Shown in pieces: positions 1-64,000 of a stretch of DNA of 64,000 bases. Below the pieces are notes generated by a model, which saw nothing but the letters and a program-made list of their open reading frames with translations, had not been told where the DNA came from and did not search any database. The stretch is taken from assembly GCF_008087665.1 (NCBI RefSeq), contig NZ_CP042912.1, positions 5,704,001 through 5,768,000 of the forward strand, written 5' to 3'. The position numbers were made by a program, and so were the translations under genes. This stretch comes from Mariniblastus fucicola. GTDB taxonomy: Bacteria; Planctomycetota; Planctomycetia; Pirellulales; Pirellulaceae. Each line of letters opens with the position of its first letter. Position 1 is the first letter of the stretch.

Positions 1-3000
1 CGATCACCAGCTCAGAAGCATTCCTACGAGAGCCTTGAGCCACGCCAGTTGTTGACCGCAGATATCGGGATCAACTTCACGTCCGCGAACGACGGAAGCG
101 GAGTTTCCAGCAACGCCAACCCACCGAACATTTCCGCAGCGGTTGGAGAGAATCACGTTGTTCAATTCCTCAACAGCGGTTTTTCGATCTACGAGAAAGA
201 CGCCGGCGCGGCGCTGCTGCAAAGTGGAACGCTGGAAGATTTCTACACTGCCGCCAACAATGGTGTTGCTCCTGTTGATGACGACGGAAACGCGGTCTCA
301 TTCGATACTCCACGGCTTGTCTTCGATTCCGGTTTCGATCGTTGGTATGTGGTTGCAGTCGACAACCAGGATCTCAACGACGATCTGCCGCTGCTCCAGG
401 GGAACCGCATTTGGATCGCTGCCTCAAACACGCCGGATCCAACCGGTTCGTGGAAATCGGGAAGCATTCAACTGGACACGGGAACCTTTGACGAAGATGG
501 AAATCTCGTCTACCTGTTCGGTACAGAGCGTATCACGATGTCCATGGATGAAGTCGGCATGTCGATGTCGGCGCAAGAGTTCACGTTCACGCTATTCGGC
601 AAAACACCGGTCGGCAGCGCTGTTGTGGGCCTCCCTCAAGTCGCACTTTTCGGTGGAGACATTGAAACGGGACGCCAGGAAAACATCCGCGGAATCACCA
701 ACAATCCTGACGATGCGGACGGGGACGGAATTCCAGACGGTATCGGATTCGAGATCCAGTTCGGACTCGACACGACGATTGATCCGCAAACGTTCCCTGT
801 CACTTCGACTCAATCGTTCTTTGGATTGGCGATCGATGGTGAAGGCGACGGCGATACGTTCCCGACCGGACGTCAGGGCGATGAGTTGGTTTTGACTGAG
901 TTCACTCGTGAAGGAACGCCAAACGTCGATCTCAATCTCACGCAAGGTGAATCGGCCGTCATTCCAATCGACTTCTATCGCGAGCCAGATGTTGTACGTC
1001 AACCGACTGACATTATCCGTGATCGTGACTCGACTCTGTTCAACGCGTCGGTTGCCCAGGAAGGCGACTTTCTCTATGCCGTGCACTCAGTTCGGGCTGT
1101 CGTGACTCTTGATGACGGGACTCAGGCAGAAGGACCGAATGCGGTTCTGCGATGGTACAAAGTCGACACAACTCCGGAAACAGATCCAGACACCGGCGAG
1201 CTGATCTACCTGGTCGACCACGGAACCATCGAAGCCGCCACCAATGACATCGACTACATCGACCCGTCTATCGACGTCAGCCCCAACGGTACAGTTGCGA
1301 TTGGATACACCGCGACAGGCCTGAATCTTTTCCCAAGCTCCTACATCAGCATTGCGGTTCCGTCATCGGGCGTCGACTCGCCTTTGGCTTTCAATGACCC
1401 AACTGAACTCAAGGCCGGAGCGTCAACGTATATCGACTTGGCCAATGGCGGATTGCCAAACCACTTCTGGGGACGATACACAACGACCGTCAACGATCCG
1501 TACGACCCAAACAGCTTCTGGACTTTTCAGCAATACACGGACGCCAGCAACAACTGGGCGATTCAAGCGACTCAGGTTGGCGCGACTGACACCAATCCGG
1601 TGATCGATGTCACGCCTCCCGATCTCGACAACATCATCGAAGTTAATCAGGTTGGCGATCTTATTCAGGTCGTTGTCGACGGCACGATCGTCGGCGAGTA
1701 CGACTCCGACGGGATTGGTACGCTAACAGTTAACGGTAACGGCGGGATGGACCAGTTCATCGTCAACGTTCCCGACCTCGATGCTGCCGAAATCTCGGGA
1801 TCGTACATTCTTGTCGGTGACGGCGACGACAAGCTTCAACTTGACGTTTCCAGCGATACCGTTTGGCAGTTTGACGGCGGCAATGGCGTCAACATCAACA
1901 GCGGCCGAATTCTTGCTGATGGCATGATCGAATTCCGCAGCGGAGATGGAAATGATCGCTTTAACATCCCGACTTCAAACTACGACTTCCCGATTTACGC
2001 GGGTGCCGGGAACGACGTGTTTGTTGTTGAACAGGACGTTACCGGAAACCTTCAGCTATTCGGGGAAGCAGGCGATGACATTTACAATCTTCCAGCATCA
2101 TCCTTTGCCGGAACAGCAATCTCTGACTCCGTTGGCTCTGAGAATGACCAACTGACGTCAACGGGAACCGATGGCCAGGACATCATCGCCGTCGGCGAAA
2201 CGGAGATTACGATCAACGGTATCGTCGTTCCTTTCGATGACGCATCGACGGCCTGGGGCATCGAAACGTTTGCAATCGATGCTTACGCGGACGACGACAC
2301 GTTCAACATCACGTCAACGACTCGTGGCATTGGATTGTTCGGGCAGCGTGGCGCAGACGTCTTCAATGTGGCAGAGACCACGCAGCAGACCGGTGCGACA
2401 TCGTTCATGATCGACGGTGGCGAAGACGTTAACACTTTGAACGTCTATCAGAACGATGCGTTGGTACCTGGGACAGTTACAGCGGAATCTGCCCGAATCA
2501 CGAATATGAGCAACGTTGATGTTGAGTTCGTTGCAACCGGAGGATCATTCAACGAAAACCTGTTCGGTAGCGAAACGCGTTCCGATACATTCGAAGTCCT
2601 TAGCGTCGCGGCGGGCAATGACCTAAAAGTTTACGGACGCGCGATGGACGACGTGTTCTTCTTCGAAACGCTCGTTGACGGAACCGTAGAGTTGCTTGGA
2701 GGTGCCGGCGACGATGGCTACGGCACAAACATTGTTTCCATCTTTGATGTCGTCGTTACGGACTCACTGGATGACGAAACCGACTTGTTATACGTGAGAA
2801 TGACGGCCGGCAATGACATCATCGCCGTCAACGAAAGTGGATACGTATTCAATGGCATGGCCTATCCAACCGCAAACGCCAGCTTTAGCGGAATCGAAGA
2901 CTTTGCTCTCGACGGATTTGGCGGAGACGACACGTTCAACGTGACGCGAACCACGACGGTTGCCAGTCTTTATGGCTCAGCCGGCGACGACATTTTCAAC

Positions 3001-5634
3001 ATCACGGACCTGTCTGCGACAACCGGAACCACTGAACTCAGAATCGATGGTGGTACTGGCAACAACGAGATGTATGTCAGCCGTTCAGCCATCTTTGGGG
3101 GAGCAGTTGCCGGAACTGAAATCCAGATCGAAGACAATCGCATCGTCGGCATGACGACAGCGGACATCGACTACGTCGCAACCGATGGAATCTTCTCTCT
3201 GATCGAACTTGAAGGCACCATGGGAGCGACAGCAGGAGACGACATCTACGATGACATCTTCCGCGTCAACACGCTTGGCGATCAGACATTGCTTCGCATT
3301 AATTCGCTTGGCGGTAACGACTTGATCGACGTTGCAGCAGCGGCAGCAGGCGACATCGAAATCGATGGCGGACTCGACGACGACCAATTCCTCGTTGATC
3401 TTGCTGGTTCCGTAGACCGAACCGTGACTGTGTTTGACACCGGCGGTGTGGATCGGCTTGACGTCTTTTTCAGCGACGCTGCAGAGACGATTGATGTCAT
3501 CGACACGATCGGCAGACTTGAGTACGCCATTGCTGGCAGCTCCGTCAACGCAAACCCTGATCTTGAGACGCTTGCCTTGCATGCCAGAGGTGGAGATGAC
3601 CGCTACACGGTAACAGGCACGACCACAGACAATCTGATTCTCGCTGGTGGAGCAGGTGACGACACTTACGATCTCGCAAACGTGTTTGGCGATACGATGG
3701 TTTCAATCATCGACAGTGTCGACGCTGAAAACGATCGCCTGACGGTTGAAGGCACCACTGGTGACGATGTCTTTGAAATCAACGAGAACAGTTTCCTCAT
3801 CAACGGCAACACGTTTATGGTCTCTGACCCGATGAACGCCAACGTTGTCGGAATCGAGTCTCTGGAAGTTAACGCTCTCGACGGCGACGACACCTTTATC
3901 GTGAATTCGGCGACTCGCGGATTCGCGTTGCTCGGCGGCGACGGTAACGATCACTTCATGATCCACGACACCGCGGCCGACGGTGGCGGCAATGATCTGG
4001 TGATTGATGCCGGTACAGGCGCGAACACAATGGACATTCAGCGTATCGCTGGCACTCCAGATTTCGCAGTGATTCAGGACAGCTACATTGCGAACGTCGC
4101 CAAATCCACAATTCGGTACTCGGCGACCGGAGGTAGCTTCACTGGAGGCAATGGCGGAATCACGATTCGTGGTCTGGACGATGTCGCTGACTCGTTCCTT
4201 GTCTTTGGCGTACTCGCTGAGAACTCAGTCGAACTTCTGGGCGTCGGCGGCAATGACTACCACCGCATCACGACCGACGTCGAAGGCGATGTGTGGATGG
4301 ACGGAGCTTCCGGTCGCGATCGTTATGTGTTCTTCCTCGACGAAGACAAATCTCGAAACCTTCGTGTTTCTGATTCCGGACTCGATGCCGAAGTCGATCG
4401 AATCAACGTCTTCCTTGGTGAAAACAGCGACAACGTCGTTCTTGATGGACCGGAAGTTGCCTTAATCAACGACACGATGTCCTTCCTGCCTTCGATCGAA
4501 ACTGTCGAGATTCTCGCCGGTGACGGAGACGACCAGATTGACGTTCGTGCATTCGACGGAGTCAGCTTCCTGCGAATCAAAGGCGAAGACGGAAACGACA
4601 CGCTTGCAGTCAATCGTGCGAATGGAGTTGAGAACGTCATCCTGATCGGCGAGGCCGGCAACGATACGTTTGATTTGGCCGCTGCATCGCAGACCGGCTA
4701 TCTCGGTGCAAGCGGAAATGATGGCGAAGACTTCTTCCGCGTCGGCGAAGACTTCTATCGCAACGCCAACATCAACGGCGGCAACGATGACGACCGGTAC
4801 GACATTTCGTTTGCCGATCGAGGTCAACGCAACCTGGCAGTGGCTGACTCTGGAACTGGAGGCAACGACACGGCGATCGTTCGAGCGACCGATGCGACAA
4901 CGCGAACGACCTTCCGTGCCTCCGGCATCAACACTCAATACCAACTGGTCAGCACGACCCGTCAGCTTGAGTCTCTCGAGTTCCTGGGAACTGAAGGACG
5001 CGACATCGTGACAATGTTCGCGGTACCTGTCGTAAACATGTCAATCGACACGATGACCGGTTCGGACATTCTCAACATCAACAGTAACAATGGTGCGGAG
5101 AGCCTCGACATCGATCTTGGAGCCGAAAAAGACGTCGCCAATATCGTTTCGACTGCTGTGGGAACTACGATGACGCTGGACATGGGACGCGACGATGACC
5201 TCGTCAACATCGGGTCTCACCTCGCAGCGGACAGCGGAAGCCTGGATGCTCTTCAAGGTGTTCTGGCGATTAGCCTCGGACAGGGAAGTGACCGTCTGTA
5301 CCTGAACGATTCGCAATCCGCGGGTGCTCACGGATACACGCTGACCGACAGCCAAGTGATGAATGACGCAGCAGTTCGAGCCAGAAACTTCTCTGGCCTG
5401 AGCTACTCGGGAGCCGAATTCCTTCAGATCCGCAGCAACGCCCAGTTCAACCAGTTCACTGTCTCACCAAGCGATTCCGTGAAGTTCCTGTTGGACGGTA
5501 ACTTGCCGCAGAACAATCAGCTGACAGTGACTGGATCGGGTGACGGACGTGAACTGTTCATGACAGACGCCTTTGCCGGCATCTGGTCGTTCGACAGCCT
5601 TCGCGAAATTCAGTTTGAGCAGTTCGCGGTCTAG
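1..5634 (+). CDS. Giant secreted LEPR-XLL protein with RTX-like Asp/Gly repeats (5' end outside window)
   Basis: The reading frame is open from base 1, and codons 31-57 read SLEPRQLLT, the LEPR-XLL motif found near the N-terminus of large planctomycete secreted proteins. The TTG at 49 is therefore inside the gene and the true start lies upstream. The first ~520 residues look like a beta-propeller-type extracellular domain (patterns such as FDSGFDRWYVVAV and NTPDPTGSW). The remaining ~1300 residues are very rich in Asp and Gly, with many RTX-like turns (GGDGNDHF, GGAGDDTYDLA, GEAGNDTFDLA) that suggest calcium-bound beta-structure. Longer internal repeats begin near 2152, 2788 and 3738. A surface or matrix protein exported by a type-I-like route is inferred. 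The convergent HlyD-type genes at 5791-10247 are candidate export partners. No catalytic motif was recognised. Confidence 0.85.
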   Translation, partial: RSPAQKHSYESLEPRQLLTADIGINFTSANDGSGVSSNANPPNISAAVGENHVVQFLNSGFSIYEKDAGAALLQSGTLEDFYTAANNGVAPVDDDGNAVSFDTPRLVFDSGFDRWYVVAVDNQDLNDDLPLLQGNRIWIAASNTPDPTGSWKSGSIQLDTGTFDEDGNLVYLFGTERITMSMDEVGMSMSAQEFTFTLFGKTPVGSAVVGLPQVALFGGDIETGRQENIRGITNNPDDADGDGIPDGIGFEIQFGLDTTIDPQTFPVTSTQSFFGLAIDGEGDGDTFPTGRQGDELVLTEFTREGTPNVDLNLTQGESAVIPIDFYREPDVVRQPTDIIRDRDSTLFNASVAQEGDFLYAVHSVRAVVTLDDGTQAEGPNAVLRWYKVDTTPETDPDTGELIYLVDHGTIEAATNDIDYIDPSIDVSPNGTVAIGYTATGLNLFPSSYISIAVPSSGVDSPLAFNDPTELKAGASTYIDLANGGLPNHFWGRYTTTVNDPYDPNSFWTFQQYTDASNNWAIQATQVGATDTNPVIDVTPPDLDNIIEVNQVGDLIQVVVDGTIVGEYDSDGIGTLTVNGNGGMDQFIVNVPDLDAAEISGSYILVGDGDDKLQLDVSSDTVWQFDGGNGVNINSGRILADGMIEFRSGDGNDRFNIPTSNYDFPIYAGAGNDVFVVEQDVTGNLQLFGEAGDDIYNLPASSFAGTAISDSVGSENDQLTSTGTDGQDIIAVGETEITINGIVVPFDDASTAWGIETFAIDAYADDDTFNITSTTRGIGLFGQRGADVFNVAETTQQTGATSFMIDGGEDVNTLNVYQNDALVPGTVTAESARITNMSNVDVEFVATGGSFNENLFGSETRSDTFEVLSVAAGNDLKVYGRAMDDVFFFETLVDGTVELLGGAGDDGYGTNIVSIFDVVVTDSLDDETDLLYVRMTAGNDIIAVNESGYVFNGMAYPTANASFSGIEDFALDGFGGDDTFNVTRTTTVASLYGSAGDDIFNITDLSATTGTTELRIDGGTGNNEMYVSRSAIFGGAVAGTEIQIEDNRIVGMTTADIDYVATDGIFSLIELEGTMGATAGDDIYDDIFRVNTLGDQTLLRINSLGGNDLIDVAAAAAGDIEIDGGLDDDQFLVDLAGSVDRTVTVFDTGGVDRLDVFFSDAAETIDVIDTIGRLEYAIAGSSVNANPDLETLALHARGGDDRYTVTGTTTDNLILAGGAGDDTYDLANVFGDTMVSIIDSVDAENDRLTVEGTTGDDVFEINENSFLINGNTFMVSDPMNANVVGIESLEVNALDGDDTFIVNSATRGFALLGGDGNDHFMIHDTAADGGGNDLVIDAGTGANTMDIQRIAGTPDFAVIQDSYIANVAKSTIRYSATGGSFTGGNGGITIRGLDDVADSFLVFGVLAENSVELLGVGGNDYHRITTDVEGDVWMDGASGRDRYVFFLDEDKSRNLRVSDSGLDAEVDRINVFLGENSDNVVLDGPEVALINDTMSFLPSIETVEILAGDGDDQIDVRAFDGVSFLRIKGEDGNDTLAVNRANGVENVILIGEAGNDTFDLAAASQTGYLGASGNDGEDFFRVGEDFYRNANINGGNDDDRYDISFADRGQRNLAVADSGTGGNDTAIVRATDATTRTTFRASGINTQYQLVSTTRQLESLEFLGTEGRDIVTMFAVPVVNMSIDTMTGSDILNINSNNGAESLDIDLGAEKDVANIVSTAVGTTMTLDMGRDDDLVNIGSHLAADSGSLDALQGVLAISLGQGSDRLYLNDSQSAGAHGYTLTDSQVMNDAAVRARNFSGLSYSGAEFLQIRSNAQFNQFTVSPSDSVKFLLDGNLPQNNQLTVTGSGDGRELFMTDAFAGIWSFDSLREIQFEQFAV
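2152..4050 (+). repeat. Three diverged ~100-residue repeats inside the giant protein
   Basis: Segments near 2152-2455, 2788-3095 and 3738-4050 encode the same order of elements: a G-x-D-x-I/F-x-(A/I)-x-E start, an ITING/FLINGN-like strand, GIE-x-(F/L), a DDTFN(I/V) turn, GLFG/SLYG/ALLG-x-x-G-x-D-x-F, and a final IDGG/IDAG strand. They are separated by less similar sequence, so this is an old internal duplication rather than a recent tandem array. Confidence 0.6.
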
Positions 5635-5722
5635 GCGATACGAGGTTGCGAGCTTGAGTTCAGGTAGTCGAAAGATTGCGACCTGAAGACTTCGGACCGA
5701 AAGACAACCGCAGCATTACATG

Positions 5723-5753
5723 AAAGCCGGCGCAATTCGCACCGGCTTTTTTT
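5723..5753 (+). terminator. Rho-independent terminator after the giant protein gene
   Basis: The stem AAAGCCGG / CCGGCTTT is followed by seven T. It lies ~90 bases after the stop at 5634. The opposite strand lacks a good T-run, so it serves mainly the plus-strand gene. Confidence 0.8.
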
Positions 5754-5790
5754 GCGCGGTTTCATTTCCCTGTCTTTGATTCCGGATGGT

Positions 5791-8070
5791 TTACATTCGG
5801 AAGTTCTGATTGATCCACCAAAGAATTCTTGAACCGAAGGAGCGATTCGGGCAGCGGACGCGAACCTTGCCGCTGAGTCCGATCTTCAAGCTACGGTCGG
5901 TATCCGTGAGCGGAATCTCCGCGTAGTAGTGCAACCGATTCAGGTCATACTGCGGAACCAGTTCGCTGACCAGGTCCGGAATTCGATTTTCGCGAACTCG
6001 AGGATCCTGTTGCTGAGCCGCCAACAGCTCGTAGTCGTCACGATTGATTGAAAGATCGGTCACGCCCACATCGCCGACTTTTGCCAACAGCGTTTCATTC
6101 GGCCGGGAATGCAATCGAATGCGTGCGTCCTGGCCGGCTTCAATGAATTTAACCTGTTGCTCGCTGAGCAAAACGATTCCTTTCCAGCGGTCCAAATCAG
6201 CGACTTCGCAAAACCTTTGACCTGCTCCCGCGGATACGTTGTCGAACTTTTGTATCAAAAACGGTTGCTGGTCGACAAGCAAATCTTCGTCGACTGCCTG
6301 AGCCGGATGGCGATACGGTGTTTCCATGATCGTTCCTGCGATCGGCGATCGAATCGTCAACTTCATGGCCCGAAGTCTTAAATCCGACAGCAACGAAATG
6401 GCTTCGTCGACTTCCGCCTGAAGCGCCCCCACCTGACTGGAGCCCAGCCCACGAAGCATTTGTTCACGAGCGGCGACCAGCTGAGCCTGTTTGACTTCGA
6501 CACGACCCTCGGCCTCGAGCAGCATTTCTTCAAGCTCATAGTTCCGCAGCCGGGCAATCTCCTGCCCTTCTTCGACCCGGTCGCCCGGATCCACATAGCA
6601 TTCGTCCATCACGCCAGGTTCTTCAACGTAAACCGCAGCCATGGTCTCCGGCACGACGACGACGTCGCATCGCATCAAATGCGGAAACGGAAATAACAGC
6701 AGGCCGGCAATCACCGCTGCAATGATCGACAACACTCCAAAAAATCGTTTCTTTTTCACCTGATGCATCCGACCTGGAACAGACATGTAACGGTAAAGCT
6801 TGTAGCACGGCATCACCACGATTCCGATTAGCGAAAACATCGCGATTCCGATCCCCAGCGACTCCAGACCGTATGGCTCAAGCCACCGCATCAGGAATAG
6901 CAGAATCGAAAACATGATCACCCATCGATAGCAAAACGCTGCGACGGTGTAGCTCGCGAATGCGGCCGGACGGTTGGTGGGCATCAACGCATCGTCCGGA
7001 ATCTCCAACCCCAACCAGTGCCGCCCCAGCAACGTCGTCAGCGCCTTGGTCGACTTCTGCCCCATGTTGGGAATCTCCAGAATGTCGCTAAGGATGTAGT
7101 ATCCGTCAAAACGTAGCAGCGGGTTACCGTTGAACAGCACCGTACTGATCGAGCTGACCAACATCACGCGCAGGCAGATATCCTGAACCAAACCGGGTTG
7201 GACGAACCACCAGACAAACGTCGCGATCGTCGCCAGAATAATTTCGACATACATCCCTGCCGCGCCAATCGCAGCGCGATGCCACTTGTTCTTCAATCGC
7301 CAGCTGTCAGATACGTTGCAGTACAAACAGGGAGTCAGCACCAGCAGCATAAACCCGATCTCGTGGCATTCGCCGCCCAGCCGTTTACAGCTCAACCCGT
7401 GCCCGAACTCGTGGAACATCTTGGTCACAGCCAGCACGAGCACGAACAGGTACCACTGCTTCGGATCGAAGAACGCGTCGAAGCCCGGCAGCTTTGCCTG
7501 AAACGCACCCCAGTTGATGATCACGCTCATCAGAGCGATCGAAGCGAGCACACAAACCAGATAAACCATGGGCTTGGTGAAAATCCACCAGGTCCATTTG
7601 TTCAGCCAGTTGAGGATTCGTTCCGGATCAAAGCCACGGTATCGCACCGCAAGGATGTTGGAGAGCATTTGAAAACGCTCCATCCGGTTGTTTTTGTCAC
7701 CACGCTTGAGCAGTTCGATGCCCTGCCCCGGCATGTTCGAAACCACCAGCCCGTCCTGATGAAAACGGGTTAGCAGCTGTTGCAGTTCCTGTCGTGTAAT
7801 TCGTTTCGGCGCGTACTTTTCGTGGTACGCGTCCTGCAGCTGGTCAATCGTGATCTCGCCATCGAGCAGCGTCAGCAAATAGTGAACCTGAGGCGGGAAT
7901 TGGTAGTACTTCTGCCCCAACGGCTCCTTCACGACGAGATATTCAACGCCCTGATAGACCTGACTATCGAACGTCAGATCGGGACGGATCTTCATCCGCA
8001 CCGGCGGGCCCATGGGTGGCTTGGGCGACGGCTCCTTGAGCGGAGAAGCAGGAGAAGGGATGAGTGACAT
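5791..8070 (-). CDS. PqqD-like / M50 metalloprotease / HlyD-like membrane fusion protein
   Basis: Predicted inner-membrane protein of 759 residues. Residues ~35-115 resemble a PqqD/winged-helix peptide-binding domain. Several membrane segments follow, with the M50 (site-2 protease type) zinc motif HEFGH at 220-224 and the matching NPLLRFDG motif at 316-323. After a membrane segment near 445-462 there is a biotinyl-lipoyl/HlyD domain (from ~470) with a central coiled coil. The architecture matches proteins annotated as putative peptide zinc metalloprotease, which accompany peptide or protein export. It is the second gene of a two-gene operon with the GAF-HlyD gene, 80 bases upstream. The substrate is unknown. 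Inference: the pair handles export of the adjacent giant repeat protein. No ABC ATPase or TolC is visible in this window. Confidence 0.85.
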   Translation of the reverse strand: MSLIPSPASPLKEPSPKPPMGPPVRMKIRPDLTFDSQVYQGVEYLVVKEPLGQKYYQFPPQVHYLLTLLDGEITIDQLQDAYHEKYAPKRITRQELQQLLTRFHQDGLVVSNMPGQGIELLKRGDKNNRMERFQMLSNILAVRYRGFDPERILNWLNKWTWWIFTKPMVYLVCVLASIALMSVIINWGAFQAKLPGFDAFFDPKQWYLFVLVLAVTKMFHEFGHGLSCKRLGGECHEIGFMLLVLTPCLYCNVSDSWRLKNKWHRAAIGAAGMYVEIILATIATFVWWFVQPGLVQDICLRVMLVSSISTVLFNGNPLLRFDGYYILSDILEIPNMGQKSTKALTTLLGRHWLGLEIPDDALMPTNRPAAFASYTVAAFCYRWVIMFSILLFLMRWLEPYGLESLGIGIAMFSLIGIVVMPCYKLYRYMSVPGRMHQVKKKRFFGVLSIIAAVIAGLLLFPFPHLMRCDVVVVPETMAAVYVEEPGVMDECYVDPGDRVEEGQEIARLRNYELEEMLLEAEGRVEVKQAQLVAAREQMLRGLGSSQVGALQAEVDEAISLLSDLRLRAMKLTIRSPIAGTIMETPYRHPAQAVDEDLLVDQQPFLIQKFDNVSAGAGQRFCEVADLDRWKGIVLLSEQQVKFIEAGQDARIRLHSRPNETLLAKVGDVGVTDLSINRDDYELLAAQQQDPRVRENRIPDLVSELVPQYDLNRLHYYAEIPLTDTDRSLKIGLSGKVRVRCPNRSFGSRILWWINQNFRM

Positions 8071-8150
8071 GGATTTATCTAAGGAGTGATCAAGCCGAGC
8101 GAACGCTCAACTCTGCGAATGAGCCGAGCCCTGGCTCAACCGCTTCGAAT

Positions 8151-10247
8151 CTAGAACCACCAGACATTGGTTTGCCACCAGTCGATGATCTGGTGAAAGC
8201 AGGCTTTGTAAAGTGGCACTTTTCCGCAGTGAATTTTGACGGTCGCTCCGGCACCATGGCGAAGCTCTTTAAGATTCAAACCGTCTGGTTCCACTTTGAT
8301 GATGCCGCGGTACTTCTGAATCCCTGACTCGTCCGTGTGGGGGCGAATGGAAACGCGCTGCAGCTCGCCACGATAGGTCTTGCTTGGATTGGTGCTCAAT
8401 GCGAACTCGGCCACGATGGCATCGTTGTTCCTGTCATCATCGTCACGGGCGTCTTTGAGCGCGCGATCAACATAGCCGACTTTATTGTGCGGAATATTGA
8501 CTTCCAGTTGCCACTGTCCGTCCAGCTCCGATAGCGTCACCAGCGTCTGATTCGGTTCCACGACCAAGCCCTTGAGCCGCTGTTGTGGATTCCATGTGAC
8601 GATCGTGCCATCAATTGGCGCACGAACTTCGAGCACTTCATTCATCACGCGCTGATCGTTTTCGATCATCTCAATGGTTTGAGCTTCCTGAGCCTTGTAG
8701 GCCGAAAGCTCGGCTTGCAAACGAGCTTGCTGTTGCGTATCCGAACGTGCCGCGGCCATCTGGCGGTACGCTTCGTCAGCCTGAGCCCGGATCCGTTTCA
8801 GTTCTGTCTGGCGAGCGTCCATCTGTTGCTTGCGATCGTAGTCGACCATCTTCAGCAACAGCGCATCCTTCTGGACTTCGTCGCCGTCCTCAAAGTTGAC
8901 TTCTTCGATAATCCCTTTCGACGTCGAATAGACATGCCGGCGCGTCTCGGGATGCAGCACGCCGTCGACTTTCATCTTCAGTTCCCACGGAAGAAAAATC
9001 ATCGCCAGTGTCAACAGCGCCAATGCAGCCAAGCCCGTCAGCGTTTTCTTCAGATGGTCGCCGAACAGCGTTTGCTGCAACCAGCCAAGCTTTTTCAAAA
9101 TTGGCTGCAGGAAAATCTCGCCGTGCTTTCTGGCGTTTTCCAGGGCCAGCTGAGATTGTTCAACCACCAGCTGGCAGTCGTCATGAATCGCCTCTTCGGT
9201 GACGTCGTCATCGAAGTACTCCAGCACGATCGCACCGAGCTTGCGAACTTTTTTGTTCCGCTTGGTCATTTCCAGATCAGGCACATCATCCGGTCGAATC
9301 GCCAACGGAATGACCGCCAGGGTTCGGCTGTGCGATTCATCCAGATAGTCATTAATCTTCTTGGCCACTTCGGGCGCAATCGCTTCGGTGCCTCCGGTTA
9401 CCCAGAAAGTGGAATCCGCGCCGACGCTGGCCGTCGCGACATTGCCAAGTTTCCGAACGACGTTGGCCCGATTGTCAAAGCGATCCTGACTGGAGATCGC
9501 AAGGATCTTGCAATTCTTTCCGTTCCAACGACCCACGCTGACACGGTCTGCACCAAGAACGCGACGCGCTTCGTTGGCGATCGCGTAAGCAGTTTCCTTG
9601 AAGTCGATCGAACGATGAACTTCGCTAATGAACTCCATCTTCTCGGTCCACTTTTCAGACCGCTTCGCGACGGTGGTGTTCTCCTGACGCTCATGCCAAC
9701 GCTGAAACAAAGCCGCGATCTGTGTCAGGAATCGAAGATATCCTTCCTGGGCTTGCGGAGAAATGTCTCCACGTTGAATCAGCTCGACGGCACCGACGGC
9801 GTCTTTCTGTCGATTGAGAACCGGTGAAAAAAGCATCAGAAACGGAGACGTGACTTGCGACGCTTCCGCGGTATCAGAATCTGCAGACGACGCGTCCGGA
9901 TTGGCCTTTCCAGTAAACGCTTCGGACATGATACCGACGGGCATCTTCTGGCGCACGACATCAAGGATCGCGCGATTATGTTGTTCGTTCTCCGGATTGA
10001 GAACTTCTCTGGCCTCGTCGTGCGGGGCTTGCCCGGAATGATGGGTCAGCCGAGGAACACCTTTGTTGGTGATTTGCCAAAACAGGGCTCCGTGTGCCCC
10101 CGTAATCTCGACCAGCTTTCCAAGAACTTCGTCGCAGAACTGGTCGAAGTCCTCTGAGGTTTGGGAAAGTTCAGTTAGTCGACGGATGACTTGACGAACC
10201 TCTTCCTTGATCCTGTCTGCGTTTTGCGATTCGGTCTGAGTTGACAT
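8151..10247 (-). CDS. GAF domain / HlyD membrane fusion protein
   Basis: A protein of 698 residues. The N-terminal ~380 residues look like two GAF-type regions (for example LVEITGAHGALFW, and later ARRVLGADRVSVGRW) separated by a helical linker. A single membrane segment lies near 405-425 (LAALALLTLAMIFLPW). The rest is a HlyD-type periplasmic adaptor with a lipoyl half-motif (GIIEEVNFEDGDEV), a coiled coil, the second half-motif (VRAPIDGTIVTWNPQ) and a beta-barrel. GAF domains are normally cytoplasmic ligand sensors, so this adaptor may couple an intracellular signal to a trans-envelope export complex; that is inference. It is the first gene of the operon and is followed after 80 bases by the M50-HlyD gene. 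No clear Shine-Dalgarno precedes the ATG. Confidence 0.85.
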   Translation of the reverse strand: MSTQTESQNADRIKEEVRQVIRRLTELSQTSEDFDQFCDEVLGKLVEITGAHGALFWQITNKGVPRLTHHSGQAPHDEAREVLNPENEQHNRAILDVVRQKMPVGIMSEAFTGKANPDASSADSDTAEASQVTSPFLMLFSPVLNRQKDAVGAVELIQRGDISPQAQEGYLRFLTQIAALFQRWHERQENTTVAKRSEKWTEKMEFISEVHRSIDFKETAYAIANEARRVLGADRVSVGRWNGKNCKILAISSQDRFDNRANVVRKLGNVATASVGADSTFWVTGGTEAIAPEVAKKINDYLDESHSRTLAVIPLAIRPDDVPDLEMTKRNKKVRKLGAIVLEYFDDDVTEEAIHDDCQLVVEQSQLALENARKHGEIFLQPILKKLGWLQQTLFGDHLKKTLTGLAALALLTLAMIFLPWELKMKVDGVLHPETRRHVYSTSKGIIEEVNFEDGDEVQKDALLLKMVDYDRKQQMDARQTELKRIRAQADEAYRQMAAARSDTQQQARLQAELSAYKAQEAQTIEMIENDQRVMNEVLEVRAPIDGTIVTWNPQQRLKGLVVEPNQTLVTLSELDGQWQLEVNIPHNKVGYVDRALKDARDDDDRNNDAIVAEFALSTNPSKTYRGELQRVSIRPHTDESGIQKYRGIIKVEPDGLNLKELRHGAGATVKIHCGKVPLYKACFHQIIDWWQTNVWWF

Positions 10248-10658
10248 GCTGTCGGTGACGCCGTTTTTTCAAGGAGGTTGGATTGGGCTAATTTGACTCG
10301 TTGCCGCGCGAGGAGGGCCCGATGTGTTCAAAGCACAACGGGAAATTATAAAACGCAGTTATCCCAATGGAAACTTAAAGATTTACGACGACAACATGGA
10401 TTGCGTTCAAATGCCTGCGATTTCTTAAGATGACAGGATTGTGTCGGTCATGGTGTCCAGAAGCCACTTTGGCCAGCTGCCATGCTGTCCGAGTCAAAAC
10501 AAGGGCCGCGAATGCCTGTTTGACTCGAATCTCGGGCAATTCACGCGTTTTTCGCCTTTGACAAAGTTACCCCGGTTGTTACGATTTCGCTGTTCATCGG
10601 CCGGACAATCGCCGAAAAGACTAGTTCAGACCAAAAAGATCCATCGGGGAATCCAACC
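10248..10658. other. Intergenic region between divergent genes, no gene seen
   Basis: It separates the divergent GAF-HlyD gene and the small basic protein gene, and should hold promoters for both. I see no open frame of note, repeat or strong hairpin. The 10330-10440 part is relatively AT-rich. Confidence 0.5.
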
Positions 10659-10760
10659 ATGGCCAAGCCAACTCATAAAGTTAAAAAAGCCAATCACGGC
10701 AAACGTCCCGCCAACAACCGCGGCCGCAAAGCCAAAAAGAAGAGAATCAAAACTCCGTAG
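10659..10760 (+). CDS. Small basic protein (33 aa), resembles ribosomal protein bL37
   Basis: A 33-codon frame encodes a protein with about half Lys/Arg/His and no acidic residue. The central KKANHGKRPAN closely resembles, from memory, the ANHGKRPN end of the tiny actinobacterial 50S protein bL37. Here it is followed by an additional basic tail (RGRKAKKKRIKTP), so the layout differs from the actinobacterial form. A GGGGA sequence sits 8 bases before the ATG and a strong terminator lies 50 bases after the stop, which makes this a monocistronic gene. A ribosome- or nucleic-acid-binding role is inferred from composition and the motif. It is too short for most gene callers. Confidence 0.7.
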   Translation: MAKPTHKVKKANHGKRPANNRGRKAKKKRIKTP

Positions 10761-10811
10761 CTGGAGGCTTCGTTTTCCGGAGCGATTCGCGACTGAGATA
10801 TTGAGATATTT

Positions 10812-10844
10812 AAAAGGCAGGCCTGATCGGGCACTGCCTTTTTT
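10812..10844 (+). terminator. Terminator after the small basic protein gene
   Basis: The stem AAAAGGCAG / CTGCCTTTT continues into a run of T. The reverse strand also ends in T-rich sequence, so it could terminate the transglutaminase operon from the other side as well. Confidence 0.8.
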
Positions 10845-10992
10845 GATGGGCGGTTTCCTAACAGGACATCAAGCGGACTTCTGTTCGAAAGACTTGCTTG
10901 CAAACGAGGTCTGCTTCGTCCTCGCGATCTAACGCTGCCGGCGAGAGCGAACTGGCGATATGGACAAGCCGCCGCGAGTCAGGAGAAGCTTT

Positions 10993-11877
10993 CTACTTGT
11001 CCCCAATCGGCTCGACGCTCACGGCCACAGCCAGACTCTGCGCAGCGTTTCCAACGATCACGCCTTTAACAGGACACACATCACTGTATTCCCGGCCAAT
11101 GGCAACTGTGATGTGATCGTTGCTCACGATCTGATTGTTGGTCGGATCAAGATCAACCCAGCCAATTGCCCTGCCGCACCAGACCGATGCCCACGCGTGC
11201 GACGCGTCCGCACCGACGAGAGCTTCCTGCCCTTCCGGTGGAATCGTCCGGATGTATCCGCTGACGTAACGCGCCGGAATACCAAGCGACCGGAGGCATC
11301 CGATTTGGAAATGGGCAAAGTCCTGACAGACTCCGCTTCGTTTCTCAAATGCTTCCCGAATTTCGGAAGTCACCGACGTCGCGTTGGGATCGTATTTAAA
11401 CTCTTCGAAGATTCGTCTGGTCAGATCGACAGAGGCTTCCAGGATTGGCCGTCCAGCCGGAAATGAAATCCGGGCGTATTCCTCAAGCCCGCTAAATGCG
11501 GAAATTCCAGGCGACGGGCAAGCGAACTGAACGGCGTCCAACTCTTCCTGTGTGGCTGTTTCGACCAACGCCGCAACAATCGTCTCCCATGGAGAAGTCG
11601 TCGAATATTCGGGTGGCTCAGGACGTTCGACGTCCACCACGCACTTGGCGGTGATGGTCAGGCGGCGATGAGGCTGTTCGACATTGAACTGGGCACTTTG
11701 ATTGCCAAAATAGTCCGTGCGCTGAGTAATACTGAGCGGTTCAGGAGTAACGAGCAAACGGAATTTCTCACACGTCTGCCCTGTCCAGTTCCCTGGTTGC
11801 AAGTGCACAATGTTGTAACCGATCGCAACATCGCCAGGGTAGTCGTATCGAGTCGTGTGCGTTACCGAATACTTCAT
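10993..11877 (-). CDS. Transglutaminase-like protein (short form)
   Basis: A protein of 294 residues with the bacterial transglutaminase N-terminal beta domain (starts MKYSVTHTTRYDY) followed by the papain-like core. The catalytic triad is visible: Cys184 in SGVCQDFAHF, His228 in ASHAWASVW, Asp244 in VDLDPTN. Such proteins probably act as peptidases or amide-bond transferases. This is the last gene of a five-gene operon; its ATG overlaps the stop of the upstream gene by four bases (ATGA, 11874-11877), indicating translational coupling. No signal peptide is seen, so it is likely cytoplasmic. The substrate is unknown. Families of this operon type have been predicted to make and process unusual peptides. 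Confidence 0.9.
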   Translation of the reverse strand: MKYSVTHTTRYDYPGDVAIGYNIVHLQPGNWTGQTCEKFRLLVTPEPLSITQRTDYFGNQSAQFNVEQPHRRLTITAKCVVDVERPEPPEYSTTSPWETIVAALVETATQEELDAVQFACPSPGISAFSGLEEYARISFPAGRPILEASVDLTRRIFEEFKYDPNATSVTSEIREAFEKRSGVCQDFAHFQIGCLRSLGIPARYVSGYIRTIPPEGQEALVGADASHAWASVWCGRAIGWVDLDPTNNQIVSNDHITVAIGREYSDVCPVKGVIVGNAAQSLAVAVSVEPIGDK

Positions 11878-14519
11878 TGCGACCGCCGTTTGTTGGCTTT
11901 GGAACGTCGACCAATATCACCGATTTGTCGCGAAGTATCCGCGTGTACGAAGAAACGATTTGAAACTGCCGCGTGAAGTTCAGGCAAACTTTCCTCCCAG
12001 GCCTTGAGCAGTTCTTCCATCGGCTGAGTTTCGTTTAACAGCCAGGACTCCGCCACCAGCTGAATGTCGGAAGAGCGAACCGAGTGCAGTAGAAAACTGG
12101 ACAGCCTTCGCTCGGGAGCCAGCCCTGCCTGATCAATATTGTCTGGCAACTGCTGCACGTGTTCATCCAGTTGCGCCATCTGCCAAACCAGAGATCGCGG
12201 ATTGGTCTCATCAGTCACCAATAGATCCAGCACTCCTCCCAACTGGTAGTTGGCGAAATAACGGGAGCGATAGGTCATGATACTGTCGGCGACTTCCAAC
12301 GCCGTCTGCAGTACCGGATCGACGGGCTCGACTTTCGGCAGAAACAAAGAACGCAACATAAAGATCAATTGAGTCGCATGCTCCAGCCGACGTCCGATCT
12401 GAACGAATCGATAGACCTGATTCCGCGTCATCCCTTCCGCAGCCTGGCCGCTGAGCGCCGACACATCGACGACCAGTTCGTCCGCAAGCGCCAGAAGGCT
12501 CGGCAAATCCGGTTGATCGATGTCAATTCTTTCGTGGATCCGCAAAATCGTGCGCCACGTGTCGAGCGACATACAATTGCGTTCCATCTGCCCCAAACGC
12601 AACAGCTCGTTGACTGACGTGGCGATGCTTCCGGAATTACTGGCGTCAAGAATCACAGCCGGCAGCAGTTCTGCCAGCTCGGGCAAGGACGTTTTGAGTT
12701 CCTGAATTGCAAACGCGGGCTCGATCTGGCCCTGCATCGCCAGGCACCGCACCAGAACGTGGACTTCGACACGCGATTTGGCTCGCCGTTCACCGATCAA
12801 ACGGTGGATCGTGCTGCGAAGCACACATGACGAAAAGTAAATCCGCTCGATCTGCCGCCCCATCCAAAACAGGTTGTCGGCCGACCGGCTGGACAGTTCA
12901 AAGCCACTGCGACGGGGCGCGAGTTTTTGCGAAACGCTCAACGCACGAGCAGCATTGGCGTCGTCACCTGACTCTACCCAAACGTCTTTTCCGCCTTCGC
13001 CTTCGTTGATCGTGATGTACAACGGATCCTGCAGTTTCGAAGTTCGCCCCAGCCCGCCTTTCATCACCTTGAACCCGTCGTCTGTGCTGACGGCAAACGT
13101 TCGCAGCGCCAACCGGGCGGACTCCATCGATTCGCCGCTCCAGACAGGAACGCTGGATCGATCGACACGTTCCTGGGCGACATAGTTCATCGGATTCGCC
13201 AGCAGCTTTGATTTGCGTTGCTCCAAGGAAAGCTCGCTCATCTCCGTTCCGGCTTCGAACGAACGACTGCGTTCACGAAAAGCTGACTCGAGCGTCAGAT
13301 GATCCAAATTCTCGAGCACGAACTGCAGGGATTTTGGGTCGCCGCACCACCATGTGGCAACGTTCGGAATTTTAAGTTCTTCCGACATCAATGCCTGGCA
13401 GATCTTTCCGCCGTAAGCCATCAGTGCACGCGACTCAACCAGGCCACTTCCGATTCGATTGGTAATCGCCACCTGATTCTGCCGATACGCGTTCACAAGG
13501 CCTGGCGTACCGATGGCCGTCGCGCCGTCGAATTCCAAAGGATCACAATCGAGGCTGTTCTTGCGGCGAAGGATCAAGTCAACGGGTTTGAGCCCGGCAA
13601 GTGTTTTGAAATGGACACCATCGTTGCGTACGGTCAGGTCATCGCCACGGACAAGCGTGTAGCCCAACGTTCGCGCAAGGTAGGCTTCTTCAAAAAAGTT
13701 ACGACCGGTCATCCCCTCACCCAATAACACGCCACGTGCTTTGGGTTTCCCGTCGGCAAGGTTCAGCAGACTATTTTGAAGCTGGTCGTAAAAAGGGCTG
13801 AGCTGGGCGACGTTACACTTCTGGAAAATCTCCGGGAACGCATGCGAGAGCACAATTCGGTTTTCGTGTGCGAACCCGATTCCGGACGGCGACTCGGCTC
13901 GATCGTTCAAAAACCACCAGCGACCGTCCGGAGAGCGTGCAAGGTCGAACGCGACAAGCTGCAAGAACTGCTTGATGTCCGAATCTGAATGCAGCCCTCG
14001 CAGAAACTGCGGATGAGCGTGTAGCAGCGTGGCCGGAATGACTTTCTCGCGAATCAATCGCTGCGGGCCGTATAAATCCTGCAGCAACAGTTCGTACATC
14101 GTCGCACGTTGGGCAATCGCTGCCGAAAGCTCTTTCCACGTCGCGCTATCGATCACGACAGGAATCGCATCCAGTTGCCAAGCCCTGATTTTTCGACGCT
14201 GCCGAACGGAAACCATGCCAGAGACTTTACGGGCAAGATGTCCCGCCAGGCCGACAGAGTTCTCGTCCACCATCCTGCGAGCCCGTTGCCACCTTCGGTT
14301 TAGCCGCGCAACACCAAAACTCGACAGAGCATCGTGATAATCGGAAACATGGTCGCGAGGCTTGTCCTGATCAAAGAATTCGTCATACGAACTCCCGACT
14401 TTGTACTGCGCGAACGGATCCGAAGCCGACGTTTTCGGTTGGCTTTGACTTTGAGATTGTGACTGGGTTTGCGATCTCACTCGGTGATTGTCCGGTTCAT
14501 TCGGAAAATTGGAAGCCAT
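11874..14519 (-). CDS. Fused circularly permuted ATP-grasp and alpha-E protein
   Basis: About 881 residues when started at the ATG giving MASNFPNEP; an upstream ATG at 14540 is also possible. A Ser-Gln repeat (five SQ in a row) precedes the conserved region. Residues ~45-510 are the circularly permuted ATP-grasp domain (SPSGIGFAHENR, GRNFFEEAYLARTLGY, GGLGRTS). Residues ~545-850 are the alpha-helical alpha-E domain (SADNLFWMGRQIERI). In related proteins these are often two genes, as in the 17955-20430 pair of this same operon. The segment aligned with the [10 protein letters not shown] nucleotide-binding loop of its paralogue reads TLESAFRERSRSFEAG, so nucleotide binding may be altered. Predicted role: amide ligase with unknown substrate. 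Confidence 0.88.
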   Translation of the reverse strand: MASNFPNEPDNHRVRSQTQSQSQSQSQPKTSASDPFAQYKVGSSYDEFFDQDKPRDHVSDYHDALSSFGVARLNRRWQRARRMVDENSVGLAGHLARKVSGMVSVRQRRKIRAWQLDAIPVVIDSATWKELSAAIAQRATMYELLLQDLYGPQRLIREKVIPATLLHAHPQFLRGLHSDSDIKQFLQLVAFDLARSPDGRWWFLNDRAESPSGIGFAHENRIVLSHAFPEIFQKCNVAQLSPFYDQLQNSLLNLADGKPKARGVLLGEGMTGRNFFEEAYLARTLGYTLVRGDDLTVRNDGVHFKTLAGLKPVDLILRRKNSLDCDPLEFDGATAIGTPGLVNAYRQNQVAITNRIGSGLVESRALMAYGGKICQALMSEELKIPNVATWWCGDPKSLQFVLENLDHLTLESAFRERSRSFEAGTEMSELSLEQRKSKLLANPMNYVAQERVDRSSVPVWSGESMESARLALRTFAVSTDDGFKVMKGGLGRTSKLQDPLYITINEGEGGKDVWVESGDDANAARALSVSQKLAPRRSGFELSSRSADNLFWMGRQIERIYFSSCVLRSTIHRLIGERRAKSRVEVHVLVRCLAMQGQIEPAFAIQELKTSLPELAELLPAVILDASNSGSIATSVNELLRLGQMERNCMSLDTWRTILRIHERIDIDQPDLPSLLALADELVVDVSALSGQAAEGMTRNQVYRFVQIGRRLEHATQLIFMLRSLFLPKVEPVDPVLQTALEVADSIMTYRSRYFANYQLGGVLDLLVTDETNPRSLVWQMAQLDEHVQQLPDNIDQAGLAPERRLSSFLLHSVRSSDIQLVAESWLLNETQPMEELLKAWEESLPELHAAVSNRFFVHADTSRQIGDIGRRSKANKRRSQ

Positions 14520-14554
14520 ACATCTTAGCGTGCAATCCAATTTTTGTATCGAAC

Positions 14555-17500
14555 CTATCGACGAGTCGTTCGATTGCGACGCATATCAAGAGTCATCGGA
14601 AAAGACGGATTCGGTTCTTCTGTCGGAATGGGAACGGTACCCCCCGTATGTCCAAATCGGAAGAATCGGGACGCCCTTCGACTCTCCGCTTCATAAGCAT
14701 TGACCGGGAAAGAACCAGAGTTTACACCCCCGGGATGATCGACATGATATCGACATCCGCCCAGCGAGCGGTTGTGCCACGAATCCAACAAATCGAAAAC
14801 CAGCGGACTATCAGGTGGAATCGTCGGATGCAAACAACTCGGTGGCTGCCACGCTCGATAGCGGACGCCTCCTACGAACTCACCCTGTGTCCCGGTCGCG
14901 TGCAACGGAACCCGACGCCCGTTACAGCTGATCACATGTCGATCCGATGCGACCCCTTTGACCCGAACTTGCAATCGCTCGACCGATGAATCGACGTACC
15001 GCGCGGTGCCTCCGCTGCCAGGTTCTTCACCCAGCACATACCACGGCTCGATCGCGGTTCGCAGTTCCAGATTGATTCCGTCTACATTGACTTCGCCGAT
15101 CTTGGGAAAGCGAAATTCAAAGTGCGGCGCGAACCAGGCCGGATCAAGTTCGATTCCGGAAAACTGAAGCTCAGAGAGGATATCATTGAGATCCAACTGC
15201 AGAAAATACGGCATCATCCAACGATCGTGGATCGAAGTATCCCATCGAATCAGTTTTTGCCGATACGGTTTTTCCCAAAAGTGCACGATTAACGCCCGCA
15301 TCAATAGCTGCTGAACCATGTTCATCTGCCAGTGCGGCTGCATCTCGAAGGCACGGAACTCGATTAGGCCCAAGCGACCTGTCGACGATTCGGGCGCGAA
15401 AAGTTTGTCGATGCAAATTTCAGCCCGATGCGTGTTCCCCGTCAAATCGACCAACAGGTGCCGAAAAATTCGATCCACCAGCCATGGCGGAAACTCACCG
15501 TTGTCCGGGATCTGTTCAAACGCGATTTCCATCTCGTAGACCGCGTCCCGGCGCCCTTCATCGACACGAGGTGCCTGACTGGTCGGGCCGATAAAGCGAC
15601 TGGAAAACAGATACGAAAGCGAAGGATGGTTGTGCCAATAGTTGACGATGCTTCGTAGTAAATCCGGACGACGTAAAAACGGACTGTCCGCCGGCATCGC
15701 CGCGCCCATCACAATGTGACTGCCTCCGCCGGTGCCGGTATGGGCTCCGTCGAGATCAAACTTTTCAGTTCCCAGTCTGGTCTGGCGAGCATCTTCGTAA
15801 ACGCCAGAAACGATCTCAACCAGTTCGCCCCAGTTGGCTGCCGGTTGAACGTTGACTTCGATGACGCCCGGATCAGGCGTGACTTTGATTTGATTCAAAC
15901 GATAATCCGGCGGCGGCAAATACCCTTCGATCACGACAGGCAACGAGAGATCTTCAGCGGTGGCTTCAATGACTGAAAGCAGTTCCAGGTAACTCTCGGT
16001 GGTTTCCAATGGCGGCATGAAAACGCGGAGCGTACCCTCTCGTGGTTCGACGCAAATCGCAGTCCGGATCACGGGCTCCGATCCAGCGCCGCTCTCAACA
16101 GGCATCTTTTCCGTACGCTTGTATTCCTTCGGCTCCTTGCCCGAATGCGTTTCGGATTCTTCTTCTGTTTCCTTCAGGATTTCTTCGTAGCGATCATGAA
16201 CCGATGAACGCGGTTTGTTCATATCACCCCGGAACGCTCTCTGGTGTCGAATTTCGTCATGCGGCGGCAACGGCGGAAGTGGCTCGAAAGGAATGTCCGG
16301 ATGGGCCGAATACGCGTCTCCGCCAGCGGGAATTGAATCCAGCGGCAAGCGCAATCCCATCGGCGAATCACCGGGCGTCAGGAACATTTCGTCACTGCGA
16401 ACAGGCCACGCCCCACTTACCCAGCGGGGCTTGGCGTTCCACCACTGATGCATGATCGGCAGCAAACATCCAACCGGGTTTCCAAGTCCCTGCTCGAAAA
16501 CGCGAGCGATACGTTCGCGATCTTCGGCATCACTGACATCGGCTTCGCTGACGCTGCGATTGGTCGGAAGCCGTCGCTCTTTCCATGTGTAGTACAGAGC
16601 GTCCTCGAACGCCATGACGACGTGACGCGAATCAATCTCCAGCCGTTTGCAGATCTCGTCGGTAAATTTTCGAGCGTCGTCAGTCGTATGGCCAAGATCA
16701 CTATCCGGATCCGCCAGCCACTTCGGGTCTCGCCAAACCGGTTGCCCATCGTGCCGACACAAAACGGTAAACGCCCATCGTGGCAGCGACTCACCGGGAT
16801 ACCATTTGCCTTGCCCGCAATGAATCAGCCCGCCAGGCGCAAATCGATCCTGCAGTCGACGGCTTAAATTTGCCGCCAACCCGCGCTTCGTCGGACCCAC
16901 GGCAGCAGTATTCCACTCATCGCCCTGCATATCGTCAATGGAAACAAATGTTGGCTCGCCCCCCATCGTCAGTCGAACATCGTTGGCAACCAACCGATCA
17001 TCGATGCGGTGCCCAAGCTCATCAACCGCGCTCCACTGTTCTTCGGTGTAAGGTTTTGTTACGCGAGGATCTTCATGGATCCGCGTGACGGTCATTTCAT
17101 GCTTGAACTCAACTTTGCAATCACCGATCAAACCGCTAATCGGAGCAGCCGTTGTCGGTTCAGGCGTGCAGGCGACCGGAATGTGGCCTTCTCCGCAAAG
17201 CAAACCTGACGTCGGGTCGAGCCCGATCCAGCCTGCTCCCGGCAGAAAAATCTCTGTCCACGCGTGCAAATCAGTAAAGTCAACATCCGTACCACTGGGG
17301 CCGTCCAGAGACTCCACGTCGGGCTTGAGCTGGACCAGATATCCGGAAACGAATCGCGACGCGATTCCCAAATGCCGCATCAACTCAACCAATAACCAGG
17401 CACTGTCCCGGCATGATCCGCTTTTGAGCGTCAGCGACTCTTCAGGTGACTGAACACCCGGCTCCATACGGATCAGATATTTGATCTCGTCAGTAATTCG

Positions 17501-17947
17501 CTGGTTCAATTCGACGACAAAATCGATCGTCTTGCGTGGCGTCAGGTCAACCGACGCGATCAGCTTTGAGAAAAGCGGACCGTAGTAGGATCGTTTGAGA
17601 AACGGAGCCAGATCAACTTTGAGATCCGCCGGATACTCAAACGGATACTTGAGCGCATCATCTTCCAGGAAAAACTCAAAGGGGTTGATGACCGTCATTT
17701 CGGCAACGAGATCGACTTCGACCTCGAAGCATTCCGCGGGCTCCGGGAACACCAATCTCGCCAGCCAGTTGCTGTGCGGATCCTGTTGCCAATTCAGGAA
17801 ATGGTTGGCCGGATTGACTTTGAGTGAATAGCTGTTGACCGGCGTTCGGCTATGCGGCGCGGGCCGCAAGCGAACGATCTGTGGGCCGATTTCAATCGGG
17901 CGGTCATAGCTGTAGAGCGTCTTGTGGTTAAGCGCAACCTTGATCAT
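14555..17947 (-). CDS. Transglutaminase-DUF2126 protein
   Basis: A protein of 1130 residues started at the ATG giving MIKVALNHKTLYSYD, which matches the start of the transglutaminase domain; a longer frame to 18037 overlaps the previous gene and is less likely. Residues 1-290 form a transglutaminase-like unit with Cys in SGSCRDSAWL, His in TDLHAWTEIF and Asp in GLDPTSG. The remaining ~800 residues are DUF2126 (RLTMGGEPTFVSID, GGLIHCGQGKWYPGE). From memory this region has been proposed to be related to glutamine-synthetase-fold carboxylate-amine ligases; I hold that loosely. It begins 7 bases after the alpha-E stop. Likely role: coupled ligase and peptidase chemistry in a peptide-tagging or peptide-synthesis pathway. 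Confidence 0.9.
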   Translation of the reverse strand: MIKVALNHKTLYSYDRPIEIGPQIVRLRPAPHSRTPVNSYSLKVNPANHFLNWQQDPHSNWLARLVFPEPAECFEVEVDLVAEMTVINPFEFFLEDDALKYPFEYPADLKVDLAPFLKRSYYGPLFSKLIASVDLTPRKTIDFVVELNQRITDEIKYLIRMEPGVQSPEESLTLKSGSCRDSAWLLVELMRHLGIASRFVSGYLVQLKPDVESLDGPSGTDVDFTDLHAWTEIFLPGAGWIGLDPTSGLLCGEGHIPVACTPEPTTAAPISGLIGDCKVEFKHEMTVTRIHEDPRVTKPYTEEQWSAVDELGHRIDDRLVANDVRLTMGGEPTFVSIDDMQGDEWNTAAVGPTKRGLAANLSRRLQDRFAPGGLIHCGQGKWYPGESLPRWAFTVLCRHDGQPVWRDPKWLADPDSDLGHTTDDARKFTDEICKRLEIDSRHVVMAFEDALYYTWKERRLPTNRSVSEADVSDAEDRERIARVFEQGLGNPVGCLLPIMHQWWNAKPRWVSGAWPVRSDEMFLTPGDSPMGLRLPLDSIPAGGDAYSAHPDIPFEPLPPLPPHDEIRHQRAFRGDMNKPRSSVHDRYEEILKETEEESETHSGKEPKEYKRTEKMPVESGAGSEPVIRTAICVEPREGTLRVFMPPLETTESYLELLSVIEATAEDLSLPVVIEGYLPPPDYRLNQIKVTPDPGVIEVNVQPAANWGELVEIVSGVYEDARQTRLGTEKFDLDGAHTGTGGGSHIVMGAAMPADSPFLRRPDLLRSIVNYWHNHPSLSYLFSSRFIGPTSQAPRVDEGRRDAVYEMEIAFEQIPDNGEFPPWLVDRIFRHLLVDLTGNTHRAEICIDKLFAPESSTGRLGLIEFRAFEMQPHWQMNMVQQLLMRALIVHFWEKPYRQKLIRWDTSIHDRWMMPYFLQLDLNDILSELQFSGIELDPAWFAPHFEFRFPKIGEVNVDGINLELRTAIEPWYVLGEEPGSGGTARYVDSSVERLQVRVKGVASDRHVISCNGRRVPLHATGTQGEFVGGVRYRAWQPPSCLHPTIPPDSPLVFDLLDSWHNRSLGGCRYHVDHPGGVNSGSFPVNAYEAESRRASRFFRFGHTGGTVPIPTEEPNPSFPMTLDMRRNRTTRR

Positions 17948-17954
17948 GTATTTG

Positions 17955-18947
17955 TCAGCTTTGGCTGACCTCCGTGACCAACCCGTTTGTCTCAACAGGC
18001 GGTCTTGAAAAGTAGTCGGCGGCGATCGCCTGTCCAATGGTGTTTAACTGAGCTTGCAAGTCATCAACGTACTCGTGTAAGCCCTGCTGGATGATGTCTT
18101 CGATCGAAGCATAGATCAGCCGTGAGCCCAACTGGCCCACGTATTGCTCTGATGCGTTGCAAAACGAGTCCTGGGCACTTCCGGTGATGTGTCGTAACGA
18201 TTGCATCGCGTTGACCACACAGTGGTGGATCGAACGCGGGAAATCCGGGTTGAGTATCAGGAAGTTGGCGACTTTCTCAGGCGTAATTCGACCGTGCACA
18301 CGGCGATACATTACCAGAGCACTGGCAGATTTGAGCAGCGCAGACCAACGGACGACATCCAGCGGCGAACCGACATCTCGAGCTTCCGGCAACAGCACGA
18401 AGTACTGCACATCGATCAAACGCGAAGTCTTGTCCGCTCTTTCGATCATCCGACCGAGTTGCGAAAAGTGCCACGCTTCTCCGTGAGACATCGTGGCGTC
18501 TCCGGTTCCAATAAACAGATGGCTGGCCAGGCGAACCTGTTCACAGAACTCCTGTGGCTCGAAAATCGGAGTATCGCTGGCGGCAGCTTCCTTGACCATC
18601 AAGTGAAACCGATTCAACTGCTCCCAAATCGCATTAGGAATAATATCCCGAATCGCCCTCGCGTTCTCACGTGCGCTGGCGATACAGGAAGCGATCGAGT
18701 TTGCATTTTCTTTGTCAGTCGTTAAAAACCGCAACACGTTTTCACGATTAGGGCTTCCGTACCGTTCCTCGAAGTCTTTGTGATCGCCGCTGACGTAGAC
18801 CAGCGGAGACCATTGATTGTTGAACGAATCTATCTCGCCGAGCGTCAGGTTGTAGTTCACGTCAATAAACCGCGCGACGTTCTCCGCACGTTCAACGTAG
18901 CGTCCCAACCAATAAACCGAATCTGCTACACGACTAAGCATCGGCAC
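17955..18947 (-). CDS. Alpha-E domain protein
   Basis: A 330-residue all-helical protein that starts [27 protein letters not shown], close to the family signature (L-S-R-x-A-x-x-x-Y-W-x-G-R-Y-x-E-R-A-E). No catalytic motif is known for alpha-E. It always accompanies circularly permuted ATP-grasp proteins and is thought to be a partner or second subunit. Its start overlaps the upstream ATP-grasp gene by 14 bases, so the two should be co-translated. It is paralogous to the C-terminal half of the fused protein at 11874-14519. Confidence 0.92.
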
Positions 18948-20430
18948 TCCCCTGCTCTTGCTGCTGAGAAGCCTCGAAGTGCGGCACGTGCTGATTCGAG
19001 TTCCCTTTCAGGACCCATGTATCCTTGCTGCCTCCGCCTTGCGAAGAGTTCACGACAAGCGACCCTTTCGGCAACGCGACTCGCGTGAGCCCTCCGGGCA
19101 TGACGTAGATCTCTTTTCCGTAGAGCACGAACGGACGCAAGTCCACGTGTCGCGGCTCAACTTCTCCATCGATCAGTGTTGGCACCGTGGACAAAGTTAG
19201 CGTCGGCTGGGCAATCCACTCACGAGGATTGTCTTTGATTTGACGGGCCGCTTCATCACGTTGTTCTTTGGTAGATTGCGGACCAATCATTAAACCCTTA
19301 CCGCCAGATTCGTTGGTTGGTTTAACGACCAGAGTCTCAAGGTTTTCCAAAACGTGACTTTTGTCGGCCGACTCCGAACAGAGGTAAGTCGGGACGTTCG
19401 GTAGAATCGCGTCTTCACCCAAATAGTATTTGATGATTTTGGGAACGTAACTGTAGACCGCCTTGTCGTCAGCGATCCCGGTTCCCGGAGCGTTCGCCAG
19501 CGTCACTTTGCCGGCTTTCCAGGATTCCATCAGCCCACGAACGCCCAGTACTGAATCGCTGCGGAAGCAGGCGGGATCGATAAAGTCATCGTCGATACGT
19601 CGATAAATGACGTCGACTTTTTCCAGGCCGCGAGTTGTATTCATGAACACATAGCCGTCCTGAACAACCAGATCCGAACCCTGAACGAGCTCGATGCCCA
19701 TTTGCCGCGCCAAAAAAGTGTGCTCGAAATAAGCCGAGTTAAATACGCCCGGCGTCAGCACGACGGCTGTCGGATCGTTGGTAGGCGGAGCACAGTCGTG
19801 CAAAATCTTGAGCAACTGTTCGGGATAGTCTTCGATTGGAGCAACTGACATGCCTTCGAAAACGCCCGCCAACGTTCGCTTCATCAGCTCGCGGTTCTCC
19901 AGCACATACGAAACGCCCGATGGACAACGCAAATTGTCTTCAAGGACATAGATCTGCCCATCGGCATGACGGATTAGATCGACGCCAGTGATGTGACACC
20001 ATACACCTTCGATCGGAGTCACGCCTTCGCACTGTTTCCGATAGGTTTTTGAACCGAAAATCAAATCTTCCGGAACCACCTTGTCCTTGTAGATCTTTCG
20101 ATCGTTGTAGGTGTCGGTGATGAACAGGTTCAGGGCTTCGAGTCGTTGCCGAAGTCCTCGTTCGACAGTCGACCATTCATCGCCATCGATGATTCTTGGC
20201 AACAGATCAAACGGCCAGACTTTCTCCGTTCCGGCTTCGTGACCGTAAACGTTGAAGGTGATGCCCATCTTCTGCAGGCTCATCTCGGCTTCGAGTTGGC
20301 GGCGTTGGAGAGTTCCGGCTGGCAAGCTCGCGAGCTTGTTGACAAAAGTGGCGGTAGACTGTCTTGGATCACCGTTGGACCCAAACATTTCGTCGTACGC
20401 GTCGTTGGAAGAGTAATTTTTTATTTTCAT
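18934..20430 (-). CDS. Circularly permuted ATP-grasp protein
   Basis: A 498-residue protein and first gene of the five-gene operon. Family motifs are intact: DAYDEMF near the N-terminus, [34 protein letters not shown], the nucleotide-binding [12 protein letters not shown], and [21 protein letters not shown] followed by [14 protein letters not shown]. The reaction is predicted to be ATP-dependent carboxylate-amine ligation on an unknown substrate. In other bacteria this gene pairs with alpha-E and transglutaminase genes and often with the proteasome-like Anbu peptidase; no Anbu is present in this window. An inverted repeat lies 75-105 bases upstream of the start (20506-20534). Confidence 0.92.
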
Positions 20431-20505
20431 AGCGTCAGTAGGCGAGGTTAAACCGATGATAACATCGTTGACCGGCCAACTGTACTACAAAGTTGCCAAT
20501 TTTTG

Positions 20506-20534
20506 CATTGGACACCGCTTTAACGGGTCCAATG
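20506..20534. repeat. Inverted repeat upstream of the ATP-grasp operon
   Basis: CATTGGAC at 20506-20513 and GTCCAATG at 20527-20534 form an 8-bp palindromic pair with partial pairing inside (CCG / CGG). It lies between the FliF-like stop and the ATP-grasp start, with no T-run in either direction, so an operator or leader hairpin is more likely than a terminator. No regulator is identified. Confidence 0.45.
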
Positions 20535-20615
20535 TAAGTCGTACAACCACTAATCAACAGTAATGTAAGACCGACATCCGGCGACTACGGGAGATTGCGC
20601 GAGAAAAGAATCGCG

Positions 20616-22166
20616 TCACCCCGCGTTTCGAATCCAGGATTCAATGACTCTGGCGGCCGATTCGGGATCTTTTTCTACCAAACTGCCAAGCTTTTGCTCG
20701 GCCGCTCGGCGTGCTGCATAGTCTTCAGGTTGAGCAATCGCGATCTCTGGAGTTGCCTGCTCTGTTTCGGTGACCGCGTCGGATGGAGTCGATGAATTGA
20801 TCGAGATTATGTCCTCGTTCTCGCTCGCTTCTTCGCTGGCCTCATAAGGACTGTGCCGTGTCATCATCGTCAGCAGTACCAATCCGATCAGCAACACGGC
20901 AGCCGACGGCCAATGCTTTATGGCGATGTCGCGGACTTGATTCTGCCAAGGTGATGCCACGACGGGCGCGGTTACCGGGGCCGGCACAAACTGGACCGCG
21001 ATCGGAAACTTGGTGCCTTGAGCAAACGATTGCTTTGGCAAAATGGGTCGAACCGTTTCGACCAGTCGACGGCCCAACTGGTTGACGGCTTGTTGCTTGA
21101 TGTTCGGTTTGTCAGCAGGAAAGGCTGTTTTGCCAATCGACATTTGTGCTGCTGCCGATTCGGGAACCTGCAGCATCACTTCGATGCGACTGGTATAGGT
21201 CGGTTCAGCGACGACGGGTGTTGCGACGACAGGCTTCGGCTGAGCCACGGGTTTGGTGGTACGTACGTCGTGGATTGACGCCGCGCCGTTTGTCCCAATT
21301 ACCGCAACGGTTGGTTGAGGGCGCGGCGTTTTTTCGATTGGCGGCGTATACGAAACCGGTCTGGCGACCGAAGGAACTTTGACCATATCAACCCGAACCT
21401 GAACGTCGATGTCGCCGTAAGCCTGAACCGCTTGTTGAATTCGTTTTCGGTAGTGTGTTTCCTGTTCGAACGGCGGACGCTGATCAATCGAGACAACTTT
21501 GTTGCCGCGGGAAAGCGTGCGGTGGGCGTAGCCAGATGAGATATCGATGACGCGAATGTTGTCAGCCGGAAGTCCCGCAACGGCTCCCGCAATCATTTCG
21601 CGAACCGTGGCGACCTGATCCGAATCCAGCACCACGTCTTCCGGTGGCTCAACGGATACGACGGCTGTTTGCTGAGCAGCGCGAAAAGCCGATCCGTTTG
21701 CGGTGCTATCCATTTCAAACCAGGCGTTCTTGACGAATGGTAATCGAATCACCATTTCACGAATCAGTTTTTTCTTGCGAGAATCCTGCAGCTGTTTTTG
21801 CTGTAAGCGCGAAAGAAATGGATTGATCCCCGGTTCGGCCTCGTCCTGAGCACGAAGAAACTGTGGCAGAGCATCGTTTTCCGCGATCGCATTGAGGCAA
21901 TCCTCTTTGAGGTGTTCGGGAACGAGAAGCATTCCGTTCTCGATTTTGCAGCCCGAGATTCCGCACTTTCCGATCGCGAACTCCATTCGTTCGAGGTCGC
22001 CATCCGCAAGCCGTTGCTGACTCTCGAGCAAGGCAACCAGTGGCCGGGAGCTTTTCGAATGAGCCACCTGGAGTACGGCGATAATCACAAGAATCAGGAC
22101 GCCGACGATGATCGCCTGCGTCTGTCGGTGACTGAGCTTTTGCTGAATTTGAGTCGGAAGATTCAT
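20616..22166 (-). CDS. fliF: FliF-like flagellar M-ring protein
   Basis: A 516-residue protein with an N-terminal membrane helix (~19-36), a periplasmic region with ring-building features of FliF/secretin-type modules (LLVPEHLKEDCLNAIAEND; LPFVKNAWFEM; VATVREMIAGAVAGLPADNIRVID; YRKRIQQAVQAYGDIDVQVRVDM), a long Pro/Val-rich linker, a second membrane helix (~415-435) and a cytoplasmic tail ending in EKDPESAARVIESWIRNAG. That tail resembles the FliG-binding end of FliF. Length is close to FliF (~550). No other flagellar gene is nearby; scattered flagellar genes are known for planctomycetes. Sequence is divergent, so a FliF-derived ring in another machine cannot be excluded. Confidence 0.68.
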   Translation of the reverse strand: MNLPTQIQQKLSHRQTQAIIVGVLILVIIAVLQVAHSKSSRPLVALLESQQRLADGDLERMEFAIGKCGISGCKIENGMLLVPEHLKEDCLNAIAENDALPQFLRAQDEAEPGINPFLSRLQQKQLQDSRKKKLIREMVIRLPFVKNAWFEMDSTANGSAFRAAQQTAVVSVEPPEDVVLDSDQVATVREMIAGAVAGLPADNIRVIDISSGYAHRTLSRGNKVVSIDQRPPFEQETHYRKRIQQAVQAYGDIDVQVRVDMVKVPSVARPVSYTPPIEKTPRPQPTVAVIGTNGAASIHDVRTTKPVAQPKPVVATPVVAEPTYTSRIEVMLQVPESAAAQMSIGKTAFPADKPNIKQQAVNQLGRRLVETVRPILPKQSFAQGTKFPIAVQFVPAPVTAPVVASPWQNQVRDIAIKHWPSAAVLLIGLVLLTMMTRHSPYEASEEASENEDIISINSSTPSDAVTETEQATPEIAIAQPEDYAARRAAEQKLGSLVEKDPESAARVIESWIRNAG

Positions 22167-22255
22167 CCTTGAAGACTCCGCGCCTTGGGTGTTTTAGTTG
22201 TACGTTGGGTAGCAGTTTGCCGCTGGATTGAATGAACTGCCGGGAGAAGACTTCG

Positions 22256-22720
22256 CTATCCGTTGGACGTCGCTGGCTTGGGCACGACGAGCACGTGAGC
22301 GGTGCCGCCAAGCGGACAGTTCCACGACTGGACAGTCGCGTTCATCAGGACGCTAAGCTGGTTCAGCGTTCCCATATGGAGATTGGTTTCGGTTCCAAGA
22401 ACTTTTGGAAGCTCCGGATTGGTTTGGTTGATGGAGGGAGCATCCTGTTCGGCGCTTCGCCCGCTGTCAGCAATCTCAAGTTCCCATTGATATTCTGCGT
22501 TGACGAGCGTCGCTTCGAGCTCGCCGCCTTCGGGCATCGCCTCGATCGCATTCTCGACCATCGCAATCACAGCTTTGTGGACCAGCTTTCGATCATATGG
22601 AGCGGAAACTTCCTCCAAGTCCAGAACCATACTTACGTTTTTAGACTCGCAAGTATTTCGATAGCCGGAAACGACCTGCCGCACGAAATCAGAAAGACTG
22701 TTGTTGGATAGTTGGACCAT
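22256..22720 (-). CDS. Small HATPase (histidine-kinase-like ATPase) domain protein
   Basis: Start chosen at the ATG giving MVQLSNNSLSDFV (154 residues). The open frame runs further upstream, but that part has no recognisable domain and enters the neighbouring gene. The N-box is visible as VENAIEAMPEGG and the G1 box as IADSGRS, a weak match to DxGxG. A C-terminal segment (GTAHVLVVP) fits the last strand of the fold. There is no phosphoacceptor His domain and no receiver. It may be a stand-alone sensor ATPase or anti-sigma-type kinase; the G1 change leaves ATP binding uncertain. It lies between the FliF-like gene and the anti-sigma fusion on the same strand. Confidence 0.6.
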   Translation of the reverse strand: MVQLSNNSLSDFVRQVVSGYRNTCESKNVSMVLDLEEVSAPYDRKLVHKAVIAMVENAIEAMPEGGELEATLVNAEYQWELEIADSGRSAEQDAPSINQTNPELPKVLGTETNLHMGTLNQLSVLMNATVQSWNCPLGGTAHVLVVPKPATSNG

Positions 22721-22926
22721 GAGCGACTCATCCGTGAGCTTTGACTTAAATTGAACATGGCTTGTACCGAAATCGCAACCCACACGCAATGTTGGTTGTC
22801 GTGTCAAAACAGGCAGCTTGGCGAAACAGGCGACCTTGGCCGCCCGCGCAGCACGGTAAAACGAGGCAACGCAAATGTTGCGGGCAATTGGAAGAAGCCC
22901 CGAACAGACACGACCAAACGTTGCAA

Positions 22927-24030
22927 TTAGTCTTTGATGACTTCGAAAGTCACGCTCATTGCAGGCAGATGACACGGTGCGATGACGTTGTCATGCTCCC
23001 CAACACCGGGTCCGACGATTCCCAGATCGTTTTCGTAAATCGCGTCTTCACCGATTGCATGCGTCGGGACAAACTGCGAGTGACCATCAGCAAAGAAACA
23101 GTTCTGCCCCTTGCCCTCGTGGTTCTTACTGCTGCGGCCTGGCATTTCGCATGACGGCATGTCTGCGATAATCACGGTGTGAGCAGAGCCATCGTTCCGC
23201 GGAGCATAATATTTTCCGTCGTCCAGAAAACCGAGTGCGAAACCGAAATGCCCGCCCATACGGCGTTTGAGAACGCTCAACTGCGGCCCTTTAGCGGAGC
23301 GAATCTGCTGCAGCGTAGGAATTCGTAGCGGCTCGCTCTCAAGCCGTCCAGCGCACGCAAATGTGGCGTCGTCCACAATCAAGCCCGTGCTTTTCAGAAC
23401 TGGCGCGAACAGCCCGGTGCTGTTTGAATCGATGCTGGTCTCAGAAACGTTTACGAAATGACCGCTGTGCAGGTCCGAGTAAACCAGCATCGCAGTTCCA
23501 ACCTGATTCAGGTTGTGCTGGCATGAAATGATGCGGCCCTGAAATCGTGACTGCGAAATTGCAGGTAAAAGAATGCTTGCGAAAATCGCCATGATCGCCA
23601 CACAAGCAAGCAAGTCGGTTCGCGACCATGAGCCCGGATGGACGACGCGATCTGTCAGGCGACTGAAGGACGATGCTGGCTGCAGTTCGGCATCGCTGAC
23701 AGCAGAATCTGATTCATCATGCACTTCTGTCATGGAATCACAGTTTGATGCACCGAACATCTCGCCGATCGCATCGGAATCCTCGAACAGCTCCTGCTTT
23801 CCATGTTTCAGGCTGGCCACCAGCTCGCAAGTGCGGCGGGCGAGCCCAGGTCGGCTACCGGGATCTCCAAATGTCAGGCTTTCCAACGGAGACATCGCGT
23901 GGCGAATCTCCAGCAACTGCTCCTCGATCTCGGGGTTGGTGTCTATTTGTTGTTGAAGGTCACGTTCTTCCTGAGCGTCCAGTGCTCCCAGAACGTAACC
24001 CAGCAAATCTTCTTGCGACGGGTGTTTCAC
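22927..24030 (-). CDS. Anti-sigma factor fused to a DUF1559-like pseudopilin domain
   Basis: A 367-residue protein with a GTG start. Residues 1-55 (HPSQEDLLGYVLGALDAQEE) match the N-terminal anti-sigma region common in planctomycetes, without the Cys-rich zinc site of classical ZAS domains. A membrane helix lies near 138-155 (LLACVAIMAIFASILLPAIS), followed by a segment like type-II pseudopilins (CQHNLNQVGTAMLVYSD). The C-terminus carries the HVIIAD and FFADGHSQFV features of the planctomycete DUF1559 family. It lies 80 bases downstream of the ECF sigma gene, so it is probably its cognate anti-sigma factor with an extracytoplasmic sensor domain. The fusion is inferred from motifs. Confidence 0.7.
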   Translation of the reverse strand: MKHPSQEDLLGYVLGALDAQEERDLQQQIDTNPEIEEQLLEIRHAMSPLESLTFGDPGSRPGLARRTCELVASLKHGKQELFEDSDAIGEMFGASNCDSMTEVHDESDSAVSDAELQPASSFSRLTDRVVHPGSWSRTDLLACVAIMAIFASILLPAISQSRFQGRIISCQHNLNQVGTAMLVYSDLHSGHFVNVSETSIDSNSTGLFAPVLKSTGLIVDDATFACAGRLESEPLRIPTLQQIRSAKGPQLSVLKRRMGGHFGFALGFLDDGKYYAPRNDGSAHTVIIADMPSCEMPGRSSKNHEGKGQNCFFADGHSQFVPTHAIGEDAIYENDLGIVGPGVGEHDNVIAPCHLPAMSVTFEVIKD

Positions 24031-24110
24031 GGGTAAATCTCAAAGGTTTTGGTCAACCGGGCTCATGCTGAAAGACTCAATCATTGAGTCAGCAGCGGAG
24101 AGATTCCTGA

Positions 24111-24761
24111 CTAGTCGACCTGCGAAGTATGGTTCCAAACATCAGTCAGTTTTGCGATCGCAGAATGCAGACGGCTCTTGACTGTCCCCACTGGAACGTC
24201 CAACACTTCGGCGGCTTCCCGGTACTTCATTCCCTGGTAGTAAACCAGTTGAATCAGTACGTTCATTGACTCTGGAAGTTGGCTGAGTGCTTTTCGCACC
24301 AGTCGTCGACGCTCGGTCTCAAGAGCAGCGTTGGACGGATCGGGATCATCGCTTTCAAGAAGGTTGATCAAACGACCGACATCTTCGCTGTCCTGCAGAC
24401 GTGGCGTGTCGAGGCTGACATTTCGATGCCGTTTATTTCTACGCTTGGCATCGATGGCTGCATTGGTAGCAATCGTGTAAAGCCACGGACGGAAACGACG
24501 ACCTTCTTCGAACAGATGGCTCTTGAGATGAATGTGCAGGAACGTCGTTTGAAAAACGTCCTCTGCCATTTCAGCATTCCCAAGGTACCGGCGCAGGTAA
24601 CTGAACAGCTCACGTTCGTACCGGTAGACCAGAGTCGCGTACAATTCGCGATCTCCCGTTTCCCGATAATCGATCAGTAGTTGTTCGTCAGTCACTTGCT
24701 CTGATTTTGCTTTCAGTTGCCGATCTGTGTCGTAGTAGATGTCGTTGACCGTAGCTTCCAT
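24111..24761 (-). CDS. ECF-type RNA polymerase sigma factor
   Basis: A 216-residue protein. Region 2 is visible (GNAEMAEDVFQTTFLHIHL and RPWLYTIATNAAIDAKRR), and region 4 (LIQLVYYQGMKYREAAEVLDVPVGTVKSRLHSAIAKL) has the helix-turn-helix for -35 recognition. It is the first gene of a cluster with the anti-sigma fusion. Target promoters are not evident from this window; self-regulation from the 24762-25085 region is likely for this class. Confidence 0.93.
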   Translation of the reverse strand: MEATVNDIYYDTDRQLKAKSEQVTDEQLLIDYRETGDRELYATLVYRYERELFSYLRRYLGNAEMAEDVFQTTFLHIHLKSHLFEEGRRFRPWLYTIATNAAIDAKRRNKRHRNVSLDTPRLQDSEDVGRLINLLESDDPDPSNAALETERRRLVRKALSQLPESMNVLIQLVYYQGMKYREAAEVLDVPVGTVKSRLHSAIAKLTDVWNHTSQVD

Positions 24762-25065
24762 GATTATTACGCGTCAGCCGGGCCAGAGTTCGGGGAAAAT
24801 TTCATTTCACCCGCTTTGATCCCTTTTGAGACGCGCCTCCTTGCTTGTTCTTACCTTTAGTCCCGTTTTTTGCGGTTGTTGGGGCAATCAAGCCCCTCCG
24901 CTTTTTCAGTATCGCGAGGTCTCTGACACGTCAGGTCCGTTTGACAGCAAATTTTTGGCGTTCTAAATTCAGACCGCGTTTTAGCTGGCAAAATCCGACT
25001 TCCAAGTCAGCCAGTGCCCTGCCGTAGGCCCTTGACCACACTTTGATCATTCAAAAGCAAGAGCC
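24762..25065. other. Divergent promoter region between sigma factor and permease genes
   Basis: No gene is seen. One hairpin (GGGGC at 24881-24885, GCCCC at 24892-24896, followed by a T-rich tract to 24906) points in the permease direction, ~180 bases before it, and could be an attenuator. I could not match the region to a known riboswitch class. Confidence 0.4.
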
Positions 25066-25086
25066 ATGCCAAAGAAGGAATCGTAG
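25066..25086 (+). other. Possible six-codon leader overlapping the permease start
   Basis: ATG to TAG encodes MPKKES, and the TAG shares its last base with the GTG start of the permease (TAGTG). AAGGAA inside this mini-frame is also the Shine-Dalgarno for the GTG. It may couple translation, or be chance. Confidence 0.3.
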
Positions 25087-26717
25087 TGACAAACAAGAAG
25101 TATCAATGGGCACAAACGGGAGACATTAACGCGTTTTTCGGGCTGATGCTCGATAACATCGCCGGACTGGTGCTGTTAGTCAGTTTGCTATCAGGTGTCT
25201 TCGGGTTCCCTGTAGAATTTGCAATTTGTTACATGGTCCCTGGAACTGCCATTGGCGTCCTTGTGGGCGACCTGTTGTTTTTCATGCTGGCATTCTGGTA
25301 CGCAAAAAAAACCGGAAAAACCGATGTCACAGCCATGCCGCTGGGACTCGACACGCCCAGCACTTTCGGGATGGTGTTCCTCGTTCTCGGACCAGCCTAC
25401 GCTTCCGGCGTGGGAAACGGTTTGACCGAAACCGCGGCGGCCACCAATGCCTGGCACATCGGCATGTGCGCTATCCTGATCACCGGTGTCATAAAGGCCG
25501 CCCTGAGTTTCTTTTCCGGCTGGATCCATCGACTGGTTCCCAGAGCCGGTTTGCTTGGTTCGCTGGCGGCGATTGCGTTGTTGCTGATCGCGTTCAGTCC
25601 GCTCGCAAAAATCGCAGCTTCGGCGCCAATCGTGGGCTTTGCTTCGTTGGCGATTGTGCTGGTGACTTTGATCGGGAAACAAAGACTGCCCGGTGGCATT
25701 CCTGGGGCTCTTGCCGCGGTCGTTGTTGGAACCGGAATCTACTACGTGCTGTACGGCATCGGGGAAGCCGCCGGCGTTGAACTGGTCGAAAAGGCTACTG
25801 CGATGCAGACGACCTGGTTGCCATGGCAGTGGATGGACGCGTTCAAATTTGAATGGCTTGGCAAGTTCAGTGAGACCGTGCCGTACCTGGGCTACGTGAT
25901 TCCGTTTGCAATCGTGACAGTCGTTGGAGGGATTGATTGCGCTGAAAGTGCTGCATCCGTCGGAGACGATTTTCACACCCCAACAGTCATTGGAGTCGAA
26001 GCTTTTGCCACTTTGGTCGCTGCGTGTTGCGGCGGAGTCATTCAGACGACTCCCTACATCGGTCATCCTGCATATAAAGCGATGGGTGGCCGAGCAGCCT
26101 ACACGTTGATGACAGCTCTGTTCATCGGCGGTGCGGGACTGATCGGATACTTCTCGTTGATGTTCCAATGGATTCCCGAAGCCGCCATTTTCCCGATTTT
26201 GATTTTCATCGGTATTGAAATCACTGCCCAAAGTTTTCAGGTCACCCCGAAAAGGCATTATGCCGCACTCGCCGTGGCTTGCCTTCCTGCGATCGCAAAG
26301 CTGATTGCACTTTCGGTTGGAGATTTCGCCGGAGAAATTGGTGCAGACATGAGCGACCGCCTTTCGCATTCGCTCCTGTACATCAACGTGCTGGCCGGAG
26401 GTTTTATCTTCACAAGTGTGATTTGGGCTTCTGCGACGGCCAAGATCGTGGATCGCAAGTACTTGGCTGCCGGAGTTTATTTTACGCTCGGCGGACTGTT
26501 CACGCTTTTCGGCATCATGCATTCGCCACTTTCAGGCGACAAAATGTTCCTGCCAACGGAACTGATGAATGGAGAGGTCTTCGATGAAGCCAAAGTCGCC
26601 GCCGTTCGCGATTTTGCGATCGCCTATTTTGTGATGGCCGCAATCATGATCGGACTGTGGCAGGTCTTGCCTCAGGCTGAGCAAGTCGCGGAAGAATCAG
26701 AGTCGCTGGCTCACTGA
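25086..26717 (+). CDS. NCS2-type permease (xanthine/uracil-like family)
   Basis: A 543-residue inner-membrane protein with about 12-14 hydrophobic segments and a GTG start with AAGGAA 5 bases upstream. Motifs typical of nucleobase permeases of the AzgA-like branch are visible: an N-terminal NAFFGLMLDNIAGLV, a TAMPLGLDTPSTFG re-entrant segment, and VVGGIDCAESAASVGDD in the substrate-site region. The substrate cannot be read from the sequence; a purine, uracil or related anion is the family expectation. It is transcribed divergently from the ECF sigma gene, with no adjacent purine catabolism genes to help. Confidence 0.82.
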   Translation: MTNKKYQWAQTGDINAFFGLMLDNIAGLVLLVSLLSGVFGFPVEFAICYMVPGTAIGVLVGDLLFFMLAFWYAKKTGKTDVTAMPLGLDTPSTFGMVFLVLGPAYASGVGNGLTETAAATNAWHIGMCAILITGVIKAALSFFSGWIHRLVPRAGLLGSLAAIALLLIAFSPLAKIAASAPIVGFASLAIVLVTLIGKQRLPGGIPGALAAVVVGTGIYYVLYGIGEAAGVELVEKATAMQTTWLPWQWMDAFKFEWLGKFSETVPYLGYVIPFAIVTVVGGIDCAESAASVGDDFHTPTVIGVEAFATLVAACCGGVIQTTPYIGHPAYKAMGGRAAYTLMTALFIGGAGLIGYFSLMFQWIPEAAIFPILIFIGIEITAQSFQVTPKRHYAALAVACLPAIAKLIALSVGDFAGEIGADMSDRLSHSLLYINVLAGGFIFTSVIWASATAKIVDRKYLAAGVYFTLGGLFTLFGIMHSPLSGDKMFLPTELMNGEVFDEAKVAAVRDFAIAYFVMAAIMIGLWQVLPQAEQVAEESESLAH

Positions 26718-26995
26718 GCCGACGCTGCCGTTTTGAAGTCGAGCAGTTTGATGCGCGACGCTTAACGGCGGGCATCGGGACGCGATCGATAGTCAAACAC
26801 CCGAAGCCCCTGCAAGGCAAATGGACAAGCCCGCTCTGTCGCTTGTTGCCCCAACGCATCATGGCTGCCCATTGATGCGTTTTGGCAACGCGCAACATCA
26901 AAAACTGCCGCGTTTGTCACCGCGGTGAGTCCGGAACGGTATCTGCTTTTTGGAGTGACATCCAACCTGTCACCCGCCAGAGTACCGAGCTCCAG

Positions 26996-29479
26996 ATGTT
27001 CAAAGAACTCCGCAACTTTCTCTCCATCACCCAGCCGAACAAACGAAAACGACCCAGCCAAAACGGTGTGCACCGCTTTGAAAATCTGGAGCCTCGGAAA
27101 ATGCTCGCCACGGTCAGCGTATTTGCTTCCGGTGCTACGGGCGAAGAAGCGTTCAACCTGATCATCGATAACGAGATCGTTGCAACTCACACCGACGTTG
27201 GCGGAAACTTTATTGGGCATGGCACCAACCAGTACGACTACTTCACCGATGCCGAAGTCGACCCCAGCACGGTTAAAGTCGAGTTCTTTAACGACATGAC
27301 TCCAAGCGAAATCGATCGCCAATTGTTGGTGGATCGCATCATTATCGATGGCCACGTCTTTCATTCAGAAGACATCAACACATATTCTACTGGCTTCATA
27401 AACTACGAGGGCAATTTTACCGGCGCGGGTTTCAAACGGCACGAAATCCTGAACGTTAACGGAACGTTTTCTTACGATCAGGAAAATCCGGACAAGCCCA
27501 AGGGCACTCGAATTCGGGTCGACGCGGTGGGCGAAACGGGAGAGGAAAACCTTCAGGTGCAGATCAATGGCCAAACAGTTCGCAATTTTGGCTTCTTTCA
27601 GCAACGCGCGGACCTGATTCAATCGTTCGCGTTTGTCGTCGACGAATTTGTTGACATCGAAGACGTTCGAATCCGATTCACCAACGACGCCATCGATCCC
27701 GTAACAGGCGAGGACCGCAACCTGACGGTGCTGAACTTTCAGACGATCGACCTTGAGTCTGGCCAACGACAAGTTGCCCTGCCAACTGACCAGAACGTGT
27801 ATTCAACCGGAGTGTTCACCGAAGCTGACGGCATCAAGCCGGGATTCGCTCGTGGCAACACGCTGTCCACATTCGGCTTCTTCGAAGTCCGCGACGAGAC
27901 TCGTCGGATTCGAGTCGATGCCAGTGGCTCAACCGGCGAGGAAGTCATGGAAATTCGAATCGGCAACGAAGTCCTCGGACAGTTCGAAGTCTCGACTTCC
28001 ACACAGCAGTACTTTGTGGACATCAATCGCGATTTCAACTTTCACAACATCCGTATTGCCTTCGTCAACGATGTGTACGATGAAAGCACAGGTTACGATC
28101 GCAACCTGATTGTGCACTCATTCCAGAAGATCGACATGGAGACCCTGGAACGTGACGTCGCTTTCCCGACTGATGCAAACGTGTTTTCGACAGGAACGTT
28201 CGTCGAAGCTGACGGAATCAGCCCGGGGTTTGGTCGCGGAAACACCCTCAACGCAAACGGCTTTTTCCAAATCCGCGAGACGGACAGTTTTCAGTTCGAC
28301 CGCCGAATCTCTGGCGATGCGTACTTCGTCAAAGTCGACGACGGCTCGGGTAGCCTGATCACTGCGTCCGGACCTGAAGGCAATAGCCTGATTGGTCATA
28401 CGCTGAGCCTGTTTGATTCCAGCGGAAACCCGGTGCGCAATTTCGGCAACAACGGAACCGTGGTTTGGACCGACGTGGCGGATGTCGCCGGCTGGAACAA
28501 AACTCGCATCGAGGACATCGACTTCATGGCCGACGGATCGATCATCGTGACGGCTCAACGCGTCCCGGGGATCGGCTTGCGGGCAATTCCCTACGTTCTG
28601 AAACTGGACAGCCAAGGAAACGTTGACGATTCGTTCGCGATCAACGGATTGCTGGCCCAAACGCCGATCGGCAACGGATCCAACCGACTGTTCACACTGC
28701 CTGAAAACGATGGTCACATCACGATCGTAGGCCAATCAGCCAACTCAAACACCGTCGCACTGAGCCACTACGCTCAGTTCGGCAACCTGGACCAGTCCTA
28801 TGGCAACGGCGGACATCGAATTCTCACCGGCACCACGCTCGCAGGAGCCGAAGGGTTGAGCATCGGAATTTCCGGAGCACAGGCTCTTCCTGACGATTCA
28901 GTCATCGTGATGGCGTCGGTTCGATTCCGCAGCAGTTCGGTGCAATCGATCGTTAAACTCAAGAGTGACGGATCGATCGACACAAGCTTTGGCGACAACG
29001 GTGTTACTCGAATTGGTTCCCTGGGCGCCAGCGGATTCGAAATCGACAGCAAGGGCCGAATCGTGGTTTCCAAGTCCAACTTTATTCTGCGATTCACCGC
29101 GGACGGACAGCTGGATCAGTCGTTTGGGGACAACGGCTCGGTTACGATCACACGCGACGACAATTTTTCCGGATCCAACATTTTGGTTGACTCAGAAGAT
29201 CGCATCGTCATTGTCGGTAATCGCAGCACTGACGCGACCTTCCCTGACCTCCCGTCGTTCCTCGGAGCGAGCATCGTGCGATTGAACGAAAGTGGAACGC
29301 TCGACGCCAGCTTCCACTGGGACGGAATTCAGGATTTCTCGAACTTCACCGTTGGGTCCGCAACACTCCGATCACCTCTCGATGCGGACTTCGACGCCGA
29401 AGGCAACCTGATCATCGGGCTTGGCCAAGTCGGAACGGACCGCGGCGTTCCCGGGTTATCACGTCTTCGCATGAGCTAG
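26996..29479 (+). CDS. Secreted LEPR-XLL protein with CBM-like repeats and delta-60 repeats
   Basis: A protein of 827 residues started at the ATG giving MFKELRNFLS. LEPRKMLA (27086-27109) is the planctomycete LEPR-XLL motif. Roughly residues 40-430 contain three to four copies of a ~110-residue unit (pattern R-I-R-V-D-A-x-G-x-x-G-E-E, then VRIRFTNDAxDPxTGxDRNLxV) that resembles calcium-dependent xylan-binding CBM modules. Residues ~440-820 carry delta-60-type repeats (SDGSIDTSFGDNGV, DGQLDQSFGDNGSVTI), likely a beta-propeller. A surface polysaccharide-binding role is inferred. It differs from the giant protein at 1-5634 except for the LEPR motif. Confidence 0.82.
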   Translation: MFKELRNFLSITQPNKRKRPSQNGVHRFENLEPRKMLATVSVFASGATGEEAFNLIIDNEIVATHTDVGGNFIGHGTNQYDYFTDAEVDPSTVKVEFFNDMTPSEIDRQLLVDRIIIDGHVFHSEDINTYSTGFINYEGNFTGAGFKRHEILNVNGTFSYDQENPDKPKGTRIRVDAVGETGEENLQVQINGQTVRNFGFFQQRADLIQSFAFVVDEFVDIEDVRIRFTNDAIDPVTGEDRNLTVLNFQTIDLESGQRQVALPTDQNVYSTGVFTEADGIKPGFARGNTLSTFGFFEVRDETRRIRVDASGSTGEEVMEIRIGNEVLGQFEVSTSTQQYFVDINRDFNFHNIRIAFVNDVYDESTGYDRNLIVHSFQKIDMETLERDVAFPTDANVFSTGTFVEADGISPGFGRGNTLNANGFFQIRETDSFQFDRRISGDAYFVKVDDGSGSLITASGPEGNSLIGHTLSLFDSSGNPVRNFGNNGTVVWTDVADVAGWNKTRIEDIDFMADGSIIVTAQRVPGIGLRAIPYVLKLDSQGNVDDSFAINGLLAQTPIGNGSNRLFTLPENDGHITIVGQSANSNTVALSHYAQFGNLDQSYGNGGHRILTGTTLAGAEGLSIGISGAQALPDDSVIVMASVRFRSSSVQSIVKLKSDGSIDTSFGDNGVTRIGSLGASGFEIDSKGRIVVSKSNFILRFTADGQLDQSFGDNGSVTITRDDNFSGSNILVDSEDRIVIVGNRSTDATFPDLPSFLGASIVRLNESGTLDASFHWDGIQDFSNFTVGSATLRSPLDADFDAEGNLIIGLGQVGTDRGVPGLSRLRMS

Positions 29480-29508
29480 AAATTGGCTGCGTCAGAATGA
29501 TCAAAAAC

Positions 29509-29543
29509 AAAGCCACCGGACAAGATTGTTCGGTGGCTTTCTG
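29509..29543 (+). terminator. Terminator after the LEPR/CBM/delta-60 gene
   Basis: The perfect 10-bp stem AAAGCCACCG / CGGTGGCTTT sits 30 bases after the stop at 29479. The following T-tract is short. Confidence 0.75.
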
Positions 29544-29617
29544 ATGTCTGCTGATTAAATGCCAGGCGTGAAGAATTGGGGAACGTGATTCACGAATCCC
29601 AATCCTGACCTTCCGGC

Positions 29618-30655
29618 CTATCGCCCTCTTCGAGTCGGCCTCAGCTCCTCCCGGCTCAGCTCTCCATCACCATCCTTGTCCAACGTCAACAACGCTTCCG
29701 CGGCAGCTTCGATTTCGGCGGCTGAAAGTTGGTTGTCTCCATCCTTGTTGATCGCTGCGAAAGCCGGAATTCGGCTCAGCATTCTCGTCATGCGTTCGTT
29801 CTCGCGTGAACCATTTTCGCGAGGCAAACTCTCAGCCTCGGCGGCTGGCGTTTTTACGTTCGCTTTCAATTCGTCCTCAATCGCCTCCTCAAGCTCATCC
29901 GGCTTGAATCCTCTCGGCCCCTTGTCTCCGGCGTAGGCGATGTTGCCGTCTTTGCCGACCAGGTACAACCGGTCGGGAAGTGAAACGTAGTCTTGCGAAG
30001 TCTTGTCGTCGATATCGTCCAACAGTGCCGGAATCTCCAGCCCCATCTGTTTGAGGAATTTCAGTGCGACTTCACGTCGCTCCTCGGTCGAAACAGGTTG
30101 CTCTACATCAAAACCTGCGGGCCGATCGCTGTCGGCTGCGTGTGCCTCGCGGCTGTAGATAATGAAAAACTGAACTTTGTCAGCGTACTTTGATTGCATC
30201 TCTTTCAGTTGACCAACTGAACGCAGGAACGGCGGTCAGGTACAGCTTCCGAAGATTAGAGCAACAGGTTTCTTGTCGGCGAAGTTCGACAACGTCACGG
30301 TTTCGGACTGGTTCTTGATCAGAGTCAGCGAAAAATCTGGCGCCTTTTCACCAACTTTCGGAACGGCTCCTGATCCGCGACCGGCTCTGGAGCGAGTCGC
30401 CCAGTCTTCTTTCGTAAGCACGCCATCGCCATTGCTGTCGAGGCTCGTCAAACCTTCAGCGCCGCGAGTGTATTCCTCGGCCGACACCGTTCCGTCCTTG
30501 TTTGTGTCATACTTCCCGGCGACAAAATCCCACCCGGTCCCGCCGCGGGCGCCACGACGATTCCGCTGCGCATTGGCGTCATCGACAGGAATAAAAATTG
30601 CAAAGACAACGGCCACGGCAGACAAAATCGGCCAACATTGAGCTGAAAAGTTCAT
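29618..30655 (-). CDS. EF-hand / iodothyronine-deiodinase-like selenoprotein (Sec at in-frame TGA 30236-30238)
   Basis: Two frames of the same phase (ending 30236 and beginning 30235) are joined by one TGA. Translated as Sec the product is 345 residues from the ATG giving MNFSAQCW. A signal peptide covers ~1-30. EF-hand loops lie at 50-61 and 73-84, then a thioredoxin-fold deiodinase domain (~98-265), then EF-hand loops at 303-314 and 326-337. The active site reads FGSCT-U140-PPF, as in animal iodothyronine deiodinases, followed by YSREAHA, which matches the conserved Y-x-x-EAH of that family. A SECIS hairpin starts 14 bases after the TGA. Likely a periplasmic or secreted reductive enzyme whose substrate is unknown; thyroid hormone is not expected. 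It is 105 bases downstream of the TPR gene and may be co-transcribed. A Cys-to-Ser-type stop mutation is far less likely given the motif. Confidence 0.93.
30204..30221 (-). promoter_or_regulatory. Bacterial SECIS element
   Basis: On the coding strand TTCAGTT-GGTC-AACTGAA forms a perfect 7-bp stem with a GGUC loop. The loop begins 21 bases after the TGA. Bacterial SECIS elements lie inside the coding region at about this distance, and the E. coli fdhF element also presents GGUC in its loop. SelB recognition is inferred from this similarity. Confidence 0.85.
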
Positions 30656-30760
30656 TGGATTACCCTGAAAAGGAGAACGTACATCCTGCAATACACGTGA
30701 TCGTTTCGACATGGCGACACCAATTATCTGCCGTTTTGAAATTTTCTGGAACGTTTCCAA

Positions 30761-33151
30761 TTAACGGGAGGCATCCCGCAAAAGACGTTCGAAGTCGTCG
30801 CCAATGTCAGATTTTTCCCAGCCCGGCGGCACAGCCTTGATGTACTTCAACATCTTTGCAGCTTCATCGCTTTTACCGGACTCATGCAGCAACCTCGCCA
30901 CGTTATATTTGGCTTCAAACCACGATGGACTGTGCGACGCCGTCCGCGAAGCGATCGATCGCCAGATCCGCAGAGCCTGCTCTCCGCTGGAAGCTCTGGC
31001 CCAACCTACCATCGCTTTGAGATTTTTCGGATTGGCCTCGCCAAGCTCCTGATAGATCTTGAGTGCCTCCGGCTTTCGCCCCAGCATGGTAAGCGCTGAT
31101 GCTTTCGCGATGCGAAACTGGTATCGAACTTTCGGGTCCTCCACTGCCGGAATCGCATTTTCCGCAATCGCGAGTTTTACTTCTCCCAAAAGCCTGGAAT
31201 CTTCCAGGCGTTCGAGCCTCAATAGCAGCTGACGAACGAGAGTCACGTTGAAAGGCAACGAGTTCGCTTTTTCGATCCGCTGTTTGGCTTCCGCCTCGCT
31301 CAGCAATGCCAACAGGATTTGAAACTCGACATCTGATTCTGCGATTGGAGATTCAGCCACGCCAAGCATCCGTCTGGCAGATACCTTCGCGTCTTCGGCT
31401 TGCCAGAAAATCCCAAGCTCCGCCATGGCAACCGCGACCATCGGCTGTTTCGATTCGTCGCAACGCTGGAAAACGTCTCCCCAACGCTGAAGCAATTTTC
31501 TGGCGTCAGGCCGGATCGCCAGTCCCTTCATCTCCCTGGATTGCAACTGTTTGCGTCCGGCGTAGCGTGCCAAAGCGACGGCCGAACTGAACAGCGGACT
31601 CGACGGCTGAGTCGCCACAAGCGTTTCAAAAGCCGCATCGAAATTTTTGCCAGCGACCTGCTTTGCCGCCAACCAGTTTCTTGCCTGATTGGCGGTTTCC
31701 GAATCCGCCCATTGGCGAATATGTGAAGTGGCCTCTTTTTCAAACTGTTCAGAATTGGCTTTAGAAAGATTCCAACAACCACGCAAATGAATTGACGGCG
31801 AAAGCGACTCACTGGCATAGGATTTGGAAGCCTTCAACAGGACCGCAGCGGCTTCATCGTGCTTGCCCTGCTTCTCCATTGCCATCGCTGCCCGAACCGT
31901 GGTTCCCAGTCCACCGGCCCGGTTTCCGTCGGAAAACTGCGACGCCGCCACCGACAGATAGCCCCGCGCGGCTGCCTCGAGGTCTCCGTTCTGTTCTGCC
32001 TTTTCAGCCGCCTCCAATAGCATCCGCAGTTCTGCCGAGCCGACAGCTTTGTTACTGACGGTAGATTTTCCTGCACCCGAAAGCAACGCAATGTCGGCGC
32101 GGCGAGCCCACCATAAACCATGGCTGGTGGAGATTTTTTTTGCCAGCGCCGAGGCTTTTTCGATCTGGCCCGCGGCAACCAACAGTTGAACAAGAGCGAC
32201 TTCCGTTTCCGCGTCGTGACGTTTTTTCAACGCTCGTTCAGCAAGGCTTTTCATGCGGGCCCTGTCGTCGATCGCGATCGCGAGTGCCATCTCTTCCTGC
32301 AGGAACATGGCGTCGACGGCTGTGGGGCGTTTCTCGCTTCGCAATCGTTTCAGCACATCGTCCGCAGCCTGGAACTCACCCAGCATTCGCCGGCATGTCG
32401 CTTCCTTGATCCACGCTTTCCACCAGAGAGCCCGAGAGTTCGCAACCGCGCCGCGGACGGCAGCCAACTGTGCCGGAACGCGGCCGAGTGAGTCAAGCCG
32501 ATTCAACTGTTCGGCTTCGGTGCTGGCGTCTGTTAGTCGGGCACTGGTCAGGTTCACGATCGCCAATTGATATTCGAGGCTGGTGACAAGAGTACGAAGT
32601 TGCTCGCTGGTGAGCATGTCGGGCGACAGATTCTGGTTAGCCTGATTCCTGATCGTGGCAAGCGTTTGCTGCTTCGTCTGGCCAAGCAACGTACGTGCCT
32701 GAAAAAGTTGCTGAAGGCCCTTTTCGCGATCGCCTGGATTCGCAATTTTTGCTTCGACTTCCTGCTGCAACAGGTTCGCAAACGAGAGATGAGCCAACGC
32801 TTGCTGGAACCCAACCAGCACAGTTTGCGGATTTTTGGCGTGCGATTCGAAGAACTCGTCAGCGATTTGATCCACCTGTTGCCAATGCAACTCACGATCA
32901 TCCGCGACTCTGGCTTGCGACGTCCGGACGCGAATCCGCTCGACAGCGAGGGATGCAAAATCCGTTGGCGTCAGGTTCTGCCGATCGAGCACTTTCAGGC
33001 AATGCAATTCCGCGAGTTCAAAAAGTGATCGGTCTCGCAGCCCTCCTACAAGGTTTTGCTCGCGATCATCAAACACCGATTCCTGGGCGTCCGCAAACGG
33101 TGCCGATAGCAGCACGACCAAACCAACCACTACCCGGATTGTTGCGTTCAT
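30761..33151 (-). CDS. Periplasmic TPR-type repeat protein (last gene of ExbBD operon)
   Basis: A 796-residue protein started at the ATG giving MNATIRVVVGLVVLLSAPFADAQ, a clear signal peptide. The start overlaps the upstream ExbD stop as ATGA (33148-33151), which excludes the longer frame. The mature part is helical with many TPR-like pairs (for example LAELHCLKVL, AARGYLSVAASQF, ALKIYQELGEANPKNLKAMVGWARA, ARLLHESGKSDEAAKML). No enzymatic motif is seen. Together with the other TPR protein and the ExbB/ExbD genes it probably forms a proton-motive-force-driven envelope complex, comparable to Tol-Pal with its TPR partner. Confidence 0.8.
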   Translation of the reverse strand: MNATIRVVVGLVVLLSAPFADAQESVFDDREQNLVGGLRDRSLFELAELHCLKVLDRQNLTPTDFASLAVERIRVRTSQARVADDRELHWQQVDQIADEFFESHAKNPQTVLVGFQQALAHLSFANLLQQEVEAKIANPGDREKGLQQLFQARTLLGQTKQQTLATIRNQANQNLSPDMLTSEQLRTLVTSLEYQLAIVNLTSARLTDASTEAEQLNRLDSLGRVPAQLAAVRGAVANSRALWWKAWIKEATCRRMLGEFQAADDVLKRLRSEKRPTAVDAMFLQEEMALAIAIDDRARMKSLAERALKKRHDAETEVALVQLLVAAGQIEKASALAKKISTSHGLWWARRADIALLSGAGKSTVSNKAVGSAELRMLLEAAEKAEQNGDLEAAARGYLSVAASQFSDGNRAGGLGTTVRAAMAMEKQGKHDEAAAVLLKASKSYASESLSPSIHLRGCWNLSKANSEQFEKEATSHIRQWADSETANQARNWLAAKQVAGKNFDAAFETLVATQPSSPLFSSAVALARYAGRKQLQSREMKGLAIRPDARKLLQRWGDVFQRCDESKQPMVAVAMAELGIFWQAEDAKVSARRMLGVAESPIAESDVEFQILLALLSEAEAKQRIEKANSLPFNVTLVRQLLLRLERLEDSRLLGEVKLAIAENAIPAVEDPKVRYQFRIAKASALTMLGRKPEALKIYQELGEANPKNLKAMVGWARASSGEQALRIWRSIASRTASHSPSWFEAKYNVARLLHESGKSDEAAKMLKYIKAVPPGWEKSDIGDDFERLLRDASR

Positions 33152-33609
33152 CGTGCTTCTCCTGAAACCGCAAACTGGACTTTCGCAAAACCGCTGACTT
33201 TCGCTGCGTCCCAAGCGTCGACAATGTGTTCCAGCGGCACATTCTGGTCCGGATACAGGATCACCGGAGCGTCGGTGCTGATCTGGGCGATCGTCGTCAA
33301 CTGCTTTTTGACGTCAGCCAAATCGCCAAGTGGCTGATCGCTGACGAACCAGGTTGGCGCCTCGTTCTGCATTCGAATACGAATCACCAGGTTGTCAAAA
33401 TCAGCAGGTTCTGGCACGTCGACCTGTTCCACCGGATCGGCACCGGCGGCTTGCGAAAGTTGGCTGGGCATGACCTGTTCGATGATCTGAAAACTGGCCG
33501 TCCAGACAAAGAACACCAGCAGCAGAAACACCACATCGATCATCGGTGTCATCGCGGAATCGATGTCCGTTGCCGCACCGGTTTGCACATATTGGCTGGG
33601 CTTTCTCAT
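33148..33609 (-). CDS. exbD: ExbD/TolR family protein (second copy)
   Basis: A 153-residue protein from the ATG giving MRKPSQYVQ. One membrane helix (MIDVVFLLLVFFVW) carries the conserved Asp that takes protons, followed by a periplasmic domain. The ATG shares one base with the stop of the preceding exbD (TGATG at 33607-33611). Two ExbD paralogues in tandem are common in planctomycetes and may form a heterodimer; the pairing here is inference. Confidence 0.9.
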   Translation of the reverse strand: MRKPSQYVQTGAATDIDSAMTPMIDVVFLLLVFFVWTASFQIIEQVMPSQLSQAAGADPVEQVDVPEPADFDNLVIRIRMQNEAPTWFVSDQPLGDLADVKKQLTTIAQISTDAPVILYPDQNVPLEHIVDAWDAAKVSGFAKVQFAVSGEAR

Positions 33610-34034
33610 CAGCCGCCCTCCTTGCGATAGACCGCGAAACCGACGTTCCAAATTCCGGATTTGGTGCAACTGAGCATCACCGGTTCGATCTTTGACCAGG
33701 GAGCCGATCGGCTGGAGCGGATACGGACTTCGATATCTTCACCTTTTTCATCGCGAACGGCTTTGAGCATGGGAATCAGTTGAGCCTGCGTCAGCGGACG
33801 TCCGGCGACAAGCAATTCGCCGCTGTCCAACACGTTGACGGTCACGCGCGGCGTCTCCTGATCGATATCGTTGTCTGCAGAGGCAGCGACTGGCAGATCA
33901 AGCTCCTGTTGCGTTTCCTGTTTTTGCAAATGGCTACTGACGAGGAAGAAAATGATCAGCAGGAACACAACGTCGATCATCGGCGTCATGTTGAAGCCCA
34001 GTTTTCGCACAGGTTGGTAGCGTGGAATTTGCAT
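33609..34034 (-). CDS. exbD: ExbD/TolR family protein (first copy)
   Basis: A 141-residue protein with a short cytoplasmic N-terminus, then MTPMIDVVFLLIIFFLVSS with the proton-path Asp, and a periplasmic domain ending in KSGIWNVGFAVYRKEGG. It starts 2 bases after the ExbB stop. It works with ExbB/TolQ to transmit proton-motive force to a periplasmic partner. Confidence 0.92.
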   Translation of the reverse strand: MQIPRYQPVRKLGFNMTPMIDVVFLLIIFFLVSSHLQKQETQQELDLPVAASADNDIDQETPRVTVNVLDSGELLVAGRPLTQAQLIPMLKAVRDEKGEDIEVRIRSSRSAPWSKIEPVMLSCTKSGIWNVGFAVYRKEGG

Positions 34035-34036
34035 GG

Positions 34037-34771
34037 TTACTGTTGCGCCGGCCTGTTGGTTTTACTCGCCTTGTTCGCTTTGCGGCGTAGCGGACTGAAG
34101 ACATGTTGAGCCTGAAACGCTGCTTCGGCAACCAACTGATCGATGCGGTTTCGAAAAACAGCAAACGCTCCGATCGACGGAATCGCCACGATCAGTCCTC
34201 CAACGGTCGTTACCAACGCCTGATAAATGCCTTCTGCAAGTTGCGGCGCGCTCGCGGTTCCCTGCGTGGCAGCCACATTCTGGAACGCCACAATCATCCC
34301 GATCACGGTTCCCAGCAGCCCCACCATGGGAGCAATGTTTCCGATGACGGAGAGGTATTCGATTTTGCGAAACAACCGCGCCGACTGTTCAGCCAAAGCT
34401 TCTTCGACGGATTTTTCAACGCTGTTCCAACCGAACTCCAGTTCCGAGATGCCGTGCATCAGCACGAACGACAGGAAGCTGGGGTTCTCGCGACAGGCCG
34501 TTTGCGCGTCGGCGATGTTGCCGCCCATCAGCGACTGTCTGACTCGTTCGCCAAGCCCGTCCGGCATCAGGTCTTTCCGTCGAACGGTCAGCAAGTGGTC
34601 GATCACCAGATATGCTGACAGAATCGACAACGTCAGCAACAGGATGATAATCAGGATGCCGACAATGCCCCCGGAGAAGATGATTTCAAAGAACCCCTTC
34701 CCTGCCTCGACATCGGATTCCTGAAGCCACGGGATGGCGGCGTAAAAATTAATTGGCCCAAACGGTTCCAC
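34037..34771 (-). CDS. exbB: MotA/TolQ/ExbB proton channel protein
   Basis: A 244-residue protein with three membrane helices: ~24-46, ~140-162 (IGNIAPMVGLLGTVIGMIVAF, the signature helix of the family) and ~177-200 (LVTTVGGLIVAIPSIGAFAVF). I place the start at the GTG at 34769-34771 because AAGGAG (34779-34784) ends 7 bases upstream; the in-frame TTG one codon earlier is only 4 bases from it. The 5' end overlaps the upstream TPR gene by 23 bases. It forms the channel that powers the two ExbD proteins. Confidence 0.92.
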   Translation of the reverse strand: MEPFGPINFYAAIPWLQESDVEAGKGFFEIIFSGGIVGILIIILLLTLSILSAYLVIDHLLTVRRKDLMPDGLGERVRQSLMGGNIADAQTACRENPSFLSFVLMHGISELEFGWNSVEKSVEEALAEQSARLFRKIEYLSVIGNIAPMVGLLGTVIGMIVAFQNVAATQGTASAPQLAEGIYQALVTTVGGLIVAIPSIGAFAVFRNRIDQLVAEAAFQAQHVFSPLRRKANKASKTNRPAQQ

Positions 34772-35729
34772 CAAACTTCTCCTTCAGTTCGTTTCGCAAA
34801 GATTGCGATTGTTGTTCTCGATTTGTATTTTTCAGCAACCACGCGGTCTGATAGAGCGCTGCCGCAGCGAGTCCACCTTGCTGTGGATCGTTGATCGGAA
34901 TCCGCATGAAATTCACGATGGCCTCGTCCTCCTGCTTTGATTTGCTTTGAGCTTCGGCGATCAAATACCAGGCGCCACAGCGCACTTCCTTCGGCATCGA
35001 CCGGACCAATTCGATTCGAAGCTCGAGTCGTTTCGCATCAGGAGCCACGCTGTCCAAACGCCACACCTGGGCTTTGGCGAGCGATGCGACGACCGGATCA
35101 AAGTCACGAGTCAATCGCTCCATTTTTTGCTTCGCCTTCTTGTTCGACTGGTCGGCCAGCATCCAACTTGCTCCCAACATCGCAATCATCGGTTCTCTGG
35201 ATTCCAGCCAAACTTCGGCCTTCTGCAACTGCTGGCGGTTCGGCTTGCTGGAAGTCCAAACCAGCGGAGCCAGATGCCGAAACCGACTCTGTGGATCGTC
35301 ATCGATGACACGTAGAAAATGGCGAGCGGCGTTCCCAAAGTCATCTTTCGCCAGAAAGCACTCGACCAGTTTCGCGTCGACGATGTTCTGCATCCAGGCT
35401 CGCGGTTCGGATTCGAGCGCCGAGGCAAACTGATCGACTGCCGCGTCATAACGATACTCTTCCAGCAGCCGCTTGCCGTCTTCATAGCCGCCGTGCCACG
35501 CCGTTTCGAATCGGATCAGCTGATCGGTGTCGAAATCCTTGACGCCAGATTTGCCTTTGATCGAAATCGTATCGCCGACCCAGTTCACGATCTCGCCTTT
35601 GCGTTTCGATTCACCAGGGGCGTTGGTCTTTTTCAGATAGACCACGTCCTGCGCGAATCCGTTGGGACAACTGGCGCAGGCCAATAACAGGGCGATTCCG
35701 AGAGTCCAAATTGTCGAACGGGCGTGCAT
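34749..35729 (-). CDS. Periplasmic TPR-like protein (first gene of ExbBD operon)
   Basis: A 326-residue protein started at the ATG giving MHARSTIWTLGIALLLACASCPNGFAQ, a signal peptide, preceded by AAAGGAA. A short beta segment follows (KKTNAPGESKRKGEIVNWVGDTISI), then TPR-like helices (LLEEYRYDAAVDQFASALESEPRA and LVECFLAKDDFGNAARHFLRVI). It overlaps the next gene by 23 bases. A role as periplasmic scaffold for the ExbB/ExbD motor is inferred from context. Confidence 0.8.
   Translation of the reverse strand: MHARSTIWTLGIALLLACASCPNGFAQDVVYLKKTNAPGESKRKGEIVNWVGDTISIKGKSGVKDFDTDQLIRFETAWHGGYEDGKRLLEEYRYDAAVDQFASALESEPRAWMQNIVDAKLVECFLAKDDFGNAARHFLRVIDDDPQSRFRHLAPLVWTSSKPNRQQLQKAEVWLESREPMIAMLGASWMLADQSNKKAKQKMERLTRDFDPVVASLAKAQVWRLDSVAPDAKRLELRIELVRSMPKEVRCGAWYLIAEAQSKSKQEDEAIVNFMRIPINDPQQGGLAAAALYQTAWLLKNTNREQQSQSLRNELKEKFGGTVWAN
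34779..34784 (-). promoter_or_regulatory. Shine-Dalgarno AAGGAG deciding the exbB start
   Basis: AAGGAG on the coding strand lies 7 bases before GTG 34771, inside the 3' end of the upstream TPR gene. Confidence 0.6.
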
Positions 35730-35941
35730 GCATTTCCTTTGCGGTAGCCCGAAGTTTACCACGCCTGGCGATTTTGGACACGTTTGGTCCACCGAGGTGC
35801 TGCCACTTTGAAATCGGGCCCCGATTACAAATTTTCTGATGACGTTTTGCGGGCGAAGGACCAGCTGTGTCATCCGCGCGACCAATCATGGTTTCAGACA
35901 TTCACCAATGCGGTGGACGTCCTCACTGCAAAGGAGAACTC

Positions 35942-36172
35942 ATGATCAAGCCAATCGGACCTCAATACATTGCCGCGAAAAACAACCGGCGCGTCGGACT
36001 GACTCATGTTTCCAGCGTCATCGATCGTTTGATGCGAATCTACGGACTCGATGAAGAGCTTGAGCAGCACGCTGCCGAATCGCAGACGGCTGAATTTGAA
36101 GAACAAGCCCCGATCGCTCCGACAATGCCAATCGCAGCAGGAGCTCAAGGCACGTTTTCATGGTTTGAGTAA
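35942..36172 (+). CDS. Small protein of unknown function (76 aa)
   Basis: A strong Shine-Dalgarno (AAGGAG, 35931-35936) precedes the ATG by 5 bases, which supports a real gene and this start over the upstream ATG at 35867. The product has a basic N-terminus, a helix-like HVSSVIDRLMRIYGLDEELEQH, an acidic middle part, and a C-terminus of Pro/Ala/Gly then GTFSWFE. No membrane segment or signal peptide. I do not recognise the family; the short conserved-looking ends suggest a lineage-specific cytoplasmic protein. Confidence 0.65.
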   Translation: MIKPIGPQYIAAKNNRRVGLTHVSSVIDRLMRIYGLDEELEQHAAESQTAEFEEQAPIAPTMPIAAGAQGTFSWFE

Positions 36173-36276
36173 ATCCGAAAGGACGCTGCACGTCGCGATC
36201 GATGCGAAAATTCCATCCAGCGGAACCCCACGCCGACTGTAGGCGATACGGGTTCAGGACCAAACCGAAGATACGG

Positions 36277-36987
36277 CTAAACGGGCTGGACTACTTCCCG
36301 TCTGGCGATCGCCATCCAGTCGACTTCCGTTTCGCAAGATTCTGCATCGTACCGAACGCGGGTCAGAACCGGAGCGATGCTGCGGCTGGCGATTTGGTCG
36401 AAGTTTGAATCCCGACTCTGGTCGCCCTGAAACGCCTGGGAGTCGTTGAGAATGAGCCCGGCGACATCGAGACCTTCGCCGTAGCAGTTGGCCGCGATCG
36501 TTGCCTGCAGCCCCTGATTGATGGCGCCGATTCGATTGTCGACAACGATCAACACGGGAAAGCCAAAGTCCTGGGCAACGTCAGCAAAGAAGCTTTCATC
36601 GTCGACCGGCGACATCAGTCCACCGCATCCTTCGACGACCACGATGTCAAAATCAGCCCACGCTTCGATACCGCTGCGAACCAGCTCCGAGTCGACTTCG
36701 CGTCCTTCGGCTCGAGCCGCGAGATGCGGAGACAGCGGCGCCTGAAAGCACTGCGGGCAAACTTCTTTCGTCGTCAACGGCTGACCAGCAGCTTCCCACA
36801 ACTGCAGTGCGTCTTCTGAAATATTGTTTTGTCCATCGGAAACGCTGTCGCTGGCAAGCGGCTTGTACACACCGACGCGATAGCCTGCTTTGACAAGGTC
36901 GCGAACAATGATGGTGCTCACCCAGGTTTTTCCGATTTCGGTGTCCGTACCGGTAACGAACAGTCCGTATGGTGGTTTGGCAGTCAT
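36277..36987 (-). CDS. bioD: Dethiobiotin synthetase
   Basis: A 236-residue protein. The P-loop GTDTEIGKTW lies at about residues 11-20. VYKPLASD and VVEGCGGLMSPV match the diaminopelargonate-binding and switch regions of BioD, and LSPHLAARAEG is also typical. It converts 7,8-diaminopelargonate, CO2 and ATP to dethiobiotin in the cytoplasm. No other biotin gene is adjacent. It is divergent from the amidase gene with a 110-base shared promoter region. Confidence 0.93.
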   Translation of the reverse strand: MTAKPPYGLFVTGTDTEIGKTWVSTIIVRDLVKAGYRVGVYKPLASDSVSDGQNNISEDALQLWEAAGQPLTTKEVCPQCFQAPLSPHLAARAEGREVDSELVRSGIEAWADFDIVVVEGCGGLMSPVDDESFFADVAQDFGFPVLIVVDNRIGAINQGLQATIAANCYGEGLDVAGLILNDSQAFQGDQSRDSNFDQIASRSIAPVLTRVRYDAESCETEVDWMAIARREVVQPV

Positions 36988-37097
36988 GGCTTAAACTGGG
37001 TTTGTGGTCATGGAGCGGCGAACGCCAAATCGCAAACAACTTTGTGGTGACAAGCTTTCGCGTATGAAATTTGGCAGCCGAAAATGATGGTGGTGGT

Positions 37098-37976
37098 ATG
37101 AAGAAAAACAATTCAGTGAAGGTTGCCGCCGTTCAGCTTCCTTGCGTCCGGGACGTCCAGGAAAATCTGAATCGAACGATGGCCGCAATCAGAAAGGCTG
37201 CTTCCGAAGGAGCCAACCTGATCTGTTTGCAGGAATTGTTTAGCAGCCTCTATTTTTGTCAATCCGAGGATCACGAACAGTTCCAGCTGGCAGAAACAAT
37301 CCCCGGTCCAATCACCGAAAAAATCAGCTCGCTGGCATCCGAATTGGGCGTCGTTATTGTCGCCGGAATTTTCGAACGTCGTGCTCCGGGGCTATTTCAC
37401 AATTCCGCTGTTATCATTGAATCGGACGGCACCATCGCCGGAGTCTACCGAAAGATGCACATTCCGGACGACCCTTTCTTCTACGAGAAGTTTTACTTTA
37501 CGCCCGGCGACCTCGGATTCAAGTGCTTTGATACTTCGATTGGAAAAGTCGGCGTTTGTATCTGTTGGGATCAGTGGTTTCCCGAGGCTGCGAGGCTGAC
37601 GGCGCTCGCTGGAGCCGAAATTTTGGTCTATCCGACGGCGATTGGCTGGCAGGCTCCAGAAAAGGACACTTTTGGTGAAAGTCAGCTTTCCGCCTGGCAG
37701 ACCATGATGCGTTCGCACGCGATCGCCAACGGAGTGTTTCTGGTCGCCCCCAACCGCGTCGGGCTGGAAGACAATATCGAGTTCTGGGGTCACAGCTTCA
37801 TTGCAGATCCCTATGGCAACATCATGACCGAAGCCGATGAACATGGCCCGGCAACGGTTTCAGCAGATTGCGATTTGACACTGATCGAAACCGCCCGGAC
37901 GCACTGGCCGTTCTTGCGCGATCGCCGCATCGATGCGTATGACGGTTTGACAAAACGGATGCTGGACGACGAGTAG
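37098..37976 (+). CDS. aguB: Carbon-nitrogen hydrolase, probable N-carbamoylputrescine amidase
   Basis: A 292-residue cytoplasmic enzyme of the nitrilase superfamily, started at the ATG giving MKKNNSVKV. The catalytic triad is visible: Glu46 (CLQELF), Lys119 (GVYRKMHIPDDP), Cys156 (VCICWDQWFPEAAR). The YEKFYFTPGD and YPTAIGWQ segments match N-carbamoylputrescine amidases, which release putrescine in the agmatine route of polyamine synthesis. No agmatine deiminase is in the window. The stop codon TAG forms the first bases of a small repeat (37974-37998). Confidence 0.9.
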   Translation: MKKNNSVKVAAVQLPCVRDVQENLNRTMAAIRKAASEGANLICLQELFSSLYFCQSEDHEQFQLAETIPGPITEKISSLASELGVVIVAGIFERRAPGLFHNSAVIIESDGTIAGVYRKMHIPDDPFFYEKFYFTPGDLGFKCFDTSIGKVGVCICWDQWFPEAARLTALAGAEILVYPTAIGWQAPEKDTFGESQLSAWQTMMRSHAIANGVFLVAPNRVGLEDNIEFWGHSFIADPYGNIMTEADEHGPATVSADCDLTLIETARTHWPFLRDRRIDAYDGLTKRMLDDE

Positions 37977-38070
37977 GTGAGTCTGTCACAGACTCATGGC
38001 GCTATAGTAGGTGAGTCTGTCCCAGACTCATGCGGGTGGGTTAATACAAGTCTGGGACAGACTTGCCTAC
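37974..38070. repeat. Three copies of a small palindromic repeat (TAGGTGAGTCTGTCCCAGACT type)
   Basis: Copy A at 37974-37998 and copy B at 38008-38032 are direct repeats that differ by one base (GTCTGTCACAGACT versus GTCTGTCCCAGACT). Copy C at 38048-38070 is inverted (AAGTCTGGGACAGACTTG then CCTAC). Each is itself a near-palindrome around GTCTG...CAGAC. The set fills the gap between two convergent genes and can fold as a large hairpin. Similar repeats occur in planctomycete intergenic regions, from memory. Confidence 0.85.
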
Positions 38071-38814
38071 TTACAGCTTCGCCGCGTACTGTTCGATCAT
38101 CGCGCGGATCTCCGAGCTGTTCCAAACTTCGCGAACTTGCTGCCCAAACTTCTCCTCCAGCCGATCGGCTTGAACCAACGAAGGTTCGCGAATCTGCTGC
38201 TTCATCAGTCGAAACGTCGCATGCGGAATCGAAGCAAGCAGATCAGCGTGCTCGCGGGCTGCTTCCAATAAAGATTCTTTCTCTACGATTTCGTCCGCCA
38301 AACCGACTTCGACGGCAGCTTTGCCTCGATAGTTCGCGCCGGAATTGAGCATCGCCTGAAGCGCAACCGGAGAGGCGACTCGCCGGATAATTTCGATCGC
38401 AATCGCAGGCAACGGAACTCCAACACGCAACTCGGGCAAACCAATTCGTGCTCGCGGTGTTGCCACTCGAAAGTCCCCGCAGCTGGCGACAATACAACCG
38501 CCGGCGATGGCGTGGCCGTTGATCGCCACAACCAACGGCTTGGGAAAGACAAATGCGTCACGAAAACACTTTGATAATGAATCGATAAACGGCTGCACGT
38601 ACTGCGGCTCTTCGGCGACCACACGCTTGAGATCAACTCCCGCGGAAAACACTCGCTCGGCTGAGGTGAGCACGACGGCGCGAACGTTATCGTCGTGTTC
38701 GAGTTCAGCAAGCTGTGCGGAAAACAGCTGACACCATTCGATATTCATCGCGTTGACTTTTGAGTCCGCGAGAGCGAGCGTTGCGACGTTGGATTCGATA
38801 TTGAGTTGGATCAT
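38071..38814 (-). CDS. Enoyl-CoA hydratase/isomerase family protein
   Basis: A 247-residue crotonase-fold protein started at the ATG giving MIQLNIESN. The oxyanion-hole segments are visible: SAGVDLKRV in the first loop and AIAGGCIVASCGDFRVA in the second. Glu in GLPELRVGVPLP occupies a typical catalytic position. Probable step: hydration or isomerisation of an enoyl-CoA, in fatty-acid or amino-acid breakdown; the exact substrate cannot be told. It is convergent with the amidase gene and its stop abuts the small repeat array. Confidence 0.87.
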   Translation of the reverse strand: MIQLNIESNVATLALADSKVNAMNIEWCQLFSAQLAELEHDDNVRAVVLTSAERVFSAGVDLKRVVAEEPQYVQPFIDSLSKCFRDAFVFPKPLVVAINGHAIAGGCIVASCGDFRVATPRARIGLPELRVGVPLPAIAIEIIRRVASPVALQAMLNSGANYRGKAAVEVGLADEIVEKESLLEAAREHADLLASIPHATFRLMKQQIREPSLVQADRLEEKFGQQVREVWNSSEIRAMIEQYAAKL

Positions 38815-38879
38815 AGTCGTCGTGGTAGCTCCCACCGCCGCCTTTCTGGCAAGCTGCCAACGGAAAGCAGCAACCGCCG

Positions 38880-40211
38880 CTACTTCAAGCGTTCGTTCAA
38901 CCAGGCGACAACTTCAGCACAATCGCCATCGGTCGACAACTCGGTCTGCGACCCGTCGGCGAGCCATTTGACTTGAACCTTCTTCGCCGCCAGCTCATCG
39001 TCTCCCGCGATCAACACCGCGTCGAAGCCACGGCGGTCGGCGTACTTGAACTGTTGGTTCAGTTTTTTGGCGTCCGGGAAGACTTCGGTTTTGATCCCGG
39101 CTGCTCGCAACTGATTGGCCATCGACAGATAACTTTGCAGATGATCTTTGGAAAACTGAACGACCATCACGTCGGCCGTCGTTCGCGTCGCGGGCAGCAT
39201 TTCCAAAGTCTGCATCGCGGCCAACAACCGGTCCAGGCCAAGCGACGCTCCAATGCCAGGCAGTTCCTGTTTGGTGTAAAGCTGAGCCAGATTGTCGTAG
39301 CGACCTCCAGAACAGATGCTGCCGATCGATGGCAGATCATCCAAAAACGTTTCGTAGATCGTTCCGGTGTAATAATCCAACCCGCGGGCGATCGAAACGT
39401 CGACTTGCAGATTCGCATCGCCAATTCCTACCGCGCCGGCCGCTTCGATAACGGCTCTTAGCTGCGACAACCCTTCTTCCGCCAGCTCGTTGCCGCTGCA
39501 AAGCGGTTCAAGTTGCCCAAGGACTTCTGCGTTGGAACCGGTGACTTCGGCAAGCTTCAGAATCTCATCGATTTGAGGCTGACTCGCCGAAGTCGTCTCT
39601 GCCATCTCCTTGGCGACTCCATCGCGCCCGATTTTCGCAAGCTTGTCGAGCGCACGCAGCACCGGCACGCTTGATTCAGCCAGGCCCGATTTCTCCAGCA
39701 GCCCGTTGAGCACTTTGCGGTTGTTGACGCGGATGGAAAATTTCTCAAACCCGATGGCTCGCATCAAATCATTGATCACCAAACCGGTTTCAATGTCGCT
39801 GGCGATCGAGCGCGTGCCGATGGTGTCGAAATCGCACTGAATGAATTCGCGATAGCGGCCAGCTTGCGGGCGTTCGCCTCGCCAAACGGGAGCGATGTGG
39901 TATCGCTTGAACGGCATGCCAAGCTCGTTCGCGTTCTGGGCAACGAATCGGGCCAGTGGAACCGTCAAGTCAAATCGCATGGCGACGTCGTGCTTGCCAT
40001 GATTGAAACGGAACATCTGCCGGTCGGTTTCTTCGCTACCTTTGCCGCAGAGAATTTCAGAGTACTCCAGCGCCGGTGTGTCGATCGGCACAAAGCCGTA
40101 GGATCGATAGACCTGTTTGGCGGTTTCGATCAGTCGTTCGCGCGGGATCATGGCTTCCGGAAGAAAGTCACGAAAACCACGGAGTGTTCGGGGGGTAATC
40201 AGGTTTGACAT
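38880..40211 (-). CDS. hisS: Histidyl-tRNA synthetase
   Basis: A 443-residue class II synthetase started at the ATG giving MSNLITPRTLRGFRDFLP. Motif 2 (FKRYHIAPVWRGERPQAGRYREFIQCDFD), the histidine signature ARGLDYYTGTIYE and motif 3 (GIGASLGLDRLLA) are all present, followed by the anticodon-binding domain. It charges tRNA-His. Length is normal. Confidence 0.97.
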   Translation of the reverse strand: MSNLITPRTLRGFRDFLPEAMIPRERLIETAKQVYRSYGFVPIDTPALEYSEILCGKGSEETDRQMFRFNHGKHDVAMRFDLTVPLARFVAQNANELGMPFKRYHIAPVWRGERPQAGRYREFIQCDFDTIGTRSIASDIETGLVINDLMRAIGFEKFSIRVNNRKVLNGLLEKSGLAESSVPVLRALDKLAKIGRDGVAKEMAETTSASQPQIDEILKLAEVTGSNAEVLGQLEPLCSGNELAEEGLSQLRAVIEAAGAVGIGDANLQVDVSIARGLDYYTGTIYETFLDDLPSIGSICSGGRYDNLAQLYTKQELPGIGASLGLDRLLAAMQTLEMLPATRTTADVMVVQFSKDHLQSYLSMANQLRAAGIKTEVFPDAKKLNQQFKYADRRGFDAVLIAGDDELAAKKVQVKWLADGSQTELSTDGDCAEVVAWLNERLK

Positions 40212-40313
40212 TGAATTCGATATTGATGATGGATTGAGTGCCCGGCGATGACACCGTTGGGTTGGCTCACGCAGCAAAACTGGCGACACCCGTCAGTTCA
40301 GGATCGGCGACCG

Positions 40314-40745
40314 CTAGTTCAGCACGGACAACTGCGGCTTTGGCGAGCGAAATGTTTCGGGCGTGTTGAAGCGGGCGTTGGCATACTCTTCAATCTGCTC
40401 GGGCGTTTCGAAATACCAATCGTAGGTGTACGAGTCGTCGTACTCGCACTCGTGCGTCGTGTAGTCGCGACAAATCTTCGGCCGAGTCTCGTAAATGCCA
40501 CAGCGGTGATCGTCCTGAAGGTGTTTGCAAGTCGTATGCACCAGCAAGTACCAAGTCGTGCCTTCAACGAACAGTGACGCTCGATCATGCAGCAGGTACC
40601 AGCGTAGATAGTCAAAATCCGCGGCGGTTCGCGGCGTATCAATCGAAAGCGCAAAATAGCGGCAGCACTTGGCCGTGCAGTAGTCACACAGGTTTTCGTC
40701 GGGGCGAATGTCCTCGCGGCGCATGCGAATTTTGGGTTTGTTCAT
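40314..40745 (-). CDS. YkgJ-family cysteine cluster protein
   Basis: A 143-residue protein from the ATG giving MNKPKIRMRRED. The Cys pattern CDYCTAKCCRYF followed by TTCKH, RCGIYETRPKICRDY and HECEY is that of the zinc- or iron-chelating YkgJ family. Cytoplasmic, no enzymatic activity known. The metal identity and role are not readable from the sequence. Upstream (40746-41054) lies a short non-coding gap. Confidence 0.85.
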   Translation of the reverse strand: MNKPKIRMRREDIRPDENLCDYCTAKCCRYFALSIDTPRTAADFDYLRWYLLHDRASLFVEGTTWYLLVHTTCKHLQDDHRCGIYETRPKICRDYTTHECEYDDSYTYDWYFETPEQIEEYANARFNTPETFRSPKPQLSVLN

Positions 40746-41054
40746 CGATTTCAAGTCAGGGCTGGAGTGCAACAACATTGCCGTAGCGAGAATTTTAGAC
40801 TAACAAGACGCTTTGTCACCGAGTCCAACTGTGATCCACTGGAAGTTTTGCCTCGAAAGGCAACGATGCCCTGACTGGTGTGTCGAAACTGAGCCGACCG
40901 TTGCTGTGCTGGACGCTTTCCTGCGCATGCTTGCGAAATCGCAGGCCAAAGCAAAGCACAAAAACATGAGAACGGCCGAATCAGTTTTGGACGACACAGC
41001 CACGACCACACCAAACCCATTGAACCAAACTTTCGCGATCAAAGCCGTCACCCC
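40746..41054. other. Intergenic gap, nothing recognised
   Basis: It separates the divergent YkgJ-type and HELSH membrane protein genes. I see no open frame with a supporting start signal, no terminator and no repeat. Confidence 0.4.
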
Positions 41055-41936
41055 ATGAGCCAAGTGCACTTTTTTATTGCCGCTTTCCCCGCAAGCGAAA
41101 CGCTGCGCGGGGTGCTGGAGATCATTGGGCAAACTTTCTGGTTGCTGCTCGTGCTGGTCGCTCCATTTGTTCTTTTTACGGTGCTGATCCATTTTCTCGA
41201 GCACCTGATTCAGGTCCGATTGGCCAGCCGATTTGGTTGGAGGAGCGTCCTGTGGACGGGCTGGTTGGGGACGCCAATCCACGAGCTCAGCCATTGGGTG
41301 CTGTGCAAGGTGTTTCGCCACCGCGTGCTTGAGATGGCGCTCTTCGAGCCCGACAAACGTTCCGGGCGACTTGGTTTTGTGCGGCACTCGTGGAATACCG
41401 GAAACTGGTTCGAGGAAGTCGGCAACTTTTTCATCGGGATCGCACCTCTGATCGGAGGCTCGGCAGCGTTAGCCGGATTGCTGTGGTTCTTCTATCCCGA
41501 TGCCGTGTCGAACATGATTACCAGCGCAGGATTTACCCAGGGCGTCGACGCGGTTGAGCAGACATCTTTTACGGGCATGATCTTCGCGAGTGTGAAGTCG
41601 CTGTTGGCCGACTTGCTTTCGCCGGCTCATCTGGTTTCATGGAAGTTCTGGCTGTTCACCTACCTGGTGCTTTGCGTTGGAGGCCACATGGCGCCCAGCC
41701 GTAGCGATTACGACGGGGCCAGCCGAGGCGTCACGCTGGTGGTGCTGGCCGTGGTCGGTTGCCTGTTGATGATTTCGCTGTTGGGATTCGAGACCGACGA
41801 TTTGGTAAAAGCCATGCTGCGATTTCTCAGCCCGATCTTTGCGTTGCTGGTGATCGCGATTGTGATTTGCGCGATCGCGACCGTCGTTGTTCACATTCTG
41901 ACCGCTTTCTTTCCTGAGCGGTTTACCGTCACGTAG
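41055..41936 (+). CDS. Integral membrane protein with HELSH motif (M50-like)
   Basis: A 293-residue protein with about 6 membrane segments (for example 28-48, 125-147, 225-245, 255-280). HELSH at residues 76-80 in GTPIHELSHWVLCKVF fits a HExxH zinc site beside a membrane, as in M50-type peptidases, but I cannot find the usual second motif (NPDG), so peptidase activity is unproven. The role is unknown. It stands alone between the YkgJ-type gene and the 137-residue protein. Confidence 0.7.
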   Translation: MSQVHFFIAAFPASETLRGVLEIIGQTFWLLLVLVAPFVLFTVLIHFLEHLIQVRLASRFGWRSVLWTGWLGTPIHELSHWVLCKVFRHRVLEMALFEPDKRSGRLGFVRHSWNTGNWFEEVGNFFIGIAPLIGGSAALAGLLWFFYPDAVSNMITSAGFTQGVDAVEQTSFTGMIFASVKSLLADLLSPAHLVSWKFWLFTYLVLCVGGHMAPSRSDYDGASRGVTLVVLAVVGCLLMISLLGFETDDLVKAMLRFLSPIFALLVIAIVICAIATVVVHILTAFFPERFTVT

Positions 41937-42220
41937 GTTCGTCGGGGCAGCCCGCCGGTTGGCGGCAGGATCGAATTATTGGCGCATCCTGTTCAACGCG
42001 ACCGACACTTTTGCTTTTCTTGACGCTGAACGTTCGCGGTCGTTCTGGCAGCGCACCGGGTTGTGACAGTCGTGACCGTGATTCTGCTGAGCAAAAAATG
42101 CCAGCAGTTTCGACCCGTTGCGGGCCGATCGATATCGATGGACAGTGCATCGAAGGAGTCGAATTCCCCACAAGGATATGGGGCACTGGGTTTGAAGCTA
42201 TCTCATCCTGGGGACTCATC

Positions 42221-42634
42221 ATGGCAAACAAAATCATTCGCGTCGTTTCACTTGCTTCTGACGGGTCAACTCGATCGCGTGACTTCGATACCTTCGAAGA
42301 AATTGAGAAAGCGCACGAGCAAGTCGGCATCGACGACTGCAGCACCGACCTGACGCTTCGCGGCATGCCCGTTTTCAAAGGCCTGATTGGGCCGATCCCG
42401 GAATCACGTGCCGTGGTTCGATACGAAACGCCGGACGTTTTCGAAATGGTAACCAAGGAGTGGGCGGCCAAGAAACGCAAGCGACGTCGTCGCCGAACGG
42501 CCGAGGAGATTGCTCGGGACAACGCGGCGCTGGCGGCTGCGGAAGCCAAAGGCAACGGCAACGGCAATGCCAAAGTTCCGATGCCGAACATGATCATCGG
42601 TGCTCCGACCGCGACTCCGAACTCGATCGTTTAG
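42221..42634 (+). CDS. Conserved-looking small protein of unknown function (137 aa)
   Basis: Start taken at the ATG giving MANKIIRVVSLASDG. A compact N-terminal part (~1-80) is followed by a run of basic residues (KKRKRRRRRTAEE) and a low-complexity Ala/Gly/Asn tail (AKGNGNGNAKVP). No signal peptide and no membrane segment. The basic run suggests nucleic-acid contact, but no domain is recognised. A good terminator follows 30 bases after the stop, so it is probably monocistronic and well expressed. Confidence 0.65.
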   Translation: MANKIIRVVSLASDGSTRSRDFDTFEEIEKAHEQVGIDDCSTDLTLRGMPVFKGLIGPIPESRAVVRYETPDVFEMVTKEWAAKKRKRRRRRTAEEIARDNAALAAAEAKGNGNGNAKVPMPNMIIGAPTATPNSIV

Positions 42635-42663
42635 GCGTCCTCACGAATTCGAGACACACATAG

Positions 42664-42689
42664 AGCTCCGGTTTTCGCCGGAGCTTTTT
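42664..42689 (+). terminator. Terminator after the 137-residue protein gene
   Basis: The stem AGCTCCGG / CCGGAGCT with a 6-base loop is followed by TTTT. Confidence 0.85.
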
Positions 42690-43210
42690 CATGCGCCGCT
42701 ACATGCTGGAAGTACCTTGTTTCATAACATGAGCGAACCGTTGTCTGCTATCGTGCACAAAACATTGGCTCATCGAAATGCAATGGACCGAGCAAAGAGC
42801 TCAGCGACATATCATTCTGTAAAATACAACCGCGCGATTGCAGACTGGAACTCCACACCGCAGAGAATCGCGACTTAATCTGTGCCGATTTTACAAACTG
42901 TAATCTTCACGAACCAAAAATTTTTCTGCACGTATCAATAGCCTCAGGGACGAACCGAACGAACGCGCAAGCAGCCTTTTCCGAGTGATCGTATTGATCG
43001 CTGTTTCTTTCCATGGCTTGGCGGATTGTAAGGATGACGCGGATGAAAAACGAAAGCGTTTTTTTGACTGCGGTGTAAGCATGATTTATCCTTCTACGGC
43101 ACGTTTTGGATTGTGCCGTAACCTGACCAGACTGTTGGTCCCTGTTCGCGTCGCTCCCAAAACACGTAGCGAACGGGAAAGCCAAAGTCCCCTTGCAGAT
43201 TGGCACTCCC
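42690..43210. other. Non-coding stretch upstream of the S41 protease
   Basis: No gene supported on either strand; the short frames lack start signals and homology cues. It probably contains the protease promoter. Confidence 0.4.
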
Positions 43211-44893
43211 ATGGAAAACACCCGGATGATTCGTTCACTTCTGAACGCACTGGTAATCTTGTTGACTTCAGCCTTGCTGTTGCCGGCAGTGAGCGCTTCG
43301 GCTCAACAAACCGCCAACGCTTCTGATGCCAAGACGACGCTCACCGAAGGTCGCAGTCTCGAAAAGAGCGGACGTTGGGGAGACGCACTCGGGCTCTACC
43401 AACAGTTTCTCCGCAAGCATCCGGTCGACAAAAACATTCAACGCCGCCGCTCGGTCGCACGATTGCACTTCGACCTTGAGCGACGCTATTCAGACAGCAG
43501 TTTCATCCGCACTGTGAAAACCAGCGAGACCTCTGCGGCGTTGACCGTATACGCAGAAGTGCTTGCCAAAATTCAGTCCTACTACGTCGACACGCCGAAC
43601 TGGTCCGAGCTGGCGAGCTTTGGTTTGACCAGCCTTGAGATCGCGATGATGGATCCTGAGTTCCGCGACGCGAACTTGCCAGGCATTTCTGAAACACAGA
43701 TTCGCGACGCGATTCTGCAAACACGCGAAGACCTCAAATCGGCCACTGTTAGCTCTCGACACGACGCCTATCTGGTCGCTCACAAAACAGCCAAATCGCT
43801 CGAACAGCGGATTGGCTTGCGGGGTCAGGCAACGGTCTATGAGTTCGTTTGCGGAGCCATTTCAGCACTCGATCCTTATTCTGGATTCATGTCGGCCAGC
43901 CAATATGGTGAGTCGATGTCTCAGATCGAAGGCAATTTTGTCGGGTTGGGGGTAGAGCTTCGTACGAATGAAGATCATCTGCACATTGTCAGTGTTATCG
44001 AAGGCGGATCTGCTGACGTTCACGGGCTGACGAAGGACGACCACATTATCGCCGTCGATGGAAACTCGGTCGAGCAAATCGGAAGCGAGAAAGCCGCTGA
44101 CATGTTGCGTGGACCAGAGAACTCGTTCGTCGAACTGACGGTTGCTCGAAACCAGAGCCATCAGAAAATGCGACTGGAACGTCGACGTATCGAAATCCCA
44201 AGCGTAGAAGATGTCAGCATCGTCGATCGCGAAGCAGGAGTCGGCTACCTTCGATTGACCAACTTTCAAAAGACGACTCCTCGCGACTTTGACGCAGCTC
44301 TTTGGAAGCTTCATCGTCAGGGCATGCGTTCCCTGATCGTCGACGTTCGCGGAAACCCCGGAGGACTACTGCAGGCTTCTGTGGACATCGCGGACAAGTT
44401 CGTCAACGACGGAGTCATCGTTTCGACTCGCGGACGCAACCCGATGGAAGATTACACACACCGCGCCAATACGGCGAGTACCTGGAGAATGCCTTTGATC
44501 GTTCTGATCGATGGAAATTCAGCCAGTGCCAGCGAAATTTTTGCAGCCGCGATTCGCGATCACAAGCGAGGCATCATCGTCGGCGAAAAGAGCTATGGCA
44601 AAGGAAGCGTTCAAGGAATCTTCCCGTTGAACATCTCCGGCGGCGGCGTTCGCTTGACGACTGCAAAATTCTACTCGCCTCACGGAAATGCAATCAGTGA
44701 AGTCGGCGTCAAGGCAGACGTGCTGGTTCACGAAGTTGCCAAATCTTCAAGCTTGGCAAATTCGGATCAGGAAGATGCCGGAATGCGACTTGGAATCCTG
44801 GAAGCAAAGAAACTGGTCATGAAATCTGAAAATGTTCACCAGCCGGTAGCGGGTAAAACTCTATCGACGAACGTCAGTTTTTCAGGTCGGTAA
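43211..44893 (+). CDS. S41 family C-terminal processing peptidase
   Basis: A 560-residue exported serine protease; start at the ATG giving MENTRMIRSLL, though the ATG five codons later is also possible. A signal peptide (LLNALVILLTSALLLPAVSASAQ) leads to a helical N-terminal part with a TPR-like unit (LYQQFLRKHP), a PDZ domain (~235-310, FVGLGVEL...VIEGGSADVHGL) and the S41 catalytic core. Catalytic Ser439 lies in NSASASEIF and Lys464 in SYGKGSVQ, spaced as in E. coli Tsp. It cleaves C-terminal ends of periplasmic proteins. Confidence 0.93.
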   Translation: MENTRMIRSLLNALVILLTSALLLPAVSASAQQTANASDAKTTLTEGRSLEKSGRWGDALGLYQQFLRKHPVDKNIQRRRSVARLHFDLERRYSDSSFIRTVKTSETSAALTVYAEVLAKIQSYYVDTPNWSELASFGLTSLEIAMMDPEFRDANLPGISETQIRDAILQTREDLKSATVSSRHDAYLVAHKTAKSLEQRIGLRGQATVYEFVCGAISALDPYSGFMSASQYGESMSQIEGNFVGLGVELRTNEDHLHIVSVIEGGSADVHGLTKDDHIIAVDGNSVEQIGSEKAADMLRGPENSFVELTVARNQSHQKMRLERRRIEIPSVEDVSIVDREAGVGYLRLTNFQKTTPRDFDAALWKLHRQGMRSLIVDVRGNPGGLLQASVDIADKFVNDGVIVSTRGRNPMEDYTHRANTASTWRMPLIVLIDGNSASASEIFAAAIRDHKRGIIVGEKSYGKGSVQGIFPLNISGGGVRLTTAKFYSPHGNAISEVGVKADVLVHEVAKSSSLANSDQEDAGMRLGILEAKKLVMKSENVHQPVAGKTLSTNVSFSGR

Positions 44894-44973
44894 CAGGTTC
44901 GACTTCCAGAGCCAGTCCTGTTCCGTGAATGAGCATGGATTGCAATCAGCGTACCTGTTTCAAATTTCAGGTT

Positions 44974-46386
44974 TCAAAATAGCTGAATGAGGACTCCGGT
45001 CTCGTCTCCCACATCGAAGGCCATTTCCTGGGTTATTTTGGGACAACTCTGTATCCACACAGAAGCGTGCTCATCAATTCCAGATAGCCCGCTAATGTCT
45101 GCGAGATTGGGACAGCTCATGACAAACACTCCTTGAAGTTTTAGTCCTTTGAGCATGTCTAGGTCTTTGATGTTGGTCCCTTGAAGCCTGATGCTCTTTA
45201 GCGATTTCATCGTGGAAACAGGACGGAAATCGTCGACAAGGTTGCAGCTTTGCAGATCCAACGATGTGATACCAGCAAATTCGGACACCGGCGTGATGTC
45301 TTCCAGGTTCTTGCAGCCGAAAAGCGTCAGCGAAGTAAGTGCTCCCGAATCACCGATGCCGTGCAGGCTTTTGAGTGAGTCGCAATTCTGGAGTATTACA
45401 GTTTTCAATTTCGTCAATTTTGCGAGGGAGGGCAATTGCTCAAATCCTCGACAATGATCGAGCCTTAGATGTACGAGGTTCGGAAACTCGTTTAGCAGTT
45501 CGATGTTTTCAAAAGACACGAACCCTGAAAGCATAAGCGATTTCAGGTTCCTGTTTTTTGCAATCAGTGAAACGTCAAAACTCTTGACGTGTTCACTGGC
45601 ACTGCATCCGAAATTTTCGAGATTCTCAAAGCGATCAAGGTAGTCAAGCGACTTTACCTTCGAGCAATAGCTCTGCTCCAATATCGCCAAATCTGGCATG
45701 CCGGCAACCAACTCGATATCTTCAAGCAACTCACATCCCGTCAGCTGGATCGATTTCATTCCGGAACAGTCAGCAACCGAAGCGATGGAACGAATACTGG
45801 TCATCGAAAGATCAAGCGATTCGAGCTTGTTCAGATCTTTCAGTCCCGAAAGGTCCTCGAGGTCTGACCACGAATTCAAACTGAGCACACGCAAGTCCGG
45901 ATAGTCCTCAAAGAAATCAGCGTCTTTGCGATATCCCAAACCATCGACAGCAAGCTCTTGAAGATTTTTGAACTTCGACAAATGGGAAACGACATCCTCA
46001 AAACTCTCGACATTGTCGTTCACGCCGCCGATAATTCGCACACTCTTTACGGTCGAAAAACAATGCTCTCCCAGAATCATCCGCACCCATGCTGGTGTCG
46101 CCGGTGATTTTTTATCGTCGCCGTCCATTTCATAGTCGTACAGAAATTCAGGTTTCGAATAATCCGCTGGATAAAGCGATGTTAGCTGTGAAATCGCATC
46201 GCTTTCATTTTTGGCTCGCTCTATAGATGGATAGATGACGCCGAAAAACACGCCTGCCAGCATCACAAATGCAAGAAAAGTCTTCAGCCCGAACCGCAAC
46301 CGAAAGGATGGCTTCCGGGTCGTCGGATTCCCCTCAGACGAACCTTGCTGTTCGGTCGATGACTGAGACACGTCGACTTCTTCCAT
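44974..46386 (-). CDS. Membrane-anchored leucine-rich repeat protein
   Basis: A 470-residue protein from the ATG giving MEEVDVSQSS. It has a short polar cytoplasmic N-terminus, one membrane helix (FLAFVMLAGVFFGVIYPSI) and then about 14 leucine-rich repeats of ~23 residues, several with the L-x-x-C/N spacing (LTGCELLEDIELVAGMPDLA, LDHCRGFEQLPSLAKLTKLK). No catalytic domain. Planctomycetes carry many such proteins, which are presumed to mediate binding in the periplasm; partner unknown. Confidence 0.85.
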   Translation of the reverse strand: MEEVDVSQSSTEQQGSSEGNPTTRKPSFRLRFGLKTFLAFVMLAGVFFGVIYPSIERAKNESDAISQLTSLYPADYSKPEFLYDYEMDGDDKKSPATPAWVRMILGEHCFSTVKSVRIIGGVNDNVESFEDVVSHLSKFKNLQELAVDGLGYRKDADFFEDYPDLRVLSLNSWSDLEDLSGLKDLNKLESLDLSMTSIRSIASVADCSGMKSIQLTGCELLEDIELVAGMPDLAILEQSYCSKVKSLDYLDRFENLENFGCSASEHVKSFDVSLIAKNRNLKSLMLSGFVSFENIELLNEFPNLVHLRLDHCRGFEQLPSLAKLTKLKTVILQNCDSLKSLHGIGDSGALTSLTLFGCKNLEDITPVSEFAGITSLDLQSCNLVDDFRPVSTMKSLKSIRLQGTNIKDLDMLKGLKLQGVFVMSCPNLADISGLSGIDEHASVWIQSCPKITQEMAFDVGDETGVLIQLF

Positions 46387-46554
46387 AAATGACAATTTCG
46401 GCAAGGCAACTTTGGCTTTCACATCATAGCAATTGCGACTTCTGACTGCCGGATCCATGCGAACCGGCTTGCGGTTTCAGGAACGCAAACGGGTTTTACT
46501 TTCCGCAATACCGGCTACCATTTGGCGAAATAGTCACTTAACTAGCCATGAAGT

Positions 46555-47751
46555 ATGTCCGAGTTTCCTGAATTCCAGCATCTGCTCAATCGAACTCCTG
46601 AAGAACGCGATCAGGAATTTCAACGACATGGCCGCCTGAAGCATCTGATTTTCGGCAGTCAGTTATCGATCGAGTTACTGGATCGACTCTGCCGCAGCGC
46701 CGACATGATTCGCCGTTTGGCACGCGACCGCGAAGGCAATGCCGACCTTCGTAACTTGCTGCCGAACCGGCGGGCAATGCTGTACTTCACCCAGCCATCG
46801 ACGCGTACGTTTCTTTCGTTCATGGCCGCTTGCCAAATTCTGGGCATCACGTGCAACGAAGTCCGCGACCCGAAGATGTCTTCCGAAGTCAAACGCGAAT
46901 CCCGGACGGATTCGGTTCGCATGTTCAGTAGCTACTTCGACGTGATCATCATGCGTTCGCAGATCGCCAACTTCGCCGAAGTCTGTGCTTACATGATGAA
47001 CGACCTTGAGCGAACAGATCGGCGGAGCGTACCGATCGTCAATGCCGGTGCTGGAAGCGACGAACATCCGACACAGGCTCTTTTGGACATGTACACGATC
47101 CTGCGAACGTTTGACTTCGACGAAAATTCGCTGTCGCGTCCCTCGCGGCTGGGCAGCCTGCAATCGGACTACCCAGGTTTGACGACCGGAGCCGCAAACA
47201 AAGTGTACGCTTTCTGCGGAGACATCAAACGTGGGCGAACGGTGCGGTCTCTGGCGACGGTACTTTCGCAGTACTCGAACGTGACGATGTACTTCATCAC
47301 TCCGCCGCATGATGAGTTGCGAGTTGACGACGATCTGAAGTCTCTGCTGGAAACGGCGGGCGTCAAAGTCAAAGAGTTTGAATCACTTGAGGACACCGTC
47401 GATGGGACTCCGATTCTTGAATCGATCGACTGTCTTTACATGACACGGATTCAGCGCGAGCACAATTCGGACACGACCGAGGCTGAGATCGATTCGATTG
47501 ACCTGTCACCGTTCAAGCTAAACCGACAGCGAGTTGACAGCATGAAATCCTATGCTCCGATCCTGCACCCCTTCCCTCGTGACAGCATCATTGGCGAGAT
47601 TCCGACAGAGCTCGATTCGGATCCCCGAGCGATGTACTTTCGTCAGGCCCGCAACGGAATGTGGGCTCGAGCGGCGTTGCTGGTCCATTTATTCGACGTC
47701 AACGAAGCGTTGATGGAAGCTCATGCAAAGCGTTTTCCGGGATCGGCTTGA
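46555..47751 (+). CDS. pyrB: Aspartate carbamoyltransferase catalytic chain
   Basis: A 398-residue enzyme. The carbamoyl-phosphate loop QPSTRTFLSF, the HPTQALLD segment and the C-terminal HPFPRDSIIGEIPTELD are intact. It is about 90 residues longer than E. coli PyrB: extra residues are at the N-terminus and in an insert before VYAFCGDI, plus a tail. It makes carbamoyl-aspartate in pyrimidine synthesis. Ornithine carbamoyltransferase is a weaker alternative; the HPFPR...EIPTELD pattern argues for aspartate. Confidence 0.88.
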   Translation: MSEFPEFQHLLNRTPEERDQEFQRHGRLKHLIFGSQLSIELLDRLCRSADMIRRLARDREGNADLRNLLPNRRAMLYFTQPSTRTFLSFMAACQILGITCNEVRDPKMSSEVKRESRTDSVRMFSSYFDVIIMRSQIANFAEVCAYMMNDLERTDRRSVPIVNAGAGSDEHPTQALLDMYTILRTFDFDENSLSRPSRLGSLQSDYPGLTTGAANKVYAFCGDIKRGRTVRSLATVLSQYSNVTMYFITPPHDELRVDDDLKSLLETAGVKVKEFESLEDTVDGTPILESIDCLYMTRIQREHNSDTTEAEIDSIDLSPFKLNRQRVDSMKSYAPILHPFPRDSIIGEIPTELDSDPRAMYFRQARNGMWARAALLVHLFDVNEALMEAHAKRFPGSA

Positions 47752-48000
47752 GCTGCTAGCTCGTAGGCAACCGATTGCGGGTCAACCATTCCGGGATGAA
47801 TCAACGCACGAGCTTCTTCGCCAAGCCCAGCGAAATTTGCTGGCCAGAACGCATTGCATGATGCCCAGCCACCCCCAGAAATTGGCGGACTGGCAACGAA
47901 CATTTCACGCACCAGCACGATCGAGAATCGCCTTGCCGGCCATTGGGCATTTCTCTAATCTCCCGCACTCCATACGCAATTTTTTCGTACGAGTGCGACA

Positions 48001-50700
48001 ATGCGCAAGCCGATTACTGCCCGTCAAAACCCATCCGTCCGTCGAACCGCTGGAGTGCATTACTTCCTGTTGGTCGTGATGCTGCTGACTGCGTCGTCGA
48101 TCATTCTGTCAGGATGCTCACAGCTTTCGAAACAGGCCAGTTTTGAGCCGATCCCTCAACCGCAATCGTTGGCCCAGCGTCAGCAAACGCAACAGCCGCC
48201 AGTGAACGACATACTGGATCGACAGGACGAAGTTCGACTCGCCCAACAGCTTGCCGATGAAGCCGCCGAACTCGAAAACGAACTTGAGTCGCGACAGCAA
48301 GACATCGTTGCCGATGCGGCGGAGCGAGCCGAATACACCGAATCTGATTTCCAGATCGCTCAAGTCAGCTATGAGATCGAAGCGGATACTGACACCGACG
48401 ACATGGTTGAGGAAGCAAGCAATCAGGAACCCACCGACGAAGACTCCGCGTCTGAAGCGCCATCTGAAGCAAAGGAATCCGATGCGATTGCGGGAACCGA
48501 ACCGGCGCCGCAGCCTGCTGCGACTGGCACCAACAGCATCAAGCTACTTGCCAACGCCGATGACATGGAAGGCGTTCCAGTCAACTTCGCTCGCGACGAC
48601 ATTGATTTTTCAACTGCGAACTTTCTTCGTCCCAGCAACACATCGGACGAATCAACCTCCGAACTGGCCGAAGACGAACTGGCTGGCGAGAGTCCGCTAA
48701 CTCCCTTTGGCGATGCCGACTCGCTTTTGCTGCCACTCCAACCGATGCTGTTTAACCCCAGCACACGCACCAAGAAATCCATCCTCGAAGGCACACTGCG
48801 TCCAATGCAAACGGCCAGCGAGGAAATCGAAGCTGACGTGATTGTGGACCGAATCCTTGACGCAGCACCGACAAATACGGGCTCCGTGGCGGACAACTCG
48901 TTCAACCCACTGGGATCGTTTGGACCGTTGGCGCCGCTTCGCAAAGAAGACTCCGCGTCCGGACTGAGTGCTGTGACTTCCGCAACGGACATCGCCAGCG
49001 TCGCCGCAAACCGTCTGCTGTCACCGATTGCCCGCGACTCTGCTGAGACTGCCTCGCCGCCAACGATGGAAACTTCGCCCGCGATGGAAACTCCAGCCGT
49101 TGAATCCGCTGCTCCAGAGACGGCATCCGAATCGACTACTGAATCGACTACTGAGGTCGTTGACAATGAAACGTCCACGCCTGAGGTCACTCCAGCTCCA
49201 GCTCCGCCCGAACCAATTTTCGTTTCCGAAGAAATCATTGTCGTTGACGCTGTTGAAGAACCAGCGACGGCTCCAGAAATGACTCCAGCAACGGCGATGG
49301 AAGTCGCCCAAACGAACGTTGAACCAAACGTTCAGGCAGAAGTTCCCGAACACGACTTCCCGGGCCAGCCTGTCGTCGACGAATCACTGGCGCAGACTTC
49401 CGCCAGCTATTTGGTTGCAAGGACACAGGAATCCGAAGCGGCGGAAGCCTACATTCCTGCAGAAATCATCGAAGACGCGATCGCTGTTGCCGAGGACGTG
49501 CAACGCGAACTCACTGCGATGACGATTCCAACGGCAGAAACCACTCCGCCCGAATCGAACAACGATTTCAAAATCCAGGCGGTCTCCAACACGACCGTTT
49601 CCAGCGTCTGCGCCGGATGTGGCTCGGAAAGCTGTGCGGGCTGTGAACATGACGTCATCGACGACGCTGAGAACGGCGAGCCACTTTTCACCAACAATGA
49701 CTTTGCCGCACCAGCAACTCCCGGCGGAGACTTTGTGGCTCCGATGGCGATTCCGCCAGCAGTCATTCCAGACGCGGTCCCAGACAAAATCATCGCGGCG
49801 TCTTCCGAGTTCGGCCAGCCCGTTGATCTACAGGCTCCTCCGGAAACCGATCCAGCGGTCGCGCACGTCGCGGCACTGCCGATCTCAAGTCGCACCATCG
49901 ACAGCGGTACTTCGACCAGCAACGTGCCGCCGGTTGGAATATCGACGCTGATGGAGCTCAATGCCGTCACGTGGAAATCACGACTCGATGAAGCCATTGA
50001 ACTGGCCGAAGTTCGGCTCAATCGAATGAATCAGCCCTCGGACGCCAGTGTGGTCAATTTGCGATTGCTCAAGGCACTTCGCGGCCAAATGGAACAGGTC
50101 GAAGCGTCTCCGGGAACAGCCGACTACTCCGAAAACGAATCGCAGTACTGGCAACATCAACTCGAAGCCATCACGACGATGCTGAGTTCAACCGCTGGAG
50201 AAAATCAGGCGGTGACGGACTACCATCGACACCAGACGGCTCACGAAACCCTCGAACATCTTCGCAGCGCGGTGGCCCAACTTGAATCGATCGCCAGCCT
50301 GAAAGTGACGTCGGGACAGTTCTGCACCGAGATCACTGGCTTTGGTCAGTTCCGGACTTTTCCCTCAACCACGTTCTCTGCCGGTCAGAAGATGCTGGTT
50401 TACTGCGAAGTAGAAAATCACAAGACCATCGAAAGCCAAACAGCGACTGGAAACGATTTCCGCACGCGTCTTCGCGGGAGCTTTGCGATCTACAATGCCA
50501 ACGGCAAAGTCGTGCAGCAGGCTGAGTTTCCAACCGTCGATGACGTCGCTCGGAAACGACGACGCGATTTTTACATGTACATGCCGGTGACGCTGGGTGA
50601 TCTGCCTGCCGGCCAATACGTCCTGCATGCTCTTGTTGAAGACATTTACGGGAACAAAACCGCGTCGCTCGATCCGCCGCTAAAATTCCGGGTCGAATAG
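48001..50700 (+). CDS. Large lipoprotein with acidic disordered region and C-terminal conserved domain
   Basis: An 899-residue protein. A signal peptide ends in ILSGC, a lipobox, so Cys becomes the lipidated N-terminus. Residues ~50-650 are Ala/Glu/Thr/Pro-rich and probably disordered, apart from a Cys cluster VCAGCGSESCAGC that could bind a metal. Residues ~660-900 are ordered: helices, then a beta-domain (TFSAGQKMLVYCEVENH, FAIYNANGKVVQQAEFP, MYMPVTLGDLPAGQYVLHALVEDIYGNK) that looks immunoglobulin-like. It stands alone after pyrB. No function can be assigned. Confidence 0.8.
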   Translation: MRKPITARQNPSVRRTAGVHYFLLVVMLLTASSIILSGCSQLSKQASFEPIPQPQSLAQRQQTQQPPVNDILDRQDEVRLAQQLADEAAELENELESRQQDIVADAAERAEYTESDFQIAQVSYEIEADTDTDDMVEEASNQEPTDEDSASEAPSEAKESDAIAGTEPAPQPAATGTNSIKLLANADDMEGVPVNFARDDIDFSTANFLRPSNTSDESTSELAEDELAGESPLTPFGDADSLLLPLQPMLFNPSTRTKKSILEGTLRPMQTASEEIEADVIVDRILDAAPTNTGSVADNSFNPLGSFGPLAPLRKEDSASGLSAVTSATDIASVAANRLLSPIARDSAETASPPTMETSPAMETPAVESAAPETASESTTESTTEVVDNETSTPEVTPAPAPPEPIFVSEEIIVVDAVEEPATAPEMTPATAMEVAQTNVEPNVQAEVPEHDFPGQPVVDESLAQTSASYLVARTQESEAAEAYIPAEIIEDAIAVAEDVQRELTAMTIPTAETTPPESNNDFKIQAVSNTTVSSVCAGCGSESCAGCEHDVIDDAENGEPLFTNNDFAAPATPGGDFVAPMAIPPAVIPDAVPDKIIAASSEFGQPVDLQAPPETDPAVAHVAALPISSRTIDSGTSTSNVPPVGISTLMELNAVTWKSRLDEAIELAEVRLNRMNQPSDASVVNLRLLKALRGQMEQVEASPGTADYSENESQYWQHQLEAITTMLSSTAGENQAVTDYHRHQTAHETLEHLRSAVAQLESIASLKVTSGQFCTEITGFGQFRTFPSTTFSAGQKMLVYCEVENHKTIESQTATGNDFRTRLRGSFAIYNANGKVVQQAEFPTVDDVARKRRRDFYMYMPVTLGDLPAGQYVLHALVEDIYGNKTASLDPPLKFRVE

Positions 50701-50891
50701 CGTCGGGTCGAACGGAGTAGAGCCAGGCGGTTGCAACGGAAGTCCACCAACCTGCGCGGTTGTTACGAATCATCTGATTTTTCCGTTGGCGACCTATTGC
50801 CTCAGCGGGTCACGGCGCCAGGGTCGATAGCGTAGACAGTGGTCGTGCGCAAAGCAGACCGGAACTATCGATCCTTCGGCCCTGCAGCCCC

Positions 50892-52337
50892 GTGCCACTC
50901 ATCGTCTTTCTTCTGCTCCTTGTCGCCATCGTTTGGACGTTGGCTTTGGCGCGCGTGAAGATACCCATTTCAGAGCTGCAGAAGTTCAGCCCGCTGCATT
51001 TGGCCGCGTTGGGTGTCGTGTTGACCGGATCGGTCTTTGGCCATGACTTCTTTCATGCTTCCGGCGGCCCGATCCCCATCACGATCGATCGCTTGCTGCT
51101 TGGCGGATTGTTGGTGCTTGCTGCCTGGAGCTGGTTGATCAATCGCGAAAACCTGCGTTCGCCCAACAGTATGGATGTTGCAATTTTCGGCGTCGTGGGC
51201 ATCCTGTTTTTCAGCACGTTTACGCACGACTACAAATTCTCGAACAACCTGCCGCTGTCGCGATTGCTGTTCTTCTACCTCATGCCGCTGGCTTTGTATC
51301 TGGTGGTCAGAACGGCGAAAATGAGCCGTCTGGACTTGGCAGTCGTAACATTTGCTCTCGGCGGATTCGGTGTTTATCTGGCGCTCACAGGAATCGCCGA
51401 AGTCAAGCAATTCCACTCGATCGTTTTTCCTGGCTACATCGTGAACTCAAGTACTCGCGAGTTCTTTGGACGCGGGAGAGGCCCATTTCTCAATCCGGTT
51501 TCCAATGGAGTTTTTCAGGTCATCGGATTCTGCTGCATCTGGTTTTGGTGGCCGCGATCGAGCCAGCGAGTCCGATTCCTGATCCTTGGGGCGTCGGCGA
51601 TTGTCGCCATCGGAATTTACGCAACGCTAACACGAAGCGTCTGGATGACGCTGATCCTTGTCAGCGGCGTGGGCATGTGGCTGACGACGTCGCAGTCCCA
51701 GAAGGGAACATTGGTGATCGTTGGAACACTTGCAGCGATCCTGCTGTTTCCTGTTGTGGGTGACAAAGTCCTGTCGTTTAAACGCGACAAAGATGTTTCG
51801 GCTTCGCAGATGTCCGAGTCCGCTCAACTGCGACCGCTGTTCTTTTCGGTTGCCATGCGTATGTTCGAAGACCGCCCGATGCTGGGATGTGGATTCGGGC
51901 AGTATGCACGCGAAAAGTATCCCTATCTGCAGGACGCGTACACGGGAAAACAGCTTTCAAAAACGAGAGGCTACTTACAACACAACGTGTTCCTGGCGTA
52001 CCTTACAGAACTGGGACTGGCCGGACTGATGCTGTTGATGGTGATGCTGGGCGTGATGGCCCGGTCGGCCTGGGTGTTGTGGCTGGACCAGAAAAAATCA
52101 CTGGCTCATCGGCAGTTCGGATTGCTACTCGGCGCGATGCTGCTCGGCTACAGCGTCAACGGCATGTTTCACGACACGTCAATTATGCCGATGTTGAATA
52201 CGCTGCTGTTTTTCATTGCCGGAATCGTGAACAACATTCAGACGGCTCCTGCGAGCGAGTCCGAAGCGATCAGCGAATCGGCTACCACAGTTCCCACGCA
52301 CCCGTCACAACGACGTGGATTCCCAGCAACAAGTTAG
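50892..52337 (+). CDS. O-antigen ligase-like membrane protein
   Basis: A 481-residue protein with a GTG start and about 12 membrane segments. The Wzy/WaaL-type large periplasmic loop is marked by FEDRPMLGCGFGQY, close to the R-P-x-x-G-x-G family motif. It should join or polymerise polysaccharide units at the outer face of the inner membrane. It runs convergently into the CPBP protease gene with a 56-base overlap. No glycosyltransferases are nearby, so the polysaccharide is unknown. Confidence 0.83.
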   Translation: MPLIVFLLLLVAIVWTLALARVKIPISELQKFSPLHLAALGVVLTGSVFGHDFFHASGGPIPITIDRLLLGGLLVLAAWSWLINRENLRSPNSMDVAIFGVVGILFFSTFTHDYKFSNNLPLSRLLFFYLMPLALYLVVRTAKMSRLDLAVVTFALGGFGVYLALTGIAEVKQFHSIVFPGYIVNSSTREFFGRGRGPFLNPVSNGVFQVIGFCCIWFWWPRSSQRVRFLILGASAIVAIGIYATLTRSVWMTLILVSGVGMWLTTSQSQKGTLVIVGTLAAILLFPVVGDKVLSFKRDKDVSASQMSESAQLRPLFFSVAMRMFEDRPMLGCGFGQYAREKYPYLQDAYTGKQLSKTRGYLQHNVFLAYLTELGLAGLMLLMVMLGVMARSAWVLWLDQKKSLAHRQFGLLLGAMLLGYSVNGMFHDTSIMPMLNTLLFFIAGIVNNIQTAPASESEAISESATTVPTHPSQRRGFPATS

Positions 52338-53031
52338 TCACCATGTGAGCTACGACGCAGTTCCAAAAACTTTTGGTGTAAATCATCAGCCACGTGACAA
52401 GGCTGAACCAGACAATTGAGGCTGCGATTTCCGGATGTGTCAGGACGCTGCACACCGTTGGGGCAAGAATCGCTGGCCAACCAAGGTTATCGAAACGGAC
52501 GGACTTCAGGTCAACGTCTTCGATCCAGCGCACCAGAAACCCGCGCAAGAACAGTTCTTCAGCCACCGGCACGATCAAGGCCAGCGTTGTGAATCGCAGT
52601 ACCATGAACAGGTTGCGATGCATACTGCTTTCGATTTCCGTGAACGGGTCGAATGCCGTTCGCGTCGGCCAGAACTCCTGCCATCCGAACAGCGACAGAA
52701 ACTGTCGCTCGGGGTGCAATCCGCAAATCCAGACCCACAAGACGTATCCAACCACGCCGACCACGACTGCCAGGGCAGATAAACGGAACTTGAAATGGTC
52801 CAACCAGACTCGGACGAAAAGCACAAACAAGATCAACGCAGCGACGATCTGAGCCGCCACTGAGACCGTGTAGGCGGTTGCTTTGACGGAAGCGTCGCTC
52901 TCGTCGAAAAACATGTCAGTTAGCGTCGGCACGAGCATGTGCACGACCATAGGAGCGACGAACGCGGCTGTTTCCAGCCACGGGAAACGCTCAAAAAGTC
53001 CAGAAATGCCAGATGTTCGTCGATTTGTCAT
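52282..53031 (-). CDS. CPBP intramembrane protease, CAAX-protease-related type linked to exosortase systems
   Basis: A 249-residue multi-pass protein. The CPBP motif EELFLRGFLVRW (EExxxR) and a downstream His (AHMVTNLLLGIH) are visible. The C-terminal TNLLLGIHVVVTGAWELW and the N-terminal FPWLETAAFVAPMV resemble, from memory, the CAAX-protease-related subfamily (TIGR03008) that accompanies exosortase and exopolysaccharide loci. Proteolytic activity is expected by family. Together with the convergent O-antigen ligase it suggests a surface-polysaccharide context. Confidence 0.82.
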   Translation of the reverse strand: MTNRRTSGISGLFERFPWLETAAFVAPMVVHMLVPTLTDMFFDESDASVKATAYTVSVAAQIVAALILFVLFVRVWLDHFKFRLSALAVVVGVVGYVLWVWICGLHPERQFLSLFGWQEFWPTRTAFDPFTEIESSMHRNLFMVLRFTTLALIVPVAEELFLRGFLVRWIEDVDLKSVRFDNLGWPAILAPTVCSVLTHPEIAASIVWFSLVTWLMIYTKSFWNCVVAHMVTNLLLGIHVVVTGAWELW

Positions 53032-53099
53032 GTTGGATCAATGTAATTGCGATGAACTATAATGCACAGACCGGCAGCAATTTCCAGGCGGACTTAATC

Positions 53100-54347
53100 A
53101 TGAACCAACGAATCCATCTCTTCTGCTCAGTCGTTTTTATAGTGACCGCAATCTGTAGCTCGACTCTTGAAGCGCAAACGAGAAGCAAGGAAGACCCCAA
53201 GTTTACTCGAGCGAGGCACTACATGGTCGAGACAGCCGTTCGACAGGCCGGCGTCACCGATGAGCGGGTGCTGAGCTCAATGTTGCAAACGCGGCGTCAC
53301 GAATTCGTGCTGCGAAGAGACCAATTTCGGGCTTACCTGGATGCCGGCGTGCCAATCGGTTCAGCCCAAACGATTTCTTCTCCCTTCATCGTTGCTTACA
53401 TGACGCAGATGTTGGATCCTCAACCAACCGATCGCGTGCTGGAAATTGGCACGGGCAGCGGGTACCAAGCCGCGATCTTGAGCCCGCTGGTCAAAGAAGT
53501 TTACTCGATCGAAATTGTTGAAGCTCTTGGGAAACGGGCAGCCAAAGTTTTGAAGAAGCTCAAATATGAGAACGTGTTCACCAAGATCGGCGATGGCTAC
53601 AAAGGCTGGGAAGAACATGCTCCGTTCGACAAAGTCATTGTTACCTGTTCGCCTGAAGATGTGCCGCAGCCACTTGTCGATCAACTTAGAGAAGGCGGCT
53701 TGCTGATCGTGCCGATGGGACAACGCCATCAGCAAACGCTGTATCTGATGATCAAGAAGGATGGCAAGCTGGTGACGGAAGCTCTCCGCCCCACCCTGTT
53801 TGTCCCCATGACCGGCGCCGCAGAAGACGCACGAAAAGTCAAACCTGATCCGACCGATCCCCAGATCCTGAATTTTGATTTCGAGGAAGGGCTCGATGAA
53901 AAAGGATTCGTCAAAGGATGGTACTACCAACGCCGTCTGGAGCTGATTGCCGGTGACGAGGCTCCTTCGGGAGAACACTACGTCAAATTCTCAAACGATG
54001 TGCCGGGCCAGCATGCTCACGTGATGCAGGGCTTTGCGATCGACGGCAGGTCCGTATCCGCGGTTGACTTTGAAGCTCACCTGAAACTCGAAAACGTCAA
54101 ACGCGGCATCTACAACGAGGACATCCCTGTCGCCATGATCAGCTTTTACGACGAAGACCGCCGGCACCTGAAAGATGCGGTGCTTGATCCGCTTTCCTTC
54201 AACAAAGACTGGCACAAGCTGGAAATGAAATCCATTCGCGTTCCTATCGCGACCAAGGACGCCATCGTTCGAATTGGAATGTTCGGAGCCACCGGAACGG
54301 CGAAGTTCGACGCCGTAAAATTGACGGTCAGCAAAAAGTCCAACTAA
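53100..54347 (+). CDS. pcm: Exported protein-L-isoaspartate methyltransferase-like protein with C-terminal extension
   Basis: A 415-residue protein from the ATG giving MNQRIHLFCSVVFIVTAICSSTLEAQ, a convincing signal peptide. Residues ~35-230 match protein-L-isoaspartate O-methyltransferases: SAQTISSPFIVAYMTQML, the SAM loop VLEIGTGSGYQAAILS, and VIVTCSPEDVPQPLVDQL. The remaining ~150 residues form a beta-rich extension (HYVKFSNDVPGQHAHVMQGF, ...VPVATKDAIVRIGMFG) like a carbohydrate-binding module. The family repairs isoaspartyl residues with SAM; an exported form needs SAM outside the cytoplasm, so activity is uncertain. Confidence 0.85.
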   Translation: MNQRIHLFCSVVFIVTAICSSTLEAQTRSKEDPKFTRARHYMVETAVRQAGVTDERVLSSMLQTRRHEFVLRRDQFRAYLDAGVPIGSAQTISSPFIVAYMTQMLDPQPTDRVLEIGTGSGYQAAILSPLVKEVYSIEIVEALGKRAAKVLKKLKYENVFTKIGDGYKGWEEHAPFDKVIVTCSPEDVPQPLVDQLREGGLLIVPMGQRHQQTLYLMIKKDGKLVTEALRPTLFVPMTGAAEDARKVKPDPTDPQILNFDFEEGLDEKGFVKGWYYQRRLELIAGDEAPSGEHYVKFSNDVPGQHAHVMQGFAIDGRSVSAVDFEAHLKLENVKRGIYNEDIPVAMISFYDEDRRHLKDAVLDPLSFNKDWHKLEMKSIRVPIATKDAIVRIGMFGATGTAKFDAVKLTVSKKSN

Positions 54348-54480
54348 GCCAGTACGACGCTTGCATATCCAAAAGGGTTTTGAAATCCAGCCAATGTGGC
54401 CTTGGAGTTACGCCAGAGCCGAACAGCAAACCTGCTTCTTGAGACGAAGTGTCCGACAAAATGGAGTGGCTACAAACTCG

Positions 54481-55029
54481 CTATTGGTTTTTGACGAAGA
54501 ACGATCCCAGCAGCATCAGTAGGCCGACTCCCGCGACGCCGAAGCACGTCCACGCGACCCATTGAATGATTCCACTTTTGATGTTGCTCGTCCGGTAAGG
54601 AACTTCACTGTACTCAAGCGCAAAGCTGTCTTTCGTGGATTCGACCGCGATCCCGTAGATTTCGGCAGGAGAATGTGAGTCGATCAGGTCCATTTCCTTT
54701 GCCACTGCGGCGTCGAAATCGATGTCGACTCTGAACTCATTGGCTCGATACTGAGCCGCCGAGCCTGCGATCCCGCCGAGGACTGCCAGCAAAAGGCCTC
54801 CCGTGAAGAGCCAGCTTTTCAACGGAGACCCGGACTTTGGTGCCCGGCCCTGTCTTGCCGGTGTCGCGGATTGGCCACCAACGGCAGGAAGCCCCTTGAT
54901 GACTCCCAGCTTGGGTGCCGTAATCACCGCTGAACATCCAGCACACGTTAATTGCTGGCCCGCCTGAGTCGTCGAAAGCTCAATCGTCGAATGACATTCG
55001 GGACATTCATACGCATATCGAGCAGCCAT
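54481..55029 (-). CDS. Zinc-ribbon membrane protein of unknown function
   Basis: A 182-residue protein from the ATG giving MAARYAYECPECHS. Four Cys (YECPECHST and LTCAGCSAV) form an N-terminal zinc ribbon. A Pro/Ser-rich linker leads to a membrane helix (LFTGGLLLAVLGGIAGSA), a ~65-residue loop and a second membrane helix (IQWVAWTCFGVAGVGLLMLLGSFF). Membrane topology places the zinc ribbon and the C-terminus in the cytoplasm. Such proteins are frequent in planctomycetes. No function is known. Confidence 0.75.
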   Translation of the reverse strand: MAARYAYECPECHSTIELSTTQAGQQLTCAGCSAVITAPKLGVIKGLPAVGGQSATPARQGRAPKSGSPLKSWLFTGGLLLAVLGGIAGSAAQYRANEFRVDIDFDAAVAKEMDLIDSHSPAEIYGIAVESTKDSFALEYSEVPYRTSNIKSGIIQWVAWTCFGVAGVGLLMLLGSFFVKNQ

Positions 55030-55857
55030 TAGCAAGGTGTCCTACGTCGGTGATTTCTTCGTCAGATTGTGAATCCAAAAATTCCGATTCACTCGCGAAA
55101 ATGTGAAACTCTGATTCTAACCTGCTTTGACTTCCAACCGAACCCTCACGTTTGGCAATTGTCTCTTTGTTGAACTCACGGTGCCGAATCCAGACAGATG
55201 ATGGAAGATGCAGTCCAAGGGTCATTTCGAACATTACGGTCGTCCGGTAAATCGGGTTCGCGATGACCCTGCCTGAGCCACTTTCCGATGAGTTGCTTGA
55301 GGCAAACTTTGTGCCCAACTTGTCGGCCGAAAGCGATTCTCATTTGGGAAAAATGGGGGTCCCAGAGATAAAAGACTGGACCCCAGGATTGCGTGAGTTA
55401 AAATTCCTTTGCCGTTAACATCGCTCACGCTGTTACTACAGCTGACCCGGAATGTGCCTGCTCACACTCCATTTTTTGAGTGTCTATGTGACGGACGATC
55501 CACATGCGGAACATGAGACCGTCTGCATGAAAAGGAATAAGCAAGGTCACCGCATCAAGGACGAAGCCGCTTGACGGATAGGTGATGACGACTGGATTGT
55601 TCGGACGTCAGATGGGAAGAAAACTGAGTACCTCTGCGCGAACACAATCGTACATGCAGCGTAACACGTTCGGCCAAGGACTGCCGGATTTGCGTTCCTG
55701 ACAGATCAACCAAAATAAAAGCGACCAGGAAGTTTCAAAAACGATGATGAGCGGTGGCTCCCCGACGTAGTGGGGTGTGGCGTTGCCATGAACCATTTTT
55801 GTCCACAACCCTCAATTCGTCCCAATCAACCTTATATCCATCCCGGCGGAGTTAAAA
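55030..55857. other. Long non-coding region upstream of rpoD
   Basis: 828 bases without a supportable gene. It should contain the rpoD promoter. The only structure seen is an inverted repeat (GGGGTCC at 55356-55362, GGACCCC at 55378-55384). The short frames lack domains and start signals; degraded gene remnants are possible. Confidence 0.4.
55356..55384. repeat. Inverted repeat GGGGTCC / GGACCCC
   Basis: A 7-bp perfect stem with a 15-base loop. Read on the minus strand it starts GGGGTCCAGTCTTTT, which resembles GGGGTCAGACTACTTTT at 63161-63177. Both may belong to one small mobile or REP-like family; evidence is thin. Confidence 0.35.
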
Positions 55858-57405
55858 TTGTACGATACCCTTATCGAAGAATTTAACGGCGAAGCAACAA
55901 GAACACGAGTCCCTGACGATGGCATTCAAAAAGCTATCGCCGAAGCGGATCCGGCAGCGCCCACAAATGAAACGAGAGTTCAACCTGTTCCTGACCCCAA
56001 GGCCAGTGAGTTCACTGGCATCGACGAGTCAGAGGGCTGGTCGGACGATCCGGTACGCATGTACCTGACGCAGATGGGTGAGATTCCTTTGCTGACCCGT
56101 CAGGAAGAAATCACGCTGGCCAAACGCATCGAAGACACACGTCGTCAGTTCCGCACACGTTTGCTGGAATCAGATTACGTCATCAAGGCTGCTTACAAGA
56201 CGCTGGTTCGAGTCTACCGCGGCGAGTTGCCGTTCGATCGTACCGTTCAGGTTTCCGTTACGGATCGTCTTGAGAAAGAACAGATTCTCGGACGCATCGG
56301 CCACAACCTGAAAACGTTGTCGATCCTGCTCAAGCAAAATCGTCACGACTTCCTGACCGCCTACTCCAAAACTGCTTCGGCCAAGAAACGCCACGAAGCA
56401 TGGGAGAATTTGGGCCGTCGTCGTCGTCGCTGCGTTCGCCTGATCGAAGAACTGGGACTTCGTACCCAGCGAATCGAAAACCACATTCGCATGATCGAAG
56501 ACTTCAGCGAACGTGTGGATGAACTGCAGAGCAAAATCAACAAGCACAAGAAAACAAAGAAGCCTGCGGACGAGCGTGAAGCTTGGGTTCAGGAAATGCG
56601 TGGTATTCTTCTGGCCTGCCAGGAAACGCCCAGCAGCCTGCGGAACCGATGCAACTTTCTGCGTGACGTTTACAGTCGCTACCAGAAAGCCAAACGCGAA
56701 CTGTCCGAAGGTAACCTTCGCCTGGTGGTTTCGATCGCCAAGAAGTATCGCAACCGTGGTTTGAGCTTCCTGGATTTGATTCAGGAAGGCAACGCTGGCT
56801 TGATGCGTGCGGTCGACAAATTCGAATACCGTCGTGGTTTCAAGTTCTGTACTTACGCCACATGGTGGATTCGACAGGCGATTACCCGCGCTGTCGCCGA
56901 CCAGAGCCGTACGATCCGTATTCCGGTTCACATGGTTGAGACAATGTCTCGCGTGCGTTCGGTTTCACGTCAACTGCTTCAGGAACTTGGCCGCGAGCCG
57001 ACTCTCGAAGAAGTCGCACGTCGCAGCGAAACGACTGTCGAAGAAGCACGCCGCGTACTCGCGATGAGCCGCTATCCGATCAGCCTTGATCGTCCGGTCG
57101 GCAACAGCGAAGACAGCCACTTCGGCGATCTTCTGCCAGACGGTGAAGCCGAAAGCCCATCGATCGGTGCGTCGCAGGAAATGCTCAAAGGTCGGATTCA
57201 GGATGTCCTGAAAACGTTGAGCTATCGTGAACGCGAGATTATCAAACTTCGTTACGGTTTGGGCGATGGCTACAGCTACACGCTGGAAGAAGTCGGCCAC
57301 ATCTTCAAGGTGACGCGTGAGCGTATCCGTCAGATCGAAGCCAAAGCCGTTCGCAAGCTGCAGCAACCAAGCCGCAGCCAGGAACTGGTTGGCTTCCTGG
57401 ACTAA
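55858..57405 (+). CDS. rpoD: Primary RNA polymerase sigma factor
   Basis: A 515-residue protein. It starts at TTG with GGCGGAG ~8 bases upstream. Region 1.2 ([22 protein letters not shown]), the non-conserved insert (~100-270) with Arg-rich helices, region 2 ([22 protein letters not shown] then [16 protein letters not shown]), region 3 and region 4 ([22 protein letters not shown]) are all present. It is the housekeeping sigma factor for most promoters. A strong terminator follows the stop. Confidence 0.96.
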
Positions 57406-57426
57406 CTCCAGACATTTCAACAGATC

Positions 57427-57458
57427 AAAACCCGCTGTTTTTCGACAGCGGGTTTTTT
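57427..57458 (+). terminator. Terminator after rpoD
   Basis: The stem CCCGCTGT / ACAGCGGG is flanked by AAAA and TTTTTT. It separates rpoD from the HAD gene. Confidence 0.88.
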
Positions 57459-57488
57459 CATACACACTCCAGATCACAAGAATCAATC

Positions 57489-57902
57489 ATGGCAATCGAA
57501 GTCGTATTCTTTGACATTGGCGACACTCTCATCAGCAAGAAACGCTGGCTTCCGGGAGCACTGGATTGTGTTCGTGCAATCAAGGAGAAAAAGATTCGCG
57601 TCGGGCTGATCTCCAACACCGGAAATCTGACTCGCGATGATTTGCAACGGCTCCTGCCAGAAGATTTCGACTTCGCTATCTTCGAAGAAGGCCTGACGCT
57701 GCTGTCCTCTGAGGTTGGCATCGAAAAACCAAACCTCGGAATCTTTTCGCTGGCTGTGCAACACGCCGGCGTTTCTCCGTGGCAAACCATGTTCGTCGGC
57801 GAAAGCCTGACCGAATCACTCGCTGCCCAGCAAGCAGGAATGCAGGCCGCGCGAATCACTGATCCGGAAGCGGACTTCAAGGCTTTGCGAAAATCCCTGT
57901 AG
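57489..57902 (+). CDS. HAD family hydrolase (short)
   Basis: A 137-residue protein. Motif I reads FFDIGDTLI, with Asp at the nucleophile and acid/base positions; motif II is ISNTGN and motif III lies near the Lys of GIEKPN. Motif IV reads FVGESLTE, where the usual acidic pair is not intact (Glu only), so phosphatase activity may be weak. It has no cap domain. Substrate unknown. The gene is convergent with the sulfatase-M1 gene, one base apart. Confidence 0.78.
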   Translation: MAIEVVFFDIGDTLISKKRWLPGALDCVRAIKEKKIRVGLISNTGNLTRDDLQRLLPEDFDFAIFEEGLTLLSSEVGIEKPNLGIFSLAVQHAGVSPWQTMFVGESLTESLAAQQAGMQAARITDPEADFKALRKSL

Positions 57903-57903
57903 C

Positions 57904-60864
57904 TCATTCTTCGAGCTGCGTTTCGACATAGAAGTTTCGGTCGAGCTCAAACATTTCAATCTCATCAGCGAACTCAAACGACGCAGCGTCTCCGCTCAAC
58001 TCCAATGAAATCGTCTGCCCGTTGATAGCAGCTCGAGCCGGTATCTTGAGCCCGTCGACGGCCTTCTCAAGTCGATATTTCAGCGTCTTGCCGTTGATGC
58101 TGTATTTGAGCACCGGAATGTCGGTGCCGCGAAGATACTGATCGAAGACTTTGCTGAAATCGAAACCGGCTTGCTCGCTGAGATAGTCTTCAACCTGCTG
58201 TGTCGTTACGGTTTGATGCCAGAACGCTTTATTGAGGCCGCGTAGGATAGAACGCCATTTTTCGTCGTCGTTCACAATGTGCCGCATCATGTGAATCATG
58301 TTGCCGCCTTTGTAGTACATGTCGCCGGAACCCGAATTGTTGACGCCATAGACGCCGATGATGGGGCTTTCGTTTCTGACATTCCTGCGGCAGCCGATCA
58401 CATAGTCTTCGGCTTCTTGCTTCGTAAAGTGATATTCAACGAACAGGTTTTCGCTGTAGTTTGTGAAGCTCTCGTGGATCCACATGTCAGCGGTATCCTT
58501 CATCGACACGTTGTTGCCGAACCACTCGTGCCCGGACTCGTGAACGATAATGAAGTCAAACTTCAGGCCAACGCCTGTCGCACTGAGATCGCGTCCGCGG
58601 TAGCCATTTTTGAATCCGTTGCCATAGGTGACCGAGCTTTGATGCTCCATGCCCAAATACGGAACGACGACCAGTTTGTAGCTGTCCTCGTAGAAAGGAT
58701 ATTTGCCGAACCAGTGTTCGAACGCTTCGATTGTTCGCGGAGCTTCCTTGAAATGCTTCTCCGCCGTTTCGCGTTGATGCGCAAGCACCCAGTAGTCCAG
58801 ATCCAGCGTGCCAAACTCGCCGTCGTATTTGTCCTTGAAGTTCACATAGTTGCCGATGTTTACGTTCACGCCGTAGTTGTTGATGGGCTGGGTTACTGTC
58901 CACTGAAAAGTCTTCGTTTTGCCATCAACATCGTGATCGGTTTTCGTCAGACGCCCGTTGGAGACGGCTGTTAAGTCTTCGGGCACCGTGACGTTGATCT
59001 GCATCCCCGCATCGGGTTCGTCATAGCCATGGTCCTTGCACGGCCACCAAATACTGGCTCCGATTCCCTGACAAGACGTGGCGATAAAGTGCTTTCCCTT
59101 GTTGTCTTTCTGCCAGGAAAAACCGCCGCTCCACGGAGGATTCTTGCTGACGACAGGTGTGCCTTCGTAGAAGACCTGAATCTGATCGCTCGTTCCTTTC
59201 GCGATCGGCTTGCCGATTTCGATCAAGTACACGTTTCCATTTCGGGTAAAGCTCAACTCACCCGATTCATGCTCGACTTTCGTAATCTCAAGCGGTTCCT
59301 GCAGATCGATTTGCATCGTCGAACCTTCTTCGAGCACTTCGAAGCGGATGATGTTCGAGCCCTTGATCGTTCTTGCTTCCGGATCAACCTGAACTGACAA
59401 CTGGTAGTGCTTCAAGTCCCACCAGGCACGTTCTGGCGTGATCGAACCACGCAGGCGATCCTGCTGAGTGAACTTTTTACTTTCATCATCAACCCACGGA
59501 TCGGGAAGCCGCATAAAGAACTTGGTCAGCGAAGACTCCAGCGAGATTGCTTTCTCACGCCGCTCCTCGAACAGGTTCTTCGTCTCATGAGGATCCACTT
59601 TGAGATCAAACAACTGAGTCGATTTGTCTCCCTGCATGTGTTTGTGAATTCCCCCATTTCGACCGGTCTGGCCGTCGAAACATTTGATCAGTTTTTCATC
59701 GCCGACCACGCACCAGCGGTACAGCAACGATTTGGACGGATCATCAATGTCCGCGATATCGTGTGCAAAAATCTCACCGCAGAGAGCCTCCCGGTTGAGC
59801 GCCTCGCCACGAGCGACCGACATCAAGTCCAGCCCGGTCATCGCCTTGGGAACCTCAATCCCGGCCGCCTGGAGAATCGTCGGAGCCAGATCAATGCTGC
59901 TAACGAGGGTTTCCTGATCCATCACTGGCTCAATCGTTTCAGGCCAGCGGACCATGATAGGCGTGCGCACGCCACCTTCCGATGGCGACTGTTTGCTTCG
60001 AGGCGCAAATGGCTTGTTCCAATCCTTTGGCACGTTTGACTCTTGCGTGCGTTGGATCCAACCGTTGTCCGTGACGTAGATCACGATCGTGTTCTCACCG
60101 AGTCCTTTCGAATCGATATGGTCCACCAACTGGCCGCAGGTTTCATCGAACCATTCGCACATCGCGTAGTATTTCGCAAGAGACTCCGGGCGTCCTTCGG
60201 CGGTATATTTTTCCAACAAGCGCTTCGGTGGGTTGTGCGGCGTGTGTGGCAGAAACGGCGCATACCAAACGAAAAACGGCTTCTCCCCGGCGTCTTCAAT
60301 GAAGTCATAAACGGGCTGCAGTCCCTGACGGCCAATTTTCAATCCTTCGTCACCATGTCGGCCACCGCGCTTCCGATCGCCGTGTGTCATGCCGTGCGTA
60401 AAGCCTCCATCGGCAAAGGATCCTTCCCACCATTTGCCGGACTGAAAGCTGACGTAGCCTTTCGTAGCCAACAACTTCGGCAGCGTATCCAACGATTTAA
60501 TTTTCGCATTCAGTGCAGCGATTCTGGTTTCCCGATCCTCGCCGCCGATCGCCGGATCGTTTCCGGAAATGTGATGCTGAATGGGATACAACCCTGTGAT
60601 GATCGATGCCAGAGAAGGACGACAGAGGCTTGTCGGCACATACCCGCGAGTGAATGTCAGACTTTGTGCGGCCAGTTTGTCGAGGTTTGGTGTTTCGATA
60701 TCCGCGTGCCCCATGAACCCATAATCGGTCCAAGCCTGATCGTCAGAGATGATCAAAACGATATTGGGCGGCGATTCGGATTCGTCAGCTTGCAAAGAAG
60801 TCGTGAGCAGCAGGCAAAGCATGATGCCAGAGACCAGTTTGCCAGTTCGGGACAGAGATACCAT
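57904..60864 (-). CDS. Sulfatase fused to an M1-family aminopeptidase
   Basis: 986 residues from the ATG giving MVSLSRTGKL, preceded by AAAAGGAAC; a longer frame to 61011 lacks such support. A signal peptide covers ~1-26. Residues ~32-475 are a type I sulfatase: DD at 41-42, and the formylglycine site C81-R-P-S-L with ASIITG behind it (Leu replaces the usual Arg of CxPxR). Residues ~490-986 are an M1 metallopeptidase: LGMEHQSSVTYGNG, the zinc site HESGH at 775-779 with Glu798, and Tyr in MYYKGGNM. The reading frame is continuous. Likely a secreted enzyme acting on sulfated glycoproteins or glycopeptides; that is inference. Confidence 0.92.
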   Translation of the reverse strand: MVSLSRTGKLVSGIMLCLLLTTSLQADESESPPNIVLIISDDQAWTDYGFMGHADIETPNLDKLAAQSLTFTRGYVPTSLCRPSLASIITGLYPIQHHISGNDPAIGGEDRETRIAALNAKIKSLDTLPKLLATKGYVSFQSGKWWEGSFADGGFTHGMTHGDRKRGGRHGDEGLKIGRQGLQPVYDFIEDAGEKPFFVWYAPFLPHTPHNPPKRLLEKYTAEGRPESLAKYYAMCEWFDETCGQLVDHIDSKGLGENTIVIYVTDNGWIQRTQESNVPKDWNKPFAPRSKQSPSEGGVRTPIMVRWPETIEPVMDQETLVSSIDLAPTILQAAGIEVPKAMTGLDLMSVARGEALNREALCGEIFAHDIADIDDPSKSLLYRWCVVGDEKLIKCFDGQTGRNGGIHKHMQGDKSTQLFDLKVDPHETKNLFEERREKAISLESSLTKFFMRLPDPWVDDESKKFTQQDRLRGSITPERAWWDLKHYQLSVQVDPEARTIKGSNIIRFEVLEEGSTMQIDLQEPLEITKVEHESGELSFTRNGNVYLIEIGKPIAKGTSDQIQVFYEGTPVVSKNPPWSGGFSWQKDNKGKHFIATSCQGIGASIWWPCKDHGYDEPDAGMQINVTVPEDLTAVSNGRLTKTDHDVDGKTKTFQWTVTQPINNYGVNVNIGNYVNFKDKYDGEFGTLDLDYWVLAHQRETAEKHFKEAPRTIEAFEHWFGKYPFYEDSYKLVVVPYLGMEHQSSVTYGNGFKNGYRGRDLSATGVGLKFDFIIVHESGHEWFGNNVSMKDTADMWIHESFTNYSENLFVEYHFTKQEAEDYVIGCRRNVRNESPIIGVYGVNNSGSGDMYYKGGNMIHMMRHIVNDDEKWRSILRGLNKAFWHQTVTTQQVEDYLSEQAGFDFSKVFDQYLRGTDIPVLKYSINGKTLKYRLEKAVDGLKIPARAAINGQTISLELSGDAASFEFADEIEMFELDRNFYVETQLEE

Positions 60865-61059
60865 TTCGTTCCTTTTGCGAGTACGTGTAACACTGGCAAT
60901 CATACCCGAAGCGGCAGCAAGCTTACACGCAGGACGCAGGACAGCGGACTCCGGCGTGAGGTGTGAGCGGCGCGGAACTACTGCCCTTTGCCTGTTGCCC
61001 AAGAACGGCATCCGGACATTTCCGATCGCGCAGTGGAGACCGCTCCCACACCGATCGAC

Positions 61060-61725
61060 TTACAGGCCCAGTTTCCGCCCAACGCACTCGAACAGAAACT
61101 CATACACCTCGATGTGTCGTCGCGACGCAAAAACGTCACGGCCCCAGGTATACAATCCGTGTTTGCGAATCAGAAAACCATGCGAGATCTTCTCGGGCTG
61201 CGACTCAATCATCGCTTGCACTTCCCTGGCCAGCGACGGGATGTCCTGAGTGTTGTCGAAGATCGGCACCCAATGCTCCGTCTCGTGCGTCGCAGTCCCC
61301 TCCAACCCTTTGAGCATCTCAAAACCTTCGATCTCGAATCCACCCTGGTCATAAAAGTGATCCGAAAGCAAAGTGCCCCAGACGCTGTGCGTGTGCAAAA
61401 TTGAACCGGCACTAACAGGTTCTGCAGCCAGAACCACGTGCAGCATCGTTTCCGCCGAAGACTTGAGCTGGTCGGCCTGCGTGGGGCATCCTTCTTGATC
61501 CAGACGTACAAAATCGCCTCGTTTCAGCCGACCTTTGTCCTTGCCGCTGGCGGTAACAATCAGTTCTACCGAATCACCAGGAATCACAACGCTGTAGTTG
61601 CTGCTGGTTCCAACCGACCAGCCTCGGGAATGAAACAGCCGCCCACACTCTCGCAGCTGATCGATTTGATCTTCAAAGCCAGCCAACGGATGGCCGACCG
61701 GAAAGGATTCTGCCACTTCGCTCAT
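61060..61725 (-). CDS. mtnB: Methylthioribulose-1-phosphate dehydratase
   Basis: A 221-residue class II aldolase-fold enzyme from the ATG giving MSEVAESFPVGH. GWSVGTSSNYSV, the metal-binding HTHSVWG and the C-terminal HGFLIRKHGLYTWGRD are the MtnB signatures. It acts in methionine salvage on 5-methylthioribulose-1-phosphate. The start overlaps the tatC stop (ATGA, 61722-61725), so the two are translationally coupled. No other salvage gene is in the window. Confidence 0.9.
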   Translation of the reverse strand: MSEVAESFPVGHPLAGFEDQIDQLRECGRLFHSRGWSVGTSSNYSVVIPGDSVELIVTASGKDKGRLKRGDFVRLDQEGCPTQADQLKSSAETMLHVVLAAEPVSAGSILHTHSVWGTLLSDHFYDQGGFEIEGFEMLKGLEGTATHETEHWVPIFDNTQDIPSLAREVQAMIESQPEKISHGFLIRKHGLYTWGRDVFASRRHIEVYEFLFECVGRKLGL

Positions 61726-63158
61726 ACCGTCGCCTCGTCGAATGGATTGTCGCTCGTCGGAGCCGGCATCCACTTGCACATCCCGATGCCGAGGAAATAC
61801 AGCAGCGTCAACGGCGCCGCCATCAGCACCATACTGATCGGATCCGCAGGCGTTAACAGCATCGAAAGCACACTGATCGCCATGACGGCAATCCGCCATT
61901 TCTCAATGTAAGCTTCCACACTGATCAATCCGATTCGGTTGACAAACAGCATCACCAACGGCAACTGGAACGCGACTCCAAATCCCAACGGCAGGAACAT
62001 CACAAAGCTTAGCCAATCATTGATTCGCATTTGCGGTGCGATGCCCATCGCTTTGTTGAACGAGAACAAAAAGTCCAGCACTGGAGCAAACACAAAGAAG
62101 AACGCCAGGCAAACGCCAGCGAAAAACAGCGCCAAACTCACTGGCAGGAAAATGTAGACGTATTTTTGCTCGTGAGGGTAAAGGCCTGCGGCGACAAACG
62201 TCCACAGAAACCAGATGATCGCCGGCAACGCGACCAACAAGCCCGTGATCAAACCCGCCTTGAGCCAAATCAGGAAACCGTCGGTCGGCGCCAGAGACTG
62301 AGGCTCGTTGTTGAGCGGCACCCACATCGTCAGCTCTCCTAGAGCACGTTTGAGTGGCGGCAACTGGTTTTGAAACAGGCTATGCACGAGTGCCCGATTG
62401 AGCTGACGATTGGCAGCTTCGTCTTTCGAGTTCTCCCGCAAGTAAGTCTTCATTCTCGCCAACGGTTTTTCGACAGGCTTGGAGAACATCCGAGCCAGCA
62501 ATCCCTGATCCGGTTCCGCCAGCTGTTCCGAAAACGCAGCATCGGAATGCAGATCCTTACCGGCCACAACATTGAATGCGTCGACCAACAGCCCAACGTC
62601 CGCGCCGTTGACCTCTGACTTTTTCGCGAGGTCGGCGATCTTGATCTGCGTCGCTTTGGGAATCCGGCTCCAGACTGCCTTAAGCTGCGCCGCGTCACTA
62701 TTGGCGTCCGCTGTCTGATTGGCCAAGCGCCCGGACAGCTCCTTCAGCCTCTCGCGGTCAAAGTCGACGGCGGAAAACAGATAGGGATTCAGTTCGACTT
62801 TTTCACCGATGTCAGGACTGATCGATTGCAACAGCTTGAGAATCTCAACCGGGTCGACCAAACCTTTTTGCGGCACATATCGGGACTCGTCCATCCACGG
62901 AGCAAGATCCGGATCGATGTAGCCCTGCTCACTGACCATCTGGTCTTTGGCTTCGACCAGCTCATAATTGTCCAACGCTTTGCGAAGCGGAACTTTAAGC
63001 TGCTTGACGACGTTTTCGGCAAAATAGAAGCCGATACAGCATCCAATCGCCAGAGCGATAAGGCATTTGACCAACACCCAACGCAGCTCTTCGAGATGCT
63101 GCCCAAAGCTCATCCGGCTTTCTTCAAAAAGGTCGTCGTCGCTGTTGCGGAAACTCAT
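61722..63158 (-). CDS. tatC: Twin-arginine translocase subunit TatC with large insertion
   Basis: A 478-residue protein, nearly twice the usual ~250. The N-terminus MSFGQHLEELRWVLVKCLIALAIG is the classic TatC start. A hydrophilic insertion of ~230 residues follows the first membrane helix (~45-285). The remaining helices are typical (GLLVALPAIIWFLWTFVAAGLYPHEQKY; FAPVLDFLFSFNKAMG; MRINDWLSFVMFLPLGFGVAFQLP). It is the receptor for folded proteins with twin-Arg signal peptides. TatA/B are not in the window. Confidence 0.92.
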   Translation of the reverse strand: MSFRNSDDDLFEESRMSFGQHLEELRWVLVKCLIALAIGCCIGFYFAENVVKQLKVPLRKALDNYELVEAKDQMVSEQGYIDPDLAPWMDESRYVPQKGLVDPVEILKLLQSISPDIGEKVELNPYLFSAVDFDRERLKELSGRLANQTADANSDAAQLKAVWSRIPKATQIKIADLAKKSEVNGADVGLLVDAFNVVAGKDLHSDAAFSEQLAEPDQGLLARMFSKPVEKPLARMKTYLRENSKDEAANRQLNRALVHSLFQNQLPPLKRALGELTMWVPLNNEPQSLAPTDGFLIWLKAGLITGLLVALPAIIWFLWTFVAAGLYPHEQKYVYIFLPVSLALFFAGVCLAFFFVFAPVLDFLFSFNKAMGIAPQMRINDWLSFVMFLPLGFGVAFQLPLVMLFVNRIGLISVEAYIEKWRIAVMAISVLSMLLTPADPISMVLMAAPLTLLYFLGIGMCKWMPAPTSDNPFDEATV

Positions 63159-63294
63159 TCGGGGTCAGACTACTTTTGCTCGTCAACGGAGGCAGTAAAG
63201 TGATAGTGTGTGTTGTGTCTGGGATCGTATCAGAAGCCAACGATTCCCTCAACGAAAGCCCTCAATCGTGATCCCTATTCTATCTGGTGGCAAC

Positions 63295-64000
63295 ATGTAC
63301 CCTCTCCGCTTTGAGCCAATTTTCCGACGATACATCTGGGGTGGGTTCGGGTTACGCGACCAACTGCTCAAAGAAACCGGGGACGAAACCGCGGCTGAGA
63401 GCTGGGAGATCGTGGATCATGGCGAGGACCAGAGCATTGTGATGCATGGCCCGCATAGCGGGAAAAGCCTGCGACAATTGATCGCTGACCATGGCACGGA
63501 ACTTCTGGGGGCCGACCTGGCAAGCCAACTGGTATCGGATTCCATTCCGGTCCAGCTACGAAATCGATTTCCGCTGCTGCTGAAGTTCCTCGACGCGAAC
63601 CGGGACTTGTCCATTCAGGTTCACCCAGACGACGCTTTCGGTTCGACACTCTCGCCACCGGATTTGGGCAAGACCGAAGCCTGGATCGTGATGGATGCAA
63701 AACCCGGCGCGAAAATCTATGCGGGCTTGAAAGAAGGCGTGACCGAAGAGGCCTTTCGGGCCGCTGCCGCCAGCGGCGAAACGCCTTCGATGATGCACAG
63801 CTTTGAGCCGAAAGTCGGCGATTGCGTTTTCATCAAAGCAGGAACCCAGCACGCGATCGGCGCAGGGCTGTTGATCTGTGAGATTCAACAGGCCAGCAAC
63901 ACGACGTTCCGGATTGACGATTGGGGCCGAGTCGATGCCGATGGAAATCCTCGAGATCTGCACATTGAACAGGGGATCGCAGCCACTGATTTTGCACGCG
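63295..64000 (+). CDS. manA: Mannose-6-phosphate isomerase, class I (3' end outside window)
   Basis: The open frame from the ATG giving MYPLRFEPIFRRYIWGG runs to the window end; a GTG at 63268 in the same frame is an alternative start. Zinc ligands are visible: Gln and His of IQVHPDD, Glu of LGKTEAWIV and His of GTQHAIGAG. It interconverts fructose-6-phosphate and mannose-6-phosphate. The gene is divergent from tatC. Confidence 0.9.
   Translation, partial: MYPLRFEPIFRRYIWGGFGLRDQLLKETGDETAAESWEIVDHGEDQSIVMHGPHSGKSLRQLIADHGTELLGADLASQLVSDSIPVQLRNRFPLLLKFLDANRDLSIQVHPDDAFGSTLSPPDLGKTEAWIVMDAKPGAKIYAGLKEGVTEEAFRAAAASGETPSMMHSFEPKVGDCVFIKAGTQHAIGAGLLICEIQQASNTTFRIDDWGRVDADGNPRDLHIEQGIAATDFAR

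Follow-up and report, generated by a model that had tools for sequence, protein, structure and literature searches.

Sulfatases and M1 family aminopeptidases are normally products of separate genes, and an open reading frame (ORF) that contains both raises two questions, namely, whether the fusion is genuine and what a protein of this kind might do. Such an ORF is present on the minus strand of the 64,000-nucleotide stretch of the Mariniblastus fucicola genome analyzed here (the window).

Architecture, conservation and origin of the fusion

The ORF extends from position 60864 to position 57904 of the window on the minus strand, and its 986 codons encode a sulfatase half, an M1 half and a beta tail. 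The host genome is a single contig of 6,570,840 bases. The domain layout is as follows:

57904..60864, minus strand: fusion ORF, 986 aa, with the ATG at 60864 and the stop at 57904-57906
60787..60864, minus strand: apparent signal peptide, residues 1-26, identified by inspection (the second fusion, L043, is laid out alike)
59857..60768, minus strand: Sulfatase domain, PF00884, residues 33-336 (Pfam, E 6.4e-46)
59542..59979, minus strand: SGSH_C domain, PF16347, residues 296-441 (Pfam, E 2.7e-17)
59413..59541, minus strand: junction, residues 442-484, delimited by sequence comparison
58879..59412, minus strand: Peptidase_M1_N domain, PF17900, residues 485-662 (Pfam, E 9.1e-15; fold matches)
58135..58746, minus strand: Peptidase_M1 catalytic domain, PF01433, residues 707-910 (Pfam, E 1.6e-17; fold matches)
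57907..58134, minus strand: C-terminal part, residues 911-986, predicted by the model to consist mainly of beta strands, without helical domain IV

All four Pfam domains exceed their own curated cut-offs and are far beyond chance, so that the original prediction of a sulfatase and an M1 peptidase in one 986-residue frame is borne out by the ORF and the Pfam matches; the description of the protein as exported agrees with the signal peptide that is apparent on inspection. In most of the standalone M1 proteins, similarity to the fusion begins at about residue 459-470.

A second fusion is found in an uncultured member of the Pirellulaceae (L043, CALLUY010000212.1), where both halves again belong to one continuous ORF. 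The contig L043 and the genome G419 are one assembly, so that there are two fusion genomes in all, the host and L043/G419. The G419 fusion, from an assembly that is only 84% complete, is 84% identical to the query over residues 2-983, and the gene order in L043 is the same as in the window (PMI-like, TatC-like, class II aldolase-like, fusion, HAD-like and sigma; names assigned by inspection). The fusion is not a junction error because a second genome, assembled separately, carries it at this locus too, likewise in frame, which upholds the reading frame through the junction. Thus, neither of the two objections anticipated in the original prediction, an error at the junction or a copy unique to this genome, applies. 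The possibility that a sequencing or assembly error joined two adjacent genes, in favor of which nothing was found, is ruled out by the same fusion, frame and neighbors in L043 at 84% identity and retains practically no credibility.

The fusion is conserved but rare. A search of 28 genomes of the genus detects it in two; standalone M1 genes are present in 20 (60-75% identity; their ORFs of 553-638 aa could not accommodate both halves), and six of the 28 contain no M1 match at E <= 1e-60. In a genome scan with one genome per species, 461 stretches encode relatives, and among the best 80 of these 461, which were examined, only L043 is fused and 78 contain an unfused M1. The 30 closest M1 rows from a search of 241 genomes of the family comprise two fusions (G000 and G419) and 28 unfused ORFs, with mostly no more than three candidates scored per genome, so that a more distant fusion could be missed. 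A search of the class with the M1 half yields matches at E <= 1e-20 in 81 of the 397 genomes, and the 30 loci retrieved, one of which is the window's own copy, contain no further fusion. These genome comparisons confirm that the two halves are normally encoded separately, and the idea of a widespread architecture was rejected given that only two fusion genomes are represented among the best 80 loci and the 30 closest M1 rows. A search of the two fusion genomes (G419 being 84% complete) detected no other close copy of the M1 half. Three scans of viral contigs detected no relatives of the fusion; a later pattern scan of such contigs identified one distant sulfatase, L346.

In a tree of 108 M1 rows built with a quick method, the fused pair lies inside a fully supported planctomycete clade, with Bacteroidota as the wider relatives, and groups with the unfused M1 proteins of G423 and G404 from the same genus; the support for this grouping is 87, under the 95 mark, so that the placement is not strongly supported. 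In the tree of 48 sulfatase rows, the fused pair is the sister of a standalone gene of G473 (99/95), apart from the other genes of the same genus in the tree. The two halves are separate genes in G473 and are located on different contigs. Additionally, 15 loci were fetched around the aldolase-like gene in other genomes of the genus. One of these, L277 (G412), contains the window's pcm, hyp and sigma genes beside the aldolase-like gene, with neither half of the fusion nor the HAD-like gene between sigma and aldolase, and looks like the empty site of the fusion. The other 14 loci lack the sigma block; three of these have weak sulfatase matches (26-38%) nearby. A different sulfatase (28%) is encoded between pcm and hyp in L277. 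Given this empty-like site, the two trees and the separate genes of G473, the halves seem to have been joined and placed at this locus in the lineage of the two species that carry the fusion. It would have arisen from an M1 gene of the genus and a paralog of the sulfatase family, without the signal peptide of the M1 protein itself, so that one signal would export both halves.

Active sites and folds of the two halves

The M1 half contains the following motifs:

58642..58653, minus strand: G738-M-E-H741 in the place of the GxMEN exopeptidase motif, invariant in 108/108 aligned rows
58528..58542, minus strand: H775-E-S-G-H779, the HExxH zinc site (ORF translation and alignment)
58471..58473, minus strand: E798, third zinc ligand, 18 residues past H779 (ORF translation and alignment)
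58315..58317, minus strand: Y850, the likely catalytic Tyr, which is Tyr in 107/108 rows and X in one

The pattern HExxH-x18-E of peptidase family M1 is intact, with H775, E776, H779 and E798 invariant in all 108 rows, so that the site is complete, as originally predicted. The motif in the place of GxMEN retains Glu740 and has His instead of Asn in 108/108 rows. Both the N-terminal and the catalytic domains of the M1 fold are recovered by Pfam and by fold matches: a fold search identifies M1dr with Z 31.7 (412 aligned residues, 19% identity), LTA4H with Z 30.8, effectively tied with it, and IRAP with Z 30.1 over 488 residues, and a sequence search likewise ranks M1dr of Deinococcus and LTA4 hydrolase nearest among solved structures. 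In the model, the chain ends after the beta region, and there is no helical domain IV of the kind that ERAP-type enzymes possess. The M1 half is likely an active aminopeptidase. M1 aminopeptidases are exopeptidases that trim free N-termini and do not open glycoprotein backbones.

The sulfatase half differs from the canonical enzymes at two positions:

60610..60624, minus strand: C81-R-P-S-L85, formylglycine-type signature with Leu for Arg (alignment)
60421..60438, minus strand: G143-K-W-W-E-G148, with Trp146 for the usual His (alignment)

By fold and by the PF00884 match, this half resembles the formylglycine-dependent S1 sulfatases. A fold search identifies S1 sulfatases, with the S1_25 module of Formosa FA22250 at the top (Z 35.3), and Foldseek ranks the S1_16 enzyme 9fo1 first; the model of this half, built alone, is only fair (mean pLDDT 71.3, pTM 0.80). 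The full-length model did not succeed for the sulfatase half, for which the alignment provided in effect two rows (three unfused sulfatase rows, whose invariant columns are all in the M1 half, were apparently aligned to M1 columns), so that this model gives no domain arrangement.

The original prediction of a sulfatase with a formylglycine Cys holds with respect to Cys81, which is present, and does not hold with respect to the canonical signature that it implies: C-R-P-S-L lacks the Arg of C/S-x-P/A-x-R. The clade was analyzed in an alignment of 48 rows, the fusion protein and 47 relatives whose score against its first 455 residues is 300 bits or more; long ORFs were the main reason for fetching 20 of these regions. 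In 48/48 rows, Leu occupies the place of the Arg and Trp146 that of the His after GKW, the equivalent of AtsA His115. Cys81, Arg82, Leu85, Lys144, Trp146 and Glu147 are all invariant, and Arg82 is followed by P in 42 rows, S in three and A in three. The remainder of the active site is conserved as well: C81, K144, H207, H210, D266, N267 and K291 are retained in 48/48 rows, and D41 and D42 in 47, the remaining row having a gap from a truncated sequence. Thus, the calcium ligands and the catalytic lysines and His (D41, D42, D266, N267, K144, H207/H210 and K291) are in place; these residues correspond to D13, D14, K113, H211, D317, N318 and K375 of AtsA. The motifs CRPSL and GKWWEG are also present in 14/14 further loci from a phylum-wide search, identified by motif, so that both replacements occur in all 62 clade members examined (48 aligned and 14 by motif, the fusion included).

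Among the 57 other sulfatase ORFs of the host genome that score above 60 bits, 56 have the Arg, and the only one with Leu is the 47% paralog; Arg is found at the +1 place in two of the 57. The His after GKW is present in 33 of the 57 and is a weaker criterion than the Arg. In a published survey of sulfatases, the Arg is conserved in 99% of 4058 sequences and the His of GKWH in 81%, and nine sequences, from planctomycetes or Lentisphaerae, that have Ile or Leu instead of Arg55 are described as ones that "may be inactive" (PMC5066984). Beyond PMC5066984, searches of an open-access library brought up no description of the CRPSL clade. With the sulfatase half as the query, 39 of the 294 genomes of the phylum match at E <= 1e-70; with the whole query, 223 of the 241 genomes of the family match at E <= 1e-80 by either half, not necessarily all with CRPSL proteins, and among the matches listed it is mostly the sulfatase half that is hit.

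Sulfatase activity cannot be assumed because the replacements of Arg by Leu and of the GKWH His by Trp are found in every clade member examined. Function rather than decay is suggested because the clade is broad and the other active-site residues are kept; the retained Cys, calcium ligands and lysines argue against plain decay of this half. Hydrolysis of a sulfate ester by the sulfatase-fold half is moderately likely.

With regard to maturation, the Arg of the sulfatase signature matters for recognition by the formylglycine-generating enzyme. The host genome contains three PF03781 matches, and in all three, a C-x4-C pair, the pair expected of this enzyme, is absent within 45 residues of the RGG/KGG motif; no match to the model of the anaerobic maturase reached the cut-off in the same genome. 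Of six further loci from the genus, the two that are readable by the same motif also lack the cysteine pair. With no cysteine-pair enzyme recognized, formylglycine formation is putative for all sulfatases of this genome, the fusion included.

Purifying selection acts on both halves. When the two fusions are compared, the Nei-Gojobori ratio is 0.052 over residues 30-440, 0.060 over residues 485-986 and 0.092 over junction residues 441-484; these values are rough because dS is 1.5 to 2.0, near saturation.

Gene context and possible functions

The neighbors of the fusion gene encode, by inspection, a HAD-type hydrolase, a class II aldolase-like protein and TatC, and no polysaccharide-utilization locus is evident around the gene in the window. 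The standalone M1 genes share no neighborhood across the 15 loci compared; among close relatives, some neighbors are common to groups of two to four. In three Bacteroidales MAGs that form one clade of the M1 tree (L079, L089 and L103), a gene for a canonical sulfatase (CSPTR, GKWH) lies 3' of the M1 gene on the same strand, with the first Met about 580, 6 and 50 bases, respectively, past the end of the M1 frame. Counted as a single independent case in 78 unfused M1 loci, many of which have short flanks, this adjacency hints weakly at a shared pathway. In G106 (L014), a sulfatase ORF adjoins the M1 gene on the opposite strand. Weak sulfatase matches (24-33%) located about 2 to 5 kb from the M1 gene in L175, L180, L183 and L184 are taken as the background of sulfatase-rich genomes.

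Sulfatase domains are combined with other partners as well. PF00884 matches 69 stretches of the host genome, of which three fall below the cut-off and some belong to the same protein; 20 of its 58 sulfatase ORFs, the fusion included, are at least 600 aa long, measured from stop to stop and in some cases cut by the fetched stretch. Ten of the long ORFs were analyzed with Pfam: two have an esterase-type partner, one PQQ, one a 3-keto-disaccharide hydrolase, and six no second domain. In 20 regions of the sulfatase clade from other Pirellulaceae genomes, mostly picked for long frames, so that they provide no rate of fusion, two sulfatase domains are found in 12, an esterase-like domain in three (one by Pfam, two by likeness), a 3-keto-disaccharide hydrolase domain in one and an N-terminal part without a Pfam match in one, and three are unfused; Pfam was run on eight of the 17 long regions and one of the three unfused ones.

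The reading moderately favored here is that two hydrolase domains otherwise made from separate genes are tethered in one exported polypeptide. One would be a sulfatase-fold domain of the S1 type, from a planctomycete clade whose active site is putatively rewired (CRPSL / GKWWEG), and the other an M1 zinc aminopeptidase without helical domain IV, from a clade that also includes Bacteroidota. The fusion protein would work in the periplasm or outside the cell, where the M1 half would remove N-terminal residues of peptides and the sulfatase-fold half would hydrolyze a sulfate (or related) ester, so that two scavenging steps would be held together on one chain.

Several alternatives have to be weighed against this reading. 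A real, if lesser, possibility is that the tether has no functional meaning, such that enzymes with unrelated substrates share a transcript and a signal peptide, as in many planctomycete sulfatases. The long sulfatase ORFs (20/58) with their varied partners in the host genome, the joining of the same sulfatase clade to other partners elsewhere, the sulfatase gene fusions of other planctomycetes (PMC4807772) and the lack of a common M1 neighborhood across 15 loci are all compatible with this possibility; however, the frame and the constraint on both halves have been kept despite near-saturated synonymous sites, and neither fusion genome yielded a second close M1 copy (with G419 84% complete). 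It is rather unlikely that the sulfatase-fold half no longer catalyzes the sulfatase reaction and instead acts as a scaffold or binding module, e.g., for sulfated glycans, that brings the M1 half to its target: some loss of active-site residues would then be expected, but Cys81, K144, D266, N267 and K291 persist in 48/48 rows and D41/D42 in 47, and purifying selection is about equally strong on the two halves. What points to such a module is the Trp in place of the GKWH His, the role of the missing Arg in recognition by the formylglycine-generating enzyme, and the three PF03781 matches without the expected cysteine pair, which apply to all sulfatases of the genome. The replacement of the 99%-conserved Arg by Leu, in sequences that "may be inactive" (PMC5066984), points the same way.

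The original prediction further envisaged an enzyme with two activities on the sulfated glycoproteins of algae or mucins, with desulfation followed by peptide trimming. This appears decidedly improbable, given that no polysaccharide locus is evident around the gene, that the active site differs from that of a standard sulfatase, and that M1 enzymes are exopeptidases, even though the host genome is rich in sulfatases, M1 and canonical sulfatase genes are neighbors in one Bacteroidales clade, and the type species of Mariniblastus is called macroalgae-associated in the title of a cited work. A more speculative proposal, itself unlikely, is that the CRPSL/GKWWEG proteins are rewired hydrolases found across planctomycetes, with the Arg moved from +4 to +1 or with a chemistry other than standard formylglycine desulfation, and that one of them became tied to an aminopeptidase for action on a single substrate, such as sulfated or esterified (glyco)peptides.

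Planctomycetes encode dozens of sulfatases without known substrates, and domain fusions provide one of the rare hints as to which enzymes cooperate. For the tethered hydrolases favored above, the peptidase suggests that the target bears peptide, a possibility that a view centered on polysaccharides would not raise. A group that has been dismissed becomes testable through a conserved clade that lacks the "essential" Arg; should this clade prove active, a widespread planctomycete clade (39 of 294 genomes of the phylum) is overlooked by the sequence rule used for counting sulfatases.

Comparison with known systems

Sulfatase gene fusions have already been reported as common in planctomycetes, namely, the Porphyra isolates P1 and P2 (PMC4807772). 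The multi-domain sulfatases of these isolates likewise combine a sulfatase domain and another enzyme domain in one gene; in contrast to the present fusion, the main text of that paper mentions no peptidase partner, nor does the word "peptidase" occur in it, and only sulfatases with C/S-x-P-x-R were counted, a site that the CRPSL clade lacks (PMC4807772). Searches of an open-access library brought up no paper that deals, by title or the beginning of the abstract, with a fusion of a sulfatase and a peptidase. Thus, sulfatase fusion is a known kind of architecture, and what appears to be new is the peptidase partner.

The nine Arg55-less sequences of SulfAtlas resemble the clade described here in having Leu or Ile at the same place and in their planctomycete or Lentisphaerae origin; the present clade differs in that Leu is broadly fixed and the other active-site residues are retained (PMC5066984). 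M1dr of Deinococcus radiodurans (PDB 6a8z, 6iff), the closest solved M1 protein by both sequence and fold, is a standalone, shorter, two-domain enzyme, whereas the M1 half additionally contains the C-terminal beta region and is fused to the sulfatase. The match of the sulfatase half with the highest Z, the S1_25 module of FA22250 from Formosa agariphila (PDB 6hr5; Z 35.3, rmsd 2.7, 346 aligned residues), is described in the title of the entry as the sulfatase module of a rhamnosidase, i.e., a natural sulfatase fusion; its partner, however, is a glycoside hydrolase rather than a peptidase, and at the low identity of 24% it does not belong to the same subfamily as the sulfatase half.

Sulfatase maturation in the Mariniblastus fucicola genome

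The sulfatase cysteine is present in 58 ORFs of this genome. None of its three PF03781 matches (L271–L273) contains the C-x4-C pair, which we take to be expected of a formylglycine-generating enzyme, and a search of the same genome for the anaerobic maturase yielded no matches at the cut-off. Sulfatase maturation in M. fucicola may involve an enzyme that is as yet unrecognised or that was overlooked by the search.

Start codon of the aldolase-like neighbour

One of the genes adjacent to the sulfatase–M1 aminopeptidase fusion overlaps, at its start, the TatC-like ORF:

61060–61899 of the window, minus strand, class II aldolase-like ORF

Because the alignment with most relatives from the genus begins only at about residue 53–68, the true start probably lies downstream of that of this ORF.

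Relatives of the two halves of the fusion

The GMEHQ-type M1 peptidases, with GMEH in place of GxMEN, are also encoded in Bacteroidota. In three metagenome-assembled genomes of one Bacteroidales clade (L079, L089 and L103), a canonical sulfatase gene follows the M1 gene on the same strand within 0.6 kb, and in Flavobacterium (L061 and L062), the M1 gene occurs as a tandem pair.

The CRPSL clade of sulfatase-fold proteins combines loss of the signature arginine with tryptophan for the histidine of GKWH. These two changes may be separable, given that another sulfatase ORF of M. fucicola (L257) aligns a tryptophan with this histidine, yet retains the normal arginine. In other Pirellulaceae genomes (L152–L167 and L171), the fusion partner of CRPSL clade members is a second sulfatase, an esterase domain or a 3-keto-disaccharide hydrolase domain.
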